Below, in pieces: positions 1 through 58,807 of a stretch of DNA of 58,807 nt. Both the position numbers and the translations under genes were made by a program. The DNA is taken from assembly GCA_022823365.1 (NCBI GenBank), contig JAJDXG010000025.1, positions 1 to 58,807 on the forward strand, in the 5' to 3' direction. Positions within the stretch are counted from its first letter, which is position 1. The number at the start of each line of letters is the position of its first letter. Under the pieces are notes generated by a model, which had not been told where the DNA came from, made no database searches, and was given only the letters and a program-made list of their open reading frames with translations. Origin of the DNA: Gemmatimonadota bacterium (GTDB lineage Bacteria; Gemmatimonadota; Gemmatimonadetes; Longimicrobiales; Gaopeijiaceae).

Positions 1-672
1 CTCGAGGGCCGTCAGCACGACCGGCATGTATTCGGGGCGGCACCCGGCCATGACGGCATTGATGGCGACCTTCTCGACGGTGCAGGGCGCCAGCTCGGGA
101 GGGACCCGGCCGATGACCTCGTGCGGGTCGCGGCGCGTGCCGCCCAGCATGCGCAGGATGCGCTCGGGCGTCGGCGGAACGACCGGGAGGCCATCGCTCC
201 AGCCGCGGTCATAGCACGCCTCGATCGCGTCGGCGCCGGGCGCGACCTCGACCGTGCGGGCGCGGATGCCGGTTTCGCCGAAGCGCACCCGCAGGGTCTC
301 CGCGACCCCCGGCTCCACCGAGCGGGAGCCACAGCCGGGCCGGTGGAGCGGCAGTCCCGCGCCCAGCGTGGGGATGGCCGTGAGCGCACGCCAGTCTTCA
401 CGGCTCCAGCCGACCGTGCGGCCGGTTTCCGCACCGCCCTCCAGCCGGATCAGCGTCGGCACCGTCTCGACGGCGAGGTGGAAGGAGCGCTCGAGGGCGC
501 GGTCGTCCACGGCGGCGGCGGCGAGGCCGGGACCCAGGAATCCGCCGTCGTCCTGCCAGTAGATGGTCAGCGGATGGCCGGCCTGGTGGATCTCGGCGAG
601 GGCGGGCACCGCCAGGTGGCAGGTCTCGCACTCGTCCTTCACGACGGCGACGTAGGTGGCGGGCTCGGACAT
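1..672 (-). CDS. Thioredoxin-like protein fused to a conserved DGLPVVPPTPER domain, truncated by window start
   Basis: Reading from ATG at 672 toward base 1 gives 224 codons without a stop, so the gene continues beyond the window. The N-terminal 90 residues look thioredoxin-like: a CETC pair near residues 15-18 in a VAVVKDECETC context, followed by alternating strands. A PGCGSRSVEPG segment near residue 127 and a WSDGLPVVPPTPER block near residue 174 follow, a pattern I associate with UGSC-type and related uncharacterised redox proteins. The CXXC suggests thiol-disulfide chemistry in the cytoplasm, as no signal peptide is seen. The substrate is unknown. A partial copy of the DGLPVVPPT block lies at 1597-1683. 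Coding is certain from residue conservation; function is inferred only. Confidence 0.7.
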   Translation of the reverse strand, partial: MSEPATYVAVVKDECETCHLAVPALAEIHQAGHPLTIYWQDDGGFLGPGLAAAAVDDRALERSFHLAVETVPTLIRLEGGAETGRTVGWSREDWRALTAIPTLGAGLPLHRPGCGSRSVEPGVAETLRVRFGETGIRARTVEVAPGADAIEACYDRGWSDGLPVVPPTPERILRMLGGTRRDPHEVIGRVPPELAPCTVEKVAINAVMAGCRPEYMPVVLTALE

Positions 673-760
673 GACGCCGATGAAGATGCGTTGCCGCCGA
701 TGGGCTGACAAACGCGAGCCTTGTCACCCGGCCTGGAACATCTCATGGTTCGACCTCGTA

Positions 761-772
761 GCGTCGCGACGC
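761..772. promoter_or_regulatory. 12-bp perfect GC palindrome in a divergent intergenic region
   Basis: GCGTCGCGACGC reads identically on both strands and lies between the divergent genes starting at 672 (minus) and 864 (plus). It is well placed for an operator, but GC-rich palindromes of this size also occur by chance in such DNA. Confidence 0.25.
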
Positions 773-863
773 CCTGGTCACGTAGTGAACTGACGCGCTA
801 CACGCGACACCACGCGTCTTTCGATCCCCCAAATCACCCAGGACGGCGAGAGGCTTGCAGTCA

Positions 864-1586
864 ATGCCGGAAGACAGCTCCACGGAAACGGAGACGCCGC
901 GCGCTAACGTCGACGATAGCGGGCCTCCCGATTCCCCCGGCCACGCACCGGGCCGAGGTCGCGCGACCCAGCGCATCCCCTTCGGCCGTCTTGCGCTCGA
1001 GTTCGTGGTAATTGTCGTCGGCGTGCTCGTCGCCCTCGGCTTCGATCAGTGGATGACCAACATCGACCAACGCCAGCTCGTCAACGAGACGCTCTACGCC
1101 CTGGCCGCGGAAATCGCCGAAAACACGGTAACCCTCGACCGCCGCATGGCCTATCACGACGAGATCCTGCCGGGGCTCGTGGAGAATCAGCGGGCTGCCG
1201 AGAGAGGCGAACGCCAGAGCATCTCGATCAGCGGAGCACTGCCCGAAGGACTCGGGCTCACGCCGTTGAGGAGTACGGCGTGGGAGTTGGCCAGCGTGAC
1301 CGAGGCCGTGCGGCACTTCGATTTGCCGATTCTCTCCACGCTCTCCCTCACGTACTCCCTTCAGGAATCGCTCCACGAGTACGATCGCATCGTCTCCGCC
1401 GGGATCATCCAGCCGCAGTTCTTCGCGGCCACGGACCAGCCCGGCCCGATCATCTACCTCGGCGTCATGGTAAGCGACGTTCGGGCACGGGAAGACGAGC
1501 TTGGGCGGTTCTACGCCGAGACGCTGCGGCATGTGCGCCTGCAGCTGGGAGATCCCGAGGCCGGGGCGGTGGTGGAGGTGCGTTGA
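864..1586 (+). CDS. DUF6090-like single-pass membrane protein
   Basis: The protein has 240 residues. A polar N-terminus of about 40 residues is followed by one hydrophobic helix (about residues 42-60, LALEFVVIVVGVLVALGFDQW). This helix, ending in D-Q-W, resembles the E-x-x-x-I-x-x-G-x-x-x-A-x-x-x-D-x-W signature of the DUF6090 family. The rest is a mainly helical domain of unknown function. ATG at 864 was chosen over an in-frame TTG at 855 because GAGAGG lies about 11 bases upstream of it. It diverges from the thioredoxin-like gene, and the AbiE pair follows on the same strand. No catalytic motif is visible; a membrane-associated scaffold or sensor is possible but not shown. Confidence 0.7.
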   Translation: MPEDSSTETETPRANVDDSGPPDSPGHAPGRGRATQRIPFGRLALEFVVIVVGVLVALGFDQWMTNIDQRQLVNETLYALAAEIAENTVTLDRRMAYHDEILPGLVENQRAAERGERQSISISGALPEGLGLTPLRSTAWELASVTEAVRHFDLPILSTLSLTYSLQESLHEYDRIVSAGIIQPQFFAATDQPGPIIYLGVMVSDVRAREDELGRFYAETLRHVRLQLGDPEAGAVVEVR

Positions 1587-1596
1587 CGTAAGTCGT

Positions 1597-1683
1597 CGGA
1601 ATCGGCGGGACCACGGGGAGGCCAGCGCTCCAGCCGCGGTCAAAGCACGCCTCGATGGGGTCGGCGCCGGAAGCGACCTCGAC
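1597..1683 (-). pseudogene. Remnant of a paralogue of the thioredoxin-like DGLPVVPPT gene
   Basis: On the minus strand this stretch encodes VEVASGADPIEACFDRGW followed by SAGLPVVPPIPT. This matches almost residue for residue the segment VEVAPGADAIEACYDRGWSDGLPVVPPTPE of the gene at 1-672, and the DNA is also closely similar (bases 181-240 against 1621-1680). Matching stops on both sides: one side runs into the 3' end of the DUF6090-like gene, the other into the AbiE promoter region. It therefore appears to be a fossil of a second gene copy, most of which has been lost or replaced. Confidence 0.7.
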
Positions 1684-1692
1684 CGCGCGGAG

Positions 1693-1713
1693 CACCAAGG
1701 CGTTATATTGGTG
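1693..1713. promoter_or_regulatory. Inverted repeat and -10-like box upstream of AbiEi
   Basis: CACCAA, nine bases, then TTGGTG forms a perfect 6-bp dyad centred about 38 bases before the AbiEi start. A TATATT box (1704-1709) sits in the spacer and right arm. AbiEi antitoxins are known to repress their own promoter by binding inverted repeats, so this is a plausible autoregulatory operator. I could not identify a convincing -35. Confidence 0.4.
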
Positions 1714-1740
1714 GACGAGTTTCTGACGAAGAGCGGAGCC

Positions 1741-2337
1741 ATGAAGAGTCTGGCCAAACGGATCATGGAATACGCCGAGGCCTCGCCCGAGGCTACGCCG
1801 ATCTGCCCGAATGCCTTGCTTCATCTCGGCAAGCGGGGGGCGGTGAATCAGGCTCTGTCGCGCTTGGCCCGTTCAGGGCAGCTTCTGCGGATCTGCCAAG
1901 GCGTCTACATGCGCCCCATCGAGACACGTTTTGGGCGCTGTGCACCGAGCGTGGGCAAATCGCTCCGGTCGCTTTCTGAACTCTGGGGCGAGACCATCGT
2001 TCCGAACGGAGGCGGCGCGGCCAACTGGCTTGGCCTGACGAACCAGAATCCGGTTCGCTCGGTTTACCTCACTTCCGGTCGCGGTCGGCGATTGCTCTTC
2101 GGCAAGCACCCCGTCGAGTTGCGGCACGCGCCGCGCTGGCAGCTGGTGGCCCCGCACCGCATGGCGGGAGTGGTCATCCGCGCCTTGGCATGGCTCGGCC
2201 CTCACGAGATCGAGGATAGCCTCGACACGGTCCTGCCCATGCTCACTCGGGAAGACCTCGACGAGCTCGCAACCGCACGGGCCGTCATGCCCCGGTGGAT
2301 GGCGGAGCCGCTAAGCACACGCCTCGCCCATGCGTGA
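1741..2337 (+). CDS. abiEi: AbiEi-type antitoxin / transcriptional regulator of a type IV TA system
   Basis: The protein has 198 residues. The N-terminal 60 residues form a winged-helix-like domain (MKSLAKRIMEYAEASPEATPI, then LGKRGAVNQALSRLARSG and LLRICQGVYMRP), the typical DUF6088/AbiEi start in which a hairpin ends in G-V-Y. The C-terminal part carries the antitoxin domain (VYLTSGRGRRLLFG, then VELRHAPRWQL). ATG at 1741 was chosen because it begins exactly at the conserved domain; a longer frame upstream covers the remnant at 1597-1683. Its 3' end overlaps the AbiEii start by 8 bases, the usual translational coupling. The family antagonises AbiEii without direct contact and represses the operon. 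Confidence 0.88.
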   Translation: MKSLAKRIMEYAEASPEATPICPNALLHLGKRGAVNQALSRLARSGQLLRICQGVYMRPIETRFGRCAPSVGKSLRSLSELWGETIVPNGGGAANWLGLTNQNPVRSVYLTSGRGRRLLFGKHPVELRHAPRWQLVAPHRMAGVVIRALAWLGPHEIEDSLDTVLPMLTREDLDELATARAVMPRWMAEPLSTRLAHA

Positions 2338-3346
2338 GACACCGTTTCAGCATCTCTCGGTCGAAGAGCGTCGCCTTGCCCTGCGGAAAGCCCAGGCCGA
2401 AGGCCCGCATCCGGCGTTCCTGTTCGAGAAGGACATCTGGGTCGTTGCGACCCTGAACGCCCTGTTCGAGGCTCCGTTCGGACGGCATCTGGTGTTCAAG
2501 GGCGGCACATCGCTGTCGAAGGTCTGGCACGCGATCCGGCGGTTCTCCGAAGACATAGACATCACATACGACATTCGGAGCTTTGCTCCGGATTTGGTTG
2601 CGGGAGGCGACGAAGAGGCGTTGCCCCCGACGCGCAGCCAGGAGAGGCGCTGGACCAAGGCAATCCGTCCCCGTCTCGCCGAATGGGTCCTTGAGCGGGC
2701 AAGACCGCTGATCGAGGAGGAACTCGCCCGCGCCGGGTTCGTGGCGCAGATACGGGCGGCGGCAGAGCGGCTTTACATTCGGTACGATCCACTCCTCGAG
2801 GTACGCGGCATCGTGCGGCCGGAGGTATTGGTGGACTTTGGGGCGCGCTCGACGGGCGAACCCCGCGCCGTCCGCACGGTCGCGTGCGATGCCGCCGCGC
2901 GGCTTCCCGACATCGCGTTTCCGGAAGCTCGGCCAGCCGCCATGCTGCCCGAGCGCACATTCTGGGAGAAGGCGACCTCAATGCACGTCTACTGCCTTCA
3001 GGGGCGCGTCCGCGGCGAGCGCTGGTCGAGGCACTGGCACGACCTCGTACGCCTTGACGAAGCCGGAATAGCGTCACGGGCTCTGGCGGACCGCGAACTG
3101 GCCCTGGCCGTCGCGCGCCACAAGGCGATGTTCTTCCGCGAGAATGATTCCGCTGGCCACAGGATCGACTATGAGGCCGCCGTCTCGGGGAATCTCAGGC
3201 TTGTGCCCTCCGGCGCAGCTCAGGATGCGCTTGCCGCAGACTACGCCAACATGCTCGCCATCGGAATGTTGCTGGACGAGGACGAGCCGTTCGGCACGCT
3301 AATGCAGCGGTGCGCCCTGATCGAGGAGAGGGCCAACGCTGCCTAA
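2330..3346 (+). CDS. abiEii: AbiEii/AbiGii nucleotidyltransferase toxin
   Basis: The protein has 338 residues. The DNA polymerase beta-like nucleotidyltransferase core is visible: LVFKGGTSLSK around residues 55-65 supplies the G-G-T-S nucleotide-binding motif, and SEDIDITYD around 73-81 supplies the D-x-D metal ligands. Family members transfer nucleotides to target RNA such as tRNA acceptor ends and arrest growth, giving abortive infection in some hosts. All expected motifs and full length are present, so the toxin looks active. It overlaps AbiEi by 8 bases, and the pair forms a self-contained module. The next gene is convergent, 54 bases away. Confidence 0.9.
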   Translation: MRETPFQHLSVEERRLALRKAQAEGPHPAFLFEKDIWVVATLNALFEAPFGRHLVFKGGTSLSKVWHAIRRFSEDIDITYDIRSFAPDLVAGGDEEALPPTRSQERRWTKAIRPRLAEWVLERARPLIEEELARAGFVAQIRAAAERLYIRYDPLLEVRGIVRPEVLVDFGARSTGEPRAVRTVACDAAARLPDIAFPEARPAAMLPERTFWEKATSMHVYCLQGRVRGERWSRHWHDLVRLDEAGIASRALADRELALAVARHKAMFFRENDSAGHRIDYEAAVSGNLRLVPSGAAQDALAADYANMLAIGMLLDEDEPFGTLMQRCALIEERANAA

Positions 3347-3400
3347 GCGGTTGAATGGCTCCTGAACAGTATGCCGGTCGATGCGTTCGCGTCCCGGCAC

Positions 3401-4135
3401 TCAGCCCGGCAACCTCAACGACACATGCAGGTGGTCGGCCGTGCCCACATGCCGGAGCGTGTGGAAGCCCATCGCCCGGAACGCCAGTTCGGCCGCCAGG
3501 TTGCGCCATTCGGGCCGGTTGATGGTGCGAAGGTCCAGGGCATGGACGAATCCGTTGTCCTGACGGAAGTGCAGTGACGACTCGTTGGCCGGGAGCCCCG
3601 CGCGAGCGTAGAACTCGGGCGTGCGATCGGCGTCGGTGATCACGGCGTCGGCGTCGGCCAGGACGAAGACCGATACGCCCATCCGCAACAGGGGATGAAG
3701 GGCTGAGTACTCGGCTCGCACCTCTTCGGATTTCACGTTGCCGCCCGCGATGACCAACAGCGAGTAGGCCACGAACGCGCCGGCGGCAAGGGCCGCGGCC
3801 CGAATCATGAACTTCCTGAACCACTTCCCTGCCCCCAGCCGCCGACTCACGGCCCACGCGTAGCACGCCAGGAGCAGCGCGGTGGCGGCGGTCGAGACGG
3901 CCAGCGAGGGCCATGCCCCCAAGCCCCATTGCTGGTAGGCGAAGACGCCTCCACGGACGAGGAGGATGAACGGCAACACCGCAAGCAGGACAGCGGTCAC
4001 GCTCCACCGCACGACTCTGCGGAGGAAACGCCGAGGTTTCGTCCCGTTGTGCGGGTTCGGCTGCCCCGGTCCGGTAGCGGCCCCAGGTCCGGTCGCCGCC
4101 CCGGGACCCGGATATTCGACTCTCAAGGTACTCAC
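3401..4135 (-). CDS. Membrane protein with a putative M15-like peptidase fold C-terminus
   Basis: The protein has 244 residues from GTG at 4135, preceded by GGAGG four bases away; a longer frame to 4249 has no such site. Three hydrophobic helices occur in the first 135 residues. The C-terminal 110 residues contain SLHF, HALDL and DHLHVSL, spaced like the H-x6-D and H-x-H zinc ligands of the D-Ala-D-Ala peptidase/Hedgehog fold (M15-like, DUF882-like). If so, it would face the periplasm and act on peptidoglycan. This is inference from motif spacing; the E/D general base is not obvious. It is downstream of the secreted hydrolase at 4279-5892, with 143 bases between. Confidence 0.6.
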   Translation of the reverse strand: MSTLRVEYPGPGAATGPGAATGPGQPNPHNGTKPRRFLRRVVRWSVTAVLLAVLPFILLVRGGVFAYQQWGLGAWPSLAVSTAATALLLACYAWAVSRRLGAGKWFRKFMIRAAALAAGAFVAYSLLVIAGGNVKSEEVRAEYSALHPLLRMGVSVFVLADADAVITDADRTPEFYARAGLPANESSLHFRQDNGFVHALDLRTINRPEWRNLAAELAFRAMGFHTLRHVGTADHLHVSLRLPG

Positions 4136-4278
4136 ATGTCCTCCGGTGACCCTGCCCGTTCTCCGCGCCTGCGGAGAAAGTCGTCCGTACGCTTCGGGGG
4201 GAGCAGGGTGTCGGAGATCTGCGGCCGGGCCCTGTGCCAGCTGCGGCACGCGTGCCCGTCAATCCATGCGCTCGACCG

Positions 4279-5892
4279 TCAATCCCTCCCCTCGAGCGAA
4301 TCCAGAGCCGCCACGAACTCCGACCAGGGCACCGGCTCCCCGTGGACGGGCGCTACGGTGGACACCTCCAGCCCCATCCGCTCGATCTGGTTGTAGAAGC
4401 TCCGCATCGCCGGCAGTTGCGCCGGCCGGGGGGGCTCGTGCGTGTCGAAGAGATCCGCTTCGAATGCGATGCCCTCCTCCGGCAGGTAGGCCATCAGCAT
4501 CCCGGAGACGTGCTGCAGCGGCTGAACGTAGTAGACGCGAAGGATCCGGGAGTTGTCGGTGATGACGTAGTTCTCCTGGACCGCCTCGTAGTTGTAGCCC
4601 TCGGACAGCTCCGTGGGAGGCCACATGGAGACGATGTCCGGCTTCACGGTCCGGGGCTCGTAGACCAGCACGTCCGTGTTCAGGAACTCGAGGTTGATCA
4701 TGTGCGTGACGACCGTGGAGCCGATGTGCACGTAGGTCCTGAGCCCGCCGATGTGGTCGAAGTGGGGGTGCGAGGTGATGACCCAGCGGATCGGCTTGCC
4801 GGGGGCGAGCCGGACGATCTCCTCGATGACCGCGAGGCTCCGCTCCTCGTTTCCCGGGGCCTCGAATACGGCGACGAACTCGTCGAATTCCACCATGTAG
4901 CTGTTCGCGGGGCTCCCGCCCAGGAGGTAGACGCCGTCCGCCATCTCGGTGACGGTCACCTCTGTTTCGAAGGACGCCTCCGCGACTGACGGAGGCACGG
5001 GGCCCGGATCCGGGCACACGTTGGGCTGTACGTCCGGGAATCGGCCGCCGTAGCCGTTGTGACCCGTGCTCTGGCGGTAGAACTGCCAGTTGTCGTCCCA
5101 GCCCTGGTGGGAGTGCCACGCGATGGGCCACTTCACGTCGCCGAAGGTCAACTGCTCCGTCGACTCGTGCTCGATGTTGAAGTCGCCGAGCGCGGGTTCG
5201 TTGACCGTGGTCTTGATCCGCTGGATCTGGTTCTGCGGGTTGATCGTCGCGTCCACGCGATACTTGCCGAACATCGTGATCGCCACGACGTGCATCTTCT
5301 CCGGGCGGACCACATTCCCGTCCCGGCCCTTCTCGATCTGCTCCCAGCGCCAGAAGGCGACGGGATCGGCCCCGGGCAGGCGGGCGGCCTTGATGAAGCC
5401 GGGAGGATTGAGCCAGAGATCGAGCTGGTACAGTTCCGCGAGATCCGGCGGAACCGCAACGGGCTCTCCGTCCCCATCGATGTGCCAGGCCTTGTCGCCG
5501 CTCACGACATGGGTCTGTCGCGTTTGCGTCTGAGTCGGCGTGCCCCCCTCCCAGCCCACGCCGTACTTCCACGCGGCCGGACTGATGCCCGGTTCCCGGT
5601 CGAAGGTCTCTATGCTGGTCCGGGTCTCCCAGTTGATGCTTCGGGTGTAGTTGTTCAGGCCGCCGATCCGTGGCCAGTCCACGTTCACCGCGTTCTCGAA
5701 TGTCTGACCGACGGCTCCGCTGTAACCGTTACCGGAAAAAGTGATGCAGCGGAGATTCGCTTCGCCGATTTCCTCGGCGGCGGCAGCCAGGAGGGGATAG
5801 GGGTCGACGTATCCCGGCGGAAACTCCTGGGCAGCCGCCGAGTTCATCCAGAATGGGAGCAGGGCCAACGCCCCAAGAGTATTTCTGGCCAT
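4279..5892 (-). CDS. Secreted metallo-beta-lactamase-fold hydrolase
   Basis: The protein has 537 residues. A signal peptide covers residues 1-21, ending in NSAAAQ. Residues about 22-300 form a beta-rich domain without a recognised name; residues 310-537 are a metallo-beta-lactamase domain with TSHPHFDHIGG at about 373-383 (the intact HxHxDH zinc site), an Asp in EADLFDTH and a final His in APVHGEP. The fold hydrolyses many substrates (lactams, lactones, thioesters, phosphodiesters), so the reaction is not predictable. GGAGGAGG lies just upstream of ATG 5892. The two-part secreted architecture suggests a periplasmic or extracellular enzyme. It diverges from the efflux adaptor gene across a 258-base gap in which I see no clear operator. 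Confidence 0.82.
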   Translation of the reverse strand: MARNTLGALALLPFWMNSAAAQEFPPGYVDPYPLLAAAAEEIGEANLRCITFSGNGYSGAVGQTFENAVNVDWPRIGGLNNYTRSINWETRTSIETFDREPGISPAAWKYGVGWEGGTPTQTQTRQTHVVSGDKAWHIDGDGEPVAVPPDLAELYQLDLWLNPPGFIKAARLPGADPVAFWRWEQIEKGRDGNVVRPEKMHVVAITMFGKYRVDATINPQNQIQRIKTTVNEPALGDFNIEHESTEQLTFGDVKWPIAWHSHQGWDDNWQFYRQSTGHNGYGGRFPDVQPNVCPDPGPVPPSVAEASFETEVTVTEMADGVYLLGGSPANSYMVEFDEFVAVFEAPGNEERSLAVIEEIVRLAPGKPIRWVITSHPHFDHIGGLRTYVHIGSTVVTHMINLEFLNTDVLVYEPRTVKPDIVSMWPPTELSEGYNYEAVQENYVITDNSRILRVYYVQPLQHVSGMLMAYLPEEGIAFEADLFDTHEPPRPAQLPAMRSFYNQIERMGLEVSTVAPVHGEPVPWSEFVAALDSLEGRD

Positions 5893-6150
5893 TTTTCCTC
5901 CTCCGCGGGTCCACTCGGGTCTCGGCGTTCACAATACCGAAGTCCCAAATCCACCGCACCGAGGGCCATCGCACAGCCGCGACCCTGCTCCATCGCGCAC
6001 CATCCCCACTGGATCGCAAGTCCCGACGCGTTGGCCCACAGCGAAACCAACCCCCCGGGCACTTCCGTACGCCTTCCAGAGTGCGCGAGCCCCCTTGTAG
6101 CGGGCGGGCGGGTCGCGTTAAGCGCGAATCAGGCGGGAGGCACCGGTCGC

Positions 6151-7245
6151 ATGGGCAGGGGCGCGAAGGTAGTTGTGGGCACGATCGTGGTCGGGGGCCT
6201 GGGAGCCTCGGTGTTCGCAGTGCTTGCGGCCGCGGGCGGTGGCGAGACCGAGGTGGACACCGTCGCTGTGGAGAGGGGCGAGATCGTGGACCGCGCGCTC
6301 GCGGTCGGACGCATCGAGCCGCTCGTCGAGGTGAGCGTGAAGTCGCAACTCGCGGGCGTCGTGCGCGGGATGTTCAAGGAGCCCGGCCAATACGTCCGGC
6401 AGGGTGAGCCTCTGCTCGAAGTCCAGCCCAACCCGACGCCGATCGAACTGGTCGAGGCGCGCCGCAACATCGAATTGCGCGAGATCGAGTTGCAGCAACT
6501 CGAGAGGCGTCGCGACCGGCTGGCTGAGTTGCGCGACCGGGAGCTCGCATCGGAACAGGAGTTCGAGGACGCCGAATACTCGCTCAGCGAGGTCTCGCTC
6601 CAGCTCCAGATCGCCCGGGAGCGCCTGGCCCTGCTCTCGGAAGGCCGCGTGACCATCGGGGACGAGGCCGTGGAGACGGTCATCCATAGCCCCATCCAGG
6701 GGTTCATCCTCGAGAAGATGGTGGAAATCGGAGATCCGGTGGTCCCGCTCACGACGTTCCAGGAAGGGACCGTCCTGATGACGATGGCCGAGATGGACGA
6801 ACTGCTCTTTCGCGGCACTGTCGATGAAATCGATGTGGGCCGGCTGGCGGCGGGAATGCCGGTCGAGGTCACGATCGGGGCGCTTCCCGACACGCGCGTC
6901 GAGGGGCGGCTGACGAGGATTTCGCTCACGGGACGCGACGAGGAGAACGCCACCATCTTTCCTGTTGAAATCGCGGTCCTGCCCGCAGAGGGCACCTTGC
7001 TGAGAGCGGGCTATTCGGCGAACGCCCAGGTGATCATCGAGCGCCGCTCCGACATCCTGATCATCCCGGAGCGCGTGGTCAGGTTCGAGGAGGCGGGAAC
7101 GTTCGTGACGGTTCGCCTGGGGCCCGACGAGACCGAGGAGCGCGAGATCAGGACGGGGCTCAGCGACGGGATCAGCGTCGAGGTGCTCGAGGGCCTGGCG
7201 GAGGGCGAGCGCGTCATGGAGCCCCCGCGGCGCGAGATCACCTAG
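6151..7245 (+). CDS. HlyD/MacA-type efflux periplasmic adaptor subunit
   Basis: The protein has 364 residues. An N-terminal membrane anchor (residues 7-28) is followed by a biotinyl-lipoyl-like half motif (VSVKSQLAGVVRGMFKEPGQYVRQGEPL), a coiled-coil hairpin (about 105-165, rich in R, E and L), the second lipoyl half (VIHSPIQGFILEKMVEIGD) and beta-barrel and membrane-proximal domains ending near residue 364. These adaptors link an inner-membrane transporter to an outer-membrane channel. GGGAGG lies 10 bases before ATG 6151. Two MacB-like permease genes follow at 22 and 65 base gaps, so this is one operon for export of an unknown substrate. No ATPase or outer-membrane factor is present in the window. 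Confidence 0.88.
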   Translation: MGRGAKVVVGTIVVGGLGASVFAVLAAAGGGETEVDTVAVERGEIVDRALAVGRIEPLVEVSVKSQLAGVVRGMFKEPGQYVRQGEPLLEVQPNPTPIELVEARRNIELREIELQQLERRRDRLAELRDRELASEQEFEDAEYSLSEVSLQLQIARERLALLSEGRVTIGDEAVETVIHSPIQGFILEKMVEIGDPVVPLTTFQEGTVLMTMAEMDELLFRGTVDEIDVGRLAAGMPVEVTIGALPDTRVEGRLTRISLTGRDEENATIFPVEIAVLPAEGTLLRAGYSANAQVIIERRSDILIIPERVVRFEEAGTFVTVRLGPDETEEREIRTGLSDGISVEVLEGLAEGERVMEPPRREIT

Positions 7246-7267
7246 GGCCGCGGGCAGAGAAGACGCC

Positions 7268-8500
7268 GTGAGGCTCGTCGACGCCGTCCGGCAACTGTGG
7301 TCGGATCTTTCCGCCCAGCGCCTGCGCACGGTCCTGACCATACTCGGGATCACCTGGGGCACGGTGGCGGTGGTCGTTCTGCTCGCATTTTCGGTCGGGC
7401 TCGAACGGCAGACCATCAAACGGTTTCACGGGCTGGGCGACCGGATCGTCGTGCTCTTCGGCGGACGCACCGTGCTGGCCCACGCGGGGTTCAGAGAGGG
7501 GCGAACAATCCGGCTGCGCGAAGAGGATGCCCGGATCCTGGCCCGCCAGATCCCCGACATCACGATGATCAGCCCGGAGTACTCGACGCGCGCGGCCCCC
7601 GTCCGCCGCGGCCGGAACGGAGTGAATCCCAATATCACCGGCATTCATCCCGTGTATGGCGAGATGCGGAACATCTTCCCGCTTCCGGGCGGCCGATTCA
7701 TCAACGAGCGCGATCAGGAAGAGCGCCGCCGCGTCGTATTCCTCGGCGACGAGGTCGCTCGCGTCCTGTTCGGCGAGGCGGATCCCGTTGGCGAACAGGT
7801 CAGAATCGGGGATTCGCCGTTCACCGTCATCGGCGTGCTCCAGCCCAAGATCCAGAACAGCTCCTACAACTCGCGCGACGAGGACCGCGTGTTCATTCCG
7901 GCGAGCACGCATGCGGCTCTTTTCGGCTCGCGCTTCGTCTCGAACCTGGTCTACCGGACGGCGGACGCCTCGCGCACCGCGGCGGTAGAGGCGCGGGTCT
8001 ACGAGGTGCTGGGCAGGAAGTACCGCTTCAATCCACGGGACGAGGACGCGCTCCAGGTCTGGGACACGGCCGAATGGGAGCGCATGTTCGGCTTCCTGTT
8101 CCTCGGGTTCAAGCTGTTCTTCGCGATCGTCGGCAGTTTCACGCTCAGCGTGGGCGGGATCGGCGTCGCGAACATCATGTACATCGTCGTGCACGAGCGC
8201 ACGCGCGAGATCGGGATCAAGCGCTCGGTCGGTGCGACCCGAAGGTCCATCCTCTGGCAGTTTCTCGCGGAGAGCGTCCTGATCGTGGGTGTCGGGGCCG
8301 CGCTCGGCGTCCTTGTATCGGCGGGACTCGTGAAAGTGGTGTCTCTGTTCCCGATGAACGACATCGTCGGCACACCCGTCATCTCGCTCCAGGTGGCCGC
8401 TGTGACGATGGCGCTGCTCGCGTTCGTCGCGATGCTCGCCGGCTGGTTGCCCGCTCGCCGCGCCGCGGCGCTGGATCCCGTCGAATGTCTCCGTCACTAG
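7268..8500 (+). CDS. MacB/FtsX-type ABC transporter permease
   Basis: The protein has 410 residues from a GTG start. The N-terminal helix (about 20-45, RLRTVLTILGITWGTVAVVVLL) is followed by a MacB periplasmic core domain of about 230 residues. Three C-terminal helices (about 280-310, 335-360, 380-400) form an FtsX domain, with the conserved ERTREIGIKRSVGATRRSI coupling segment and a PARRAAALDPVECLRH ending typical of the family. It lacks an ATP-binding domain and needs a separate ATPase. It is paralogous to the next gene; two permeases in tandem suggest a heterodimeric exporter working with the upstream adaptor. Confidence 0.9.
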   Translation: MRLVDAVRQLWSDLSAQRLRTVLTILGITWGTVAVVVLLAFSVGLERQTIKRFHGLGDRIVVLFGGRTVLAHAGFREGRTIRLREEDARILARQIPDITMISPEYSTRAAPVRRGRNGVNPNITGIHPVYGEMRNIFPLPGGRFINERDQEERRRVVFLGDEVARVLFGEADPVGEQVRIGDSPFTVIGVLQPKIQNSSYNSRDEDRVFIPASTHAALFGSRFVSNLVYRTADASRTAAVEARVYEVLGRKYRFNPRDEDALQVWDTAEWERMFGFLFLGFKLFFAIVGSFTLSVGGIGVANIMYIVVHERTREIGIKRSVGATRRSILWQFLAESVLIVGVGAALGVLVSAGLVKVVSLFPMNDIVGTPVISLQVAAVTMALLAFVAMLAGWLPARRAAALDPVECLRH

Positions 8501-8565
8501 CGCCGGCGCACCGCACCCGCGGGGAGGTCCTCGCCCTGGCGGTCGCTGCCCCCGTGGTCTGACCG

Positions 8566-9810
8566 ATGTGGAAGATCCTTCTCGCAGACGTTCTCGGTGA
8601 CCTGCGGGCCAACCGCACCCGCAGCTTCCTCACCATCTTCGCGATGGTGTGGGGCACGATCTCGATCGTGCTGCTGCTTGCCTTCGGCCGGGGGCTCAGG
8701 ACTCAGGTTTCCGAGGGCCTGCTCAATGCGGGAGAGCGAATCTTCATGGTCTACGGCGGCCAGACGAGCCTGGAGCACGAGGGTCTCTCGCGGGGGCGCC
8801 GGATACGGCTGCGGGAAGATGATCTCGACCTGGTCCTGCGTGCGGTCCCGGAGTTCGAGTTCGGCAGCCCGTCCTACGGGCGCGGCAGGACCCATCTCAA
8901 GGCGGGCGAGAACCAGACCACGACCTACATGGAGGGCGTGAACCCGATCTTCTCCGAGCTTCGCCGCATGTTCCCCGCTCCCGGCGGACGGTTCATCAAT
9001 CAGCGCGACCTTGATCAGAGGCGGCGCGTGCTCTTTCTGGGAGACGAGATCGCGGGGCGCCTGTTCGGCGACACGCCGCCCGTGGGACAGACCGTCCTGC
9101 TCGACGGGCTCTCCTTCCGGGTGATCGGCGTGATGGAATCCAAATTCCAGGATTCGAGCAACAATGGTCCCGACGAGAACCGTGCCGTGATCCCGGCCTC
9201 GACGTTCCGGAGCATCTACGGCACCGAATTCGTGAACCACCTCCTCGTGCGGCCGCGCACCGTGGCAGACGCCCCGTTCGCCAAGCAGGAGATGTACCGG
9301 GTCCTCGGTGGCCGGCACAGGTTCGATCCGGCGGACGAACGAGCGCTCGGCATCTGGGACTTCATCGAGGATGAGAAGATCGTGGGTCAGATCGGCTACG
9401 GCATCCAGGTCTTCCTGGGGCTGGTAGGCGCCTTCACGCTGCTGGTCGCCGGGGTCGGCGTCGCGAACATCATGTATGTCGTAGTGCGTGAGCGGACACG
9501 GGAGATCGGCATCAAGCTCGCCGTGGGCGCGCGCCGGCGGCACATCGTCAGCCAGTTCCTGTCGGAAGCGATCGTCATAACGGTCGGCGGGGGTCTGCTC
9601 GGACTCGCCATCGCCTCGCTCCTGGTAGTCGGCATTGACAGCATCCCCAGCGACAACCCGGCCATGGAGTACATCCTGAACCCGAAGCTCTCGCTCCCGA
9701 TCGCGTCGATCTGCGTCGGCATGCTCATGACGATCGGGCTCGTGGCCGGAATTCTGCCTGCGCGCAAGGCGGCGCGTCTCGATCCGGTGGAGTCGTTGAG
9801 GTACGAATGA
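8566..9810 (+). CDS. MacB/FtsX-type ABC transporter permease, paralogue of the preceding gene
   Basis: The protein has 414 residues with the same layout as its neighbour: an N-terminal helix (RTRSFLTIFAMVWGTISIVLLL), a MacB core domain and a three-helix FtsX domain with ERTREIGIKLAVGARRRHI and the PARKAARLDPVESLRYE terminus. The two share blocks such as GGRFIN-x-RD and VLFLGDE, showing ancestral duplication. It is the last gene of the adaptor-permease-permease operon and ends 78 bases before a convergent solute-binding gene. That gap holds a CCTTGCAAGG palindrome (9855-9864) that could form a weak hairpin. Confidence 0.9.
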   Translation: MWKILLADVLGDLRANRTRSFLTIFAMVWGTISIVLLLAFGRGLRTQVSEGLLNAGERIFMVYGGQTSLEHEGLSRGRRIRLREDDLDLVLRAVPEFEFGSPSYGRGRTHLKAGENQTTTYMEGVNPIFSELRRMFPAPGGRFINQRDLDQRRRVLFLGDEIAGRLFGDTPPVGQTVLLDGLSFRVIGVMESKFQDSSNNGPDENRAVIPASTFRSIYGTEFVNHLLVRPRTVADAPFAKQEMYRVLGGRHRFDPADERALGIWDFIEDEKIVGQIGYGIQVFLGLVGAFTLLVAGVGVANIMYVVVRERTREIGIKLAVGARRRHIVSQFLSEAIVITVGGGLLGLAIASLLVVGIDSIPSDNPAMEYILNPKLSLPIASICVGMLMTIGLVAGILPARKAARLDPVESLRYE

Positions 9811-9888
9811 AGGGGGCTCAGGCCGCGTCGCGCCATTCCCTGCGGGTTGACTTGCCTTGCAAGGGGATCTTCAGCGGGGGACGCTACA

Positions 9889-11562
9889 CTATTCCCTCAC
9901 CAATCTCGCATTATGCACGAAATAGAACTGCCCCTCCGACATCAGCTCGAAATCGCGCACCTCGTCTGACACCGCATAGAAGATCGGCTCGCTGAGGGTT
10001 GGCAGCATGAGCGCGTTCTCCATGATGATGCGCTGGGCTTCCTGAGCGAGTTCGCATCGGGCTTCCCGGTTCGGGATAGTCCTGAGCTGACCCACCAGCC
10101 GGTCCAGGTCCTCATCCACGAAGCCGGTCCACGCCCATCCGCCCACCACGTCGTGCGCCGAGTTCCAGAGCATGTCCATGAGCAGGGGATCCGGGCTGCG
10201 CTGGCGCTCGTACATGAGGTCGAAGTCGCGGTTGTTGACCATCTCGAGCTGCACCGGGCCGGGCACGATCTCTATGGCCACGTCGATGCCGATCGCGCGC
10301 CATTGGGCCTGGACCGCTTCTCCCATCTCCTCGCGGTCGAGGATGGTCCAGCGCACCCGCAGCGGAGTGCCGTCCTCCACGCCGGCGATGCCGTACGCCT
10401 CGCGGATTCCGTCGCCGTCCCGGTCCGTGTACCCGGCCTCCTCCAGAAGCCGGCGCGCGGTCTCGGGGTCGTGCGGGTAGAGGTCCGCGTTCCCTTCCCA
10501 GTAGCACGGATGGACCGTGTTCAGCGGGCCATCGGATGAAAGATAGTGCCCGTCGTACAACAGGTCGTTGATGGCCGACTGATCGGTTGCGTACAGCACG
10601 GCCTGCCGGACACGCAGATCGCTGAAGGGCGGACGCCGCACGTTCATGACCATCTGGAGCCCGGTTCCGGCCTGGTAGCCGGTGAGCAGCGAGAAGCCCT
10701 CGGCATCGCGGTAGTCTTCGATGTAGGCCGTGGGCAGATTCATGGCGATATGGGCATTGCCGGTGCGAACGATGTTGCCCAGGACCGCCTCCTCGCCGAT
10801 AAACCGGATCGTGATCCGCTCGACCTTGGCCGGACCCGCGTCGTTGCTGATCGAGTTCCAGCCGCCGTAGCCGTCCCAGCGCCGCACGGTCACGTGATCG
10901 TTGGGCACCCATTCCTCCAGCAGGAACGGGCCCGCGCCCACCAGGTGCCGGTCGAACTCCTCGATGCCCCACCGCTCCGCGGCCGTAGGAGACCAGATCG
11001 GGATGCGCCGGAACGCGTCGAGGACCGTCACCCAGGGCGCCTCGTAGTGGAGGGTGACGGTGGTGTCGTCCACGACCTCCACGCGGTCGACCGGCCCGAC
11101 GTGGGCCGCCATCTCCCCGGAGCGCGTCGCCGGGTCGAGGATGCGCTCGACGTTGTACCTGACGGCCTCCGCGTCGAAGGGGGTGCCGTCCTGGAACACG
11201 ACCCCGCTCTTCAGCGTGAACGTCCATTCGTCCGCGACTTCGTTCGAGGACCAGCTCGCGGCCAGCGCCGGATGGAACTCCCCGTCCGGCCCGAGGATCA
11301 GCAGCGGATCGGCGATCTTGTAGTCGATGAGCCACGCGGTCTGGTAGGGCTCGATGTGGCCGTCGAGGGAGGCGGGCTCGCGGGAGGCGGTCCAGGCGAT
11401 GATGAGTTCGTCGGGGGGGGCGGCGGAGCTGGAGTCGCCGCCACCGCAGCCCGGCAGGGCTATCGCGAACAGCCCAACCACCGCGCGGCGCCGGATGCCA
11501 TTCAGGATCCCTGAAGCTACATTGGCCAACCTCATTTCAACCGGCGCCTGCAATCCCTTCAA
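9889..11562 (-). CDS. Family 5 extracytoplasmic solute-binding lipoprotein (oligopeptide/dipeptide type)
   Basis: The protein has 557 residues from TTG at 11562, which is preceded by GGAGGAGGA; ATG at 11535 (M10) is an alternative without a good ribosome site. A lipobox LPGC with Cys39 follows an RRR n-region, so the mature protein is a lipoprotein. SBP_bac_5 hallmarks include TFTLKSGVVFQDGTPFDAEAV near residue 115 and RQAVLYATDQ near residue 315. The family binds peptides, nickel, sugars or opines for ABC importers. No cognate permease or ATPase genes are present; instead an AtoE-like transporter lies 24 bases upstream on the same strand. Ligand unknown. Confidence 0.87.
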   Translation of the reverse strand: MKGLQAPVEMRLANVASGILNGIRRRAVVGLFAIALPGCGGGDSSSAAPPDELIIAWTASREPASLDGHIEPYQTAWLIDYKIADPLLILGPDGEFHPALAASWSSNEVADEWTFTLKSGVVFQDGTPFDAEAVRYNVERILDPATRSGEMAAHVGPVDRVEVVDDTTVTLHYEAPWVTVLDAFRRIPIWSPTAAERWGIEEFDRHLVGAGPFLLEEWVPNDHVTVRRWDGYGGWNSISNDAGPAKVERITIRFIGEEAVLGNIVRTGNAHIAMNLPTAYIEDYRDAEGFSLLTGYQAGTGLQMVMNVRRPPFSDLRVRQAVLYATDQSAINDLLYDGHYLSSDGPLNTVHPCYWEGNADLYPHDPETARRLLEEAGYTDRDGDGIREAYGIAGVEDGTPLRVRWTILDREEMGEAVQAQWRAIGIDVAIEIVPGPVQLEMVNNRDFDLMYERQRSPDPLLMDMLWNSAHDVVGGWAWTGFVDEDLDRLVGQLRTIPNREARCELAQEAQRIIMENALMLPTLSEPIFYAVSDEVRDFELMSEGQFYFVHNARLVRE

Positions 11563-11586
11563 TCCTCCTCCGCGCGCTTGAGATCC

Positions 11587-12990
11587 TCAATACGGCAGGA
11601 AGAACAGCGCCAGCGCGATGAAGGGGACGAGCAGGATCATCATCGTGATGCCGTAGCCGAACATGTCGCGGGCGCGCAGGCCCGTGATGGCGAGCAGCGG
11701 GATCGCCCAGAACGGGTTGAACAGGTTCGTGTGCGCGTCGCCGACGGCGTAGGCCGCGATGGTCTGGCCGTGCGGGACGCCCAGTTCCGCCCCTGCCTGC
11801 ATCATCGGGCCCCCGACGATGGCCCATTCGCTACCGGCCGAGGGCACGAAGACGTTCAGGATGCCGCCCGTGATCCAGGTCACCACTGGGAAGTTGTCCG
11901 CAGTGGACAGCGCGAGCAGGCTATCCGTCATCGTGTTCACGAGCCCGGTCCCGGTCATGATTCCGACGATGCCCGCATAGAAGGGGAACTGCAGAATGAT
12001 GCCGGCGCTTCCCTTCACGGCGTCGGTGAACTCGTCCTGGTATTGGGACGGACTGATGTAGAGGAGCATCCCGATCATCAGGAAGCCGAAGTTGAAGACG
12101 TTCAGGTCGAGGGCGCCCATCGGATCGGTGAAGAATTCCCGTCCCAGCATCACGACGCCCGTCAGCGCGATGATTCCGCCCAGAATGCGGCTGTGGTTGA
12201 TCCGGTCGGCCGGACTCGGCTTGGCGATGGCCGGCGCGGGGGGATGAGCGTCGTCCGCCTCGGCTTCCTCGGGTACGTAGCGGGCGATTCCGCGGCAATT
12301 CTGATCCGGCGGGGCGAGCAGATAGAGCATCAGGCACCCGTAGGCCAGCGCGAGCGCCGTGAGCAGCAGCGGATAGGAATGGAAGACCCACTCGCTGGCC
12401 GGGATCACCCGGTCGACGATGCCCATCTGCATGAAGACGTTGTTGTCCGTCGCCTGCAGGAGGCCTGCGGAGCTGGACATGCCCCATCCCCAGGTCAGGC
12501 TCATGCCCATGTATCCCGCCACGGCGAGCAGCGGATAGTGGACGGCCATGCTCCTGCGATGCGCCACCTTTCCCATCTCGCGCGCGAGGATGGCGCCGAA
12601 GATGAGCCCGAGGCCCCACGAGATCCATCCCGTCAGCATCGAGCCCATGCCCACCAGCACCACCGCCTGGCGGCCGTTCCGGGGGAGACGCACCAGCCAG
12701 AGTATTCCCCGCTTCACCACCGGGTGATACGCCACCACGAACCCGGTCACCAGGATGATGACCATCTGCATGGCGAAGGTGAGCAGAACCCAGAAGCCGT
12801 CGTACCAGGCGAAGGCGATCTCGGCGGGGCTCGATCCCTCGGACAGCCAGGCCGTCACCGCGGCGACATAGGTGAGGATGATTGCGAACAGGAACGGGTT
12901 CGGCATCCATCGTTCGACGAAGTCCGCGATGACCTCACCGAACTTCTGTACGGGCGTAAGCTTCGGTTCTCCGGCGCTGGTCTGGGTCAA
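11587..12990 (-). CDS. Short-chain fatty acid transporter, AtoE family
   Basis: The protein has 467 residues with about 12 hydrophobic helices and the typical family start (FVERWMPNPFLFAIILTY). Further conserved segments are GMSLTWGWGMSSSAGLL, FPFYAGIVGIM and VPSAGSEWAIVGGPM, followed by NLFNPFWAIPLLAI. AtoE proteins carry acetoacetate and short-chain fatty acids across the inner membrane. The start is TTG at 12990 with AGGGAGGAAG just upstream. It appears to be the first gene of a two-gene operon with the solute-binding lipoprotein, and diverges from the propeller gene at 13239 across 248 bases. A polar insert of about 25 residues (EEAEADDAHPPAPAIAKPSP) lies in a cytoplasmic loop. Confidence 0.88.
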   Translation of the reverse strand: MTQTSAGEPKLTPVQKFGEVIADFVERWMPNPFLFAIILTYVAAVTAWLSEGSSPAEIAFAWYDGFWVLLTFAMQMVIILVTGFVVAYHPVVKRGILWLVRLPRNGRQAVVLVGMGSMLTGWISWGLGLIFGAILAREMGKVAHRRSMAVHYPLLAVAGYMGMSLTWGWGMSSSAGLLQATDNNVFMQMGIVDRVIPASEWVFHSYPLLLTALALAYGCLMLYLLAPPDQNCRGIARYVPEEAEADDAHPPAPAIAKPSPADRINHSRILGGIIALTGVVMLGREFFTDPMGALDLNVFNFGFLMIGMLLYISPSQYQDEFTDAVKGSAGIILQFPFYAGIVGIMTGTGLVNTMTDSLLALSTADNFPVVTWITGGILNVFVPSAGSEWAIVGGPMMQAGAELGVPHGQTIAAYAVGDAHTNLFNPFWAIPLLAITGLRARDMFGYGITMMILLVPFIALALFFLPY

Positions 12991-13238
12991 GGGGCTTCCT
13001 CCCTCTGGCGTCTTCGGAGTTCAACTCGCCCGCGGGTCCCGGCTGCGGGACGGCAACCCGGCAACATACGGAGCGGGGTGCTCCGGGGACAGTAAAGCGT
13101 GTGCGCGCATCGCACTTGCCCCGTGAGCCCCGCTCTTGCCCGGAACCATGCGTGGAAACACGATGGAAGGAATTCCCCGCTCGCCATCTCATCGCCCCGG
13201 CGGGTGCGGTTTCATCCCGGCCGGAAGGAGGTGGCCTC

Positions 13239-14393
13239 ATGACCGTCCGCAGAGAGCTTTCTGGTGTCGTGTCTCTCGTCATTACCGTCGTTCCCGCCTT
13301 CCTCATCTTCATGACGATGACGTGCGCGGCCCCGGACGACGCCGACTCTTCGGGCGCCGCCGACTCCGCTGCGGGAATGCCGGACGGCGTCCCGCAGTTC
13401 GAGCCCGTGCAGGGGTGGTTCCAGCTGCCCGAGGGCTTCGAGTGGGGGCAGGTGATCGGCCTGTTCGCCGACGCCCGGGGACACGTCTGGACCTCGAGCG
13501 GCAGCCAGATAGGCGAATGGGACACCGAGGGGAACCTGGTGCAGTCGTGGAGCGCAGCCGGCCCGGACGGCAACTGGAGCACGATCCACGGACTCTTCGT
13601 GGACCACAACGACTTCGTGTGGACGAATGCGCGCGAGAGCCAGATGACACTCAAGTTCACGCGCGACGGGGAGCACGTGATGACGCTTGGGCGCTTCGAT
13701 GAAACCGGGGGCAGCAACGATCCCACGCTGATGGGGCGTCCGGCCGAGATCTGGGTGGACCCCGAGGATAACGAGGTCTTCATCGCCGACGGATACGGCA
13801 ACCGGCGCGTGATCGTGTTCGACGGCGAGAGCGGGGAGTATCTGCGCCACTGGGGGGCGTACGGGGAGCAGCCCGACGACGACTACGAGTGGGATCCAAT
13901 GTCGGGTGAGCCGTCACAGCAGTTCCAGACCGCGCACGGCATCTTCGGGTCCCGGGACGGACTCATCTACCTCGCGGACCGGGCCAACAACCGGATCCAG
14001 GTCTTCCGGCAGAGCGGCGAGTATGTGATGGAGAAGATCGTGCGGCCGCTGTGCCCGCCCGAGGGCGATCCGGTGCCGGATTGCGGTGGCTCGGCGACCT
14101 TTTCCGTCGGTTTTTCGCCCGACGAGGCGCAGACCTGGCTCTACGTCGCCGACGGGGGTTCGCATGTGATTCTGGTCCTCCGGCGCTCGGACCTGGAGGT
14201 GGTGGATGAGTTCGGGGGGCCGGGGGTAGGTCCCGGAGAGCTGGGTCGGCCGCACAACCTGTCCATCGATCCGCAGGGGAACATGTTCGTGGCCGAGGCG
14301 GCGGGGCCCATGGTGGTCAACGCCGCGGGGGACAGCGTCCAGGCTGGGTTCCGGGCGCAGAAGTTCGCGGTGCAGGGGGCGGAGGGGAGTTAG
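13239..14393 (+). CDS. Secreted NHL-repeat / six-bladed beta-propeller protein
   Basis: The protein has 384 residues. ATG 13239 is preceded by GGAAGGAGG at seven bases, which settles the start against a longer upstream frame. The hydrophobic N-terminus ends in TMTC at Cys29, a poor but possible lipobox. NHL-like blades repeat through the rest: VFIADGYGNRRVIVFD, LIYLADRANNRIQVF, LYVADGGSHVILVL and LGRPHNLSIDPQGNMFVAE. Such propellers bind ligands or occasionally act as lyases or hydrolases; no catalytic residues are evident. It leads a plus-strand gene run that includes a PIG-L deacetylase 42 bases downstream. Confidence 0.82.
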   Translation: MTVRRELSGVVSLVITVVPAFLIFMTMTCAAPDDADSSGAADSAAGMPDGVPQFEPVQGWFQLPEGFEWGQVIGLFADARGHVWTSSGSQIGEWDTEGNLVQSWSAAGPDGNWSTIHGLFVDHNDFVWTNARESQMTLKFTRDGEHVMTLGRFDETGGSNDPTLMGRPAEIWVDPEDNEVFIADGYGNRRVIVFDGESGEYLRHWGAYGEQPDDDYEWDPMSGEPSQQFQTAHGIFGSRDGLIYLADRANNRIQVFRQSGEYVMEKIVRPLCPPEGDPVPDCGGSATFSVGFSPDEAQTWLYVADGGSHVILVLRRSDLEVVDEFGGPGVGPGELGRPHNLSIDPQGNMFVAEAAGPMVVNAAGDSVQAGFRAQKFAVQGAEGS

Positions 14394-14416
14394 CGGCGGG
14401 CGGTCGATGGGGATCG

Positions 14417-14461
14417 ATGACTCGGTGAGTGACTCATGATGACTCGTCTAATGACTCATGA
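14417..14461 (+). repeat. Cluster of four TGACTC heptamers, two within TGACTCATGA, at the PIG-L start
   Basis: RTGACTC occurs starting at 14417, 14429, 14439 and 14451, i.e. at 12, 10 and 12-base steps, close to one helical turn. The full decamer TGACTCATGA is present at 14430 and 14452, and again at 36472 and 37514, each at a gene start. The phasing suggests an operator array; overlap with ATG start codons could explain part of the pattern. Confidence 0.4.
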
Positions 14462-17291
14462 CCGCGCGGCTGGTCTTGTGCTGCTGGTCCTGGCCGGCCC
14501 CGGTGGGGTCGCGGCTCAATCGACGGACGGCGCTCCGGGGCTCGACCGGGTGCTGGCGTTCCCGGATGCGGTGGCCGAGGAGCGGCTCGATCCCGACCGG
14601 GGCGCGATGGGGGCATGGCAGAGGATCCAAAAGCTGCGCACCACCGCGAGCCTGTTACATGTGACCGCCCATCCCGACGACGAGAACTCGGGCATGCTCA
14701 CGCTCGCCAGCCGCGGCTGGGGCGCGCGCACCGCCCTTCTGAGCCTGAACCGGGGGGAGGCCGGCGCCAACGCCATCGGTCCCGAGCTCTTCGACGGCCT
14801 CGGGCTGATCCGCACGCGCGAGCTGGTCCTGGCGGGGCGCTACTATGGTCTGGACGACCTCTACTTCACCACGGCCGTGGATTACGGCTACTCCAAGACG
14901 GTGGAGGAAGCCTACCGTAGTTGGGACGCGGAGGCCGTGCTGGAGGACATGGTGCGCGTGATCCGCCTGAACCGTCCGCTGGTGGTGGTGGCCCGATTCC
15001 ACGGGTCGAGGCGCGATGGACACGGACATCATCACGCTTCGGGATTGCTGACGCCGGAGGCGGTGGAGGCGGCTGCGGATCCGGCGCGTTTCCCGGGACA
15101 GATCGAGGGCGAGGGGCTCAGGCCGTGGCGGGTCCTGCGAACCTACCGCGGCGGGATTCGCGTGGACGAGCCCTTCCACGTGGAGGTGGACGCCCGCAGG
15201 GAGAGTCCGTGGATCGGTACCAGCTTTCAGGCATGGGCCAGCCGGGGCCTCGGTCTCCAGCGCTCGCAGACAGCGGGACGGGTGCGCGTCGGGGGCGGGC
15301 TGTATCGATATGAGCTGCGGGATGGGGGCGGGAGCGTGGACGCTCGCGCGCGCGGCAATGAAGCTTTGCCCGCAATGCAAGCCGAGGATTCCTTCTTTGC
15401 CGGCCTGGACACCTCGCTGAACGGGCTCCCCGGCCTGCTGGGCGAGACGGCGAGTCCGCAGACCAGCGCGTTGCTGGCGCGGCTTCAGGGACTCGTTGGT
15501 GAGGTCATCGCCGGGTTCGACTTCCGTGCCCCGGGACAGTCGGTATCGGACCTGGTGCGGGGTCTCAGGCTCTTGCGGTCGGCGATCGCGTCCTTGCCGG
15601 ACGCGTCCGAGACACGGTTCCAGCTGCAGCTGAAGGAGCGTCAGTTCGAAGACGCCATCGCTGCCGCGAGCGGCCTTCGCGTAGAGGCGGCACTGCCGGG
15701 TGGAGCGACGGGCGCGGTGGTTGTGCCCGGTCAGAGCCTGGCGGTTGGTATCGCGGTCGAGGCGACTGGAGCGGCAGGGGCCGGGGTTGCGGAAACCCGG
15801 GTAGTCGACCGCGCCGGGGTCGTGTTGGGCCGGACTTCCGGCTTTGCCCCGACGGGGAATGGCTTTGCGGCCGAGACGGAGGTACGCGTGCCCGAGGTGG
15901 ATGACGATGCGGACGCCGAGGCAAGGGCGGCCGCCCCCTACTTCGCCCGCGACGGGATCGCGCAGAACCACTACCAGGTGACGGATTCGGCCGACCTGCA
16001 CCTTCCGTGGCGGCGACCCGCCCTGTCGGTTGCCGTCGACCTGTTGGTGGAGGGGACAACCATCGTGTACACCGCCCCCCTCACCGCCTCCGTGCCCCGC
16101 CTGCCGTACGGGTCGGTGACGCGCCCGGTGGAGGTGCTGCCCGCCCTGTCGGTTGCGGTCGACCCCCCCGTGCGGGTGGTTCCCGTGGAGGAGCCAGCCG
16201 CGCCACCCGGCGACGCGCGACCGCGCAGTCCCACCGCCACATCCGACGGCCCCACCACGCCGGTCGACGGGCAGCCCGAGCGTCCCACCAGCGCATCCGA
16301 CCGCCCGGCCGCCTCGGCGAGCCGCCAGGCAGTCGTCATCGGCATCCAGGTGCGCGTCACCGCCAACACCGCCCCCCTCCCCACCACGACCCGCCTGGAA
16401 GTCCCCGCCGGCTGGGCCGCCACGCCCGCCACCGTGGCGCACGACTTCACCCGCGCGGGCGAGGTGGCCGAGGTCGCTTTCGCGGTCACCCCACCGGACG
16501 GATGGGAGGGTGCCGCCACCATCCAGGCGGTGTCGCGGGCGGGCCGACGTGAATACCGCACCGGCCACCAGACCATCGACCACCGCGACCTCCGGCTGGC
16601 GCGGCTGTGGCGCCCCGCGACCACGACCGTGCGGTCCGTGCCGGTCGCCCGCCTGGACGGCGCGCGCGTCGGCTACGTGATGGGCGTGGGCGACGAGGTG
16701 CCGGCCGGGATCGAGTCGCTGGGCGCCCAGGTGGAAATGCTCGACGCGGCCGGTCTGGCCGACTCCGCGTCGCTCTCCGGATTCGACGCCATCGTCGTCG
16801 GCACGCGGGCATACGCGGTACGCGAGGACCTGCTGGAGCACAACCAGCGCCTGATCGAGTTTGCGCGCGGCGGCGGCCACCTGGTGATCCTCTACCAAAC
16901 CCAGGAGTTCGTCCCCGAAGAGATGGCGCCCTACCCCGCCTCCCTCCCGCGCGGCGCGGAGGAAGTGTCGGAAGAGGACGCCCCGGTGCGCATCCTCCAA
17001 CCGGCCCATCCGTTCATGACAACGCCCAACCGCATCACCGAAACGGACTTCGATGGATGGGTCGAGCAGCGCGGCTCCAAGTTCTTCACCGAGTGGGATG
17101 CCGCGTACACTCCGCTGGTGGAGACCCACGACCAGGGGCAGGACCCGCAGGAGGGGATCTGGCTCACAGCCGAGCTCGGCGAGGGCCACTACACCTATCT
17201 TGCGCTCGCCCTGCACCGCCAGCTGCCCTATGGCGTCCCGGGAGCGTACCGCATCCTCTCCAACGTGCTCTCCACGGGTTCGGATCGCTGA
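14436..17291 (+). CDS. Large secreted PIG-L (LmbE-like) deacetylase with C-terminal GATase-like domain
   Basis: The protein has 951 residues. A signal peptide (residues 1-28, ending GVAAQ) precedes a PIG-L deacetylase domain with the zinc motif AHPDDE at 78-83 and the second ligand cluster GHGHHHASG near 195-203. The family removes N-acetyl groups from glucosamine-containing substrates. Residues about 430-720 form beta-rich domains separated by a Pro/Ser/Thr-rich linker. The last 220 residues (VGYVMGVGDEVPAGIESLGA onward, with GGGHLVILYQ) resemble a class I glutamine amidotransferase/ThuA-like fold. ATG 14436 and ATG 14454 are both possible starts; no Shine-Dalgarno is clear. Symporter and GH4 genes downstream imply use of an extracellular aminosugar conjugate. 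Confidence 0.85.
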   Translation: MMTRLMTHDRAAGLVLLVLAGPGGVAAQSTDGAPGLDRVLAFPDAVAEERLDPDRGAMGAWQRIQKLRTTASLLHVTAHPDDENSGMLTLASRGWGARTALLSLNRGEAGANAIGPELFDGLGLIRTRELVLAGRYYGLDDLYFTTAVDYGYSKTVEEAYRSWDAEAVLEDMVRVIRLNRPLVVVARFHGSRRDGHGHHHASGLLTPEAVEAAADPARFPGQIEGEGLRPWRVLRTYRGGIRVDEPFHVEVDARRESPWIGTSFQAWASRGLGLQRSQTAGRVRVGGGLYRYELRDGGGSVDARARGNEALPAMQAEDSFFAGLDTSLNGLPGLLGETASPQTSALLARLQGLVGEVIAGFDFRAPGQSVSDLVRGLRLLRSAIASLPDASETRFQLQLKERQFEDAIAAASGLRVEAALPGGATGAVVVPGQSLAVGIAVEATGAAGAGVAETRVVDRAGVVLGRTSGFAPTGNGFAAETEVRVPEVDDDADAEARAAAPYFARDGIAQNHYQVTDSADLHLPWRRPALSVAVDLLVEGTTIVYTAPLTASVPRLPYGSVTRPVEVLPALSVAVDPPVRVVPVEEPAAPPGDARPRSPTATSDGPTTPVDGQPERPTSASDRPAASASRQAVVIGIQVRVTANTAPLPTTTRLEVPAGWAATPATVAHDFTRAGEVAEVAFAVTPPDGWEGAATIQAVSRAGRREYRTGHQTIDHRDLRLARLWRPATTTVRSVPVARLDGARVGYVMGVGDEVPAGIESLGAQVEMLDAAGLADSASLSGFDAIVVGTRAYAVREDLLEHNQRLIEFARGGGHLVILYQTQEFVPEEMAPYPASLPRGAEEVSEEDAPVRILQPAHPFMTTPNRITETDFDGWVEQRGSKFFTEWDAAYTPLVETHDQGQDPQEGIWLTAELGEGHYTYLALALHRQLPYGVPGAYRILSNVLSTGSDR

Positions 17292-17380
17292 ACGGTGCGC
17301 CAGCCGCCCAACGTCCCGAATCCACATCCCGGCACCCGCCCACCGAAACGAAGCCAACCCTCGATGCGTCCCCCTGACCC

Positions 17381-19183
17381 ATGGCCCTGACCTCCCTCGA
17401 CTGGATCGTGGTCGCGGTTTACGGCGCCGTGGTCCTCGCCATCGGGTTCGGCATGGCGCGGCGCGCGGGTGGCAGCGTCGAGAACTACTTCATCGCCGGG
17501 CGGTCCCTGCCGTGGTGGCTGGCGGGCACCTCCATCGCCGCGACCTGGTTCGCCAGCGACGCGCCCCTCGCCACCGCCGCACTGGTGCGGCAACAGGGCA
17601 TCTTCGGGAACTGGCTGTGGTGGTACGAGGCGGCCGGCATCCTCATGCTGACGTTCTTCTACGCCCGCCTGTGGCGCCGCGCCGGGGTGCTCACCGACGC
17701 CGAGGTGATCGAGATCCGCTACGGCGGGGCGCCCGCCCGCATCCTGCGCGGCTTTTCGGCGATCTACCAGGGATTCCTCCGCAACGCCGTCGTGATGGGC
17801 TGGGTCATGCTGGCGATGGTGAAGTTCAGCAGCGTCCTGCTGGGGTGGGACCCCGCCTTCACCCTGGCCGTCTGCGGCGGGCTCGCGCTCGCCTACACCG
17901 TGGCCTCGGGGCTCTGGGGCGTCGTGGTCACCGATCTGCTCCAGTTCATCGCCGGCATGCTGGGGGCGCTGACCCTGGCCGGCATCGTGCTGACCCGCTT
18001 CGGCGGCCCGGCCGCCATGGCCGAGGCCGTCCGGAACGTCCCACAAGCCCCTCCCGGCGCCCTCGACCTGGTGCCAACCGCGGCCAACGCGTCCTCGCTC
18101 GAGATCGTCTCCTTCGTCTGCCTCATCGGCATCCTCTGGCTGAGGAGCGGGCAGGGCGACGGGTACGTGGCTCAGCGCCTGTTCGCGACCCGGGACGAGC
18201 GCCAGGCGGTGAAGGCGTCGCTCTGGTTCGCCTTCGCCGGGACGGTCCTCCTTACATGGCCGTGGATCGTGGTCGGCCTCGGATCGCTGCTGGTCTTCCC
18301 GCCCGCGACCATGGACGCCGCGCTCGCCGCCGACCCCGAGCTCGCCTACCCCATGATGATCCGCGACCTGATGCCCGCGGGACTGAGGGGGCTGATGGTC
18401 GCGACCTTCCTGGCGGCCTTCATGAGCACCATGGACACCCACCTGTGCTGGGGCGCGTCGTACATGGTCAACGACGTGTACCGGCGCTTCATGCGCCCCG
18501 GCCGCTCCGAGCGCCACTACGTGGCCGCCTCCCGGGTCGCCGTGGTGCTGCTCGCCGGGGTGGCCGCGCTGGTTGCCTGGCAGATGGACTCCATCCAGCG
18601 CGGCTGGATCTACATCATCGAGATTTCCGCCGGCATCGCGCTGGTCTGGCTGCTCAGGTGGTACTGGTGGCGCGTCAACGCCTGGGCCGAGATCGCCGCC
18701 ATGGCCGGCTCGGTGGTGCTGGCCAACACCCGGGTGCTGCTCGGATTGATCGAGCCTGTGGTCCCCGGCGCCCTGCTCCAGGCCGTAGATGTCATGTACG
18801 CGCCCGGGATGGACCTGGTTCGCGGCGTACTCATCCTCATCATCTGTACCGTGCTCTGGGTGGCGGTCGCCCTGGCGACGAAGCCCGAGTCCGACGAAGT
18901 GCTGGACGGCTTCTACCGGAGGGTGCACCCGGGAGGCTGGTGGGACCGGGTCGCCCGCCGCACCGGCATCACCTCGAACGACCCGTCGGCCGGCCGCATG
19001 TGGATGGGTTTCCTGCTCGGGGCGCTCTTCGTCTACGCCAGCCTGCTCGGCGTCGGTTATCTTCTGACGGGCAAGGCCATCGCGGGCACGCTTCTTGTTG
19101 TGGTCTCGCTGGGCGCGGGGGCGCTGGCGGTGCGGAGCGCCCACGCCAACGCGGGCGATGCGCCGACACGAGCCGCCTCCTGA
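17381..19183 (+). CDS. Sodium:solute symporter (SSS family)
   Basis: The protein has 600 residues and about 13-14 transmembrane helices. The SSS signature regions are visible: SVENYFIAGRSLPWWLAGTSI near residues 30-50, ATWFASDAPLATAALVRQQG, VVTDLLQFIAGM, and a conserved AAFMSTMDTHLCWGASYMVNDVYRRF segment near 345-370. Members import sugars, amino acids, nucleosides or vitamins with sodium. Gene order (PIG-L deacetylase 89 bases upstream, GH4 glycosidase 103 bases downstream) points to a sugar or aminosugar product as substrate, which is inference. The C-terminus carries an extra cytoplasmic segment (VHPGGWWDRVARRTG) and a final helix, as in longer family members. Confidence 0.9.
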   Translation: MALTSLDWIVVAVYGAVVLAIGFGMARRAGGSVENYFIAGRSLPWWLAGTSIAATWFASDAPLATAALVRQQGIFGNWLWWYEAAGILMLTFFYARLWRRAGVLTDAEVIEIRYGGAPARILRGFSAIYQGFLRNAVVMGWVMLAMVKFSSVLLGWDPAFTLAVCGGLALAYTVASGLWGVVVTDLLQFIAGMLGALTLAGIVLTRFGGPAAMAEAVRNVPQAPPGALDLVPTAANASSLEIVSFVCLIGILWLRSGQGDGYVAQRLFATRDERQAVKASLWFAFAGTVLLTWPWIVVGLGSLLVFPPATMDAALAADPELAYPMMIRDLMPAGLRGLMVATFLAAFMSTMDTHLCWGASYMVNDVYRRFMRPGRSERHYVAASRVAVVLLAGVAALVAWQMDSIQRGWIYIIEISAGIALVWLLRWYWWRVNAWAEIAAMAGSVVLANTRVLLGLIEPVVPGALLQAVDVMYAPGMDLVRGVLILIICTVLWVAVALATKPESDEVLDGFYRRVHPGGWWDRVARRTGITSNDPSAGRMWMGFLLGALFVYASLLGVGYLLTGKAIAGTLLVVVSLGAGALAVRSAHANAGDAPTRAAS

Positions 19184-19286
19184 CCCGGGAGGTCGCCCGG
19201 TGAGGTGAACCGGCCCGCGAAGGGAGTCGGATTGAGAGAAGACCTCCCAGTGAGACGAGACCCAGCACAATGAAGGAAACCACCCA

Positions 19287-20807
19287 ATGAAGATCGTCCT
19301 GGTCGGCGCCGGAAGCCGCGAGTTCGGACCCGCCTCCATCCGCGACCTGCTGCTGAGCGACCCGCTCTGCGAGAACGGCCTCGACATCGTCCTCGTGGAC
19401 CTGGACGCCTCGGAGCTCCCCCGCATGCAGTGCTACGCGGAAGCCGTCGCCGGGCGCCTGGGCCGCTCGCCCCGGCTGTCCGTCACGACCCGCCTCGCCG
19501 ACGCGCTTCCGGGGGCGGACGCGGTCGTGATGGCCATCGAACTCGACCGCTACTTCTACTGGGCGCAGGACTTCCACATCCCGCGCACCTTCGGCTTCCC
19601 GCAGATTTACGGCGAGAACGGGGGCCCCGGCGGGCTCTTCCACGCGCTCCGCAACATGGGCCCATGCGTGGACGTCGCGCGCGCGATGGAAAGACACTGT
19701 CCGGACGCGTGGCTCCTCAACTACACCAACCCCCTCACCAAGCTGTGCGAGGCCCAGTCCAGGCTCACGGACGTGCGCGTGGTGGGGCTCTGCCACGGGG
19801 TCTTTCACGGCATCGAGCAGATGGCGCGTATCCTCGGCGTCCCAACCGGACATCTCGACGCCCGGGCCAGCGGCATCAACCACTTCACCTGGTTCGAGTC
19901 GGTGCACGACCGCGAAACCGGCGAGGACCTCTATCCCCGCCTGAAGGAGCGCGAACGCGAGGCCCATCTTCTGCACGACTGGGACGAGATCGCCCTCAGC
20001 CGCATCCTCTTCCGCGTATTCGGGCGCTTCCCGAGCCCCGGCGCCAATCACATCGGCGAATACCTGGGATGGGCGCAGGAATTCCTCGGCAGCAGCGTCG
20101 TGCAGTTCTTCTACGACCCCGTCGAGGGCGCGCCCTGGGAGACCGGCGAGGTGCCGACCTGGATCTACAACCTCGCCGACCATCCCACCGACATGCCCGC
20201 GTTTCCGGGCGGCCCGGTGCCCCGAATGAAGCCGACCCGGGAGCAAAGGGCAGCGGCGGCCGAGGCGCGGGCGGCGCGCGCGGAAGGAGAACCCGGCAAT
20301 GCGGACGAAGCCTCCGGGCGCGGGCATGAGGGATCCGGGAACGACGCCGGCGGATCCCGGGCCGACGCATCGCCGGGAAACGGATCCGTCTCATCGGCTG
20401 GACTGGACTTCCCCGGCCCTCTGACCCCGTCCGGGGAACTGGCCGTCCCGCTCCTCGAGGGCATCCTCTGCGGAGTCGACACCTATCTCGACGCGGTCAA
20501 CATCCCCAACCAGGGCCATGTCCCCGGCCTCCCCCAGGGCTCGGTCGTAGAGGTGCCGGCGCGCGTTTACGCAAGCGGGCTCCATCCCCGGAAGATGCAG
20601 CGCTTGCCCGAGGGAATCCTGTCGCTGCTGCGCACCCAGACCAGCATCCATCAGCTCCTCGTGGATGCCTTCGACACAGGCTCGCGAGGAGCACTGCTCC
20701 AGGCGCTGATGCTCGATCCCACGACCCATTCCTACCGCGCCGCGGTCAACCTCATCAACGAGATGTTCCGCGTGCAGGGGGATGTGCTGCCGGAGATGGA
20801 GTGGTAG
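19287..20807 (+). CDS. Glycoside hydrolase family 4 (NAD- and metal-dependent) with a low-complexity insertion
   Basis: The protein has 506 residues. The Rossmann start MKIVLVGAGSREFGPASIRD binds NAD. NYTNPL near residue 145, GLCHG with Cys169 and INHF with His199 match the GH4 metal-binding Cys and His. GH4 enzymes cleave alpha- or beta-glycosides by a redox-elimination mechanism. Residues about 316-373 are a Gly/Ala/Ser/Asp/Glu-rich insert absent from ordinary family members and probably a disordered loop. The domain then resumes (GELAVPLLEGIL). The start at 19287 has AAGGAAA upstream. The gene overlaps the DUF2007 gene. Cytoplasmic hydrolysis of the sugar imported by the neighbouring symporter is likely. 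Confidence 0.88.
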   Translation: MKIVLVGAGSREFGPASIRDLLLSDPLCENGLDIVLVDLDASELPRMQCYAEAVAGRLGRSPRLSVTTRLADALPGADAVVMAIELDRYFYWAQDFHIPRTFGFPQIYGENGGPGGLFHALRNMGPCVDVARAMERHCPDAWLLNYTNPLTKLCEAQSRLTDVRVVGLCHGVFHGIEQMARILGVPTGHLDARASGINHFTWFESVHDRETGEDLYPRLKEREREAHLLHDWDEIALSRILFRVFGRFPSPGANHIGEYLGWAQEFLGSSVVQFFYDPVEGAPWETGEVPTWIYNLADHPTDMPAFPGGPVPRMKPTREQRAAAAEARAARAEGEPGNADEASGRGHEGSGNDAGGSRADASPGNGSVSSAGLDFPGPLTPSGELAVPLLEGILCGVDTYLDAVNIPNQGHVPGLPQGSVVEVPARVYASGLHPRKMQRLPEGILSLLRTQTSIHQLLVDAFDTGSRGALLQALMLDPTTHSYRAAVNLINEMFRVQGDVLPEMEW

Positions 20808-21058
20808 TGCGCCCCCCCTATCGGCGCAGCCTTCATCACGACGTCGCGGTGGTCCGCACCTTCAGCTACCGCTACCAGGGCGAAGTGGCGCGCGCCGTCC
20901 TCGACGCGGCGGGCATCCCCTGCGTGCTGCAGGTCGACGATTCCGGAGGCTCCGAGATCGGCATGGCGTTCGCGAATCCGGCCCGGCTGCTGGTCAGGGT
21001 CGAGGATCTGGAGCAGGCGGAGGAGCTGCTCGTCACCCCCGACGGAAGCAAGCCGTGA
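20801..21058 (+). CDS. DUF2007-type small signal-transducing-like protein
   Basis: The protein has 85 residues from GTG 20801; a GTG at 20807 is also possible. The sequence VVRTFSYRYQGEVARAVLDAAGIPCVLQVDD, then RLLVRVEDLEQAEELL, follows the DUF2007 pattern in which an alpha-beta ferredoxin-like fold ends in a V-x-x-x-D-x-x-x-A-x-x-x-L helix. The function of DUF2007 is not established; the family is often called putative signal transducing. The gene overlaps the end of the GH4 gene by 7 bases and the next start by 4 bases, so it is translationally coupled to both. Confidence 0.8.
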   Translation: MVVRPPYRRSLHHDVAVVRTFSYRYQGEVARAVLDAAGIPCVLQVDDSGGSEIGMAFANPARLLVRVEDLEQAEELLVTPDGSKP

Positions 21059-21540
21059 CGGAGCCAGCCGAAGACGGACCAGGCCCTGCCCACGTTCTCA
21101 CGCTCGAGCGCCTGATCGATGCCCCGGTCGAGAACGTCTGGCGCTGCTGGACAGAGCCGGAGCTCCTCGAGCAGTGGTTCTGCCCGAAGCCCTGGTACGT
21201 CACCGACGCCCGCATCGCACTTGAACCCGGGGGCGAGTTCTCGCTGGTGATGAACGGTCCGGACGGCGAGAGATTCGAGGAGATGGGGGTCGTGCTGGAG
21301 GTCGAGCCGATGCGCCAGCTGAAGACCACCGATGCCTTCCGGCCCGGCTGGATCCCGACCGGACGCGCCTTCATGGTCGCCGAGGTGCTCGTGGAGGACG
21401 CGGGCGATGGCCGGACCCGCTACACCGCGAACGCGATGCACTGGAATGAGGAGGCTCTCAAGGAGCACGAGCGGATGGGCTTCCACGAGGGCTGGGGCAT
21501 GGCTGCGGACCAGCTGGAGGCGCTCGCCGGATCGCTCTGA
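21055..21540 (+). CDS. SRPBCC / AHSA1-domain protein
   Basis: The protein has 161 residues from GTG 21055, overlapping the preceding stop as GTGA. It contains LTLERLIDAPVENVWRCWTEPELLEQWFCP, the standard AHSA1-like opening of a START/SRPBCC fold, then EPGGEFSLVMNGPDGERFEEMGVVLEVEPM and a C-terminal helix (EEALKEHERMGFHEGWGMAADQLEALA). Such proteins bind hydrophobic ligands or act in polyketide- and toxin-related chemistry. Here it is the last gene of the deacetylase-symporter-GH4 run and has no obvious catalytic residues. The convergent glycosyltransferase gene ends 54 bases away. Confidence 0.87.
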   Translation: MTEPAEDGPGPAHVLTLERLIDAPVENVWRCWTEPELLEQWFCPKPWYVTDARIALEPGGEFSLVMNGPDGERFEEMGVVLEVEPMRQLKTTDAFRPGWIPTGRAFMVAEVLVEDAGDGRTRYTANAMHWNEEALKEHERMGFHEGWGMAADQLEALAGSL

Positions 21541-21594
21541 GGCAAGTCGCGCTGAGGTCAGTCGGCCGGACTTCTACCCGCACCGGATGGGCAT

Positions 21595-22317
21595 CTACCG
21601 CACAGGCCGGGCGTACCAGCCTGCCCAAGCGCCCTTCCAGCGCCGGAAAAGCGCGATGAAGAGCGGGTTGGTCCAGACCAGCGTCTTCCACAGGGGCCAC
21701 TCGTCGAAGCGGCGACTGGAGGGTCTGACGCGCGGCGCCCGGATCAGCCGGACCGTACGCCCCGTCTTCCGGGCGAGCCTCCTCAGGCTGCCGTAGAAGT
21801 CGGTGTCCTCGCCCATCCAGACCTCCTCCGGGTAACCTCTCACTTCCTCGAACGCGGACCTGCGGCAGAACTGGGTAGCCCCCTGTACCAGCGGGATCAC
21901 CGCAGCCAGCACCCGCCACGCCCGCAGATGCAGCCGGACAACCAGGCGCCGCGGATGGTGCTCGGTGTCCACGCCGCCACCGATGCATCGCGTATCGCGC
22001 ATGGTCTCGTGGATGACTTCGAGGAGGGTGCACGGGATGTGAACGTCCGCATCTACGAAGACCAGCACCTCGCCCGACGCGTGGCGCGCCCCGGCGTTGC
22101 GCGCGCGGCCGATGCTCCGGACGGGCTCGTGGACCACGGTCGCGCCCCCGTCCCGTGCTACGGCCGCGGTCTGGTCGGTGCTGTTGTTGTCGACGACGAT
22201 GGTCTCGACGCTCGCGCCGCATTGAGCGCGGACGTGATCCGCGGCGGCCCGGATGGAGTCGAGGGTGGCCGGGAGCCATGCCTCCTCGTTATGGGCGGGG
22301 ACGATGACGGAGATCAT
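21595..22317 (-). CDS. Family 2 glycosyltransferase (GT-A fold)
   Basis: The protein has 240 residues. MISVIVPAHNEEAWLPATLDS at the start is the classical GT2 nucleotide-binding strand and loop. VDNNSTDQT, then GRARNAGARHASGEVLVFVDADVHIP, supplies the D-x-D motif for metal-UDP or other nucleotide-sugar binding, and EDTDFYGSLRR is the catalytic-base region (E-D). No membrane anchor is obvious beyond a hydrophobic segment near residues 135-150. It probably transfers a sugar in envelope or lipid-linked glycan assembly. The gene stands alone between a convergent operon and a small lipoprotein pair. Confidence 0.87.
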   Translation of the reverse strand: MISVIVPAHNEEAWLPATLDSIRAAADHVRAQCGASVETIVVDNNSTDQTAAVARDGGATVVHEPVRSIGRARNAGARHASGEVLVFVDADVHIPCTLLEVIHETMRDTRCIGGGVDTEHHPRRLVVRLHLRAWRVLAAVIPLVQGATQFCRRSAFEEVRGYPEEVWMGEDTDFYGSLRRLARKTGRTVRLIRAPRVRPSSRRFDEWPLWKTLVWTNPLFIALFRRWKGAWAGWYARPVR

Positions 22318-22397
22318 CGCACGCTCCGGCCCTCAGGTCGCCATGGCTCGAAGACCTGACCCGGACGTGGCCCGGGCCCGGCTCCGCAAGCCGCCGC

Positions 22398-22790
22398 TCA
22401 GACTCCCGCCTGGCGGCTCGCCGACATCTCGCGGGGACAATGCAGAGCGACCGCGTCGACGTTGCGCTCCATCCCGCCATAGGGGATGGGGGGCGAGGAC
22501 AACACCGCCAGGTTCTCCTCGGACGTGAACCGGAGGTGGATGGCATTGGCGCCGTAATCGCCGGCGTCCTCGCGCAGGCTGTTCCGGAGGCCGCCGTAGG
22601 TGAAGTGCCAGTTCCGCTTGGCGAAGAGGAGCGCGATCCGCTCACAGTCCTCGGGAATCTCGTCGCCGGGCTGGAAGATGTGGACCTCCTCCGTCGGGAC
22701 CGGGTGCGCGGAGCGGTCCATGAGCACGTAATGGGGTGCGTTGACACAGGAGGAGACGAACAGGACGGCGGCGGCGGCGGTCTTGTTCAT
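22398..22790 (-). CDS. Small lipoprotein, paralogue of its upstream neighbour
   Basis: The protein has 130 residues from ATG 22790. The signal MNKTAAAAVLFVSSC gives Cys15 as the lipidation site. The body reads VLMDRSAHPVPTEEVHIFQPGDEIPEDCERIALLFA, then GDYGANAIHLRFTSE. It ends after a short basic tail. The GANAIHL element, with an ERIALL helix, resembles small outer-membrane lipoproteins of the DUF4156/YbjQ-like sort, an analogy only. It overlaps the preceding gene by 4 bases (ATGA), indicating coupled synthesis. Function unknown. Confidence 0.75.
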   Translation of the reverse strand: MNKTAAAAVLFVSSCVNAPHYVLMDRSAHPVPTEEVHIFQPGDEIPEDCERIALLFAKRNWHFTYGGLRNSLREDAGDYGANAIHLRFTSEENLAVLSSPPIPYGGMERNVDAVALHCPREMSASRQAGV

Positions 22791-23194
22791 GAAGCCTCGC
22801 TCTGCCCCGTCTCGCCCAGGCAATAGAGCGCGAAGGCTCGTGCGTCCCGTCCCCGCCGGACCCCCAGGAGGTATCGTGCATCCCTGATCTCGGTCACCTC
22901 CGTGTCCTGCCAGTTCCCCGCCTCCGACATGATCTGGATGTGGATCGCGTTGGCGCCCAGTCGGCCCGCTTCCTTGCGGAGCTCGTGCAGCAGATCGCCG
23001 AAATCGCGCCCCATGTCTCCGGCGGCGGCCAGGAGCGCCATCCGCTCGCAGCCCTCGGGAACCTCGTCGTCGGGCAGGAAAACGGTGACTTCCTCCAGCG
23101 GAACGGGATGGTCCGAACGGTCCACCAGAACCGCGCGCTTTACGCCGATGCAGGCGGTACTCACGAGGAGCGCCGCTACCGCAATCTTCTTCAT
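22787..23194 (-). CDS. Small lipoprotein, first of a paralogous pair
   Basis: The protein has 135 residues from ATG 23194; an in-frame ATG at 23212 would add MGEPAL and is not excluded. The signal MKKIAVAALLVSTAC gives Cys15. The body parallels that of the downstream protein: VLVDRSDHPVPLEEVTVFLPDDEVPEGCERMALLAA and RLGANAIHIQIMSEA. The two share the order VDRSxHPVPxEEV, PxDE-P-C-ER-ALL, GANAIH, and thus arose by tandem duplication. No enzymatic motif is seen. The pair ends convergently far from the barrel gene at 23283 with 88 bases between. Confidence 0.75.
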   Translation of the reverse strand: MKKIAVAALLVSTACIGVKRAVLVDRSDHPVPLEEVTVFLPDDEVPEGCERMALLAAAGDMGRDFGDLLHELRKEAGRLGANAIHIQIMSEAGNWQDTEVTEIRDARYLLGVRRGRDARAFALYCLGETGQSEAS

Positions 23195-23282
23195 CAGGGC
23201 TGGCTCTCCCATCGCCGGGACCTCGTCTATGCCCTTTCATACAGGCGCCTGCGTCTGCGGGTCCGCCGGCAACCCCGGAGTC

Positions 23283-24836
23283 TCAGCGAATGGGCACCCG
23301 GATCCAGATCTGATGGGTCAACACGGTGACATCCTGGAGGGTCAGCGCGCCCCGGGGCGCGGCGATGAAGTCCGGGGACGCCGGGGCCGCAGCGGCCATC
23401 TCCTCCTGGACGAAGAAGTTATCGATGCCCGGAAAACCGGTGCCCGACGTGATGCGGGTGCTCGAGTGCAACTCGAAGTCTCCGGTGCGGAAGTGGACCC
23501 CGAACGTGGGCGTCCACTCGGTCCAGGCCTCGTCCTGATCGCGAGAAGTGGCCTCGACATGGTCGTCCTGCTCCAGGTGATAGGCGTAGGACCGCGCCTC
23601 CAGACCCAACTGGAAGCCGAACCTGTCGTAACGCTGTGAGATCCCGGACCGCAGGACGACGTTGGAGAAGGTGAAGTGGTTCTCGATCGTCATGTCGCCG
23701 ATTTCGAGAATTCCTCCGGGCGTTTCCATGCGACTATCGGCCTCCTGCCAGGTGTGGCTCCAGATGGGCTGGTACGCGACGTCGATGCCGAAGGAGGTCG
23801 ACTTCAGGTGGCGCCCGATGCCGAAGCCCATTTCGGAGGCCCAGGTCGTCCCGGGATCGCGCGGGATGTTCTGGATCTCGTAGTTGGGGATCTTGGGATG
23901 CGACTTGCGGTTCGCTGTCAGGGTCGCGCCGATGCGCCATCCTTCCGCCCCCAACTGCCGGTCCCACTCGAGGTGCCCGCCCAGAGTGCGGGTCTTGTCC
24001 TCGTTGAGCTCCTCCCGGAACTCGAATGTGGGTTCCCAGGTGACGGTGTCCCGGGCGACGACGTCGGTGTAGTGCACCTCGTGCTCCATCGAGACGCGGT
24101 TGTGGATGAGCGTGAAGCCGATGCGGTCGCGTTCTCCATCGCGGAAGACGCCCGCCCGCAGGTCGGTGACGGCGCCCTGCTGGTCGATGCGGTCGGCTCC
24201 CGCGTAGAGCTGGTCCACCCCGGTCATCATGTTCAGACCCGCCCGGAAGACGGCGAGTCCCACCGACCAGTTCGAGTCGGCCAGCTTCCGGCCGATGGCC
24301 GCGCGCCCGTACAGATTGCGCGCCGACCGCTCCGACAGCCGGGAAACCCTCGGAGCGGGCCAGGGCTCGATCCAGAAGCGGGGCTCCGTCCGGCCACTCA
24401 ACTGCTGGAGCGCGACCGATGCCCCACCGAACCAGTCGCCGTCGCGCAGGAGGCCCGTGAAGGGGAAGGTCTTCCCACCGCCCCCCTCGTCGGACACGCC
24501 GAAGAAGGTCGGAGCTCCGATGATGACGGGCTCCCGGACGAACGAACCTTTTGCGGGATTCGACCACAGGTCTGCGACCGAGTCGTCCACGGCGATGGTC
24601 GTGCCGGCCATCCCCAGAGTCTCCGACGGGACCGTGAGAAACTGGTCGCCGCTCGCGACCGGGACGGTGCGGATGGGGATCAGTTGGGCGCTGAGATGGG
24701 AAGGTGCCAGGAACAGGCACCCAAGGAGCGCGATGAGACCGGAAATGACGGACAATCGCCGCAATATTCCGGGTATATTCTGGTTTCGCCAATACGCTCC
24801 CGCATCGCTATTGCGAGACTTAATCAGACCAATCAT
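23283..24836 (-). CDS. OmpP1/FadL-like or PorV-like outer-membrane beta-barrel protein
   Basis: The protein has 517 residues from ATG 24836, chosen because GGAGG lies nine bases upstream; ATG 24845 abuts that GGAGG. A signal region (LIALLGCLFLAPSHLSAQ) precedes TLGMAGTTIAVDDSVADLWSNPA. The G-M-A-G-T-x-x-A-x-x-D-x-x-x-x-x-x-N-P-A pattern is shared by OmpP1/FadL and PorV barrels. Alternating aromatic/polar strands run to the end, which finishes in WIRVPIR rather than a canonical aromatic C-terminus. It would sit in the outer membrane. Ligand unknown; no other secretion gene is adjacent. The long N-terminal stretch before the signal core is unusual. Confidence 0.82.
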   Translation of the reverse strand: MIGLIKSRNSDAGAYWRNQNIPGILRRLSVISGLIALLGCLFLAPSHLSAQLIPIRTVPVASGDQFLTVPSETLGMAGTTIAVDDSVADLWSNPAKGSFVREPVIIGAPTFFGVSDEGGGGKTFPFTGLLRDGDWFGGASVALQQLSGRTEPRFWIEPWPAPRVSRLSERSARNLYGRAAIGRKLADSNWSVGLAVFRAGLNMMTGVDQLYAGADRIDQQGAVTDLRAGVFRDGERDRIGFTLIHNRVSMEHEVHYTDVVARDTVTWEPTFEFREELNEDKTRTLGGHLEWDRQLGAEGWRIGATLTANRKSHPKIPNYEIQNIPRDPGTTWASEMGFGIGRHLKSTSFGIDVAYQPIWSHTWQEADSRMETPGGILEIGDMTIENHFTFSNVVLRSGISQRYDRFGFQLGLEARSYAYHLEQDDHVEATSRDQDEAWTEWTPTFGVHFRTGDFELHSSTRITSGTGFPGIDNFFVQEEMAAAAPASPDFIAAPRGALTLQDVTVLTHQIWIRVPIR

Positions 24837-24962
24837 GCGAGACATCCTCCCTCACCCTTCTGAAATGGATCGATCCGCGGTGAGCCGCGGCGTGTATCCA
24901 GAGAGCGACTGGAAAGCCCGGTTTGTGACGAATGGCGGGCGTGAGGATGTAGGGGTGGGACG

Positions 24963-27383
24963 TCAGAACGTGATCGCCACGCCGATCACGGGCAGGAAGG
25001 GGCGCTCCGCGAGCGGGGTCAGGGAATCGCCGCGCCATGGCTGGAAGGCGTAGAAGAGGGCGTCGCGACGTCGCAGGGCGTTGATCACGCGCAGGTAGGG
25101 GCGGACGCTCCAGCTATGGCCGCCCCATTGGGCGGTCAGCCGGGCGTGCAGTTCGAAGTCGAGACGGAGGAAGTCGTCGTCCAGTCCTTCCAGCAGGGGC
25201 GAATCGGCGGCGGCGAGAGGCCTGAGCGCGGTTGTATCGGGCGGCTCCGGTGGTGGTGCGGTGGGCGCGGCCGCCTCCTGATCGAGACCCGGGGAGCGGA
25301 AGGGAATGGCGGTATACGGGAGACCGGCACCGTACGCCACCCGGAATTCGCCGCGCACCGGTCCCCAGAGCTCGCTCGACACCCCGGCGGTGAGCAGGTG
25401 GCGGCCGGCGAAGTCGCGGCTGTAGCCTGAGAGGTCGCGGTCGGACCAGAACCAGGAGAGGCCGTATCCGAGCCAGATCACCTCGCGCTCGCCGGCGCTG
25501 CTCAGACGGAGGTCCATCCCGGAACTGCGGATCGATTCGCCCTCGCTCGAAGCCGCCGCCAGGCCCTCGTACCCCTTCCAGAAGCCGTGCAGCCCGAGAC
25601 GCACGCGTCCGGCCAGCAGCTGGTCGAGCGAGACGACGACGTGGTCGGCCCGCGCGACCGGGAGGAGTTGCGGCGCGGACAGGTCGGAGGAAACGACCTC
25701 CTGGAGCGTGCGCTCGACCTCCACGTCCGGGGTGCGCGTGGGTTGATGGTAGCGCCCGACCGCCACGCTCAGGAGCGCGCGGGGGTCAAAGGCCCAAGCA
25801 AGGCGCGCGCGAGGCGCGAGAGCCAGGCCGCCGTCCGTGAACAGGTCGGCGCGCACGCCCGCGCGCAGGGTGACCTCCGGCGCGAGCAGGCGGACGGCGT
25901 CGACATGGAAGCCGGTGGTGGTGTGGGTGGCGTTGGTGCTGGTGCCGACGCCGACGGTCGGATCGCGTGCGCCGTAGGAAGCTTCGATGAAGTTGTGGGA
26001 CACGCCGACAGCCGTGCGGGCGGCGGCCCCTCCCCATTCCACCTCGGCGAGCAGGCGCGCGCGCCGGTTGGCGCCGGTCGCGAGCAGTGGGGCGGCCGCG
26101 GGAACCGAATCGGTAGTCGCCGGCTGGAGCGGGAGCGAGGCGTCGTAGTCGCCGGCGGCCGCCAGAGCGCGCACGCGAGCACCTCCCGCGGCGCCTTCGT
26201 AGCTCAGCGAGAGGGCGCGGTTCGACCAGGTGGCATCGTCGGGCGCGGCTTCGTAGTCGAGCAGCACCGCTTCGGAGTTGCGGAAGGCCGTGACGCCGAT
26301 ACGATGATCGTCGGCGGGTTCGTACTCCCCCGCGAAGAGGAGGTCCGAGTATCCGTAGGGACGGTCGCCGCCCAGCGGTCCCGATCCGACATCGTGGAGC
26401 CCGCGCGCCGAGGCGAGAAAGCCGCCGCGCGCGCCCAGCGGACCTTCCACCGCGCCCGACGCCGTGAGCAGATCGAGGGCTGCCGAGGCGTGCAGCCGGT
26501 CGCGGCGGGGAGAGCGGGTGCGAAGGTCGAGGATGTGGGTCAGGCCGCCGTCGTAGCGCGCGGGGGCCCCGCCCCGGTGGAGCGCGGCGGCTCCCAGCAG
26601 CGCCGGCTCGAATCCGGGCATCAGCCCGGCCACGTGAAACGGGGTGTAGACCGGCGCGCCGTCGAGCAGGACGAGCTTCATGTCGGCGGTGGAGCCCCTG
26701 AGGTAGAGCACGTCGGTGGCGCTGGCCGGATCGTTGCCGGGAAGCGCGCGCACCGCCGCGGCCAGGGCGGGATCCCCCACTCCCGGGGTCAGGTCGAGGG
26801 CCTGGATCTCCAACTCCGGTATGGGACGCGGTCGCCCGGGCTCGTCCCCGCCGGCGCTCCCGCCGATCAAGCGGTCGGCCCGGACCTCCACCGGATCCAG
26901 GCGCAGGGGCCGTCCCGTCAGCTCGAGGTCGACGCGCACCGAAGCGCCGGCAGCCAGGGTGACCTCGACCGCGATCGCCTCGTAACCGGGATGGCGCACG
27001 CGCACGGTGACCACGCCGGGCCGGAGCCCTTCCAGGGAATAGCGTCCGTCCTCGCCCGCCTGCACCCACCGCCGGCCCGTCGGCGTCTCGACCGCCAGCA
27101 GGGCGTGCGGGAGTACGCCGCTGCGGTCCCGGAAGACCCCGGTGACGGTTCCGTACACGGAGGCGTCCGCGCTGTCGGCAGCGGTCTGCGGGGACGCGAC
27201 GGCGGGTTTGCCGGCGATGGCCGCCATGGCGGGCACGGCCCGGCTGGCGGGATTCCCAGAGTTGGCGGGAGGCCCCGGCCCGGGAGCGGCCGCCGCCTGG
27301 CTCCCGGTGGCCGCCAGCACGAACGCCACCAGCGCCAACCGGCCCGGGAGGCGGCCCGAACGTCCCGCTGCCGACCTGCTCAA
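24963..27383 (-). CDS. TonB-dependent receptor with an N-terminal carboxypeptidase-regulatory-like domain
   Basis: The protein has 806 residues from TTG 27383, which overlaps the anti-sigma stop as TTGA. A signal peptide is followed by an 80-residue CarbopepD_reg-like domain (VYGTVTGVFRDRSGVLPHALLAVETPTGRRW, then GYEAIAVEVTL). The plug domain contains VLYLRGSTADMKLVLLDGAPVYTPFHVAG, and the barrel has repeated aromatic strands ending in PVIGVAITF with a terminal Phe, as required for barrel insertion. It is encoded after its own ECF sigma and anti-sigma genes, the arrangement used for surface-signalled uptake. No SusD-like partner or TonB gene is nearby, so the ligand cannot be named. Confidence 0.9.
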   Translation of the reverse strand: MSRSAAGRSGRLPGRLALVAFVLAATGSQAAAAPGPGPPANSGNPASRAVPAMAAIAGKPAVASPQTAADSADASVYGTVTGVFRDRSGVLPHALLAVETPTGRRWVQAGEDGRYSLEGLRPGVVTVRVRHPGYEAIAVEVTLAAGASVRVDLELTGRPLRLDPVEVRADRLIGGSAGGDEPGRPRPIPELEIQALDLTPGVGDPALAAAVRALPGNDPASATDVLYLRGSTADMKLVLLDGAPVYTPFHVAGLMPGFEPALLGAAALHRGGAPARYDGGLTHILDLRTRSPRRDRLHASAALDLLTASGAVEGPLGARGGFLASARGLHDVGSGPLGGDRPYGYSDLLFAGEYEPADDHRIGVTAFRNSEAVLLDYEAAPDDATWSNRALSLSYEGAAGGARVRALAAAGDYDASLPLQPATTDSVPAAAPLLATGANRRARLLAEVEWGGAAARTAVGVSHNFIEASYGARDPTVGVGTSTNATHTTTGFHVDAVRLLAPEVTLRAGVRADLFTDGGLALAPRARLAWAFDPRALLSVAVGRYHQPTRTPDVEVERTLQEVVSSDLSAPQLLPVARADHVVVSLDQLLAGRVRLGLHGFWKGYEGLAAASSEGESIRSSGMDLRLSSAGEREVIWLGYGLSWFWSDRDLSGYSRDFAGRHLLTAGVSSELWGPVRGEFRVAYGAGLPYTAIPFRSPGLDQEAAAPTAPPPEPPDTTALRPLAAADSPLLEGLDDDFLRLDFELHARLTAQWGGHSWSVRPYLRVINALRRRDALFYAFQPWRGDSLTPLAERPFLPVIGVAITF

Positions 27384-28198
27384 TTCGGGACCTCGAACGT
27401 CACCAGGTCTTCCCCGCCCGCGACCGTGGCCGGTCCCGCCACCTCCATCCCGGCCGCGTCCACGACCAGGTAGGTCGCTCCGTTAACGATCAGCGTCGCC
27501 GGCACCACCCCGTCCGGCAGCTCCACCGTGACCGGACCTGCCACGACGGCGGCCCGCACTTCCCCGCTCCCGTAGGAGAACTCGCTGCCGGTCGCCGCCA
27601 GCACCCCGACGGCCCGGTCGGCGACCCGACGGACGTCGATGACGGTGCCGGGCACGACGTTCTCCAGACGAACGACCACAGGTCCGCTCACAACCTCCAT
27701 CCGCCCCCCGACCTGACCGGGCAGGCCGGGCGCCGAGGTTGACGGCGGGGCCGGCGGCGGTCCCCCCGTGAACACGCGCGGGATCCATCCGTTGAACGGG
27801 CCGGGCAGCGCGGACAGCGCACCCGCGCCGATGAGCACGAGCACGGCCGCCCGTCCGAGCCAACGAAGCGTCCGGATGGTGCCGCGCGTCCGGGTTCCCC
27901 GGACCGCATCCCGGCGCCCGCGCCTAATCGGCACCACTTTGGCTCCGGTTCCCGCGGACCCATCCGGGCGCCCGTGCCCCGCAGCGACCTCCGCTGCGGA
28001 CATCCCTTCCGTCCGCACGTCCATCTTCAGCGGCACCGCCAGCACCGACAACGCCTGCTCGACGGCCTCGGCTCGCGACCGGGCGTCTTCCAGGGCCCGC
28101 GCACAAGCGGCGCACTCGGCCAGGTGGGCCAGCACCTCATCCGCGACCGGCTCCCGGTCGCGCACCGCGAGGATCGTTCCTTCCGTCAGATGGATCAT
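27380..28198 (-). CDS. Zinc-finger anti-sigma factor, single transmembrane segment
   Basis: The protein has 272 residues. H25-x3-C29-x2-C32 in HLAECAACA is the zinc-binding anti-sigma motif that grips an ECF sigma factor. One membrane helix lies near residues 112-132 (GRAAVLVLIGAGALSALPG). The C-terminal 130 residues form a beta-rich domain of GxVxVxL repeats (MEVVSGPVVVRLENVVPGTVI), probably periplasmic and able to sense the adjacent receptor or its ligand. It overlaps sigma upstream and receptor downstream by 4 bases each, giving three coupled genes. This makes the receptor the likely target as well as trigger of the sigma circuit. Confidence 0.87.
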   Translation of the reverse strand: MIHLTEGTILAVRDREPVADEVLAHLAECAACARALEDARSRAEAVEQALSVLAVPLKMDVRTEGMSAAEVAAGHGRPDGSAGTGAKVVPIRRGRRDAVRGTRTRGTIRTLRWLGRAAVLVLIGAGALSALPGPFNGWIPRVFTGGPPPAPPSTSAPGLPGQVGGRMEVVSGPVVVRLENVVPGTVIDVRRVADRAVGVLAATGSEFSYGSGEVRAAVVAGPVTVELPDGVVPATLIVNGATYLVVDAAGMEVAGPATVAGGEDLVTFEVPN

Positions 28199-28818
28199 CG
28201 TCCCGCATCCTCCGCAGACGGTCTCAGGAGTTCCAGAAAGCGGCGCTCGGCCCGCGCCAGCAACGTGCCGACCGACCCGGGCGCGACACCAACCTCCCCG
28301 GCGATCTCGCGATAGCTGAACCCCGAGTAGCGGAGCATCAGGATCTCCCGGCCTCGTTCAGGCATCCGCCGCAGCAATTCCCGTACTCGTTGCCGCTCCT
28401 GATCGCGCTCCAGCGCCCGGTCCGCCTGCTCCGGCTCGGCGTCGTGCACCGGATTGGAAGCCAGCAGCCGCTGGCGGTTGCCCGCCACCTTTTCCCCATC
28501 GAGGATGAGGTGCCGGGCGGTCGTGAACAGCCACGCCGCAGGATCCGCAGGAGGCTCCCCGGCGTCGCGCCGCCAAAGCCGCACCATCGCTTCCTGCACG
28601 ATGTCCTCCGCCGCATCCGGATCCCCGCACCGGTACGTGCAATAGCGCAGCAGCCTCGGCTTCAGTTGGTCGAAGACGTCGCGAAAGGCCTCTGGCTCCA
28701 CCCGAGCCGCTCTCCGTTGTGAAGTCGTGTTCGTCCGGGAAACGACCGGGACGCGGAAAATGTGACGGATCGGCCCGGCGCCCCGAACGGCGTCCGGCAA
28801 TCGACGCAGGCCATCCAT
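28195..28818 (-). CDS. ECF-type RNA polymerase sigma factor
   Basis: The protein has 207 residues. ATG 28818 is supported by AGGAGGAGG immediately upstream; longer frames lack this. Region 2 reads FRDVFDQLKPRLLRYCTYRCGDPDAAEDIVQEAMVRLWRR, and region 4 reads RMPERGREILMLRYSGFSYREIAGEVGVAPGSVGTLLARAERRF, a helix-turn-helix of sigma-70 class. The gap between regions 2 and 4 is short, as expected for ECF sigmas without region 3. It starts the coupled sigma/anti-sigma/TonB-receptor operon and diverges from the DUF5916 barrel gene, 167 bases apart, a region that may hold both promoters. Confidence 0.92.
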   Translation of the reverse strand: MDGLRRLPDAVRGAGPIRHIFRVPVVSRTNTTSQRRAARVEPEAFRDVFDQLKPRLLRYCTYRCGDPDAAEDIVQEAMVRLWRRDAGEPPADPAAWLFTTARHLILDGEKVAGNRQRLLASNPVHDAEPEQADRALERDQERQRVRELLRRMPERGREILMLRYSGFSYREIAGEVGVAPGSVGTLLARAERRFLELLRPSAEDAGR

Positions 28819-28985
28819 CCGCCTCCTCCTACCAGCACCCGCCCGCCACCGTGCCCCGACGGGTTGCGGAAGACCCCCGCAGCATAGAGCGTTGAGGTCG
28901 GCCCCGGGCACCTCGGGGCACACGCGCGCGGGGCGGGCGCAGAGGTCTGGCAAGGGCTGGGTGAACGAGGACGAAACGGGAAACG

Positions 28986-31310
28986 ATGACGCTCTCTCGC
29001 ATGCGGGCCGCCCGCCGCCTGCCCGGCAGCCTCGCGTTCGCAACATCCCTGGTTGCCGCGGTTGTCGCGGCCCTGCTCGCCCCCTCCCCACTCCACGGCC
29101 AGCTTCCGGCCTCCGAGCCCGGCCCATCGGCGGACGACTCGCGCACCACGCCCATCCTCATCCCCCGCATCTCCGGCCCCATCGAGCTGGACGGCATCGT
29201 GGACGAGCCGGCCTGGGACGACCTGGAGCCCCTTCCCGTCACGGTGTTCAGCCCCACCTACGGGGCGCCGCCCACCGAGACCACCGAAGTGCGGATCGCC
29301 CACGACGACGAGTACGTGTACGTGTCCGGGCGGCTCTACGACTCCGAGCCAGAGGCTGTCCGCACCAACACCTTCTACCGCGACCGCTACAGCGGCGACG
29401 ACGGACTCGCCGTCATCTTCGACAGCTACAACGACTTCGAGACCGGCGTCTGGTTCGTCACCAACCCCTCCGGGAATCGCATCGACCGCACGGTCTATAA
29501 CGACGCCCAGGTCGTGCCGCGCGCCGGGATACCGTCGAACGAGGACTGGAATGCGTTCTGGGACGTCGTCACCAGCCAGAACGACGAGGGCTGGTTTGCG
29601 GAGTTCCGCATCCCCTTCGCCACCCTCGGCTTCCAGGTCGAGGGCGATGAAGTGACGATGGGGTTAATCTTCTACCGGATGATCGCGCGCAAGAACGAGC
29701 GCCACACCTTCCCGGACATCGATCCGCGCTGGGGCGGGATCGCCTTCGCCAAGCCCTCGCAGGCTCAGCGCGTCTTGCTGCGGGGCGTGCAGCAGTCCAC
29801 GCCCGTCTACGTGACGCCCTATGCGCTGGGCGGAGTGCGCGAGACGCCTCAGCTCGTGGATGGTCCCGGCGGCCCGGAGTCCGCGTGGGAAACCGACCGG
29901 GAAGGGTCCCGGGAGGCCGGGCTCGACATCAAGTACGCCCCGACGTCGAATCTCTCGCTGAACGTCACCGTGAACACGGACTTCGCGCAGGTGGAGGCGG
30001 ACAGCGTCCAGGTTAACCTCGAACGCTTCGAGCTTTTCGTCCCGGAGAAGCGCCAGTTCTTTCAGGAGCGCTCCGCGACCTTCGACTTCAACACCGGGGG
30101 CCCCTTCAACCGCCTCTTCTACAGCAGGAAGATCGGACTCGACGCGGGCGACATCGTCAGGATCTACGGAGGGGCGCGCGCGGTGGGACGCGTCGGCGGC
30201 ACCGACTACGGGGTCCTGAACATGCAGACGGCGGCGCACGGGGAACGCTCCTCCGAGAACATGGGCGTGCTGCGGCTGCGGCAGCAGGTGCTGAACTCCT
30301 ATTCCAACGTGGGCGCGATGGTCACGAGCCGGCTCGGGACCTACGGGGGAGACAACGTCGCGTACGGGCTGGACGCGTCGCTGCGGCCGACCGGCGACGA
30401 ATACGCGCTCCTGCAGTGGGCGCAGACCTTCGACGAGGCGGCCGCGGACGCGGGCGGCCTGGAGACGGGATTGCTGAGGGCGCGCTGGGAGCGGCGTCGC
30501 GACGTGGGCTTCACCTACTCCTTCGACGCCGTCCGGGTGGGATCCGACTACAACCCGGGCCTCGGGTTCCAGCGTCGCAAGGCCTACAGCTTCCTCGGCG
30601 GCGACCTGGCATACGGGGCGTTCCTGGACGATCCGGAGACGATGTTCCGATCACGGGGCGTGAGGCTGACCGCGCGGCAGTTCACCCGCAACTCCGACCG
30701 CACCGCGGAGACCCGGCTTGTGAACCCCAGGCTCGAGGCCCAGTTCAGAAGCGGCGGGCGCGTGGATGTGGGGCTGGAATCGCAGTACGAGAGCGTGCGC
30801 GACCCCTTCTCGATCGCCGACGTGGTGGTGCCGGCGGGCGACTACTGGTTCCACGAGGTGAAGGCGAACCTGGACCTCGGCCGCACCGCCAGCTTCCGGG
30901 GCCGATACAGCCTCTCAGCGGGCAGCTTCTACGATGGCAGCCGCGTCAGCCTGTCGGTCGGGCCGATCTGGAACCTGTCCCGCTATCTGGAGCTGGCCGC
31001 GGTCTATTCCCTGAATCGGATCGACTTCTCGGAGCGCGACATGGCCACCACCGCGCACATCGCGCAGTTGAAGCTGGAGGTCGCGCTCAACACGCACTTC
31101 GCCGTGAGCGCCTACGCCCAGTACAGCGGCGTGGACGACCTGACCAGCATCAACTCGCGCATCAGGTATCACTTCCGCGAGGGCACCGACCTCTGGATCG
31201 TCTACAACGAAGGACTGCTCACCGAGCGCGACGCCAACCTGATTCCGCGGACGCCGCTGTCGACCGGGCGGTCGATCTCGCTGAAGTACTCGCAGACGTT
31301 CGCGTGGTGA
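28986..31310 (+). CDS. DUF5916 outer-membrane protein with an N-terminal CBM9-like domain
   Basis: The protein has 774 residues. A signal peptide ends near residue 40 (PLHGQ). Residues about 55-225 carry a family 9 carbohydrate-binding-like domain: IELDGIVDEPAWDDLEPL, then TTEVRIAHDDEYVYVSGRLYD and WFAEFRIPFATLGF, the sequence hallmarks of DUF5916 proteins. The remainder consists of amphipathic strands (LSLNVTVNTDFAQVEADSVQVNLERF, then QFFQERSATF) ending in SLKYSQTFAW with a terminal aromatic residue, suited to a beta barrel. Ligand and transport role are not known. It is divergent from the ECF sigma and is followed by a minus-strand module. Confidence 0.88.
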   Translation: MTLSRMRAARRLPGSLAFATSLVAAVVAALLAPSPLHGQLPASEPGPSADDSRTTPILIPRISGPIELDGIVDEPAWDDLEPLPVTVFSPTYGAPPTETTEVRIAHDDEYVYVSGRLYDSEPEAVRTNTFYRDRYSGDDGLAVIFDSYNDFETGVWFVTNPSGNRIDRTVYNDAQVVPRAGIPSNEDWNAFWDVVTSQNDEGWFAEFRIPFATLGFQVEGDEVTMGLIFYRMIARKNERHTFPDIDPRWGGIAFAKPSQAQRVLLRGVQQSTPVYVTPYALGGVRETPQLVDGPGGPESAWETDREGSREAGLDIKYAPTSNLSLNVTVNTDFAQVEADSVQVNLERFELFVPEKRQFFQERSATFDFNTGGPFNRLFYSRKIGLDAGDIVRIYGGARAVGRVGGTDYGVLNMQTAAHGERSSENMGVLRLRQQVLNSYSNVGAMVTSRLGTYGGDNVAYGLDASLRPTGDEYALLQWAQTFDEAAADAGGLETGLLRARWERRRDVGFTYSFDAVRVGSDYNPGLGFQRRKAYSFLGGDLAYGAFLDDPETMFRSRGVRLTARQFTRNSDRTAETRLVNPRLEAQFRSGGRVDVGLESQYESVRDPFSIADVVVPAGDYWFHEVKANLDLGRTASFRGRYSLSAGSFYDGSRVSLSVGPIWNLSRYLELAAVYSLNRIDFSERDMATTAHIAQLKLEVALNTHFAVSAYAQYSGVDDLTSINSRIRYHFREGTDLWIVYNEGLLTERDANLIPRTPLSTGRSISLKYSQTFAW

Positions 31311-31347
31311 GGACTTGACTGATGCGTCCGCGCTAACGGATGGCCGC

Positions 31348-31470
31348 TTAGCCCTTTCTTGGCGGTGGAGGGGGAGGTGGCTTCTTCGGGGGTGGCCATC
31401 CACCCTGGCGTTTCTCGGGCGGCGGTTTGGGCTGAGGTCCACGCCGGGGATCAGGTTGTGGCCGCGACAC
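31348..31470 (-). CDS. Putative 40-residue proline-rich basic microprotein overlapping the SLATT-like gene
   Basis: GTG at 31470 opens a 40-codon frame: MSRPQPDPRRGPQPKPPP, then EKRQGGWPPPKKPPPPPPP, RKG, stop. Eighteen residues are Pro and ten are Lys or Arg, with one Trp. It overlaps the last 20 bases of the SLATT-like gene in another frame, and an AAGGAGG ribosome site lies nine bases before GTG within that gene, where it also encodes K-E-A. There is no signal peptide or hydrophobic helix. A poly-Pro run could give a type II helix and stall ribosomes without EF-P. Overlap and ribosome site favour translation; function is unknown, and chance coding cannot be excluded. Confidence 0.5.
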   Translation of the reverse strand: MSRPQPDPRRGPQPKPPPEKRQGGWPPPKKPPPPPPPRKG

Positions 31471-31975
31471 CCGAGGCGGCCTCCTTCGTATAGTAGGCGT
31501 AGGTCGCCTGCTCGGCGGCTACCAGCACGCGTTCGTTGACCCGGTCCTGCGGGCTCCGGGCCGTGATGGCATCGGCCCGTCGTGTCAATTCGATCCAGCG
31601 GCTTCGGACATCGGCAGCCGGTGCCATGCCGTCCTCGACACGTTGCCAGAGGTCGGTCCACTCCGTACGGAGATCGCCGAACTGCTGGTGCCGGAATAGT
31701 GCCTCGACAATCCGGCTTTGGCCCTGCGTTATCGTGCCGACGGCAAGCACCACTCCCGCGAGAGATACGACCATCTCCAGCCACCCGGGCGCGCCGAGGG
31801 CATCAAGATGAGGGCCGACGAAGGCAACGAAGCACCCGAGAATGGCAAGGGTCGAGGCTCTCCGTGTGTGCACGCCGGCCAGTCGGCCGTAGTACCGCCG
31901 CAGTCGATCGGCGTCCACCCGTCCTTCCCATACGTGGGTGCGTAACTGGTCGGGTATCCTTGCTTCGTCTGCCAT
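31451..31975 (-). CDS. SLATT-like two-transmembrane protein
   Basis: The protein has 174 residues. ATG 31975 has AAGGAGG four bases upstream. After a polar N-terminus with WEGRVDADRLRRYYGRLAGVHTRRA, two helices (about 40-57 and 66-84) are separated by a short loop. Long amphipathic helices follow (RTEWTDLWQRVEDGMA, then RSRWIELTRRADAI). The R-x-x-Y-x-x-R-L-x-x-x-x-x-x-R entry, two-helix hairpin and following W-x-x-L helix resemble SLATT domains, predicted pore-forming effectors in SMODS/SLOG-type defence systems. No nucleotide-sensor partner is adjacent, so it may be a stand-alone form. Family assignment is tentative. The proline-rich frame at 31348-31470 is its only close partner. Confidence 0.6.
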   Translation of the reverse strand: MADEARIPDQLRTHVWEGRVDADRLRRYYGRLAGVHTRRASTLAILGCFVAFVGPHLDALGAPGWLEMVVSLAGVVLAVGTITQGQSRIVEALFRHQQFGDLRTEWTDLWQRVEDGMAPAADVRSRWIELTRRADAITARSPQDRVNERVLVAAEQATYAYYTKEAASGVAATT

Positions 31976-32055
31976 ATCGCCTCCTTGGCACGGAAAGCCG
32001 CAACCGTCCGGGATCCCTCTGACGGTATCCATCTCCGCTGAAGGCCGTGGTGCCT

Positions 32056-35000
32056 TCAGTCGCTGCTCGCCCCCAGCGCTCCCGCCAGCGCAACCGCCGC
32101 ATGCACCGCCTCGCGTCCGCTTCCGTGCGCGATCTGGCTCCGGCAACTGGTGCCGTCTGCGACCAGGAGCGCGTCCCTGCGCGCCGCGCGCACCGCGGGG
32201 AGAAGGTCCAGCTCCGCCATCTTCATCGACAGCTCGTAGTGCTCCGCCTCATAACCGAAGGAGCCTGCCATGCCGCAGCAGCCGGACTTGATGACCGTCG
32301 GCTGAAGCCCGGGAATCCAATCCAGTACCCGCGGCGTGGCATCGAAGACGCCGAAGGCCTTCTGGTGGCAGTGCCCGTGGATGAAGGCCGAGTCCGTGCC
32401 CCGCGACTGCAGATGGAGCCGCGCACGGACCCGTCCTTCATCGCGGACGAGGACTTCTTCCAACAGCAGGGCACGCCCGGCGACGTTCTCTGATTCGGCC
32501 CCGGGGAGCATCGCCGGTATTTCATCACGCAGCGTAAGCAGGCACGAGGGTTCGAGGCCGACGATCGTCGCATCGCGGACGCGGGCGGCCGATAGCGCGT
32601 CCAGCAGCCGGCGCGCCTCCATTCGAGCCTCCTCCACAAGTCCTGCGTTGAGGTACGTGCGGCCGCAGCACAGGGGACGGGAACCGCCCCGGAAGCCCGA
32701 AACAGTCCGAGCCACGGAGCCATTCCGGGGCCCGGAGCCTTGCCGGTTCCGGGCACCCTTCAGACGCCCCGGACGACCCCGCCCTGCACGCCGGGCCAAC
32801 GCTCCCGCAACCTCGACCCGGTATCCCCCCGCCTCCAGCACCCTCATGGCCGCGTGCGCGTTCTCGGGCTCGAAATAGCGGCTGAAGGTGTCGACAAGCA
32901 GCACCACCTCGGGCTTGTCCCCGAGGGCCGGAGGATTCCGGAAGGGCCTGTTGGACCACCTGGGCAACGCGCGCTCGCGGGCGATCCCGGTGAGCCGCTC
33001 GCCCACGCCCCGCAGAACCCGACTTCGTCCCCCGACGTTGATCAGAGGCGCCAGCCGCGCCCCCTTCGCCGCCAGCCGCGGAAGGTGCGCGAGCGCGAGA
33101 TCCCGCGCGCCAGCGGGATGCTTCTTTCGGTAGTGGTGCATGAACTCGACCTTCATGCGCGCCATGTCCACGCCCGCCGGGCACTCGCGGCGGCACGCCT
33201 TGCAGCCGATGCACAGGTCGAAGACCTCCTTCATCTCCGGCGAACGCATCGCGTCGGAGCCGAGCTGCCCGGTCAATGCCAGCCGCAGGGCGTTCGCGCG
33301 CCCGCGCGTCACGTGCTTCTCGTCGCCGGTGACGCGGTAGGAGGGACACATGGTCCCGGGATCGGCCTTCCGGCAGGCGCCGTTGTTGTTGCACATCTCG
33401 GCGGCGCCGGCCAGACCGCCCCACCGGCTCCAGTCGAGGGTCGTCTCGAAGGGCCGGTGCGCGTAGCCGGGCCGGTAGCGCATGAGGCTGCGGTCGTCCA
33501 TGCGCGGGGGATCGACGATCTTGCCGGGATTCATGAACCCGTGCGGATCGAAGGCCTGCTTCACCTCCTCGAAGGCCGCCGCGATGCGCCGTCCCATCAG
33601 CCCCTCGATGAACTCCGAGCGCACCAGCCCGTCCCCGTGCTCCCCGGAGTGGGATCCCCCCAGGTCGAGCACGACCTCGTGCACCTCGGAGGCGATGGCG
33701 CGCATGCGGCCCACGTCGGGCCCTTGCTTGAGGTTGAGAGACGGGCGCACGTGCAGGCACCCCACCGACGCGTGTGCGTACCAGGTGCCGTCGGCCCCGT
33801 GCCGGCCGAACGCTTTGTTAACCCGCGCCCCGAACTCCGCCAGGCACGGCAGCGGCACGGCGCAGTCCTCCATGAAGGAGACCGGCTTCACGTCACCGGG
33901 CGACGACATGACGATGCTAAGGCCGGCCTTGCGCACACCCCAGACCTGAGCCTGGTCGGCTGGCGTGAGCGCGCGCCGCATGGGGCCAGGGTAGCCCAGG
34001 TCGCCCATCATCTCTTCGAGCCGGTTCAATCCCTCATGCGCGGGCCGCTCTTCGAATGCCGAGAACTCCACCACCAGCACTGCTCCCGGATCGCCGGGGA
34101 AGACCCGCTCCACCACGGGGCGGAAGGTGGGGTTCGCGCACGCCAGGCGGAGCACGTTGTCGTCCATCAGCTCGACGGCGGTGGGCTCGAGGGTGACGAT
34201 GTGCTGCACGGCATCGAGCGCGCTCTCGAGGTCGGGGAAGCGGCAGATGCCAAGCAGGCGGTGCGGCGGCAGACGGGCCAGGTCGAGCTCGATGGAGGTG
34301 AAGAAGGCGAGCGTTCCCTCGGAGCCCACAAGCAGCGGCGCCAGGTTGAGGCCGGGACGCTCAAGGCGATGCAGGTTGTAGCCGGCCACGTGCCGGAGGA
34401 CCTTCGGCACCCGCCGCTCCAGCTCCTCCGTCTCGCGGGCGCGGATCTCCCACATGCGGCGCGCGAGAGGGAGTCCCGCGTCGCCGTTCTCTCCACGCGA
34501 GCGCCGACCGCGTCCAAGCGATCCATCACCGCCTTCGGGTGACTTGTCTCGCGCTCGGGCATCCCCCAGCCACTCCTCCGGCACCTCCCCGAAGCGGAGC
34601 TCGCTCCCGTCCGCGAGCACCGCGTCGATGGCGCGCACCCGGTCGGCCATGATGCCGTAGCGGATGGACCGGGCCCCGGAGCTGTTGTTGCCGGCCATCC
34701 CACCCAGTGTGGCCCGGCTGGAAGTCGCCACGTCCACCGGATAGAAGAGCCCGTGCGGAGCCAGCCACCGGTTCAGGTCGTCAAGCACCACGCCGGGCTC
34801 TACCCGCACCGTCCGCGCTTCCGCGTCCAGCCACGAGATGGCGCCCAGGTGCTTGCTCGTGTCGATCACCAGCGCCCGCCCCACCGCCTGCCCACCCTGC
34901 GACGTCCCCGCCCCCCGCGGCAGCACCGGCACCCCTTCGTGCACCGCGATATCGATCGCGGTCGCCACGTCCTGCACGGTGCGCGGCACCACCACCCCCA

Positions 35001-35139
35001 CCGGCTCGATCTGGTAGATGGAGGCGTCGGTGCTGTAGAGCCCGCGGCTGACCGGGTCGAAGAGCACCTCGCCCTCCAGCTCGCGCCGCAGCCGGGCCGC
35101 GAGGGAGAGGTCGCCGATCTTCGACCGTCGGTCAGGCAC
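32056..35139 (-). CDS. FAD- and Fe-S-binding 2-hydroxyacid dehydrogenase (YdiJ / D-2-hydroxyglutarate or glycolate type)
   Basis: The protein has 1027 residues. An FAD_binding_4 domain (about 40-285, with PRGAGTSQGGQAVG) is followed by an FAD-oxidase C-terminal domain (to about 545, including the HSGEHGDGL cluster), a Fe-S domain with C583, C589, C598 and then CIGCKACRRECP (C643, C646, C649, C653), and two cysteine-rich CCG domains (CCGRTYLN near 824 and SGCCGMAGSFG near 953). The fusion of all parts in one chain is characteristic of YdiJ-like quinone-linked 2-hydroxyacid dehydrogenases. Two low-complexity inserts (about 193-224 and 782-820) are unusual. It diverges from the aminotransferase gene. 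The acid substrate is not determined. Confidence 0.88.
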   Translation of the reverse strand: MPDRRSKIGDLSLAARLRRELEGEVLFDPVSRGLYSTDASIYQIEPVGVVVPRTVQDVATAIDIAVHEGVPVLPRGAGTSQGGQAVGRALVIDTSKHLGAISWLDAEARTVRVEPGVVLDDLNRWLAPHGLFYPVDVATSSRATLGGMAGNNSSGARSIRYGIMADRVRAIDAVLADGSELRFGEVPEEWLGDARARDKSPEGGDGSLGRGRRSRGENGDAGLPLARRMWEIRARETEELERRVPKVLRHVAGYNLHRLERPGLNLAPLLVGSEGTLAFFTSIELDLARLPPHRLLGICRFPDLESALDAVQHIVTLEPTAVELMDDNVLRLACANPTFRPVVERVFPGDPGAVLVVEFSAFEERPAHEGLNRLEEMMGDLGYPGPMRRALTPADQAQVWGVRKAGLSIVMSSPGDVKPVSFMEDCAVPLPCLAEFGARVNKAFGRHGADGTWYAHASVGCLHVRPSLNLKQGPDVGRMRAIASEVHEVVLDLGGSHSGEHGDGLVRSEFIEGLMGRRIAAAFEEVKQAFDPHGFMNPGKIVDPPRMDDRSLMRYRPGYAHRPFETTLDWSRWGGLAGAAEMCNNNGACRKADPGTMCPSYRVTGDEKHVTRGRANALRLALTGQLGSDAMRSPEMKEVFDLCIGCKACRRECPAGVDMARMKVEFMHHYRKKHPAGARDLALAHLPRLAAKGARLAPLINVGGRSRVLRGVGERLTGIARERALPRWSNRPFRNPPALGDKPEVVLLVDTFSRYFEPENAHAAMRVLEAGGYRVEVAGALARRAGRGRPGRLKGARNRQGSGPRNGSVARTVSGFRGGSRPLCCGRTYLNAGLVEEARMEARRLLDALSAARVRDATIVGLEPSCLLTLRDEIPAMLPGAESENVAGRALLLEEVLVRDEGRVRARLHLQSRGTDSAFIHGHCHQKAFGVFDATPRVLDWIPGLQPTVIKSGCCGMAGSFGYEAEHYELSMKMAELDLLPAVRAARRDALLVADGTSCRSQIAHGSGREAVHAAVALAGALGASSD

Positions 35140-35312
35140 GGGCGGACCGGTGACCGGGCGGAACGGACCGGGCGTCGAGCCCGGCGCGCCGGGGATCGGG
35201 TACGGTGGGTCGGTGGTCAGGCATGGGCGCGCTTCATTAGCTTGCAGGGTTCGTCGCCGGGGGTCGCCGCATTCTAATCCGCGGCCCTCTCCACGTCACC
35301 ACGAGAGCGCGC

Positions 35313-36485
35313 ATGACGACACGTAGCGGCCGGCACTTTCTCCAGCTCCCCGGCCCCACCAACGTACCCGAGCGGGTACGGCGCGCCATGGACCGGGCGG
35401 TCATCGACCACCGCGGCCCGGAGTTCGCGGAACTCACCCTGGCCGTGCTCGAGGACCTGAAGCCGGTCTTCAGAACCGACGGCACCGTGTTCGTCTTCCC
35501 CTCCTCGGCCACCGGCGCATGGGAGGCGGCCCTGGTGAACACCCTCGCCCCCGGGGACGGCGTCCTGGCCTTCGACCGCGGCTTCTTCGCCGACAAGTGG
35601 GCGGAGGTGGCCGGCCGCCTGGGACTCGATGTCGACCTGGTTCCGGGCGACTGGCGAGCGGGCGTCGAACCGCAACTGGTCGAAGACAGGCTCCGCCGCG
35701 ACACCAACCGACGCATCCGCGCGGTGATGGTCGTGCACAACGAGACCTCCACCGGCGTGACCACCAACATCCCCGACATCCGCGCCGCCATCGATGCCGC
35801 CGGCCATCCCGCCCTCTTCATGGTCGATACGGTGTCCTCGCTCGCGTCCATCGACTTTCGCCACGACGAATGGGGCGTCGACGTGACCGTCACCGGCTCG
35901 CAGAAGGGACTCATGCTCCCGCCCGGCCTCGGCTTCACCGCCGCCGGCGAACGAGCGCTGGCCGCCCGCCCGGCATCGCCGCTGCCCCACTCCTATTTCA
36001 GCTGGGACGACCATCTCGCGGCCAACGCGAGCGGCTTCTTCCCCTACACCCCCGCAACCACCCTTCTCTTCGGCCTGCGCGAGTCGCTCGCCATGCTCGC
36101 CGAGGAGGGGCTCGACCGGGTGTTCGCGCGCCACAAACGCCTCGCCGAAGCCACCCGCGCCGCGGTGGCCGCCTGGGGTCTCGAGTGCTACAGCGCCAAT
36201 CCGTGCGAGTACTCCAACTCGCTCACCGCCGTCCTGCTCCCCGAGGGCCACGACGCCAACGCGCTGCGCCAAGTCATCCTCGACCGCTTCGACATGTCGC
36301 TCGGCACCGGCCTCGGGAAGCTCGACGGGCGCGTCTTCCGCATCGGCCATCTGGGGGACCTGAACGAACTGACCCTTGCCGGGACGCTGGCCGGTGTGGA
36401 GATGGGGCTGCGGCTCGCCGGGGTGCCCCACCGCGGTGGGGGCGTGGACGCGGCCCTCGACCATCTCGCGATGACTCATGAGTGA
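35313..36485 (+). CDS. Class V PLP aminotransferase, serine-glyoxylate / alanine-glyoxylate type
   Basis: The protein has 390 residues. It begins FLQLPGPTNVPERVRRAM, the usual N-terminus of this family. FVFPSSATGAWEAAL forms the phosphate-binding region, MVDTVSSLASIDFRHDEWGVDVTVTGSQKGLM contains the PLP-ring Asp and the Schiff-base Lys in GSQKG, and the fold continues to a C-terminal domain with GTGLGKLDGRVFRIGHLGDL. Members convert glyoxylate with serine or alanine to glycine. Divergent arrangement with the FAD/Fe-S dehydrogenase and proximity to a TRAP transporter suggest a small glycolate/glyoxylate pathway, by inference. Its end, MTHE plus stop, contains the repeat TGACTCATGA. Confidence 0.88.
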   Translation: MTTRSGRHFLQLPGPTNVPERVRRAMDRAVIDHRGPEFAELTLAVLEDLKPVFRTDGTVFVFPSSATGAWEAALVNTLAPGDGVLAFDRGFFADKWAEVAGRLGLDVDLVPGDWRAGVEPQLVEDRLRRDTNRRIRAVMVVHNETSTGVTTNIPDIRAAIDAAGHPALFMVDTVSSLASIDFRHDEWGVDVTVTGSQKGLMLPPGLGFTAAGERALAARPASPLPHSYFSWDDHLAANASGFFPYTPATTLLFGLRESLAMLAEEGLDRVFARHKRLAEATRAAVAAWGLECYSANPCEYSNSLTAVLLPEGHDANALRQVILDRFDMSLGTGLGKLDGRVFRIGHLGDLNELTLAGTLAGVEMGLRLAGVPHRGGGVDAALDHLAMTHE

Positions 36486-36507
36486 TATCAGACGCTGGAG
36501 AGAAACG

Positions 36508-37497
36508 ATGTCCCGGAAGCACATTCTGGCGCCCGCCCTGCTCGCCGCCTGGGTCCTGACCACCTGCGCCCCCGGCGACGACACCGGCCCCGTCGAGATC
36601 CGCCTGGGCCACGTGGGCGCTCCCGAGTCCCTCTACGACATCGTCGCGAACGAATTCGCCGAGCGCGCCAACGAGCGCCTGGGCGAGGCCGGACGTGTCA
36701 TCGTCTACGGTTCGAGCCAGCTCGGGGGCGACGACGTGCTGCTGCAGAAGCTCAAGCTGGGGACCGTGGAGATGTCGTTGCCGTCGACGGTGATGTCGTC
36801 GGTTATCGACGGATTCGGGCTCTTCGAGATGCCCTACCTGGTGCAGGACCGGGAGCACATGAAGCGCATCGAGGAGGATGTCTTCTGGGAACACCTGGCC
36901 CCGCTCGCCGAAGCCGAGGGCTACCGCATCCTCGCGCTGTGGGAGAACGGCTTCCGCCACATCACCAACAACGCGCGCCCGATCCGCGCGCCGGAGGACC
37001 TCGCGGGCATCAAGCTGCGCACCCCGCGCGGGGTCTGGCGGGTCAAGCTCTTCCAGGCCTACGGCGCCAACCCCACGCCCATGCCGCTGGCCGAGGTCTT
37101 CGTCGCGCTCCAGACCGGCGTGATGGACGGGCAGGAGAACCCGCTGGCGCAGATCGCCTCTGCCAAGCTGCACGAGGTGCAGTCGTACCTGTCGCTCACC
37201 GGGCACGTGTACACGCCCGCGTTTGTGACCGTGGGCGAGGCGCGCTGGCAGCGGCTGCCGGAGGAGGTGCGCGCCATCCTGGAGGACACCGCGCGCGAGA
37301 TGCAGGCGTTCGTGTACGAGACCGCCGCGCGCATGGATGCCGAGCTGCTGGAAGAATTGCGCGCAGCCGGCATCGAGGTGAACGAGGCCGACCGGGCGCG
37401 CTTCCGCGCCGCCAGCGACGCCATCTACGAGGAGTTCGCGGACGAGGTCGACGGCGGCGGCGAGTTGGTGCGGAGGGTGGGGGAGTTGGCAGGCTAG
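36508..37497 (+). CDS. dctP: TRAP transporter extracytoplasmic solute receptor, DctP family
   Basis: The protein has 329 residues from ATG 36508, which has GGAGAG six bases upstream; ATG 36478 would add ten residues. A signal with Cys20 in VLTTCAPGDD makes it a probable lipoprotein. DctP traits: IRLGHVGAPESLYDIVANEFAERANE, YGSSQLGGDDVLLQKLKLGTVEM, then GIKLRTPRGVW, with the Arg that clamps a substrate carboxylate, and EVFVALQTGVMDGQENPL. It delivers a carboxylic acid to the DctQM complex. The expected DctQM genes are not adjacent but start about 4.2 kb downstream (41675). Confidence 0.88.
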   Translation: MSRKHILAPALLAAWVLTTCAPGDDTGPVEIRLGHVGAPESLYDIVANEFAERANERLGEAGRVIVYGSSQLGGDDVLLQKLKLGTVEMSLPSTVMSSVIDGFGLFEMPYLVQDREHMKRIEEDVFWEHLAPLAEAEGYRILALWENGFRHITNNARPIRAPEDLAGIKLRTPRGVWRVKLFQAYGANPTPMPLAEVFVALQTGVMDGQENPLAQIASAKLHEVQSYLSLTGHVYTPAFVTVGEARWQRLPEEVRAILEDTAREMQAFVYETAARMDAELLEELRAAGIEVNEADRARFRAASDAIYEEFADEVDGGGELVRRVGELAG

Positions 37498-37505
37498 AGC
37501 GATTT

Positions 37506-37541
37506 CCTTATCATGACTCATGAATCATTCTCATGATAAGG
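37506..37541. promoter_or_regulatory. Perfect 11-bp inverted repeat spanning the antitoxin start: candidate autoregulatory operator
   Basis: CCTTATCATGA (37506-37516) and TCATGATAAGG (37531-37541) are exact reverse complements separated by 14 bases; the antitoxin ATG at 37520 lies in the spacer. RHH antitoxins such as VapB bind palindromes overlapping their promoter or start, repressing the operon. The arms are A/T-rich relative to the surroundings. An RNA hairpin that masks the start codon is an alternative. Confidence 0.6.
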
Positions 37542-37843
37542 TACCGAAGCGCCGCGTCGCCGAGCCCGTCCAGGTCTATCTGCGTCCGAGCGAAAAGGAT
37601 CGCCTCGAGCGACTGACGGCGGAGCTCGACACCACCAAGTCCGATGTCCTGCGGCGTGGGCTGAAGGCCCTGGAACTCCAGATCTCGGATCCGGAACACC
37701 ATCCGGCGCTGAGGATCATCGGGATGGTGTCCGTGCCCGACGGCGATCTCGGGATCGACGTTGCGCGCGAGCACGACGAGTATCTCGCCGCCACCGAGAT
37801 CGCGTCCTGGTCAGCCTCCCCGCAAGAGCGCGGCGAGTCCTGA
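37520..37843 (+). CDS. vapB: Ribbon-helix-helix VapB-like antitoxin
   Basis: The protein has 107 residues. An RHH core is visible: VQVYLRPSEKDRLERLTAELDTTKSDVLRRGLKALEL, with the beta strand VQVYL, followed by two helices. The C-terminal tail (PDGDLGIDVAREHDEYLAATEIAS) would bind and neutralise the toxin. Its start lies within a perfect inverted repeat, which fits autoregulation. Its TGA overlaps the presumed CTG start of the PIN-domain toxin gene, the usual arrangement for a coupled antitoxin-toxin pair. It is longer than typical VapB proteins. Confidence 0.8.
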   Translation: MNHSHDKVPKRRVAEPVQVYLRPSEKDRLERLTAELDTTKSDVLRRGLKALELQISDPEHHPALRIIGMVSVPDGDLGIDVAREHDEYLAATEIASWSASPQERGES

Positions 37844-38265
37844 TCCGGCCCAAGAGCCTCTTCGTCGATACCAGCGCCTGGTACCCGCTGGCCAACGACC
37901 GAACCCCCGAACACCGGGCCCTGGCCCGGAGTCTGCGCGCGCGCATCGAACAGGGCGCGAGAATCGTGACCACCAACCTGGTGGTCGCCGAGACTCACGC
38001 GTTGCTTCTTCGTCGCGCGGGTCTCCACGCCGCCTCCGCCTTTCTCAAAACGGTCCGCGAGGCTCCCACGGAGATCGAATACGTCACTCCGGAGCGCGAG
38101 GAAGCCGCCGTCGGGAACTGGATCGAACGCTTCTCCGATCAGCCCTTCTCGCTCGCCGACGCCGCCAGCTTCGTGGTCATGACCGAACTGGGCATCCAGG
38201 AAGCGCTCACGCTCGACCACCACTTCAGGGTGGCGGGTTTCGTCACGCTGCCGGCCCGCAGCTGA
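37840..38265 (+). CDS. vapC: PIN-domain VapC-like toxin (non-ATG start needed)
   Basis: The PIN frame runs from 37840. SLFVDTSAWYPL supplies the first catalytic Asp (about residue 10), NLVVAETHALL the Glu, SLADAASFVV the second Asp and LDHHF the late acidic position. Full domain integrity is therefore present, 141 residues in all. No ATG, GTG or TTG lies between 37840 and 37966 in this frame; the only nearby initiator is CTG 37840, overlapping the antitoxin stop as CTGA. A start at GTG 37966 would delete the first catalytic Asp. Members are RNases cutting tRNA or rRNA. CTG initiation or an upstream frameshift is an inference. Confidence 0.75.
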   Translation: MIRPKSLFVDTSAWYPLANDRTPEHRALARSLRARIEQGARIVTTNLVVAETHALLLRRAGLHAASAFLKTVREAPTEIEYVTPEREEAAVGNWIERFSDQPFSLADAASFVVMTELGIQEALTLDHHFRVAGFVTLPARS

Positions 38266-38278
38266 AGCCCTCCGAAGC

Positions 38279-40522
38279 TCACGGCCCGGGCTCCGACTCT
38301 GGATTCGCGGGGTCGTCCTGCGGAGAGCCTCCCGCCCCTGCCTCGAAGCGTCCGGCCAGCAGGTAGCGATACAGCCTGAGCGCCAGCCGCTCCTCGAGTT
38401 CCTCCAGCCGGTGCCGCGCGGGAGGTGTGAGCAACATCGTCTCGCAGGACCTGTCCGCGGTCACCGTGGGCGCGTCATCGTCCGACGGGTCGACCGGCCA
38501 GATCGCGTCGCCGGGGCCGTACTGCCGGAAGCGCCTGCCCTCGGCATCATGCGCGGAGGCCCGGCCGGACGTCAGTAACTGCAGGCCTTCGTTCGGCACC
38601 TCCCGCCCCGCGAGGGGTTCCCCCGCGGCGTACCGGCGCGGATTCAGCCAGCTGCCAAGCTCGTCCATCAGGTCCTCGAAGTGAATCTGGCGCTCCAGAT
38701 GGCGCTCGAGGTCACCGGCGGCGCGCCTGAAGAGCGAGATTCGGCGCTCGTCGACAGCACTGGCGTGGGCTTTCCACGCGGCAATCACAGTCTCTTCGCA
38801 GTACTCCAGAGCGCGGTCCGCATTCGGCTCGATCCGCACCGCAGCGAATTCCGAGGCGGGGAGGTTGCGCTCAAGGCCGGTCCTGAGCTGCGCGGACGGC
38901 GCGCTCAGCACCACCTTCACACCCGCCGCATTCGCCGACTGCACGAACCTGGCCAGGACGTTGACCGCCGAGTAGTCGAAGCCTGAGACATCCCCGAAGT
39001 CCAGCATCAGGCAGGTGGGACGGGGATCGCCGCCAAGCGACTCCCTGAGATGATCGGCCAGGGGGTAGACGCTTCCGAAGAAGACATAGCCGCGCAGCCG
39101 GTACGCGAGCACGCGCTCGCCTTCCTCGAGCAGGATCGCGCGATCCGGGACGGAGCGTGCCAGGGTGCTGCTGCGATCGCGTGCGGTGAAGCGCGATTCG
39201 ATCGGGTCCACGCGGCTCAGGCGCACGGCGAAGAACATGAGCGTGGCCAGCATCCCGGCTGCTACAGCCTCGAGCAGCCCGAAGGCGACGATGACCACGC
39301 CGATCAGCACGACGATGCCGTATTCCGACCGGGGCAGCCGCTTGCGGCTCATCACCAGCCCCTGGTCCAGCAGGCCGGCGCCGGCGAAAAACAGCATGCC
39401 CCCCACGAACGGCACAGGGACCAGTTCCAGCATCCCACCGCCCAGGAACACGGCAGCCGCGATGACGAGGGCGGTGACGACGCCGGTCAGGCGGGTGCCG
39501 GCCCCGAACAGCTTGCTCCGCAGCGATGCGGGCACGATCATGCTCGCCGCGGTGCCGCCGCCAAGACCCGCCACCACGCTGGCGAGCCCGGCCGCGCTGA
39601 ACTCCCGGTCCCAGTCCAGATCCTCGTTCGCGGCCATCTCCAGTCCGGCGAGGTTCATGATGACGACGATGAGGGCCACAAGCACCAGCGCGAGCAGCGT
39701 CGGGAGCTGAGTGGCCATCGCCGCCCAGTCCACCTGCCCCAGGTCGCCGGGCGCGAACGCCGGCCACAGGCCGCCTTGCGCGGTGCTCGATAGCAGGAGG
39801 CCCGCCGCCCTCGCCTCCTCGCCCGAGATGCCCAGCGCGGCGAGTACGAGATGGAATCCACCGACGCCCACCACGACGCTGGCGGGAAGGATGAGCGGGT
39901 GGCCCCACCGCTTCATCGCGAGATAGAGGGCGATCCCGAACGCTGCGCCCGGACTCCACTTCCACAGCTCCGAGGGCTGCGCGAGCGCCGGAATCGCGCG
40001 CCAGTCCGGATCCACGCCCATCATCGACATGGAGGACAGGCACACGGCGACGCCGATGCCGGTTACGAAACCCCCCGCGACCGGGTAGGGCACGAACCGC
40101 ACCAGGTTGGCGAGCCGGTATCGCCCGATCAGGAGAAAGCACGCCCCGGTCGCGACCGCGCCGATCATGAGCGCCGCCACGGTGGTCGCGAACAGCGCTT
40201 CGCCTTCCGCCCGCATCGTGGCTCCGATCAGCGCCATCACGATCACGAGCGCGGGAGACAGTCCCGATATCGCCCCGCGAAAGCCCCCTGCGAGCGCGAT
40301 GACCAGACAGGCGGCGAAGTTGCCGAAGAGCACCAGGCCGACCCCCTGCGAGGAATACGGAGCCAGCGCGCCCGAGAAGATGAGGCTCCCGAAGGCGACC
40401 TGGGAGGCGACCAGGCCCAGGCCGGAGGTGACCCCCGCTGCCAGCGCCGGAACGGCCTTCCGCGACAGGGCGTCCGCGTAGAACTCGGACGCGAGACTGC
40501 GGGGCGGGGATTTGGCCGTCAC
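38279..40522 (-). CDS. SulP-family anion transporter with STAS and cNMP-binding-like C-terminus
   Basis: The protein has 747 residues from GTG 40522. Its transmembrane section (residues about 20-430, 12-14 helices) contains SQVAFGSLIFSGALAPYSSQGVGLVLFGN and GLSPALVIVMALIGATM, resembling SulP/BicA-type sulfate or bicarbonate transporters. A STAS domain (CLMLDFGDVSGFDYSAVNVLARFV) follows at about 500-600. The last 110 residues (WLNPRRYAAGEPLAG, then GLQLLTSGRASAHD and YGPGDAI) resemble a cyclic-nucleotide-binding fold, suggesting allosteric control. It is convergent with the PIN toxin gene, 13 bases away, with no clear terminator. Substrate not determined. Confidence 0.85.
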   Translation of the reverse strand: MTAKSPPRSLASEFYADALSRKAVPALAAGVTSGLGLVASQVAFGSLIFSGALAPYSSQGVGLVLFGNFAACLVIALAGGFRGAISGLSPALVIVMALIGATMRAEGEALFATTVAALMIGAVATGACFLLIGRYRLANLVRFVPYPVAGGFVTGIGVAVCLSSMSMMGVDPDWRAIPALAQPSELWKWSPGAAFGIALYLAMKRWGHPLILPASVVVGVGGFHLVLAALGISGEEARAAGLLLSSTAQGGLWPAFAPGDLGQVDWAAMATQLPTLLALVLVALIVVIMNLAGLEMAANEDLDWDREFSAAGLASVVAGLGGGTAASMIVPASLRSKLFGAGTRLTGVVTALVIAAAVFLGGGMLELVPVPFVGGMLFFAGAGLLDQGLVMSRKRLPRSEYGIVVLIGVVIVAFGLLEAVAAGMLATLMFFAVRLSRVDPIESRFTARDRSSTLARSVPDRAILLEEGERVLAYRLRGYVFFGSVYPLADHLRESLGGDPRPTCLMLDFGDVSGFDYSAVNVLARFVQSANAAGVKVVLSAPSAQLRTGLERNLPASEFAAVRIEPNADRALEYCEETVIAAWKAHASAVDERRISLFRRAAGDLERHLERQIHFEDLMDELGSWLNPRRYAAGEPLAGREVPNEGLQLLTSGRASAHDAEGRRFRQYGPGDAIWPVDPSDDDAPTVTADRSCETMLLTPPARHRLEELEERLALRLYRYLLAGRFEAGAGGSPQDDPANPESEPGP

Positions 40523-40694
40523 GGTCTCATGCGCGAAGGCGCGCGGTCCCCATGGTCAGAAATCTGCATCGGCGCAATCTACCCACAACCGCGTACCGCG
40601 TCAGCAACGGCGGCCTGCGAAGCTGCCCGTCCTGCACGAAGAGCCGGAGCAGAGCCTCATCTTCGGCATGCGGCCCGCCCGGGACCGAGGCCAT

Positions 40695-41444
40695 CTAGCC
40701 TCGCCGGTTCCGTACAGGCAGCGACCGGGCAGTTGCGGAGTCACCGGCGGATCGGGCATGCGGGCCCCGCGCGGGCTGAAGCCCCGGGCGCGCCGCCAAT
40801 TGCGGGATGCGGTCCGGATCGACCCCGTCCGCCGCCCGGGCCAGCCGCTTGCGCACCGACCCGGGCACCCGGTGCAGATCGCCGTCCCGGAAGAAGGTGA
40901 GCGCCTTGAGCGTGGCGGGCGGGTCGAATCGATCGCCGAACACGGCGGCGGCCGCGCCGAACGCGCGCTTCAGGCTGATTTCGCCCAGCCGGAGGAGGGC
41001 ATCCATGTCGCGGCGGTCCTTCGCGCGGGAGCGGGTCTGGACGGACTGAAGCGTGGCGGCTGCCAGGTCCGTGAGGGAGGCGACCTCGATGCCCGGCGGC
41101 TCGGCGCGCTCCGGATCGTCCACACGCCTGTGCACCGCGCCGCCGGAGAAGGAGACGCGCACGATTCCTCCGCGATCGACGATGCACGTGAGCGTGTCCC
41201 TGCCGCGGCGGATGACCTCGGCGTCGCGCAGGTACGGGACGGTGTCGAGGAGCCGAAGAGGATCGAATGGCTGCGCCGACAGGAAGCTGAATGCGTCCGG
41301 CCTGCGATGCGCCAGCCGGAGCGCGAGCGCGGCTCCGCCGTAGAGCACGAAACCCTTCGGCGTTGTCCCAACCTCCGCGAGTACGCGATGCTGATGATGG
41401 GAGAGGGTGTCCAGCCGAGGTCGCAGCAGGAGATGCCTCCTCAC
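40695..41444 (-). CDS. Nucleotidyltransferase-fold (AbiEii-like) protein lacking catalytic D-x-D
   Basis: The protein has 249 residues if GTG 41444 is used; the frame is open to 41591 and the true start is unsure. LSHHQHRVLAEVG is followed by GFVLYGGAALALRLAHRR, the nucleotidyltransferase-like G-G-x-A motif. Family members usually continue SVDFDFF, supplying two metal-binding Asp. Here the sequence is PDAFSFL, so both aligned Asp positions are Ala and Ser. VEVASLTDLAAATLQSVQTRSRAKDRRDMDALL is the conserved DUF1814-like helix. Loss of the acidic pair implies a non-catalytic toxin relative, or a decaying gene. No antitoxin is adjacent. It lies inside the interrupted TRAP operon. Confidence 0.65.
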   Translation of the reverse strand: MRRHLLLRPRLDTLSHHQHRVLAEVGTTPKGFVLYGGAALALRLAHRRPDAFSFLSAQPFDPLRLLDTVPYLRDAEVIRRGRDTLTCIVDRGGIVRVSFSGGAVHRRVDDPERAEPPGIEVASLTDLAAATLQSVQTRSRAKDRRDMDALLRLGEISLKRAFGAAAAVFGDRFDPPATLKALTFFRDGDLHRVPGSVRKRLARAADGVDPDRIPQLAARPGLQPARGPHARSAGDSATARSLPVRNRRG

Positions 41445-41674
41445 CTTCCGATGCCGGGTTTCACCGTGGGACTTGCCCGCCGCAGTCCCCGGATAACATG
41501 GCGGCGTGGCGTGGGTCGGAGTCCCGCAACACCGGAGAGTAATGTCGAAGAAGTCGCATGCCGAGAACCGGGACACCGGGCGAGAGCCCAACTTGCCCGG
41601 CGGGCCAGGATCGCGGATGGTGCTCCGGTGATTGCGTCCGCGTTCCCGGGAGAAGCTCCCTGACCACCGTGCCC

Positions 41675-42217
41675 ATGACCACGTTGCGCACCCGCTTCGA
41701 GCGCCTGCTCGAGGCGATCGTGCTCGTGCTGGTCGCGGCCCTGGCCGTGGTGGTCGTCATGGGCGTGGGCTTCCGCAAGTTCGGGGCGGCGCTGGTATGG
41801 TACGACGAGGTGGCGTCCATCCTGCTGGCCTGGCTCACGTACTACGGGGCGGCGCTGGCGGCCCTCAAGCGCGCGCACATCGGGTTCCCCAACCTGGTGC
41901 GGCGGCTCGCGCGACCGTGGCGGATCCCGGTCGTGGTAGCGGGGGAGGCCGTGGTGATCGCGTTCTTCCTTATCGCCGCGTGGGCGGGGTGGCGGGTGCT
42001 GGTCATCCTCGAGGGCTCCGGCATGGTGAGCCTGCCGTGGGTGCCGACCCGCCTGACCCAGTCGGTGATCCCCATCGGGAGCCTGCTCTTCGTCATCGCG
42101 CAGCTGCTGAGCCTGCCGGAGATGCTGCGCGCGGGCGGCGGGTCGAGCCCGGAGGCTGCCGCGGGCACCGGCAGTGGCCGGACGGCAGTTGAAGCCCCGA
42201 GCGGGGGCGGCCGGTGA
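41675..42217 (+). CDS. dctQ: TRAP transporter small permease, DctQ
   Basis: The protein has 180 residues from ATG 41675; GTG 41669 is an alternative. Four hydrophobic helices are seen, as expected of DctQ: AIVLVLVAALAVVVVMGVGFRKF, WYDEVASILLAWLTYYGAALA with the conserved R/K-xx-H segment ALKRAHIGFP, then PVVVAGEAVVIAFFLIAAWAG, and SVIPIGSLLFVIAQLLSL. The tail is polar and poorly conserved. It overlaps the DctM gene (GTGA). Together with DctM it forms the membrane complex for a sodium-dependent carboxylate importer whose receptor DctP is 4.2 kb upstream. Confidence 0.87.
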   Translation: MTTLRTRFERLLEAIVLVLVAALAVVVVMGVGFRKFGAALVWYDEVASILLAWLTYYGAALAALKRAHIGFPNLVRRLARPWRIPVVVAGEAVVIAFFLIAAWAGWRVLVILEGSGMVSLPWVPTRLTQSVIPIGSLLFVIAQLLSLPEMLRAGGGSSPEAAAGTGSGRTAVEAPSGGGR

Positions 42218-43497
42218 CTCTGCTGCTGATGTTCCTGGGGATGATCGCGCTGGTGACGATCAACGTGCCCATCGCGGTCGCGCTGGGGGTCATCGCGCTG
42301 ATCGCGATGGTGGTGACCTCCGGGGCCGCGGCGATTCCCAACGCCGGTCTCGTGCTCTTCACGGGCGCCACCTCCTTCCCGCTGATCGCGATCCCGCTCT
42401 TCATCCTCGCGGGCGCGATCATGAACGCGACGGGCATCTCGCGCCGCCTGATCGCCTTCGCCTCCGCGCTCTTCGGCGCCATCCGCGGCGGGCTGGCGAT
42501 GGTCTCCATCTCGGCGTCCCTCTTCTTCGCCGAGATCTCCGGCTCCGCGGTGGCGGACGTGGCCGCGCTGGGGTCGATCCTGATCCCGGCGATGAAGAAG
42601 CGGGGCTACTCGACGCCCTTCGCGGCTGCCGTCACCTCGTCCTCGGCGACGCTCGCGGTCATCATCCCGCCATCCATCCCCATGATCATCTACGGGGTGA
42701 TGTCGGAGAGTTCGATCGTCGAACTGTTCGTGGCCGGGGTGGTGCCCGGCGTCGTCGGCGGCATCCTGCTGATGGCGGTGGCGTACGTGCTCGCGTTGCG
42801 AAACGGCTTCCCGGTGGAGCACGCATTCCAGTTGCGTCGGGTGTGGACCACCTTCCGCGACGCCGGCTGGGCGCTCCTCCTCCCGGTGATCATCCTGGGC
42901 GGGATCTTCACCGGATGGGTCACCGCCACCGAGGGAGCCGGGCTGGCGGTCGTGGCCGCCCTGGTGGTGGGCGGGATCATCTACCGGGAAATCGACCTGG
43001 CCGCGCTGCGTCGGGCCGCCCTCGACGGGGGCGTTCAGACCGCCGTGGTCATGCTGCTGGTGGCCACCTCGGCGCTGCTGGGCGACTACCTCACCGAGGC
43101 CCAGGTGCCGCAGCGGGTGGCGGACAGCATCATCGGCATCACCGAGTCGCGCTGGGCCATCCTCGCGCTGCTGAACGTCTTCTTCCTGGCGATCGGGCTC
43201 TTCCTGCATTCCGCCGCGGCCATCATCCTGGTCGTGCCCGTGGTGATGCCCCTGGTGCACGCGGCCGGCATCGACCCGGTGCACTTCGGCCTGGTGGTTA
43301 CCCTCAACCTGGGAATCGGGCAGCAGACCCCCCCGGTGGCCAGCGTGCTGGTGACCGCGTGCTCGGTGGCCAAGGCCGACATCTGGGACGTCAGCAAGGT
43401 CAACGTCTGGTTCGTGGCGGTGCTGCTGGCGGTGCTGGCGATGGTCACCTACCTGCCGGCTGTGCCGATGAGCCTGGTGGAACTCTTCTACCGGTAG
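42214..43497 (+). CDS. dctM: TRAP transporter large permease, DctM
   Basis: The protein has 427 residues from GTG 42214, overlapping the DctQ stop. About 12-13 hydrophobic helices fill it. DctM signature regions: FPLIAIPLFILAGAIMNATGISRRLI, ISASLFFAEISGSAVADVAALGSILIPAM, then SSSATLAVIIPPSIPMIIYG, and LNLGIGQQTPPVASVLVTACSVAK near the end. The large subunit carries the sodium and substrate pathway. The gene ends at 43497, and the first CTGCCA dyad begins 16 bases later. Substrate is likely a C2-C4 hydroxyacid or keto acid, inferred from the nearby dehydrogenase and aminotransferase. Confidence 0.9.
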   Translation: MTLLLMFLGMIALVTINVPIAVALGVIALIAMVVTSGAAAIPNAGLVLFTGATSFPLIAIPLFILAGAIMNATGISRRLIAFASALFGAIRGGLAMVSISASLFFAEISGSAVADVAALGSILIPAMKKRGYSTPFAAAVTSSSATLAVIIPPSIPMIIYGVMSESSIVELFVAGVVPGVVGGILLMAVAYVLALRNGFPVEHAFQLRRVWTTFRDAGWALLLPVIILGGIFTGWVTATEGAGLAVVAALVVGGIIYREIDLAALRRAALDGGVQTAVVMLLVATSALLGDYLTEAQVPQRVADSIIGITESRWAILALLNVFFLAIGLFLHSAAAIILVVPVVMPLVHAAGIDPVHFGLVVTLNLGIGQQTPPVASVLVTACSVAKADIWDVSKVNVWFVAVLLAVLAMVTYLPAVPMSLVELFYR

Positions 43498-43512
43498 CGG
43501 ACGCGCTTACGT

Positions 43513-43558
43513 CTGCCATTTTGTCAGGTGGCAATTGGTGAGTCTGCCAAAATGGCAG
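43513..43558. repeat. Doublet of CTGCCA dyads, locus A, 31 bp apart
   Basis: CTGCCATTTTGTCAG (43513-43527, one mismatch to a perfect dyad) and CTGCCAAAATGGCAG (43544-43558, perfect 6-3-6 inverted repeat) start 31 bases apart, separated by 16 bases. A second doublet with the same 31-base offset but unrelated spacer sequence is at 52129-52174. Equal phasing with unlike spacers suggests two protein-binding sites on one face of the helix rather than a copied hairpin. It lies between dctM and the first SUMF1-domain gene. Confidence 0.6.
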
Positions 43559-43622
43559 GTGGTCGCGGATCAGGATCCTGTTGCGGGCATTGAGGTTGGG
43601 AGTCTTGCCACTACCTATCGCG

Positions 43623-43661
43623 TATCGATATGTTGTGAGTCGTAATAACGACCATCGATAG
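43623..43661. promoter_or_regulatory. Candidate PadR operator region upstream of SUMF1 copy 1
   Basis: TATCGATA (43623-43630) and ATCGATAG (43654-43661) flank a perfect GTCGT-AATA-ACGAC dyad (43639-43652). A related TATCGAT ... CGATAG arrangement precedes the second SUMF1-domain gene (45021-45066). The A/T-rich content, dyad symmetry and a PadR gene in the downstream operon make an autoregulated promoter plausible; no -35/-10 pair was fixed. Confidence 0.35.
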
Positions 43662-43679
43662 TACGCCGGAGATTCCGCA

Positions 43680-44792
43680 ATGCACAAGAGAACGCGAGCC
43701 ATCCCGCCATGCGACGCCCCTTGGGGCCATCCACCTCCAACAGCCACTCCATGGATCGCCGCCATGCTGGCGCTGACCACCGGCGCGTGCGAGCCGATGC
43801 CTCGCGACGAGCAATCCGCACTTGCTCGCGACTCCGCAGGCGTGACGGAAATCGCCAACTTCGAACCGGACGAACAGGTTACGGCCATTGACGCTTCAAG
43901 GGAGACCGGCGCAGTCGTCAACCCGCAGATCCCGACCTCTTCCGGATTTCACGAGTTTCGCGACTGCCCGGAATGCCCGCTGATGGTGGAACTGCCTCCG
44001 GGCGAGTTTGTGATGGGACGAGGCGCGCACGAGAGGCCGGATCCCGGGAACCCGCCGCAACCTGAGTGGATGGTGGAGGCGCAGAAACCGCCTACCGAGG
44101 TGCGAATCGCATACTCCTTCGCCATCGGCAAATACGAAGTAACGTTCCGGGAATGGGACCTCTGCGTTGACGCGGGAGGGTGTACGTATGTGCCCGACGA
44201 CAACGGCTGGGGACGCGGCGACCGGCCGGTGATCAACCTCGCCCATCCCGATGTCGACCAGTACGTCACGTGGATCAGCGGACTCACGGGTCAGACCTAC
44301 CGCCTGCCCAGCGAGGCGGAGTGGGAATACGCCGCCCGAGGCGGCACGACGACAACCCGCTACTGGGGGGACAGGCCCGGCGCCGGCATGGTGACCTGTC
44401 AGGGTTGTCCAGGCCGATCGGACAATCACACCACCCCTGCTGGATCGTTTCCAGCCAATCCCTTCGGGCTCCACGACGTAATCGGGAATGCTCGGGAATG
44501 GGTTGCAGACTGCTGGAATGACACACATGAAGGGAATCCCGGCGATGGCTCTGCGAGGATAGAGGAATCGCCGTGGTGGCAGGACGGCACCTGCATCCGA
44601 CCGGTGAGGCGAGACGGTACATGGTCGTCGTATTCGTGGGCCGTAACGGCTGCCCACCGCACCTTCTACCACCCGGGCCCCTGGAGTAACCGCTACAACA
44701 TGCATGGTTTTCGTCTCGCGCGAGACATCACAGCCAACCAAACGGAAGAGCTGGACCTCGAACTGCGCTCACGGAGGCAAGATCGGCCATGA
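43680..44792 (+). CDS. SUMF1/FGE-like domain lipoprotein, copy 1 (no propeller)
   Basis: The protein has 370 residues. The N-terminus ends in TTGAC with Cys37 as probable lipidation site. The SUMF1-like domain fills residues about 95-350: CPLMVELPPGEFVMGRGAH, IGKYEVTFREWDLCVDAGG, YRLPSEAEWEYAARGGT, FGLHDVIGNAREWVADCW and YNMHGFRLARD. Formylglycine-generating enzymes need a copper-binding Cys pair in the C-terminal region; that part reads SYSWAVTAAHRTFYHPG and has none, so genuine formylglycine formation is unlikely. It matches copy 2 at 45088-47202 along most of its length but lacks the propeller. A broken PadR copy begins at its stop. Confidence 0.85.
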   Translation: MHKRTRAIPPCDAPWGHPPPTATPWIAAMLALTTGACEPMPRDEQSALARDSAGVTEIANFEPDEQVTAIDASRETGAVVNPQIPTSSGFHEFRDCPECPLMVELPPGEFVMGRGAHERPDPGNPPQPEWMVEAQKPPTEVRIAYSFAIGKYEVTFREWDLCVDAGGCTYVPDDNGWGRGDRPVINLAHPDVDQYVTWISGLTGQTYRLPSEAEWEYAARGGTTTTRYWGDRPGAGMVTCQGCPGRSDNHTTPAGSFPANPFGLHDVIGNAREWVADCWNDTHEGNPGDGSARIEESPWWQDGTCIRPVRRDGTWSSYSWAVTAAHRTFYHPGPWSNRYNMHGFRLARDITANQTEELDLELRSRRQDRP

Positions 44793-44882
44793 ACAAACCA
44801 GGTCTCGCCGTCCGGCCCCGGGATTCGACGCGCAGGGCCGCGCCGGGGGAATTCAGGAGCCGCTGATACTCGCCGCGGTGTC
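44789..44882 (+). pseudogene. Decayed PadR regulator fragment after SUMF1 copy 1
   Basis: ATGAACAAACCAGGT, then CGGGATTCGACGCGCAGGGCC and so on through GAGCCGCTGATACTCGCCGC, parallels the 5' end of the intact PadR gene at 47199 (ATGACCGAACCAGG, GGGAATTCGACGCGCAGGGC, GAGCTGCTGATCCTCGC). One base is missing in CGGGATTCG relative to CGGGAATTCG, and an in-frame TGA soon follows. Homology ends about 94 bases in. Its ATG overlaps the preceding stop as in the functional unit, showing that the ancestral unit was lipoprotein gene plus PadR. Confidence 0.75.
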
Positions 44883-44985
44883 GCTGCACGCGCCTGGGTG
44901 CCGTAGCGCCCTGGCCCGAAGATCTCCCGCCAATCCCCCCGCAACGCGCCGCCCTGTGTCGTGTGGCACAGGTGCCCATCGGCTT

Positions 44986-45001
44986 CCCCTCGCAGGAGGG
45001 G
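44986..45001 (+). other. Short GC hairpin after the decayed PadR fragment
   Basis: CCCCTC-GCAG-GAGGGG is a 6-bp stem with a four-base loop, followed by CTTCATCATG rather than a T-run. A second hairpin CCTGTG-N8-CACAGG lies just upstream. It could end transcription weakly or be an unrelated structure in this 295-base gene-poor gap. Confidence 0.3.
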
Positions 45002-45020
45002 CTTCATCATGTTGCCATAA

Positions 45021-45066
45021 TATCGATGATCGTTATATTGTCTTTCGTTATGTCGTCTCTCGATAG
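45021..45066. promoter_or_regulatory. Candidate PadR operator/promoter upstream of SUMF1 copy 2
   Basis: TATCGATG (45021-45028), the A/T-rich CGTTATATTG and CGATAG (45061-45066) mirror the region before copy 1. TTATATT could serve as a -10. The start at 45088 has a GGAGGAA ribosome site. Shared flanking motifs show the duplication included the control region. Confidence 0.35.
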
Positions 45067-45087
45067 GATGCAGGCGGAGGAAATCCC

Positions 45088-47202
45088 ATGCAAGCACGAA
45101 CGCGAGCCCACCCGTCATGCGGCGCCCCGCAACGCCATCCATCTCGAACAGCCACTCCATGGATCACCGTAATGCTGGCGCTGGCTACCAGCTCGTGCGA
45201 GCCGACGTCTCGCGACGTTCAGGCCGCGCTTGTGCGCGATTCCGCGGGCGTGACGGTAGTCGAGAACATCGGTCCGGAGGAACTGCTGGGCGCCCGGGCA
45301 GAGCGAATGATCGATCTCATCCCTCCCGACAGCGCGCTTACGGCGGTTCCGTGGGGCGTGGCCGCAGACCCGACGTCAGGCCGGATCTACCTGGCGGACT
45401 GGACGGGGCAGAGAGTCGCGGCCTTCGACGCTTCAGGGGCCTACGCGGGCAGCTATGGACGCTCAGGGGACGGACCTGGAGAGTTTCGGAACTCCTCCGC
45501 CGTCTCCCTGGATCCCGACGGGATACTGACCGTGTGGGATACCGGCCGACAGATGCTGAGCCGGTGGTCGAGTGAGGGCGAACTCCTGAGCGAGCAGCGA
45601 CCGGAACTGCCCTACTGGGGTCCGGGATTCGCAGTGGGAAGCGACTGGCTCGCCACGGTGACGAGTACCACCTCGGGGACGGTTACGGAGCAGCGACTTG
45701 TCGTCGGGGGAGGACAGAATACGACCACGCTGCATGAAGTCGCGATGGAACTGGCGACGATGGAGCTGGGCGGCAGCTCCATTCCAGCGCCCCGAGTGCT
45801 TGCTCCTTCGGTCATCTGGACGCACCGGGGAGACTCCATCTTCTTCCTGAACGGGCCGGGTTACCGCATCGACAAGCATGTCGGCGGCGCGGTGGTGGCG
45901 AGCATCAGATGGTCGGTGGATCCCATCGAAGTCACGCGGGAGATGGCCGTGAGGGGTGCGGAGTTCGGTCCCGGTCCCTATGGCATCTTCATGCGGCGCT
46001 TTGGGTTGGAGGCGGAGGACATCGTGATGGCGGTGGGATACGAGGAGCGGGTCTCGCCCGTGCTGTCGATGACCGCAGCACCCGGAGGCGATCTTTGGGT
46101 GACCCGCACTGCGGACGGGATGACGCCCCATTTCGTCGACATCTTCGATTCCTCGGGAGAGTACACGGGCTCGTTCGACGCACCCGGGGTTCCGGTTGCC
46201 GTGTTGTCTGACTCGGTCTTCGCGGGTCTTCGGCTGGAGTCGGTCGGAGAGACGATCGTCTCTCTCTACCGCCTGCGCCCTGCGGATGCCGCAGGGGCGC
46301 CGACGACCGAAGGCGGCGCTTCCACCAACCCGCGGATTCCGACCTCCTCTGGATTCCGTGAGTTCCGCGACTGTCCGGCTTGTCCCTTGATGGTTGAACT
46401 GCCTCCAGGCGAATACGTGATGGGACGAGGCGCGCACGAGAAGCCGGATCCCGCGGACGCGCCGCAACCCGAATGGACGGTCGAGGCGCAGAACCCGCCC
46501 ACCGAGGTGCGAATTGCGTATCCCTTCGCCATCGGAAAGTATGAAGTGACGTTCGCGGAATGGGACCTCTGCGTCGACGCCGGAGGGTGCACGTATGCGC
46601 CCGACGACAACGGCTGGGGACGCGGCGACCGGCCGGTGGTCAACCTCGCCCGTCCCGATGCCGACCAGTACATCACATGGATCAGCGACCTCACCGGTCA
46701 AACCTACCGACTGCCGAGCGAGGCCGAGTGGGAATACGCCGCGCGAGGCGGTACGACGACGACCCGTTATTGGGGCGATGGACTCGGCGCCGGCATGGTC
46801 ACCTGTGAAGGCTGCCGGGGGGATTGGGAACTCCGAACGACGACTCCCGCCGGGTCGTTTGCGGCCAACCCGTTCGGACTCCACGACGTGCTCGGGAATG
46901 CGCGGGAATGGGTTGCCGACTGCTGGAATGACTCTCATGAAGGGAATCCCGGCGATGGCTCCGCGAGGACGGAGGATTCTCCATGGTGGCAGGATGGCAC
47001 CTGTGTCCGGCCCGTAAGGCGAGGCGGTTTCTGGTCATCCGATTCGTGGTCGGTAACGGCTGCCTACCGCGGTTTCTACCACCCGGGGCCCTGGAGTGAC
47101 CGCTACAACATGTATGGTTTTCGTATCGTGAGAGACATCTCATCCAGCCAGGCGGAAGAGTCGGAACTCGAACTGCACTCACGGAGGCAAGACCAGCCAT
47201 GA
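45088..47202 (+). CDS. Lipoprotein fusing a six-bladed propeller to a SUMF1/FGE-like domain, copy 2
   Basis: The protein has 704 residues. ATG 45088 has GGAGGAA six bases upstream. Cys37 follows ATSS as a lipidation site. Residues about 70-395 form an NHL-like propeller (GVAADPTSGRIYLADWTGQRVAAFD, GYGRSGDGPGEF-type turn, AAPGGDLWVTR, ESVGETIVSLYRL). Residues 400-690 are a SUMF1-like domain almost identical in layout to copy 1, with YRLPSEAEWEYAARGG and FGLHDVLGNAREW, again without the FGE Cys pair. The junction IPTSSGF shows where copy 1 joins directly. Such a fusion may bind a peptide or glycan. ATGA overlap couples it to PadR. Confidence 0.88.
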   Translation: MQARTRAHPSCGAPQRHPSRTATPWITVMLALATSSCEPTSRDVQAALVRDSAGVTVVENIGPEELLGARAERMIDLIPPDSALTAVPWGVAADPTSGRIYLADWTGQRVAAFDASGAYAGSYGRSGDGPGEFRNSSAVSLDPDGILTVWDTGRQMLSRWSSEGELLSEQRPELPYWGPGFAVGSDWLATVTSTTSGTVTEQRLVVGGGQNTTTLHEVAMELATMELGGSSIPAPRVLAPSVIWTHRGDSIFFLNGPGYRIDKHVGGAVVASIRWSVDPIEVTREMAVRGAEFGPGPYGIFMRRFGLEAEDIVMAVGYEERVSPVLSMTAAPGGDLWVTRTADGMTPHFVDIFDSSGEYTGSFDAPGVPVAVLSDSVFAGLRLESVGETIVSLYRLRPADAAGAPTTEGGASTNPRIPTSSGFREFRDCPACPLMVELPPGEYVMGRGAHEKPDPADAPQPEWTVEAQNPPTEVRIAYPFAIGKYEVTFAEWDLCVDAGGCTYAPDDNGWGRGDRPVVNLARPDADQYITWISDLTGQTYRLPSEAEWEYAARGGTTTTRYWGDGLGAGMVTCEGCRGDWELRTTTPAGSFAANPFGLHDVLGNAREWVADCWNDSHEGNPGDGSARTEDSPWWQDGTCVRPVRRGGFWSSDSWSVTAAYRGFYHPGPWSDRYNMYGFRIVRDISSSQAEESELELHSRRQDQP

Positions 47203-47570
47203 CCGAACCAGGCTCCCGCAGAACCCGGGAATTCGACGCGCAGGGCTTCGCCCGGGGAATCCACGAGCTGCTGATCCTCGCTGCCCTGCGGGAGGGTCCC
47301 AGGCACGGCTACCAGATCGCCCTGGATGTGGAGGCACACAGCAACGGGGTCTTTCGGTTCCGACACGGCACCCTGTATCCGATCCTGCACCGGATGGACG
47401 TGAACGGGCTCATCCTGGGCCGCTGGTCGAGCGGATCAGGTCGCAGGAAGAAGGTCTACTCCCTGACGGATGCCGGCCGCAGGCATCTCAGCGGACAGAC
47501 GGACCGGGTTCAGGAGATCCTGTCCGGGCTCACACGGATGCTGCGCCGTGTGCGGGAGCTCCCGGCGTGA
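47199..47570 (+). CDS. PadR-family transcriptional regulator
   Basis: The protein has 123 residues. GIHELLILAALREGPRHGYQIALDVEAHSNGVFRFRHGTLYPILHRMDVNGLILGRWSSGSGRRKKVYSLTDAGRRHL is the winged helix typical of PadR regulators, with the GTLYP-LHR wing motif. They repress neighbouring operons and release on a small ligand. It overlaps the propeller-SUMF1 gene by 4 bases and the HAAS-domain gene by 4 bases, so all are coupled. Likely operators are the TATCGAT/CGATAG motifs before both SUMF1 copies. A broken copy lies at 44789-44882. Confidence 0.9.
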   Translation: MTEPGSRRTREFDAQGFARGIHELLILAALREGPRHGYQIALDVEAHSNGVFRFRHGTLYPILHRMDVNGLILGRWSSGSGRRKKVYSLTDAGRRHLSGQTDRVQEILSGLTRMLRRVRELPA

Positions 47571-48454
47571 GCGCTGAAGTCTCGCCACGGGAGTTGCCGT
47601 CGCCGCCAAGGGAATCGGCGCACGCGAAGCCGGCCGGAGCGAAGCCATTCCAGGCGACGCTGCGCAGGCTGGATCGGGATCTGACAGTCCCCATGCCGGA
47701 CCGCCTCAGGATCCTGCGTGAACTCGAGTTCGATCTCGAGGCGCTCTCGGATGAAATCGAAGCCCGGGGCATGCCGGCCGCAGAGGCTCGCGCTCGTGCG
47801 CTCGACGCCCTCGTGCCCGACGGGGCGACGCTCCGCGAACTCGACCGGCTGCACGCCCCGCACTACCGCCGACTCACCGGCCACTTCAGTCCGGGCCGCC
47901 TGCGAACCATCGAGCGCTCGGCACTCGCGCTGGTCACCGCGGTCGTGCTTCTCACGGAGACCTTTCTGCTCCTGCGGGTCGACTGGTTTCGTCATGCGTC
48001 GCCCTTCCTGTGGCCGGTTCTCGGACTCGGCGCGCTCCTGTTCGCGGCTATCGCCACCCAGTCGTTCAGGCTATGGGTGAAGCACGACCACCAGGACGCG
48101 ACAGCGAGCTTCCGGGTCATCCTGTTCCTGTCCGGCCTGACGCTCGCCACGAGCATCTTCGGCGCCCTCGCCGACTTCTTCCGGCTCGCCGGAGTACTGG
48201 AGGCCGAGCCCGGGCTGGCCGGATCGCTCCTCCCCGAGTGGCTGGCCGGGAGCTGCATCCTGCTCTCGTTCTCGCTGCTGTCGGCCCTGGCCGGGGGGCT
48301 GGCCTGGTTCATTCCGGCGCACCGGCTCGCGCTCGTATCCGGGGCGCACGCCGAGCTGCTGGGCCATCCCCTGCCGAACATCCGCCCCGGAGCGCCGCAG
48401 TCGTCCGACCTTGCTCATCCACACCATTCCCGGTCGCCAGGAGAATCATCATGA
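47567..48454 (+). CDS. HAAS/permease-prefix-domain membrane protein without FtsX
   Basis: The protein has 295 residues from GTG 47567 (overlapping the PadR stop). Residues about 25-85 contain RLRILRELEFDLEALSDEIEARGMPAAEARARALDAL, a HAAS-like helical domain commonly fused to the N-terminus of PadR-controlled FtsX permeases. Here it leads instead to four hydrophobic segments (about 115-135, 150-170, 178-200, 215-240). The PadR plus HAAS context implies PadR-controlled membrane response, but no ABC permease is attached. The next gene, TolQ-like, overlaps by 4 bases. A role as a helper for that complex is conjecture. Confidence 0.75.
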   Translation: MSAEVSPRELPSPPRESAHAKPAGAKPFQATLRRLDRDLTVPMPDRLRILRELEFDLEALSDEIEARGMPAAEARARALDALVPDGATLRELDRLHAPHYRRLTGHFSPGRLRTIERSALALVTAVVLLTETFLLLRVDWFRHASPFLWPVLGLGALLFAAIATQSFRLWVKHDHQDATASFRVILFLSGLTLATSIFGALADFFRLAGVLEAEPGLAGSLLPEWLAGSCILLSFSLLSALAGGLAWFIPAHRLALVSGAHAELLGHPLPNIRPGAPQSSDLAHPHHSRSPGESS

Positions 48455-48852
48455 GCGCTATCGAAGCCTTTCAAGCCATCGGCGTCATGCGCTGGCCCCT
48501 CGCGTTCTCCCTGCTGGCCGTCGTCGCCCTCGCGCTCAGGTCGTTCCGGCTCGTCAAGCCCGACGCCATGCCCGACCGGCACGCCAAGGCATGGATCGAC
48601 GCCATTCTGTTCTGGGGAGGATTTGCGGTCATAACCGGAGTACTTAGCACGCTGGTCGGCATCATCATCGCCGCTCAGACCATCGAGACCATGGACGGAC
48701 TCTCGGCCGGGCTGATCTGGGGAGGCATCAAGGTCGCGCTCCTCAGCTCCGCGCTCGGCACCCTGATTCTGGCCGTCGCTTCCCTGCTCTGGTTCGGACT
48801 ACAGCTACGCTGGCGCTTCCTGATCACCGAACACGCCGGCGGTGCCGCATAG
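48451..48852 (+). CDS. Small MotA/TolQ/ExbB-like membrane protein
   Basis: The protein has 133 residues from ATG 48451, overlapping the previous stop as ATGA. Three helices occur (about 13-30, 50-74, 88-118). FWGGFAVITGVLSTLVGIIIAAQTIE, then LSAGLIWGGIKVALLSSALGTLILAVA, follows the conserved helix pair of TolQ/ExbB/MotA proton channels, although at 133 residues it is shorter than canonical ones and lacks the large cytoplasmic loop. A partner of TolR/ExbD type is not found in the window. Its placement after PadR and the HAAS protein suggests one regulated membrane module. Confidence 0.75.
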   Translation: MSAIEAFQAIGVMRWPLAFSLLAVVALALRSFRLVKPDAMPDRHAKAWIDAILFWGGFAVITGVLSTLVGIIIAAQTIETMDGLSAGLIWGGIKVALLSSALGTLILAVASLLWFGLQLRWRFLITEHAGGAA

Positions 48853-48930
48853 GCCCTTGCGGCAAGGCCCATCGGCGTTCCGCGACGGGCACGTCCACGC
48901 TTGTGCCATCGTCCGTTCCGGCGTCGCCGG

Positions 48931-51222
48931 CTAATCGCCGCCGTTGGCCAGCCGCCCGAAGTGGTTCGCGCGCCGGTACGCCCGTGCCGCGGCTTCCACG
49001 TTCCCGTGCAGCTCCTCGGAGACTCCCTGGAAGGCGTGCGCCATGGAGTACGCGGAGGGAACACTCGACCTCGACGACGGTTCGGGCCACTCCTCCATTT
49101 CGAGGAGGTCGTCGACGAGATACACGTCCTCCAGCAGCGCTCCGGTCCGCGCCCGATCGTTCCACGTGGGTACCCACGGCGCCGTAACGTGCCCGGTCAG
49201 GTCGACCAGGGTATCCGATGCCTCGAGCGGAGCGTCCACGAGCTTGAAGGCGAGCCCGTGCCGCACGAGGTGGGACTTGAGCTGCCACTTGTCCCAGACC
49301 TGCCCGGCGGTGGCCGCGAAGTAGACCGGCCGGTCCCCCAGCGACTGTCTCGCAATCTGGAACGCGCGGATGTCCCCCGGTGACACGACATCACCCCCGC
49401 GCACCGTCCCGGTGATCCAACCCGAGAGCCGGAATACTGAGTCCCCGGGAATCCGCAGCGCCCCCTGGAGATCGTCGATTCCCGAACCGGGCGCAGGGAC
49501 GGCCGAGCGGGTGGGCGGCGTCGCGTCCGCCTCCGCATGGAGACTCGGCGCGGTCGTCGGATCGAACGGACGCTGGCAGACGATCGTCGTCGGAGAATCT
49601 TCCGGGGACTCGCCCGGCTCGCATGGCTTCGTCAGGCGACGAAGCTGCCGATGATACCAGTCGGTCCCCAGATAGGTCTGGACGATGACCGTCACGTCGC
49701 GGCGGACTCCCTCCACCTCCTGCAGATACCAAAGCGGGAAGGTGTCGTTGTCGCCGTAGGTGAACAGCACGGCGTACGGCTCGACGGACTGCAGCATGTT
49801 GTACGCCCAGTTGCGGGCCGCCCGCTCGTCGCTGCGATCCGCGCGGGTGAAGTTCAAGGCGAAGGGGATGAGTCCAACGGCGAGGAGCGCGGCCGCCTTC
49901 CGGTGCCGAGCACTGAATCCCGAGGGCCGACGTTCCGGGACGCCGGCAGGCACGGACATGGCCCAACCGCCCCAGAGCGCGACGAGCCCCAGTCCGGCGT
50001 AGATCCCCCACAATTGGAAGCCGATGACGAAGAAGTAGTCCCGCTCACGAACCTCGTGAGCCGCGATGCCGGGCACCTCTTCCCGGTAGATCGAATAGCC
50101 GTACTTGAAATTGAGGTAGTAGACGAGAAGCAGGGTGACCGTGAACAGCAGGGTCCCGGCGTATGTGAAGGTCTTTCGGTCGCTCCGCAAGTGGACCCGG
50201 AGGCCGACCAGGGCGAGGAAGAGGAAGAGGATGCTCGCGGCGAGCCGCCCCCCCGGCGGCAGCGACCGCGCCCACTGCCAGTCGAAATACTGCCAGTAGT
50301 TGGCCATCTGCGCCGACAGCGGCGCCTGCCGCTGCGTGATCGGCGGCGGCGCGTACTGGTCGCGGATAAGCGACAGCGCGAGCGGCTCGCACGCCACGGC
50401 GAGCTTGCTCTGCCCGTAGCGGTCCGTGATCCGCTTCGGAGTGATGGCGGAGACGAGCGTGGGACACTCCGGATCGGCCTCATCGATGATCGGGTTCTGC
50501 GCCGAACGGATGGGAACGAAGAGGAACTGCATGGAATAGCCGACCGCGAGCAGCACGATCGCGAGCCCGAGAACCCGCGGATTCAGCGCCGCGCGCCAGC
50601 GGTGGACGAGCACGAAGGCCGCGAGGGCCAGCCCCGGCAGCAGGGACATGGTGTGACTCGCCCACCCCAGACCGAGCACCAGTGCGATGAGCAGGAGCAG
50701 CCGGTTGCCGCGCACCGTATCCGCCTCGTCCATCCACACCATGGCCAGATAGCTCACCAGGGCGACGATGAACATCGAGAGCGGATAGACCTTCTCGTTG
50801 AGGTTCGACTGGGTCCACACCGTGAAGGTGGTGGCGCCGACCCACACGCCGACGATCGCGGCCACGAGCACCTCCTGCCGATTCTCGCGGAACCTGCCGA
50901 CGATCCGTGCGACCGCCAGAAACCAGAAGAAGCTCGCGCCGGCCGACAGTGTCGCCCCGAGGGCGTTGATCCGCAGCGCGACCGGAAGACCCGTGAATCC
51001 GAGCAGCAGGTCCCACACGCGGCCGACCACGACGAAGAACGGGTTCCCCGGGGGATGCGGCAACCCGAGGATGTGCGCCGTGGCCACATACTCCGAACTG
51101 TCCCAGAAACCGACCGTCGGCGCGAGGGTCAGCAGGTAGAGACCCCATACCGCGAGCGCCGTCACCAGCCCCCACGCGCGCAACGTCAGGCGGCCGACCT
51201 TCTCGCGCTCGATGCCGTTCAT
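48931..51222 (-). CDS. DUF2723-family membrane glycosyltransferase (protein O-mannosyltransferase-like)
   Basis: The protein has 763 residues from ATG 51222, with GGGAG seven bases upstream. About 12 hydrophobic helices occupy the first 500 residues. The start reads LTLAPTVGFWDSSEYVATAHILGLPHPPGNPFFV, which carries the F-W-D-S-x-E-Y and HPPGNP signatures of DUF2723 proteins; an acidic residue in the first periplasmic loop is the usual catalytic site in this GT-C class. The C-terminal 230 residues are soluble and contain FTYGDNDTFPLWYLQEVEGVRRDV, also typical of the family. Sugar donor and acceptor are unknown. It diverges from the ArsR gene. Confidence 0.87.
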   Translation of the reverse strand: MNGIEREKVGRLTLRAWGLVTALAVWGLYLLTLAPTVGFWDSSEYVATAHILGLPHPPGNPFFVVVGRVWDLLLGFTGLPVALRINALGATLSAGASFFWFLAVARIVGRFRENRQEVLVAAIVGVWVGATTFTVWTQSNLNEKVYPLSMFIVALVSYLAMVWMDEADTVRGNRLLLLIALVLGLGWASHTMSLLPGLALAAFVLVHRWRAALNPRVLGLAIVLLAVGYSMQFLFVPIRSAQNPIIDEADPECPTLVSAITPKRITDRYGQSKLAVACEPLALSLIRDQYAPPPITQRQAPLSAQMANYWQYFDWQWARSLPPGGRLAASILFLFLALVGLRVHLRSDRKTFTYAGTLLFTVTLLLVYYLNFKYGYSIYREEVPGIAAHEVRERDYFFVIGFQLWGIYAGLGLVALWGGWAMSVPAGVPERRPSGFSARHRKAAALLAVGLIPFALNFTRADRSDERAARNWAYNMLQSVEPYAVLFTYGDNDTFPLWYLQEVEGVRRDVTVIVQTYLGTDWYHRQLRRLTKPCEPGESPEDSPTTIVCQRPFDPTTAPSLHAEADATPPTRSAVPAPGSGIDDLQGALRIPGDSVFRLSGWITGTVRGGDVVSPGDIRAFQIARQSLGDRPVYFAATAGQVWDKWQLKSHLVRHGLAFKLVDAPLEASDTLVDLTGHVTAPWVPTWNDRARTGALLEDVYLVDDLLEMEEWPEPSSRSSVPSAYSMAHAFQGVSEELHGNVEAAARAYRRANHFGRLANGGD

Positions 51223-51341
51223 TCCGTCGCTCCCGGGATCACGCCCCCTTTCGCTCGACCCGGCCTGGCCGACCACAATCCCCTGATTGGGACGCTCGCG
51301 GGAGCAATCCCGTTGCACGGGGCGTCGCTGGTGCGAAGCGG

Positions 51342-51400
51342 TTGACATGCAACCCCACGCTTGCGTATCATCAAGCCTTGACATGCAAGCGAACACTTGC
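51342..51400 (+). promoter_or_regulatory. Direct repeats TTGACATGCAA with trailing CTTGC half-sites
   Basis: TTGACATGCAA occurs at 51342-51352 and 51378-51388, exactly 36 bases apart, each followed by CTTGC after a short gap. In the second unit GCAAG-CGAACA-CTTGC is a perfect 5-bp inverted repeat. It overlaps the -35 of the ArsR promoter and lies between divergent genes, so autoregulation by ArsR is likely. Confidence 0.5.
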
Positions 51401-51408
51401 CTTATACT
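51378..51408 (+). promoter_or_regulatory. Sigma-70-like promoter of the ArsR-VOC operon
   Basis: A TTGACA -35 (51378-51383) and a TTATACT -10 region (51402-51408) are separated by 17-19 bases depending on register. The GTG start at 51414 lies only six bases beyond, so transcription would begin at or close to the start codon, giving a leaderless or very short-leader mRNA. Confidence 0.6.
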
Positions 51409-51413
51409 GACAT

Positions 51414-51725
51414 GTGGACATTTACCGCGCGATCGCCGACCGAACCAGGCGGGCCATCCTGGATGAGCTCGTGGATCGGTCGGGTCAATCGCTCTTCGAG
51501 ATTTGTGGGCGCCTGATCATGAAACACGGCATCGGCTCCTCGCGGCAGGCGATCTCGCAGCACCTGGACGTCCTGGAAGCCGCCGGGCTGATTCGCACAA
51601 GGCGCGAGGGGCGGTCGAAGCTCCACTGGTTCGTGGGCGCGCCGCTGAGGGCAATCGGGGAGCGGTGGCCGGTCTCGACAGACGAGGACACTTCACACTC
51701 AACGGACGAGGACATCGAGAAATGA
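51414..51725 (+). CDS. ArsR-family winged-helix repressor
   Basis: The protein has 103 residues from GTG 51414. MDIYRAIADRTRRAILDELVDRSGQSLFEICGRLIMKHGIGSSRQAISQHLDVLEAAGLIRTRREGRSKLHWF is the ArsR/SmtB winged helix, the QAISQHLDVLEAAGLI segment being the recognition helix. No metal-binding Cys cluster is seen, so a non-metal ligand or derepression by another signal is likely. The TTGACATGCAA repeats at its promoter are candidate operators. ATGA overlap couples it to the VOC gene, as in many ArsR plus VOC or START pairs. Confidence 0.88.
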   Translation: MDIYRAIADRTRRAILDELVDRSGQSLFEICGRLIMKHGIGSSRQAISQHLDVLEAAGLIRTRREGRSKLHWFVGAPLRAIGERWPVSTDEDTSHSTDEDIEK

Positions 51726-52117
51726 GAATCAACCATACCAGCGTCCCCGTGGACGATCAGCAGAAGGCACTTCGTTTCTACACGGAAACGCTTGGTTTTC
51801 GCGTAAAGCACAACATCCCACTCGGAGAGCACGCGTGGATCACAGTGGTATCCGAGGAAGCTCCGGAGGCGACGGAGTTGGTGCTTGAGCCTGCTGAACA
51901 TCCCGCAATTGGTCCGTTCAGGAAGGCGCTCGTGGAGGACGGGATCCCCTATACCGCCTTCACGGTCGACGATGCCGCAGCCGAGCACGAGCGGCTCGTG
52001 GCGAAAGGTGTGCGATTCGTGCAGCCGCCAACCGACCTGGGGACGGTCATTACCGCAGTCTTCGACGATACCTGCGGGAACCTGATCCAGATCATGGAGG
52101 AAAAGGCTCAACCGTGA
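51722..52117 (+). CDS. VOC-superfamily (glyoxalase-like) protein
   Basis: The protein has 131 residues from ATG 51722. The fold is shown by INHTSVPVDDQQKALRFYTETLGFRVKHNIPLGEHAWITVVSE, YTAFTVDDAAAEHERLVAKGVRFVQPPTDLG, then TAVFDDTCGNLIQIMEE, the paired beta-alpha-beta-beta-beta modules with D-x-x-G-N-x-I-x-I near the end. VOC metal ligands are usually H, E and H/E positions: His5 and Glu near the C-terminus (IMEE) are candidates. Activities vary (lyase, dioxygenase, resistance). It is controlled by the preceding ArsR gene. The CTGCCA dyads begin 12 bases after its stop. Confidence 0.87.
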   Translation: MRINHTSVPVDDQQKALRFYTETLGFRVKHNIPLGEHAWITVVSEEAPEATELVLEPAEHPAIGPFRKALVEDGIPYTAFTVDDAAAEHERLVAKGVRFVQPPTDLGTVITAVFDDTCGNLIQIMEEKAQP

Positions 52118-52128
52118 CGGTGCAGAGC

Positions 52129-52174
52129 CTGCCAAAATGGCAGATCGGGCGAGGCAAATCTGCCAAAACGGCAG
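52129..52174. repeat. Doublet of CTGCCA dyads, locus B, 31 bp apart
   Basis: CTGCCAAAATGGCAG (52129-52143, perfect) and CTGCCAAAACGGCAG (52160-52174, one mismatch) start 31 bases apart with 16 bases between. They lie in the 67-base gap between the convergent VOC and lactamase-fold genes. The spacer, ATCGGGCGAGGCAAAT, differs from that of locus A, but the spacing is identical. Confidence 0.6.
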
Positions 52175-52184
52175 AGCCCCCGTC

Positions 52185-53012
52185 TCAGACCGCCTGCTCC
52201 CCCACGATCCGCCGCACCCCCGCCTCCAGCCGCTCCAGGTAGTCGTCCAGGTGCTCGGCGGCGATGGGGTTGCCATGGATGGGCGCCACCCAGGACACTT
52301 CCCGCTCCGCGAAGATCTCCCGCAGCACCCCCATTAGCACGGGCGGATCCGCGTAGCGGAGCCAGATCAGCGTGTCGCGGTGGAAGGTGTAGATCTCCTC
52401 GCTCCGGAAGCCGTCGGGCAACTGGCGCGAGGTCAGACCGGTCTCGTCCTCCGCGTGGTGGTAGCCGAAGCCGTCCGCGACGAAGAGCACGCGCGACGCG
52501 CGGTCGTAGATCCACGAGGTGTGGGAGCGGTCCGCGAGCGGGGGGTCGAGGAAGTCGATTTGCCGCCCGGCCACTTCCAGACTGCCCCCGATCCGGCTGC
52601 GGCGCGCATACGGAAGCCCCTGGATCTCCGGCTCGCCGGAGGAGGCCACGATCTCGAAATCGCCCCAGCGGCGCCGAAACGCGGGGATGTTGCCGGAATG
52701 CGGATAGTCGGAGTGCGACAATATCAGCGAATGGATTCCTTCCCCGGCGGTGACGCCCGAAATCCGGCGTACCAGGCTCTCACGATGATAGAACGAGCCC
52801 GAGTCGATGAGGATGTTCTGTTCTTCCGCACGGATCAGGAACACGCTGACGTGGACGTTGCGCCCTTCGCCGAGCGGGTAGTTCTCGGCAATCCACGAAA
52901 CGTCGTGGGTCAGCGGCACGCTCGCGGCCGGTCCCCGCGCCCGCTGTATCGTGCTCACGAAGCCCGAGCCGCGCTCAAGCCCCGCCAACCGCTCGCGGCC
53001 GACCCTGTCCAC
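52185..53012 (-). CDS. Metallo-beta-lactamase-fold protein with altered metal motif, second of a pair
   Basis: The protein has 275 residues from GTG 53012. The canonical HxHxDH is replaced: LSHSDYPHSGN at about 98-108 gives H-x-D-x-x-H, Asp at the second His position and Pro at the Asp position. VLFVADGFGYHH supplies a later Asp and His, and VAPIHGNPI the final His. Such a ligand set recalls oxygen-binding di-iron lactamase folds (ODP/flavodiiron), in which H-x-E-x-D-H replaces HxHxDH, but without the Glu and Asp of those proteins. The upstream paralogue starts its coding ten bases away. Metal and reaction are unknown. Confidence 0.75.
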   Translation of the reverse strand: MDRVGRERLAGLERGSGFVSTIQRARGPAASVPLTHDVSWIAENYPLGEGRNVHVSVFLIRAEEQNILIDSGSFYHRESLVRRISGVTAGEGIHSLILSHSDYPHSGNIPAFRRRWGDFEIVASSGEPEIQGLPYARRSRIGGSLEVAGRQIDFLDPPLADRSHTSWIYDRASRVLFVADGFGYHHAEDETGLTSRQLPDGFRSEEIYTFHRDTLIWLRYADPPVLMGVLREIFAEREVSWVAPIHGNPIAAEHLDDYLERLEAGVRRIVGEQAV

Positions 53013-53022
53013 GCCGCCCCGC

Positions 53023-53826
53023 TCACAGCACCCCGGTCCGGCCGCCGGTCGCGACCCGCTCGACGACCTCCTTCATCATCTCGAAGTAGTGCGGCACGTC
53101 GGCGCGAATCACGGGCCCGTGCGCGGAGGCGATCATGCGCGGGCGATATGTCTCCAGCACGAGATCGATCTCCTTCTGCGTGCGCGCCACATCCACATAC
53201 CGCAGCCAGAACATGACCCGCCCGTGGAACTCCGCGTAGCGGTCCTCGTCCACGGGAGAGCGGAACTCGTCCGCGAACAGGAGCCCCTCCCCGTCCATCA
53301 GCGGAAGCCCCATCCAGTCGACCGGCAGGAGCATCCCCGAGGTCTCCTCGGTCATCCACATCGACATCGCCGCGTCCAGGAAGGCGGCGTCGTGGAAGTG
53401 CAGCCGCTTCCCTCCCAGGTCGAGCGAGTCCCCTGGACCTACCTTGTGCGCGTCTTCCAGATGATAGAGTTCGTGCGTCCTTCCGAACCCGGGCGCCACC
53501 AGCTTCGCCCCGGGATGGCGCTCGAGGATGCGGAAGGTGTTGCCCGCGTGGGGAACGTCCGGATGCGAAAGTGCGAGATAGTCGAGCGCGCGACCGTCCA
53601 GCACCGCTTCCAGATCCGTGAGGATCCGGTCCGTAGCGGCCGGCGACAGGGTGTCGAAGAGAAGCGTCTGCTCCCCGGCGAAGAGGAAGGCGTTCTGCGG
53701 AACGTGGATCTCGCGCCCGGGGCGATACCAGTGGGCTCCGCGGTCGAGCAGGGACTTCGCGATCCCCGGCCGATCCGGCCCGAACTCCTGAATCCAGTGA
53801 ATCCCGGGATGTATTTCTCTGGGCAT
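53023..53826 (-). CDS. Metallo-beta-lactamase-fold protein with altered metal motif, first of a pair
   Basis: The protein has 267 residues from ATG 53826; GTG 53868 would add 14. LSHPDVPHAGN (about 86-96) parallels LSHSDYPHSGN of the next gene: H-x-D-x-P-H. GEGLLFADEFRS gives the acidic bridging-type position, and MIASAHGPVI the last His. The two proteins also share W-L-R-Y plus a following helix before the final His loop. The common substitution suggests a subfamily with its own metal site, not random decay. Likely cytoplasmic. It follows the DUF3526 permease cluster, 121 bases apart. Confidence 0.75.
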   Translation of the reverse strand: MPREIHPGIHWIQEFGPDRPGIAKSLLDRGAHWYRPGREIHVPQNAFLFAGEQTLLFDTLSPAATDRILTDLEAVLDGRALDYLALSHPDVPHAGNTFRILERHPGAKLVAPGFGRTHELYHLEDAHKVGPGDSLDLGGKRLHFHDAAFLDAAMSMWMTEETSGMLLPVDWMGLPLMDGEGLLFADEFRSPVDEDRYAEFHGRVMFWLRYVDVARTQKEIDLVLETYRPRMIASAHGPVIRADVPHYFEMMKEVVERVATGGRTGVL

Positions 53827-53947
53827 GGCGCGTTTCGAGGGAGATGACACCTCTCCGGCGAGAGGCACCCGCGAAGGTGTAGCGATGGAAGCGCCGGCGC
53901 CAGAGGCCGGGTCGAGGCTGGCCCGGCGTCTTCAGCCTCCGCGAGCG

Positions 53948-55450
53948 TTACCGGCGCCCCCCCGGAATTCGGCGCCCGGGACGGTTTGTGAGGCCAGACT
54001 GTGCTGCCTCCACACGCCCTGGCGCCCAGGTGGCGCGGATCCCCGCAACCAGCAGCGCGCAGATCGAGGCCAGGACCAGAGAGGCCGCAGCCGGGAACCC
54101 GGCTTGCGATACGTGGCCGGCGGGAGCAGCGGGCTCAAAGGCGGGCACCCGCTCCCAGTCCACCTGAGGGATCGGGGCGGCTGCGAAGAGAATCGGCAGA
54201 AAATGGGCCTTGAGCCGCTCGTGGTATCGCCGGACCGCGTCCTGGTAGGCGAGTTGGCTGGCCAGATCCGTGGCGGCGAGCCGGTCGAGCGCGAGGCGGG
54301 TTGCCAGGGGCGGCACCAGCAGCGACCATCGGCGGGCCCATCGGTCCCGCTGCGTCAGGACATCGCGGTAGGCGAGGGAGGCATCCCGGGCGGCCTGGTC
54401 GCCCCTGTGATTCATCGCGTAGTACCATGCCCACGTGAACTCGTCCTCCGGGACGGTCTGGTCGCTCCACTCCGGGTAATCCTTGTAGAAGTCTTCCATC
54501 GTCTCGGACGGCGGAAGGTCCCACGCCTCGTGGTATCCCTGGCGCTGGCGCACGGTCAGCTCCAGCGCCTCGGGCACCGGGTGGAGGACCGCGTTTGCCA
54601 GGCTCAGGGCCGCGGGAGCCAGGAAGGTGAGCACCACCCACGCGCCTACCAGGATCATCGCGTTGGCGGTCGAGGAGCGGCGCCCGGTCGCGACGCCCAG
54701 GCAGAGCGCGAACCAGAAAAGGGTGTGCAGCGCGATCAGCGCGGCTGCCCAGCCCGTGCGTCCACCGCCATCGACGTCCGTCGGGGATGTCCCCGCGAGG
54801 GGTGCCCCGACCAGGGATGCCCCGGCCAGGGCCAGCGCCGTGACCAGGCCTCCCACGAGAATCACGCGCGCGCCGATCTTCGCGGCGAGCAGCCGCCGGG
54901 GCCGGGCGAAGAGCCGCGCCATGTCCCAGGTGCCGCGCTCGCGCTCGCCCGAAACGATGTCGTAGGTAACGGCGAGGACGAAGAGGGGGAGCAGGACGAT
55001 GAGGACAAACGACAGATCGAGGTGCCCCGCAGCTGCGAGACGCGGATTCAGCGTCTCCTGTTCGTAGAGCTGCCCCTCGAGCGCCAGCAACCGGATGCGC
55101 AGATTAGCCGTTTCGATCTCCGTCCTGCCGCTTGCGAGCGCCGACAATCGGGATAACGGCTGTGATGCGGGAAGGGCCAGGTAGTACAGCAACTCGCCTG
55201 CCTCGGTCGTCGGAGGATAGCGGGAAATCAGATGGGCGAGCTGATCCCGGTAGGCGGTCTCGGCCGCTGCCGCGGCGTCCTCGGCCGCCTGGATTCTCCG
55301 GTTCCCCTGCCAGCCCGCATAAACTCCGAGCCCCAGCAATAGAACCGCTGCCATCGTGACGCCGCCGGAGCGCATCACCCGGGAGAGGTCGAGCCGTATC
55401 AGGCGAGTCCACGCTCTCGCGCCCGAGGGCCCCACCTTGCCGGCTCTCAT
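53948..55450 (-). CDS. DUF3526-type ABC-2 permease, third of the visible tandem set
   Basis: The protein has 500 residues from ATG 55450, overlapping the preceding stop as ATGA. About six membrane helices are split into an N-terminal one (residues about 30-50) and a group near 185-320 (FVLIVLLPLFVLAVTYDIVSGERERGTWDMARLFARPRRLLAAK). The E-R-x-x-G-T segment is the ABC-2 permease coupling element. The C-terminal region carries a long extracytoplasmic helical domain with WLWGP-like turns and a last helix, characteristic of DUF3526 permeases in GldF/NosY-like exporters. An ATPase is expected but not in the window. Confidence 0.82.
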   Translation of the reverse strand: MRAGKVGPSGARAWTRLIRLDLSRVMRSGGVTMAAVLLLGLGVYAGWQGNRRIQAAEDAAAAAETAYRDQLAHLISRYPPTTEAGELLYYLALPASQPLSRLSALASGRTEIETANLRIRLLALEGQLYEQETLNPRLAAAGHLDLSFVLIVLLPLFVLAVTYDIVSGERERGTWDMARLFARPRRLLAAKIGARVILVGGLVTALALAGASLVGAPLAGTSPTDVDGGGRTGWAAALIALHTLFWFALCLGVATGRRSSTANAMILVGAWVVLTFLAPAALSLANAVLHPVPEALELTVRQRQGYHEAWDLPPSETMEDFYKDYPEWSDQTVPEDEFTWAWYYAMNHRGDQAARDASLAYRDVLTQRDRWARRWSLLVPPLATRLALDRLAATDLASQLAYQDAVRRYHERLKAHFLPILFAAAPIPQVDWERVPAFEPAAPAGHVSQAGFPAAASLVLASICALLVAGIRATWAPGRVEAAQSGLTNRPGRRIPGGRR

Positions 55451-56889
55451 CTGGACGGCCGGTCCGCCCCCACGCGCGGCAGCCGCTTGCGGCCCAGCCC
55501 GAGGCCCGCGAGCGGAAGGGCGATCCACAGCCCGAGCGCGGCCAGGGAAACAGGACGATCGGCCAGAACCCCGCGAAGCGAAGGCGGGTCCTGCCGAAAG
55601 ACGGGGAACTCCGTCCAGTGCTGACGCGCAAGGCGCTGAGCGCGGTCGTTCTCGTAGTTGATCTCGTGGGTGTGGAGGTCGTTCAGCCGCTGGATGATGG
55701 CATAGCGATGGGCCTCGGCCTGCGACCGGAACGCCTCAACTGCCTCCGGCCCGGTTCCCGCCGCCGCCATCGACAGGTCTCGCGCCGCCAGGTGGGGAGA
55801 GAGGAGCCCCAGCCACGCCATGACCCGGTCCTGCCTGCGATGGACGGCGAGCAGTTGCTGATGTTGTTGCTCGATGATCCGGCTGGTTGCCGCCTCTCCC
55901 TCGCGGCTCACGACGCCTGCCCAGTTGACCGGAAGCTCCTCGACCGACGCCACCTGGTAGCGCGCCAGGTATTCGTCGCGCAGGGCGCTGAAGAAGGGAT
56001 CGTCGGGGTTGTGGCTGTCCCCCACCTGCCGTTGTGCCTCCTCCACCTGGGCGGTGAACTGGGCGCGCGACGGCATGGGATGAAGCGCGTTCGCAAGGGA
56101 GCCGCCCAGGCGGGGCGCGGCAACGCACAGCACGACCCAGATGGCGACGAGCCGGGCAAGAGCGGCTCGCGAAGAAGCGCTGCGTGACGAGACCAGGACG
56201 GTCAGCAGCACCCACCCCGAGAGATACGCCGCGTAGGTTGCCGCAAGCGCCAGCATCCGCGCGATGGAGGGCTGGTCTCCGCCTCCGGCGGCGACGAATG
56301 CGGCCGTGACCAGCGCGATCGGAAGGGCCGCCACTACGGCCGCCGCCCCGACGCCCAGCGCCTTCCCGGCCATGATCTGCGCGGGAGTCGCACCCTGGGC
56401 CAGAATGAGCGGCAGAGTGCCCTTTTCTCTTTCGCCGGTCACCGACGCGAATCCTGCCGCCACTATCAGCAACGGCAGGAGAAGGCCCAGCACGGCGGCC
56501 GGCGTCAGACGTCCGAAACTCAGCATCGCCGTCGCGTGCCTGGCGTCGCCGAAGCTGGCGCTGTTCTGGCGGTGCCCCTCCAGGAACAGCGACGTCCCCG
56601 CGAAGGCGCCCACCCCCGGGTCGAAGAAGGCCAGGGGCGCCTCCTCGCGGAAGACCAGGAACCCGTAGTGGATCACCCGGTGCGGATGACGTTCCGGCTG
56701 CTGCGCCCACTGCCGGTCGACCACCGCCTGGTAGCGGGCACGCTGCTCCGTTTCGCTCGCGGCGTGATGCCGGGCTGCGAGGACGGACACGATCCCCAGA
56801 GCGGCGACGAGTCCCAGCAGGAACACGAGGTAGCGATCCTCGCGCATCGCACCCACCTGCCGGCGCGCGATCAGAAGAATGTTGCTCAT
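55447..56889 (-). CDS. DUF3526-type ABC-2 permease, second of the visible tandem set
   Basis: The protein has 480 residues from ATG 56889. It begins MSNILLIARRQVGAMREDRYLVFLLGLVAALGIVSVLAA with the first membrane helix. AVLGLLLPLLIVAAGFASVTGEREKGTLPLILAQGATPAQIMAGKAL is the ABC-2 coupling region, followed by three more helices and an extended domain with PDDPFFSALRDEYLARYQV. It ends in ALGLWIALPLAGLGLGRKRLPR. Layout and the E-R-E-x-G-T element match its two neighbours, so they are paralogues. It overlaps the downstream permease by 4 bases and starts 17 bases after the stop of the upstream one. Confidence 0.83.
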   Translation of the reverse strand: MSNILLIARRQVGAMREDRYLVFLLGLVAALGIVSVLAARHHAASETEQRARYQAVVDRQWAQQPERHPHRVIHYGFLVFREEAPLAFFDPGVGAFAGTSLFLEGHRQNSASFGDARHATAMLSFGRLTPAAVLGLLLPLLIVAAGFASVTGEREKGTLPLILAQGATPAQIMAGKALGVGAAAVVAALPIALVTAAFVAAGGGDQPSIARMLALAATYAAYLSGWVLLTVLVSSRSASSRAALARLVAIWVVLCVAAPRLGGSLANALHPMPSRAQFTAQVEEAQRQVGDSHNPDDPFFSALRDEYLARYQVASVEELPVNWAGVVSREGEAATSRIIEQQHQQLLAVHRRQDRVMAWLGLLSPHLAARDLSMAAAGTGPEAVEAFRSQAEAHRYAIIQRLNDLHTHEINYENDRAQRLARQHWTEFPVFRQDPPSLRGVLADRPVSLAALGLWIALPLAGLGLGRKRLPRVGADRPSR

Positions 56890-56906
56890 AGTGCCGCCAG
56901 TTCGCC

Positions 56907-58337
56907 TCAGTCCGCTCCCCGCACCCGGCCGAGCCCGACCCCCGCGCCCGCGCCCACCAGGACAAGGAGCCCGCCCAGGACCGTGAGCGGAACGCCCGCA
57001 CGGCGTGCGACCTCGGCGCCTTCCTCGTCCGTCAGGTGGAACTCCGGCACGTTCGGAAGGACGCTGGCGTCCATCTGCTCGCCGGCGAGGATCGCGGGCA
57101 CGAAGAACTCGCGCCATCGTTCGGCGAACGCGCGTACCTGCGCCTGGAAGCCGGCGAAACGCGCGTCGCCCGTCCCCGCGGCGTCGATGAGCACCTCCTG
57201 CGCCAGGAGCGCCGGCGACAGGAACCGGTAGCGGCGCACCAGGGCGATCTGCTCGGCGCGGCGCGCATCGTGCTCGCCCGTCACTTCCTCGAGGCGGCTG
57301 TTCACGGCATCCGTGGCGGCCCAGGCGAGGGCGCCCAGGCCGGGCTCCTCGGCCACCACGCCCTCCACCATCTCGGGATGGTCCTCCAGGTAGCGGGCGA
57401 GCAGTTCGCTCCGTTGGTTCACGGCGTCGTTCGAGGCCTCGCGCTGGGCGGTGACCATCTGAACGCGGGACGGCAGCGGGTGCAACAGGCCCGACGCGAT
57501 GTTGATGGCCGCCGGCAGCACCACCACCAGGACCAGCCACGCCCCCACCAGAACCGTGGCGTTCCACGCGGACGATCGCCGCAGGCTGTTCACCCACGCC
57601 GCGAGCACGAACCAGAAGAGCGCGTAGGTGACCACGGTGGCGCACCACAAAAGCACCCGGCCCGGCGACCCGAAGCCGCCCGTGACCAGAATCCCCAGCA
57701 GCGAGGCCGCCAGCACCATGCCCACCACCAGCAGCGCGCGGAAGGCCAGCTTCGCCGCCACGACGCGGCGGGCCGACACCGGCTGAGAGAGCGTCAGGGC
57801 GAGGGTCCCCTGCTCGCGTTCCTCGGAGAGCACGTTGAAGCTGAGCGCCAGAACCAGCAGCGGCAGCAGGTAGATCACCACGAAGGCCAGGTCGAAGCGT
57901 CCGACCATGAGGTTGAGAGGGTTCTCGACCTCGCCGTTCTGGTGGAACGACGACTCGTTGGTGTAGATGTTGACGTCGTAGTAGTAAGGCAGGAGATCGC
58001 TCTGACCGACCGCCAGCGCCGTCAGGGGGCCCGGCTCCAGCACTGCGGTATGGCTGCCGCGGGCCCCGCCCAGGACGTTGGGCGCGCGGGGGTCGGAGAA
58101 GCGCGAAGCCGGCTGGGCGCCGTTCTCAATGGCGGCCAGCTCGTCCGCGAGCGCCAGGACGCGCTCGACGTTGCCGGTCTGCACGGTCTCCACCGTGCGC
58201 TCCTGAAAGCGCATCCAGACCACGCCGTTGGCCAGCGCGTAGACGAGAAGGACGGCAAAGAGCCCGAGCACGATGCGGAGCGCCCGGTCGGCCATGAGCA
58301 GGCGCCATTCGTTTCGGAGGACGGTGCGCGCGGTCAT
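56907..58337 (-). CDS. DUF3526-type ABC-2 permease, first complete gene of the tandem set
   Basis: The protein has 476 residues. MTARTVLRNEWRLLMADRALRIVLGLFAVLLVYALANGVVWMRF opens it. The ABC-2 core helices around residues 150-290 contain YLLPLLVLALSFNVLSEEREQGTLALTLSQPVSARRVVAAKLAFRALLVVG. The extracytoplasmic part (LLHPLPSRVQMVTAQREASNDAVNQR and so on) and the final helix (GVPLTVLGGLLVLVGAGAGVGLG) match the other two. It starts one base after the stop of the incomplete permease gene at the edge, so all four form one transcription unit. Its cargo is not predictable. Confidence 0.83.
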   Translation of the reverse strand: MTARTVLRNEWRLLMADRALRIVLGLFAVLLVYALANGVVWMRFQERTVETVQTGNVERVLALADELAAIENGAQPASRFSDPRAPNVLGGARGSHTAVLEPGPLTALAVGQSDLLPYYYDVNIYTNESSFHQNGEVENPLNLMVGRFDLAFVVIYLLPLLVLALSFNVLSEEREQGTLALTLSQPVSARRVVAAKLAFRALLVVGMVLAASLLGILVTGGFGSPGRVLLWCATVVTYALFWFVLAAWVNSLRRSSAWNATVLVGAWLVLVVVLPAAINIASGLLHPLPSRVQMVTAQREASNDAVNQRSELLARYLEDHPEMVEGVVAEEPGLGALAWAATDAVNSRLEEVTGEHDARRAEQIALVRRYRFLSPALLAQEVLIDAAGTGDARFAGFQAQVRAFAERWREFFVPAILAGEQMDASVLPNVPEFHLTDEEGAEVARRAGVPLTVLGGLLVLVGAGAGVGLGRVRGAD

Positions 58338-58338
58338 G

Positions 58339-58807
58339 CTACCCCACCTCCGCGCGCCGGACCCGCACCGCGGCGGCCAGGACTGCCCCGACCAGCCATG
58401 TCCCCAGAACCAGGATCGACAGGATGCGGTTGCCCAGCACCCAGCCCAGCGTCGGGGCGGCGTACTCGAGCGGCGGCGTCTCCTCCCACAGCTCGGGCCC
58501 GGCCAGGTAGGTGTCGCCCGTGCGGGAGTTTTCGGCCAGATCGCCGTTCATCCGCCGCATCAGATCCCGGCGATACGTCTCCGCAGCGGTGGCGAAGTGC
58601 CGGTGCTGCTCGACATCCGTCCCGGCCAGCCCCATGGAGAGCGTGCGCACCGCCAGCAGCGGCGCCACCACCGCAAGGGCCTCGTGCACGACGCCCTGGC
58701 GCTCGAAGGTGTCCCACAACGCGCCGTAGTTGCGGTCGAAGATGCGGTTGCCGAACTCCTCGCTCTCCTGCAGGTAGACCCCCACCTCGTTTACGGGAAG
58801 ATCCTCG
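58339..58807 (-). CDS. C-terminal part of a fourth DUF3526-type ABC-2 permease, cut by window edge
   Basis: About 155 codons are present, ending at TAG 58339-58341; the 5' part is beyond the window. VAPLLAVRTLSMGLAGTDVEQHRHFATAAETYRRDLMRRMNGDLAEN is the typical S-x-x-L-A-G-T-D helix region of DUF3526 proteins (compare SMAAAGTGPEAVEAFRSQAEAHR in the neighbour). A last helix, GWVLGNRILSILVLGTWLVGAVLAAAV, follows. The shared A-G-T(D/G) segment and terminal helix support homology with the three complete permeases. An ATPase gene may lie just outside the window. Confidence 0.8.
   Translation of the reverse strand, partial: EDLPVNEVGVYLQESEEFGNRIFDRNYGALWDTFERQGVVHEALAVVAPLLAVRTLSMGLAGTDVEQHRHFATAAETYRRDLMRRMNGDLAENSRTGDTYLAGPELWEETPPLEYAAPTLGWVLGNRILSILVLGTWLVGAVLAAAVRVRRAEVG

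Follow-up and report, generated by a model that had tools for sequence, protein, structure and literature searches.

A probable old tandem paralogue without propeller and padR in a HAAS-PadR-like lipoprotein cassette of a Gemmatimonadota bacterium

PvdO acts in the maturation of pyoverdine. The PvdO-type family bears the name dihydropyoverdine dehydrogenase in NCBIfam, and the protein of Pseudomonas aeruginosa (PDB 5hha) is both the best relative of solved structure, by sequence (E 8.9e-29), of the SUMF1 domain described here and the best fold match of the model of copy 1 (E 6.9e-20), one of two related lipoprotein genes in a window of 58,807 nucleotides (the whole stretch of DNA that was analysed) from the draft genome G000, with 63 contigs and 3.8 Mb. 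The domain has in common with PvdO an F(K/R)DCxxCP start, but here it is combined with a lipoprotein leader and a linker or propeller, and the scores of both copies against the PvdO equivalog NF051459 (126.0 and 124.2 bits) do not reach its cut-off of 500. It is also similar to the formylglycine-generating enzyme (FGE)/SUMF1, with which it shares the fold, PF03781 being matched well over its gathering score. There is no cysteine C-terminal to C305 in copy 1 or to C639 in copy 2, so the C-terminal cysteine pair of FGE is missing. In human FGE the pair is C336/C341, as given in the titles of PDB 2aft and 2afy. The SUMF1 domain would be a PvdO-like binding or oxidising domain and not a formylglycine-generating enzyme.

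The HAAS-PadR dyad has been proposed (PMC11237479) as an alternative to two-component systems, including a signalling scheme. Much as in the dyad outlined there, a standalone padR gene overlaps here the gene of a membrane protein that has GxP in its putatively HAAS-like N-terminal part, and the partners are linked to the envelope. The partners named there include PspC, Toastrack, LiaI-LiaF-TM, FtsX/MacB and FtsW, whereas in this locus a lipoprotein of propeller and SUMF1 and an ExbB-like protein take their place, and the PadR of one lipoprotein copy is lost. By analogy, the cassette formed by lipoprotein, PadR, HAAS-like membrane protein and ExbB-like protein may be said to resemble the dyad. 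The assignment of the 295-aa protein to HAAS is weak, with 17.1 bits for perm_prefix_1 (cut-off 30) and no Pfam match; in an alignment of 14 sequences, which does not include G009, R-G-x-P is found in 10 of the 11 HAAS-like sequences of the genus, with RGVS in G006 and RGY lacking the P in three distant ones. The 133-aa protein only just reaches the gathering score of PF01618 (24.0 vs 22.9 bits). Among the publications listed in a literature search, none deals with a propeller-SUMF1 lipoprotein with PadR, which does not prove that there is none.

Table 1. Features of the locus (positions in the window; borders of the island are approximate).
Feature	Position	Strand	Description
Palindrome pair	43513..43558		CTGCCATTTTGTCAG / CTGCCAAAATGGCAG; 3' of dctM, abuts left border of island
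Island	43559..48908	+	Both copies, padR, HAAS-like gene and ExbB-like gene
Operator-like motif of copy 1	43616..43636	+	TATCGNNNATCGNTATNNTGT
Copy 1	43680..44792	+	Lipoprotein leader, linker and SUMF1 domain, no propeller; 370 aa
Propeller crumb	43882..43902	+	Apparent in-frame remainder of lost propeller; 18/21 nt as in copy 2 (45419-45439)
padR start	44789..44876	+	Truncated and frameshifted; about 86/372 nt
Operator-like motif of copy 2	45021..45041	+	
Copy 2	45088..47202	+	Lipoprotein leader, six-bladed-propeller-type region and SUMF1; 704 aa
PadR regulator	47199..47570	+	Intact, 123 aa; start overlaps copy 2 stop
HAAS-like protein	47567..48454	+	295 aa; N-terminal HAAS/permease-prefix-like part with RGMP, then four hydrophobic segments
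ExbB-like protein	48451..48852	+	MotA/TolQ/ExbB-like membrane protein, 133 aa

As an earlier note on this DNA had described, both open reading frames are present where it placed them, they share leader, SUMF1 domain and promoter, and their domain architecture has diverged, the propeller being found in copy 2 only. In profile searches the sole domain match of copy 1 is PF03781 (residues 99-348, E 1.2e-39), which copy 2 matches at residues 432-682 (E 2.9e-39). Copy 2 additionally gives weak matches to NHL (residues 87-113, E 4.1e-4, 20.7 bits, cut-off 20) and to the six-bladed propeller DUF5128 (97-171, E 9e-5, 22.2 bits, just below the cut-off of 22.9), and it matches NHL propellers of known structure; the mean pLDDT of its single-sequence model being 32.5, the propeller assignment rests on these profile and sequence matches. 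In matching NHL and DUF5128, copy 2 is like the NHL-type six-bladed propeller lipoproteins, from which it differs by the fusion of the propeller to SUMF1, and copy 1 by having no propeller.

At the DNA level, the leader is repeated over 186 nt without gaps (43690-43875 vs 45098-45283, 80% identity), SUMF1 in two ungapped blocks of 300 nt (84% each), the start of padR over 61 ungapped nt (44816-44876 vs 47224-47284, 84%), and the promoter motif with 0 mismatches before each copy. The two units are thus direct, adjacent and homologous, with boundaries in register, the arrangement by which tandem duplication is recognised. The padR remnant after copy 1 does lie at the position of the intact padR after copy 2, as the earlier note had it, but it is truncated as well as frameshifted; a longer remnant is ruled out, since the 116 nt past it resemble the rest of padR no better than shuffles do (259 of 500 score as high). 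A third copy, this one of full length, which the first reading had missed, is located elsewhere in G000 (C63:162823-164958, 78% identical). The propeller part of copy 2 is matched at further places in this genome.

The duplication had been called recent-looking, and a recent event is ruled out by Ks values and by the G005 orthologues in the tree. Ks between the copies is 0.594 and 0.632, about five times the 0.121 that separates each copy from its orthologue in G005, so that the split is older than the divergence of G000 and G005; orthologue pairs for which Ks was computed range from 0.12 to 0.22, against 0.59 for SUMF1 of copy 1 and copy 2. Both copies are common to G005 and have diverged there at the pace of the neighbouring genes (identity 97.0% for copy 1, 96.3% for copy 2, and 95.9% for both dctM and the TMEM260-like gene); dctM served as yardstick with five of the eight possible pairwise Ks values to G000. 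A G001 gene (Ks 0.19) and the second SUMF1 domain of G003 (Ks 0.38) are both nearer to copy 2 than copy 1 is. These comparisons show copy 1 to be, as far as sequence can tell, an old tandem paralogue of copy 2.

Two direct-tandem paralogous units therefore stand, while a duplication at this very site is not shown, and each copy groups with its own G005 orthologue, which is half of what the earlier note had named as speaking against a local duplication. It is possible, if somewhat doubtful, that no duplication occurred here, and that the variable site after dctM received two paralogues which had diverged before, or a tandem already formed. In G006, G008 and G009 the island, of about 5.35 kb, has no counterpart at the site flanked by dctM and the TMEM260-like gene, and the DNA 3' of dctM differs from it in G001, G002, G003 and G007, which favours such an insertion, as do the similar Ks of copy 1 to copy 2 and to the third locus (0.61) and the closeness of copy 2 to the G001 gene, which lies alone and elsewhere. 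However, the same orientation, the direct adjacency of the copies and the in-register padR start are what unequal tandem duplication commonly leaves behind, wherever it took place, and of 21 informative sites in the 5' end of copy 1, 16 agree with the copy-2 type (four with the other type, one with neither). Since G000 and G005 are not sisters in the dctM tree, acquisition of the island in one event would imply losses or recombination. A collapsed or chimeric repeat could be suspected in a draft of this kind with repeats 84% identical, but such an artefact is hardly credible, because the same layout is found in G005 over 8.3 kb at 96% identity and the copies differ by about 16%, too much for a collapse.

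At sites where the core-locus type (A) and the copy-2 type (B) differ, copy 1 has 15 A and 5 B in the first 519 nt of its SUMF1 domain, and thereafter 5 A and 21 B. Of 5000 permutations, 10 equal this switch, and 29 do so for the G005 copy, which is not independent. Separate trees of both parts agree with each other, copy 1 forming a branch by itself between B and A; a recombinant copy 1 is not claimed, unequal rates along the domain explaining the pattern equally well. A like pattern is present in the second SUMF1 of G003 (0 of 5000 permutations), which groups with B with support of 92.7/94 for the whole domain and 96.3/99 for the first part, and weakly in the last part. These DNA trees do not include G010_C41 or the SUMF1 genes that stand separately or on the reverse strand, and the propeller trees were built without the broken gene of G002.

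Whether the propeller had been gained or lost was left undecided in the earlier note; fused relatives and the propeller crumb argue for loss in copy 1 and against gain in copy 2. On the sequence evidence, copy 1 lost its propeller through deletion in frame; the net loss of 334 codons is most easily read as a pair of deletions sparing a crumb of about seven residues. The crumb is equalled by 1 of 1000 base shuffles, on which its significance rests, and MAFFT, unprompted, aligned QVTAIDAS of copy 1 with RVAAFDAS of the propeller. Regarding the ancestral form, fused propeller-SUMF1 genes are found in the genus (the third locus of G000 and other members) and in two further genera, with all 11 g2 loci and one of the two matching g7 loci fused (identity 40-48% in the propeller, 50-57% in SUMF1). 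Among 121 genomes of the family a SUMF1 match beginning at residue 1 of copy 1 occurs only in G000 and G005. The contig search of relatives gave at least 80 loci and may miss records near the window; both its search patterns lie within SUMF1 and its matches are mainly to SUMF1, so that it is mute on the fusion. G004, whose genome is 67% complete, gave no match at E 1e-30. Separate SUMF1-only genes are present in G003, G008, G009 and G010, also in G001, and SUMF1-only lipoproteins with other leaders in G045 and G119.

A SUMF1-only ancestor to which copy 2 added a propeller would agree with the relatives that match only or mainly SUMF1 in many phyla, among the matches listed, and with the separate SUMF1-only genes, that of G045 included; this is nevertheless very unlikely and is disfavoured by the crumb and by the fused forms in three genera, the leader being, moreover, common to propeller-only relatives. 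Once the propeller was lost, copy 1 appears to have remained a working gene. Its Ka/Ks between G000 and G005 is 0.099 over 350 codons (7 nonsynonymous and 21 synonymous changes), it looks to be under purifying selection and seemingly functional, and it is shown to have retained the predicted leader, the SUMF1/PvdO-like domain and a promoter with the operator-like motif. It is unlikely that copy 1 is a decaying pseudogene: its own padR is destroyed in both genomes, the G005 copy lacks two nucleotides close to the 3' end, which alters the last residues, and RDG replaces the RGG of copy 2 and of most relatives in the alignment, so that some decay is possible, but its Ka/Ks is below that of the SUMF1 part of copy 2 (0.155), and promoter and motif are intact. 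The MAFFT alignment was made without L088 (stop inside the slice), L099, L102, L104, L108 and L112.

With at most one mismatch, the operator-like motif has three sites in the 3.8 Mb of G000, one before each of the three copies, the padR-less copy 1 included (control 0), and all 12 such sites in 11 genomes precede a cassette gene; with exactly two mismatches, 9 of 19 sites lie elsewhere than at cassette genes, and copy 2 of G005 and the G008/G009 genes match only at this level. The motif could persist by common descent and not by PadR binding. PadR, of the standalone winged-helix type, scores 85.8 bits for PF03551 (gathering 27), and its close homologues in G000 at E 1e-8 are two, both within these cassettes. 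PadR may act at the operator as a repressor of the operon that encodes it, the HAAS-type membrane protein would relay an envelope signal to it, and the lipoproteins, with the ExbB-like protein, would be the envelope output. With its own padR gone, copy 1 might come under trans control of the PadR encoded next to copy 2, and probably also of that from the third locus. Taken as a whole, it is probable that copy 1 is an old tandem paralogue that lost propeller and padR, retained promoter and SUMF1, is controlled in trans within a HAAS-PadR-like cassette, and carries a PvdO-like, non-FGE SUMF1 domain.

Domain loss after an old duplication is in itself ordinary, the case being instructive as gene-family remodelling. 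In one genus the lipoprotein occurs with both modules, with the propeller alone, with SUMF1 alone, and with the propeller and two SUMF1 domains, while promoter and regulator cassette are largely constant, and thus what each module does, and what a HAAS-PadR-like cassette does for an orphan target, is directly testable. Speculatively, and with considerable doubt, the genus might possess an envelope lipoprotein of two modules, each expendable without the other, that share a private operator and a single PadR-HAAS cassette; copy 1 would then be a padR-less satellite output controlled in trans, and the cassette might serve a natural mix-and-match envelope sensing, not reflect simple decay. On this reading, SUMF1 at the core locus would have been deleted or reduced in G001 and G010, probably also in G008/G009, and G003 would have doubled it. 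The leaders of the reverse-strand SUMF1-only lipoprotein of G001 and of that of G119 hint at further propeller losses.

The two SUMF1 lipoprotein genes on the + strand of the window (see the table) are a real, old paralogue pair, in which copy 1 has undergone propeller loss and decay of its padR gene. In this draft genome (G000; 3.8 Mb, 63 contigs, of which the window is C52), the copies share a leader (80% identity over 186 nt), the SUMF1 domain (84%, in two 300-nt blocks) and, downstream, the start of padR (84% over 61 nt). What the earlier note observed was right as to location and type. The PadR decay that it described after copy 1 is also borne out, with approximately the first 86 of 372 nt left and a net shift of 2 nt.

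Features of the duplicated lipoprotein region (window positions)
Feature	Position	Length	Remarks
Copy 1	43680-44792	370 aa	sole domain PF03781 (SUMF1-type)
Copy 2	45088-47202	704 aa	PF03781 and weak NHL/DUF5128 propeller matches
padR after copy 2	47199-47570		intact
Island	43559 to ~48908		left end directly after palindrome
Palindrome CTGCCAWWWTGGCAG	43513-43558 and 52129-52174

Between propeller gain and propeller loss, which had been left as alternatives, the evidence argues for loss and against gain. A survey of all 14 loci matching copy 1 at E 1e-60 in other genera of the family found a continuous propeller-SUMF1 reading frame in 11/11 loci of genus g2 and in one of the two of genus g7, the start of the fused locus in G016 being cut off by the contig end; the unfused loci are that of G045 (g7), with SUMF1 only, and that of G119, where the SUMF1 gene is accompanied by no more than a weak propeller match at another place and on the other strand. 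A distant gene of G010, a member of the genus, also carries both parts in a single frame. Moreover, copy 1 retains a propeller crumb of 21 nt (43882-43902), which matches the propeller codons of copy 2 at 45419-45439 in 18 positions and in frame; when the bases of the junction were shuffled 1000 times, one shuffle scored as high. The best or tied-best match of this crumb falls at the same propeller position in all eight fused or propeller genes examined (14-18 of 21), with ties at another place in G005_C30 and at out-of-frame places in G003. The simplest history of copy 1 is two in-frame deletions, removing 334 codons in net. In its structure model, residues 27-86 (the rest of the leader, the crumb and a linker) have low confidence, and the SUMF1 core folds well.

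Relatives have two further SUMF1-only lipoproteins. In G001, a second, divergently oriented SUMF1 lipoprotein (L042:4714-5826; domain 52% identical) lies just upstream of a lone copy-2-type gene, and its leader retains HDSVGV, similar to RDSAGV in propeller lipoproteins. Shuffles aligning at least as well as the leader of this reverse-strand G001 gene numbered 4 of 1000 against the distant fused G010 leader, 14 of 1000 against copy 2 and 355 of 1000 against the third locus, a full-length fused gene at G000:C63. On the reverse strand of L189 (G119), a SUMF1-only lipoprotein shows by eye SVRDTTSVTD before the SUMF1 domain at 5613, possibly a remnant of a VRDSAGVT leader. Leader likeness is a hint only, because the common make-up of signal peptides raises such alignment scores; it hints that the G001 reverse-strand gene and the G119 gene may have lost a propeller as copy 1 did, possibly independently in G001.

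As for age, the earlier note had called the duplication recent-looking, a view that the divergence of the copies contradicts. The SUMF1 Ks between copies 1 and 2 is 0.594 in G000 and 0.632 in G005, against 0.121 between the G000 and G005 orthologues of either copy; core-locus orthologues (the type at the third locus) gave 0.158 and 0.222 in the two pairs computed, and dctM gave 0.14-0.28 between G000 and five genus members. In the protein tree the two copy 1 genes pair up (100/97), outside a group that unites copy 2 with a G001 gene and the second domain of G003 (81/80); copy 1 and the copy-2-type group are separate from the core-locus type (87/89), the last two supports being moderate. Ks and tree together indicate that the duplication predates the G000/G005 split. 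Identities between these genomes are similar for copy 1 (97.0%), copy 2 (96.3%), dctM and a TMEM260-like gene (95.9% each), and therefore the arrangement diverged along with its neighbours.

On this one genome pair, codon comparison favours copy 1 being a working gene: across 350 codons, 7 of the changes are nonsynonymous and 21 synonymous, and Ka/Ks (0.099) is below that of the SUMF1 part of copy 2 (0.155). Counting against it are a 2-nt deletion close to the end of copy 1 in G005 and RDG in copy 1 at a site that reads RGG in copy 2 and most aligned relatives. The closest solved relative of the SUMF1 domain is PvdO (sequence E 8.9e-29, fold E 6.9e-20). No cysteine occurs C-terminal to residue 305 in copy 1 or 639 in copy 2, and both therefore lack the catalytic pair present in formylglycine-generating enzymes. 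Its expected role in the envelope is one of binding or of oxidation in the manner of PvdO.

Downstream of copy 2, padR is followed by two more genes. The first encodes 295 aa with four hydrophobic segments, and the second an ExbB-like protein of 133 aa, which matches PF01618 at 24.0 bits (gathering 22.9). The same order recurs at G000:C63, with a lipoprotein 78% identical, and 10/11 genus genomes have a match at E 1e-30, the exception, G004, being 67% complete. The core-locus lipoprotein has a single SUMF1 domain in G000, G005, G006, G007 (with a TAA close to its end) and G002, and two in G003, where L044:8601-11591 is a single 1010-codon open frame of propeller plus a core-locus-type and then a copy-2-type SUMF1 domain. 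The frame of the fused G002 gene (L047:5421-7399) is broken within the propeller, with padR still open downstream. SUMF1 is reduced to a short tail in G001 (L043:5522-6810) and to approximately the last 40 residues in G010 (L048:7921-9288), most or nearly all of it being deleted and the last codons before padR kept; in G008 and G009, tblastn recognised none of it. GGAG stands just upstream of padR in 13/13 places examined (12 genes and the remnant), as GGAGG in nine, and we take it as the putative padR ribosome site, a role that would account for the last SUMF1 codons being spared by the deletions.

An operator-like motif, TATCGNNNATCGNTATNNTGT, occurs at up to one mismatch at three sites in the whole genome (control pattern, 0), one ahead of each of the three copies, at 64, 67 and 72 nt from the start codon. 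Across 11 genomes, all 12 such sites precede a cassette gene, as do 10 of the 19 with exactly two mismatches (in some cases the same promoter read on its opposite strand), the other nine lying elsewhere; with as many as two mismatches allowed, the control pattern matched twice. Two close homologues of this PadR exist in the genome at E 1e-8, both within these cassettes. PadR would regulate or repress its own cassette, with copy 1 under trans control. The 295-aa HAAS-like protein, which scores weakly against the profile (17.1 bits; cut-off 30) and shows an R-G-x-P motif in 10/11 aligned genus sequences, may supply the signal input to PadR. PMC11237479 proposes that PadR and an adjacent HAAS-type membrane protein form an alternative to two-component systems, and the cassette described here would be a variant of that kind rather than categorically new.

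The island bearing both copies follows dctM in G000 and G005. dctM was found in 9/11 genomes; the TMEM260-like gene comes directly after it in G006, G008 and G009, and other DNA in G001, G002, G003 and G007, the contigs of G003 and G007 stopping soon after. In the dctM tree, G005 groups with G006 and G007 (96.6/94), apart from G000, and therefore the island was either lost in some lineages or moved by recombination, a single gene tree being too little to choose. The duplication may have taken place at this site, or the tandem may have arrived ready-made. The palindrome CTGCCAWWWTGGCAG occurs in 10 places in the genome (control pattern, 0), several in pairs spaced 24 or 31 nt apart, one of which adjoins the left border of the island; the lone copy-2-type gene of G001 (L042:8037) also ends next to such a pair. 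Beyond the TMEM260-like gene of G008 (L072:6104-6176) and G009 (L073:5585-5657), the dctM 3' end and half a palindrome pair are repeated (73 nt, 89% identical to window 43456-43528), a hint that this neighbour may also have been inserted.
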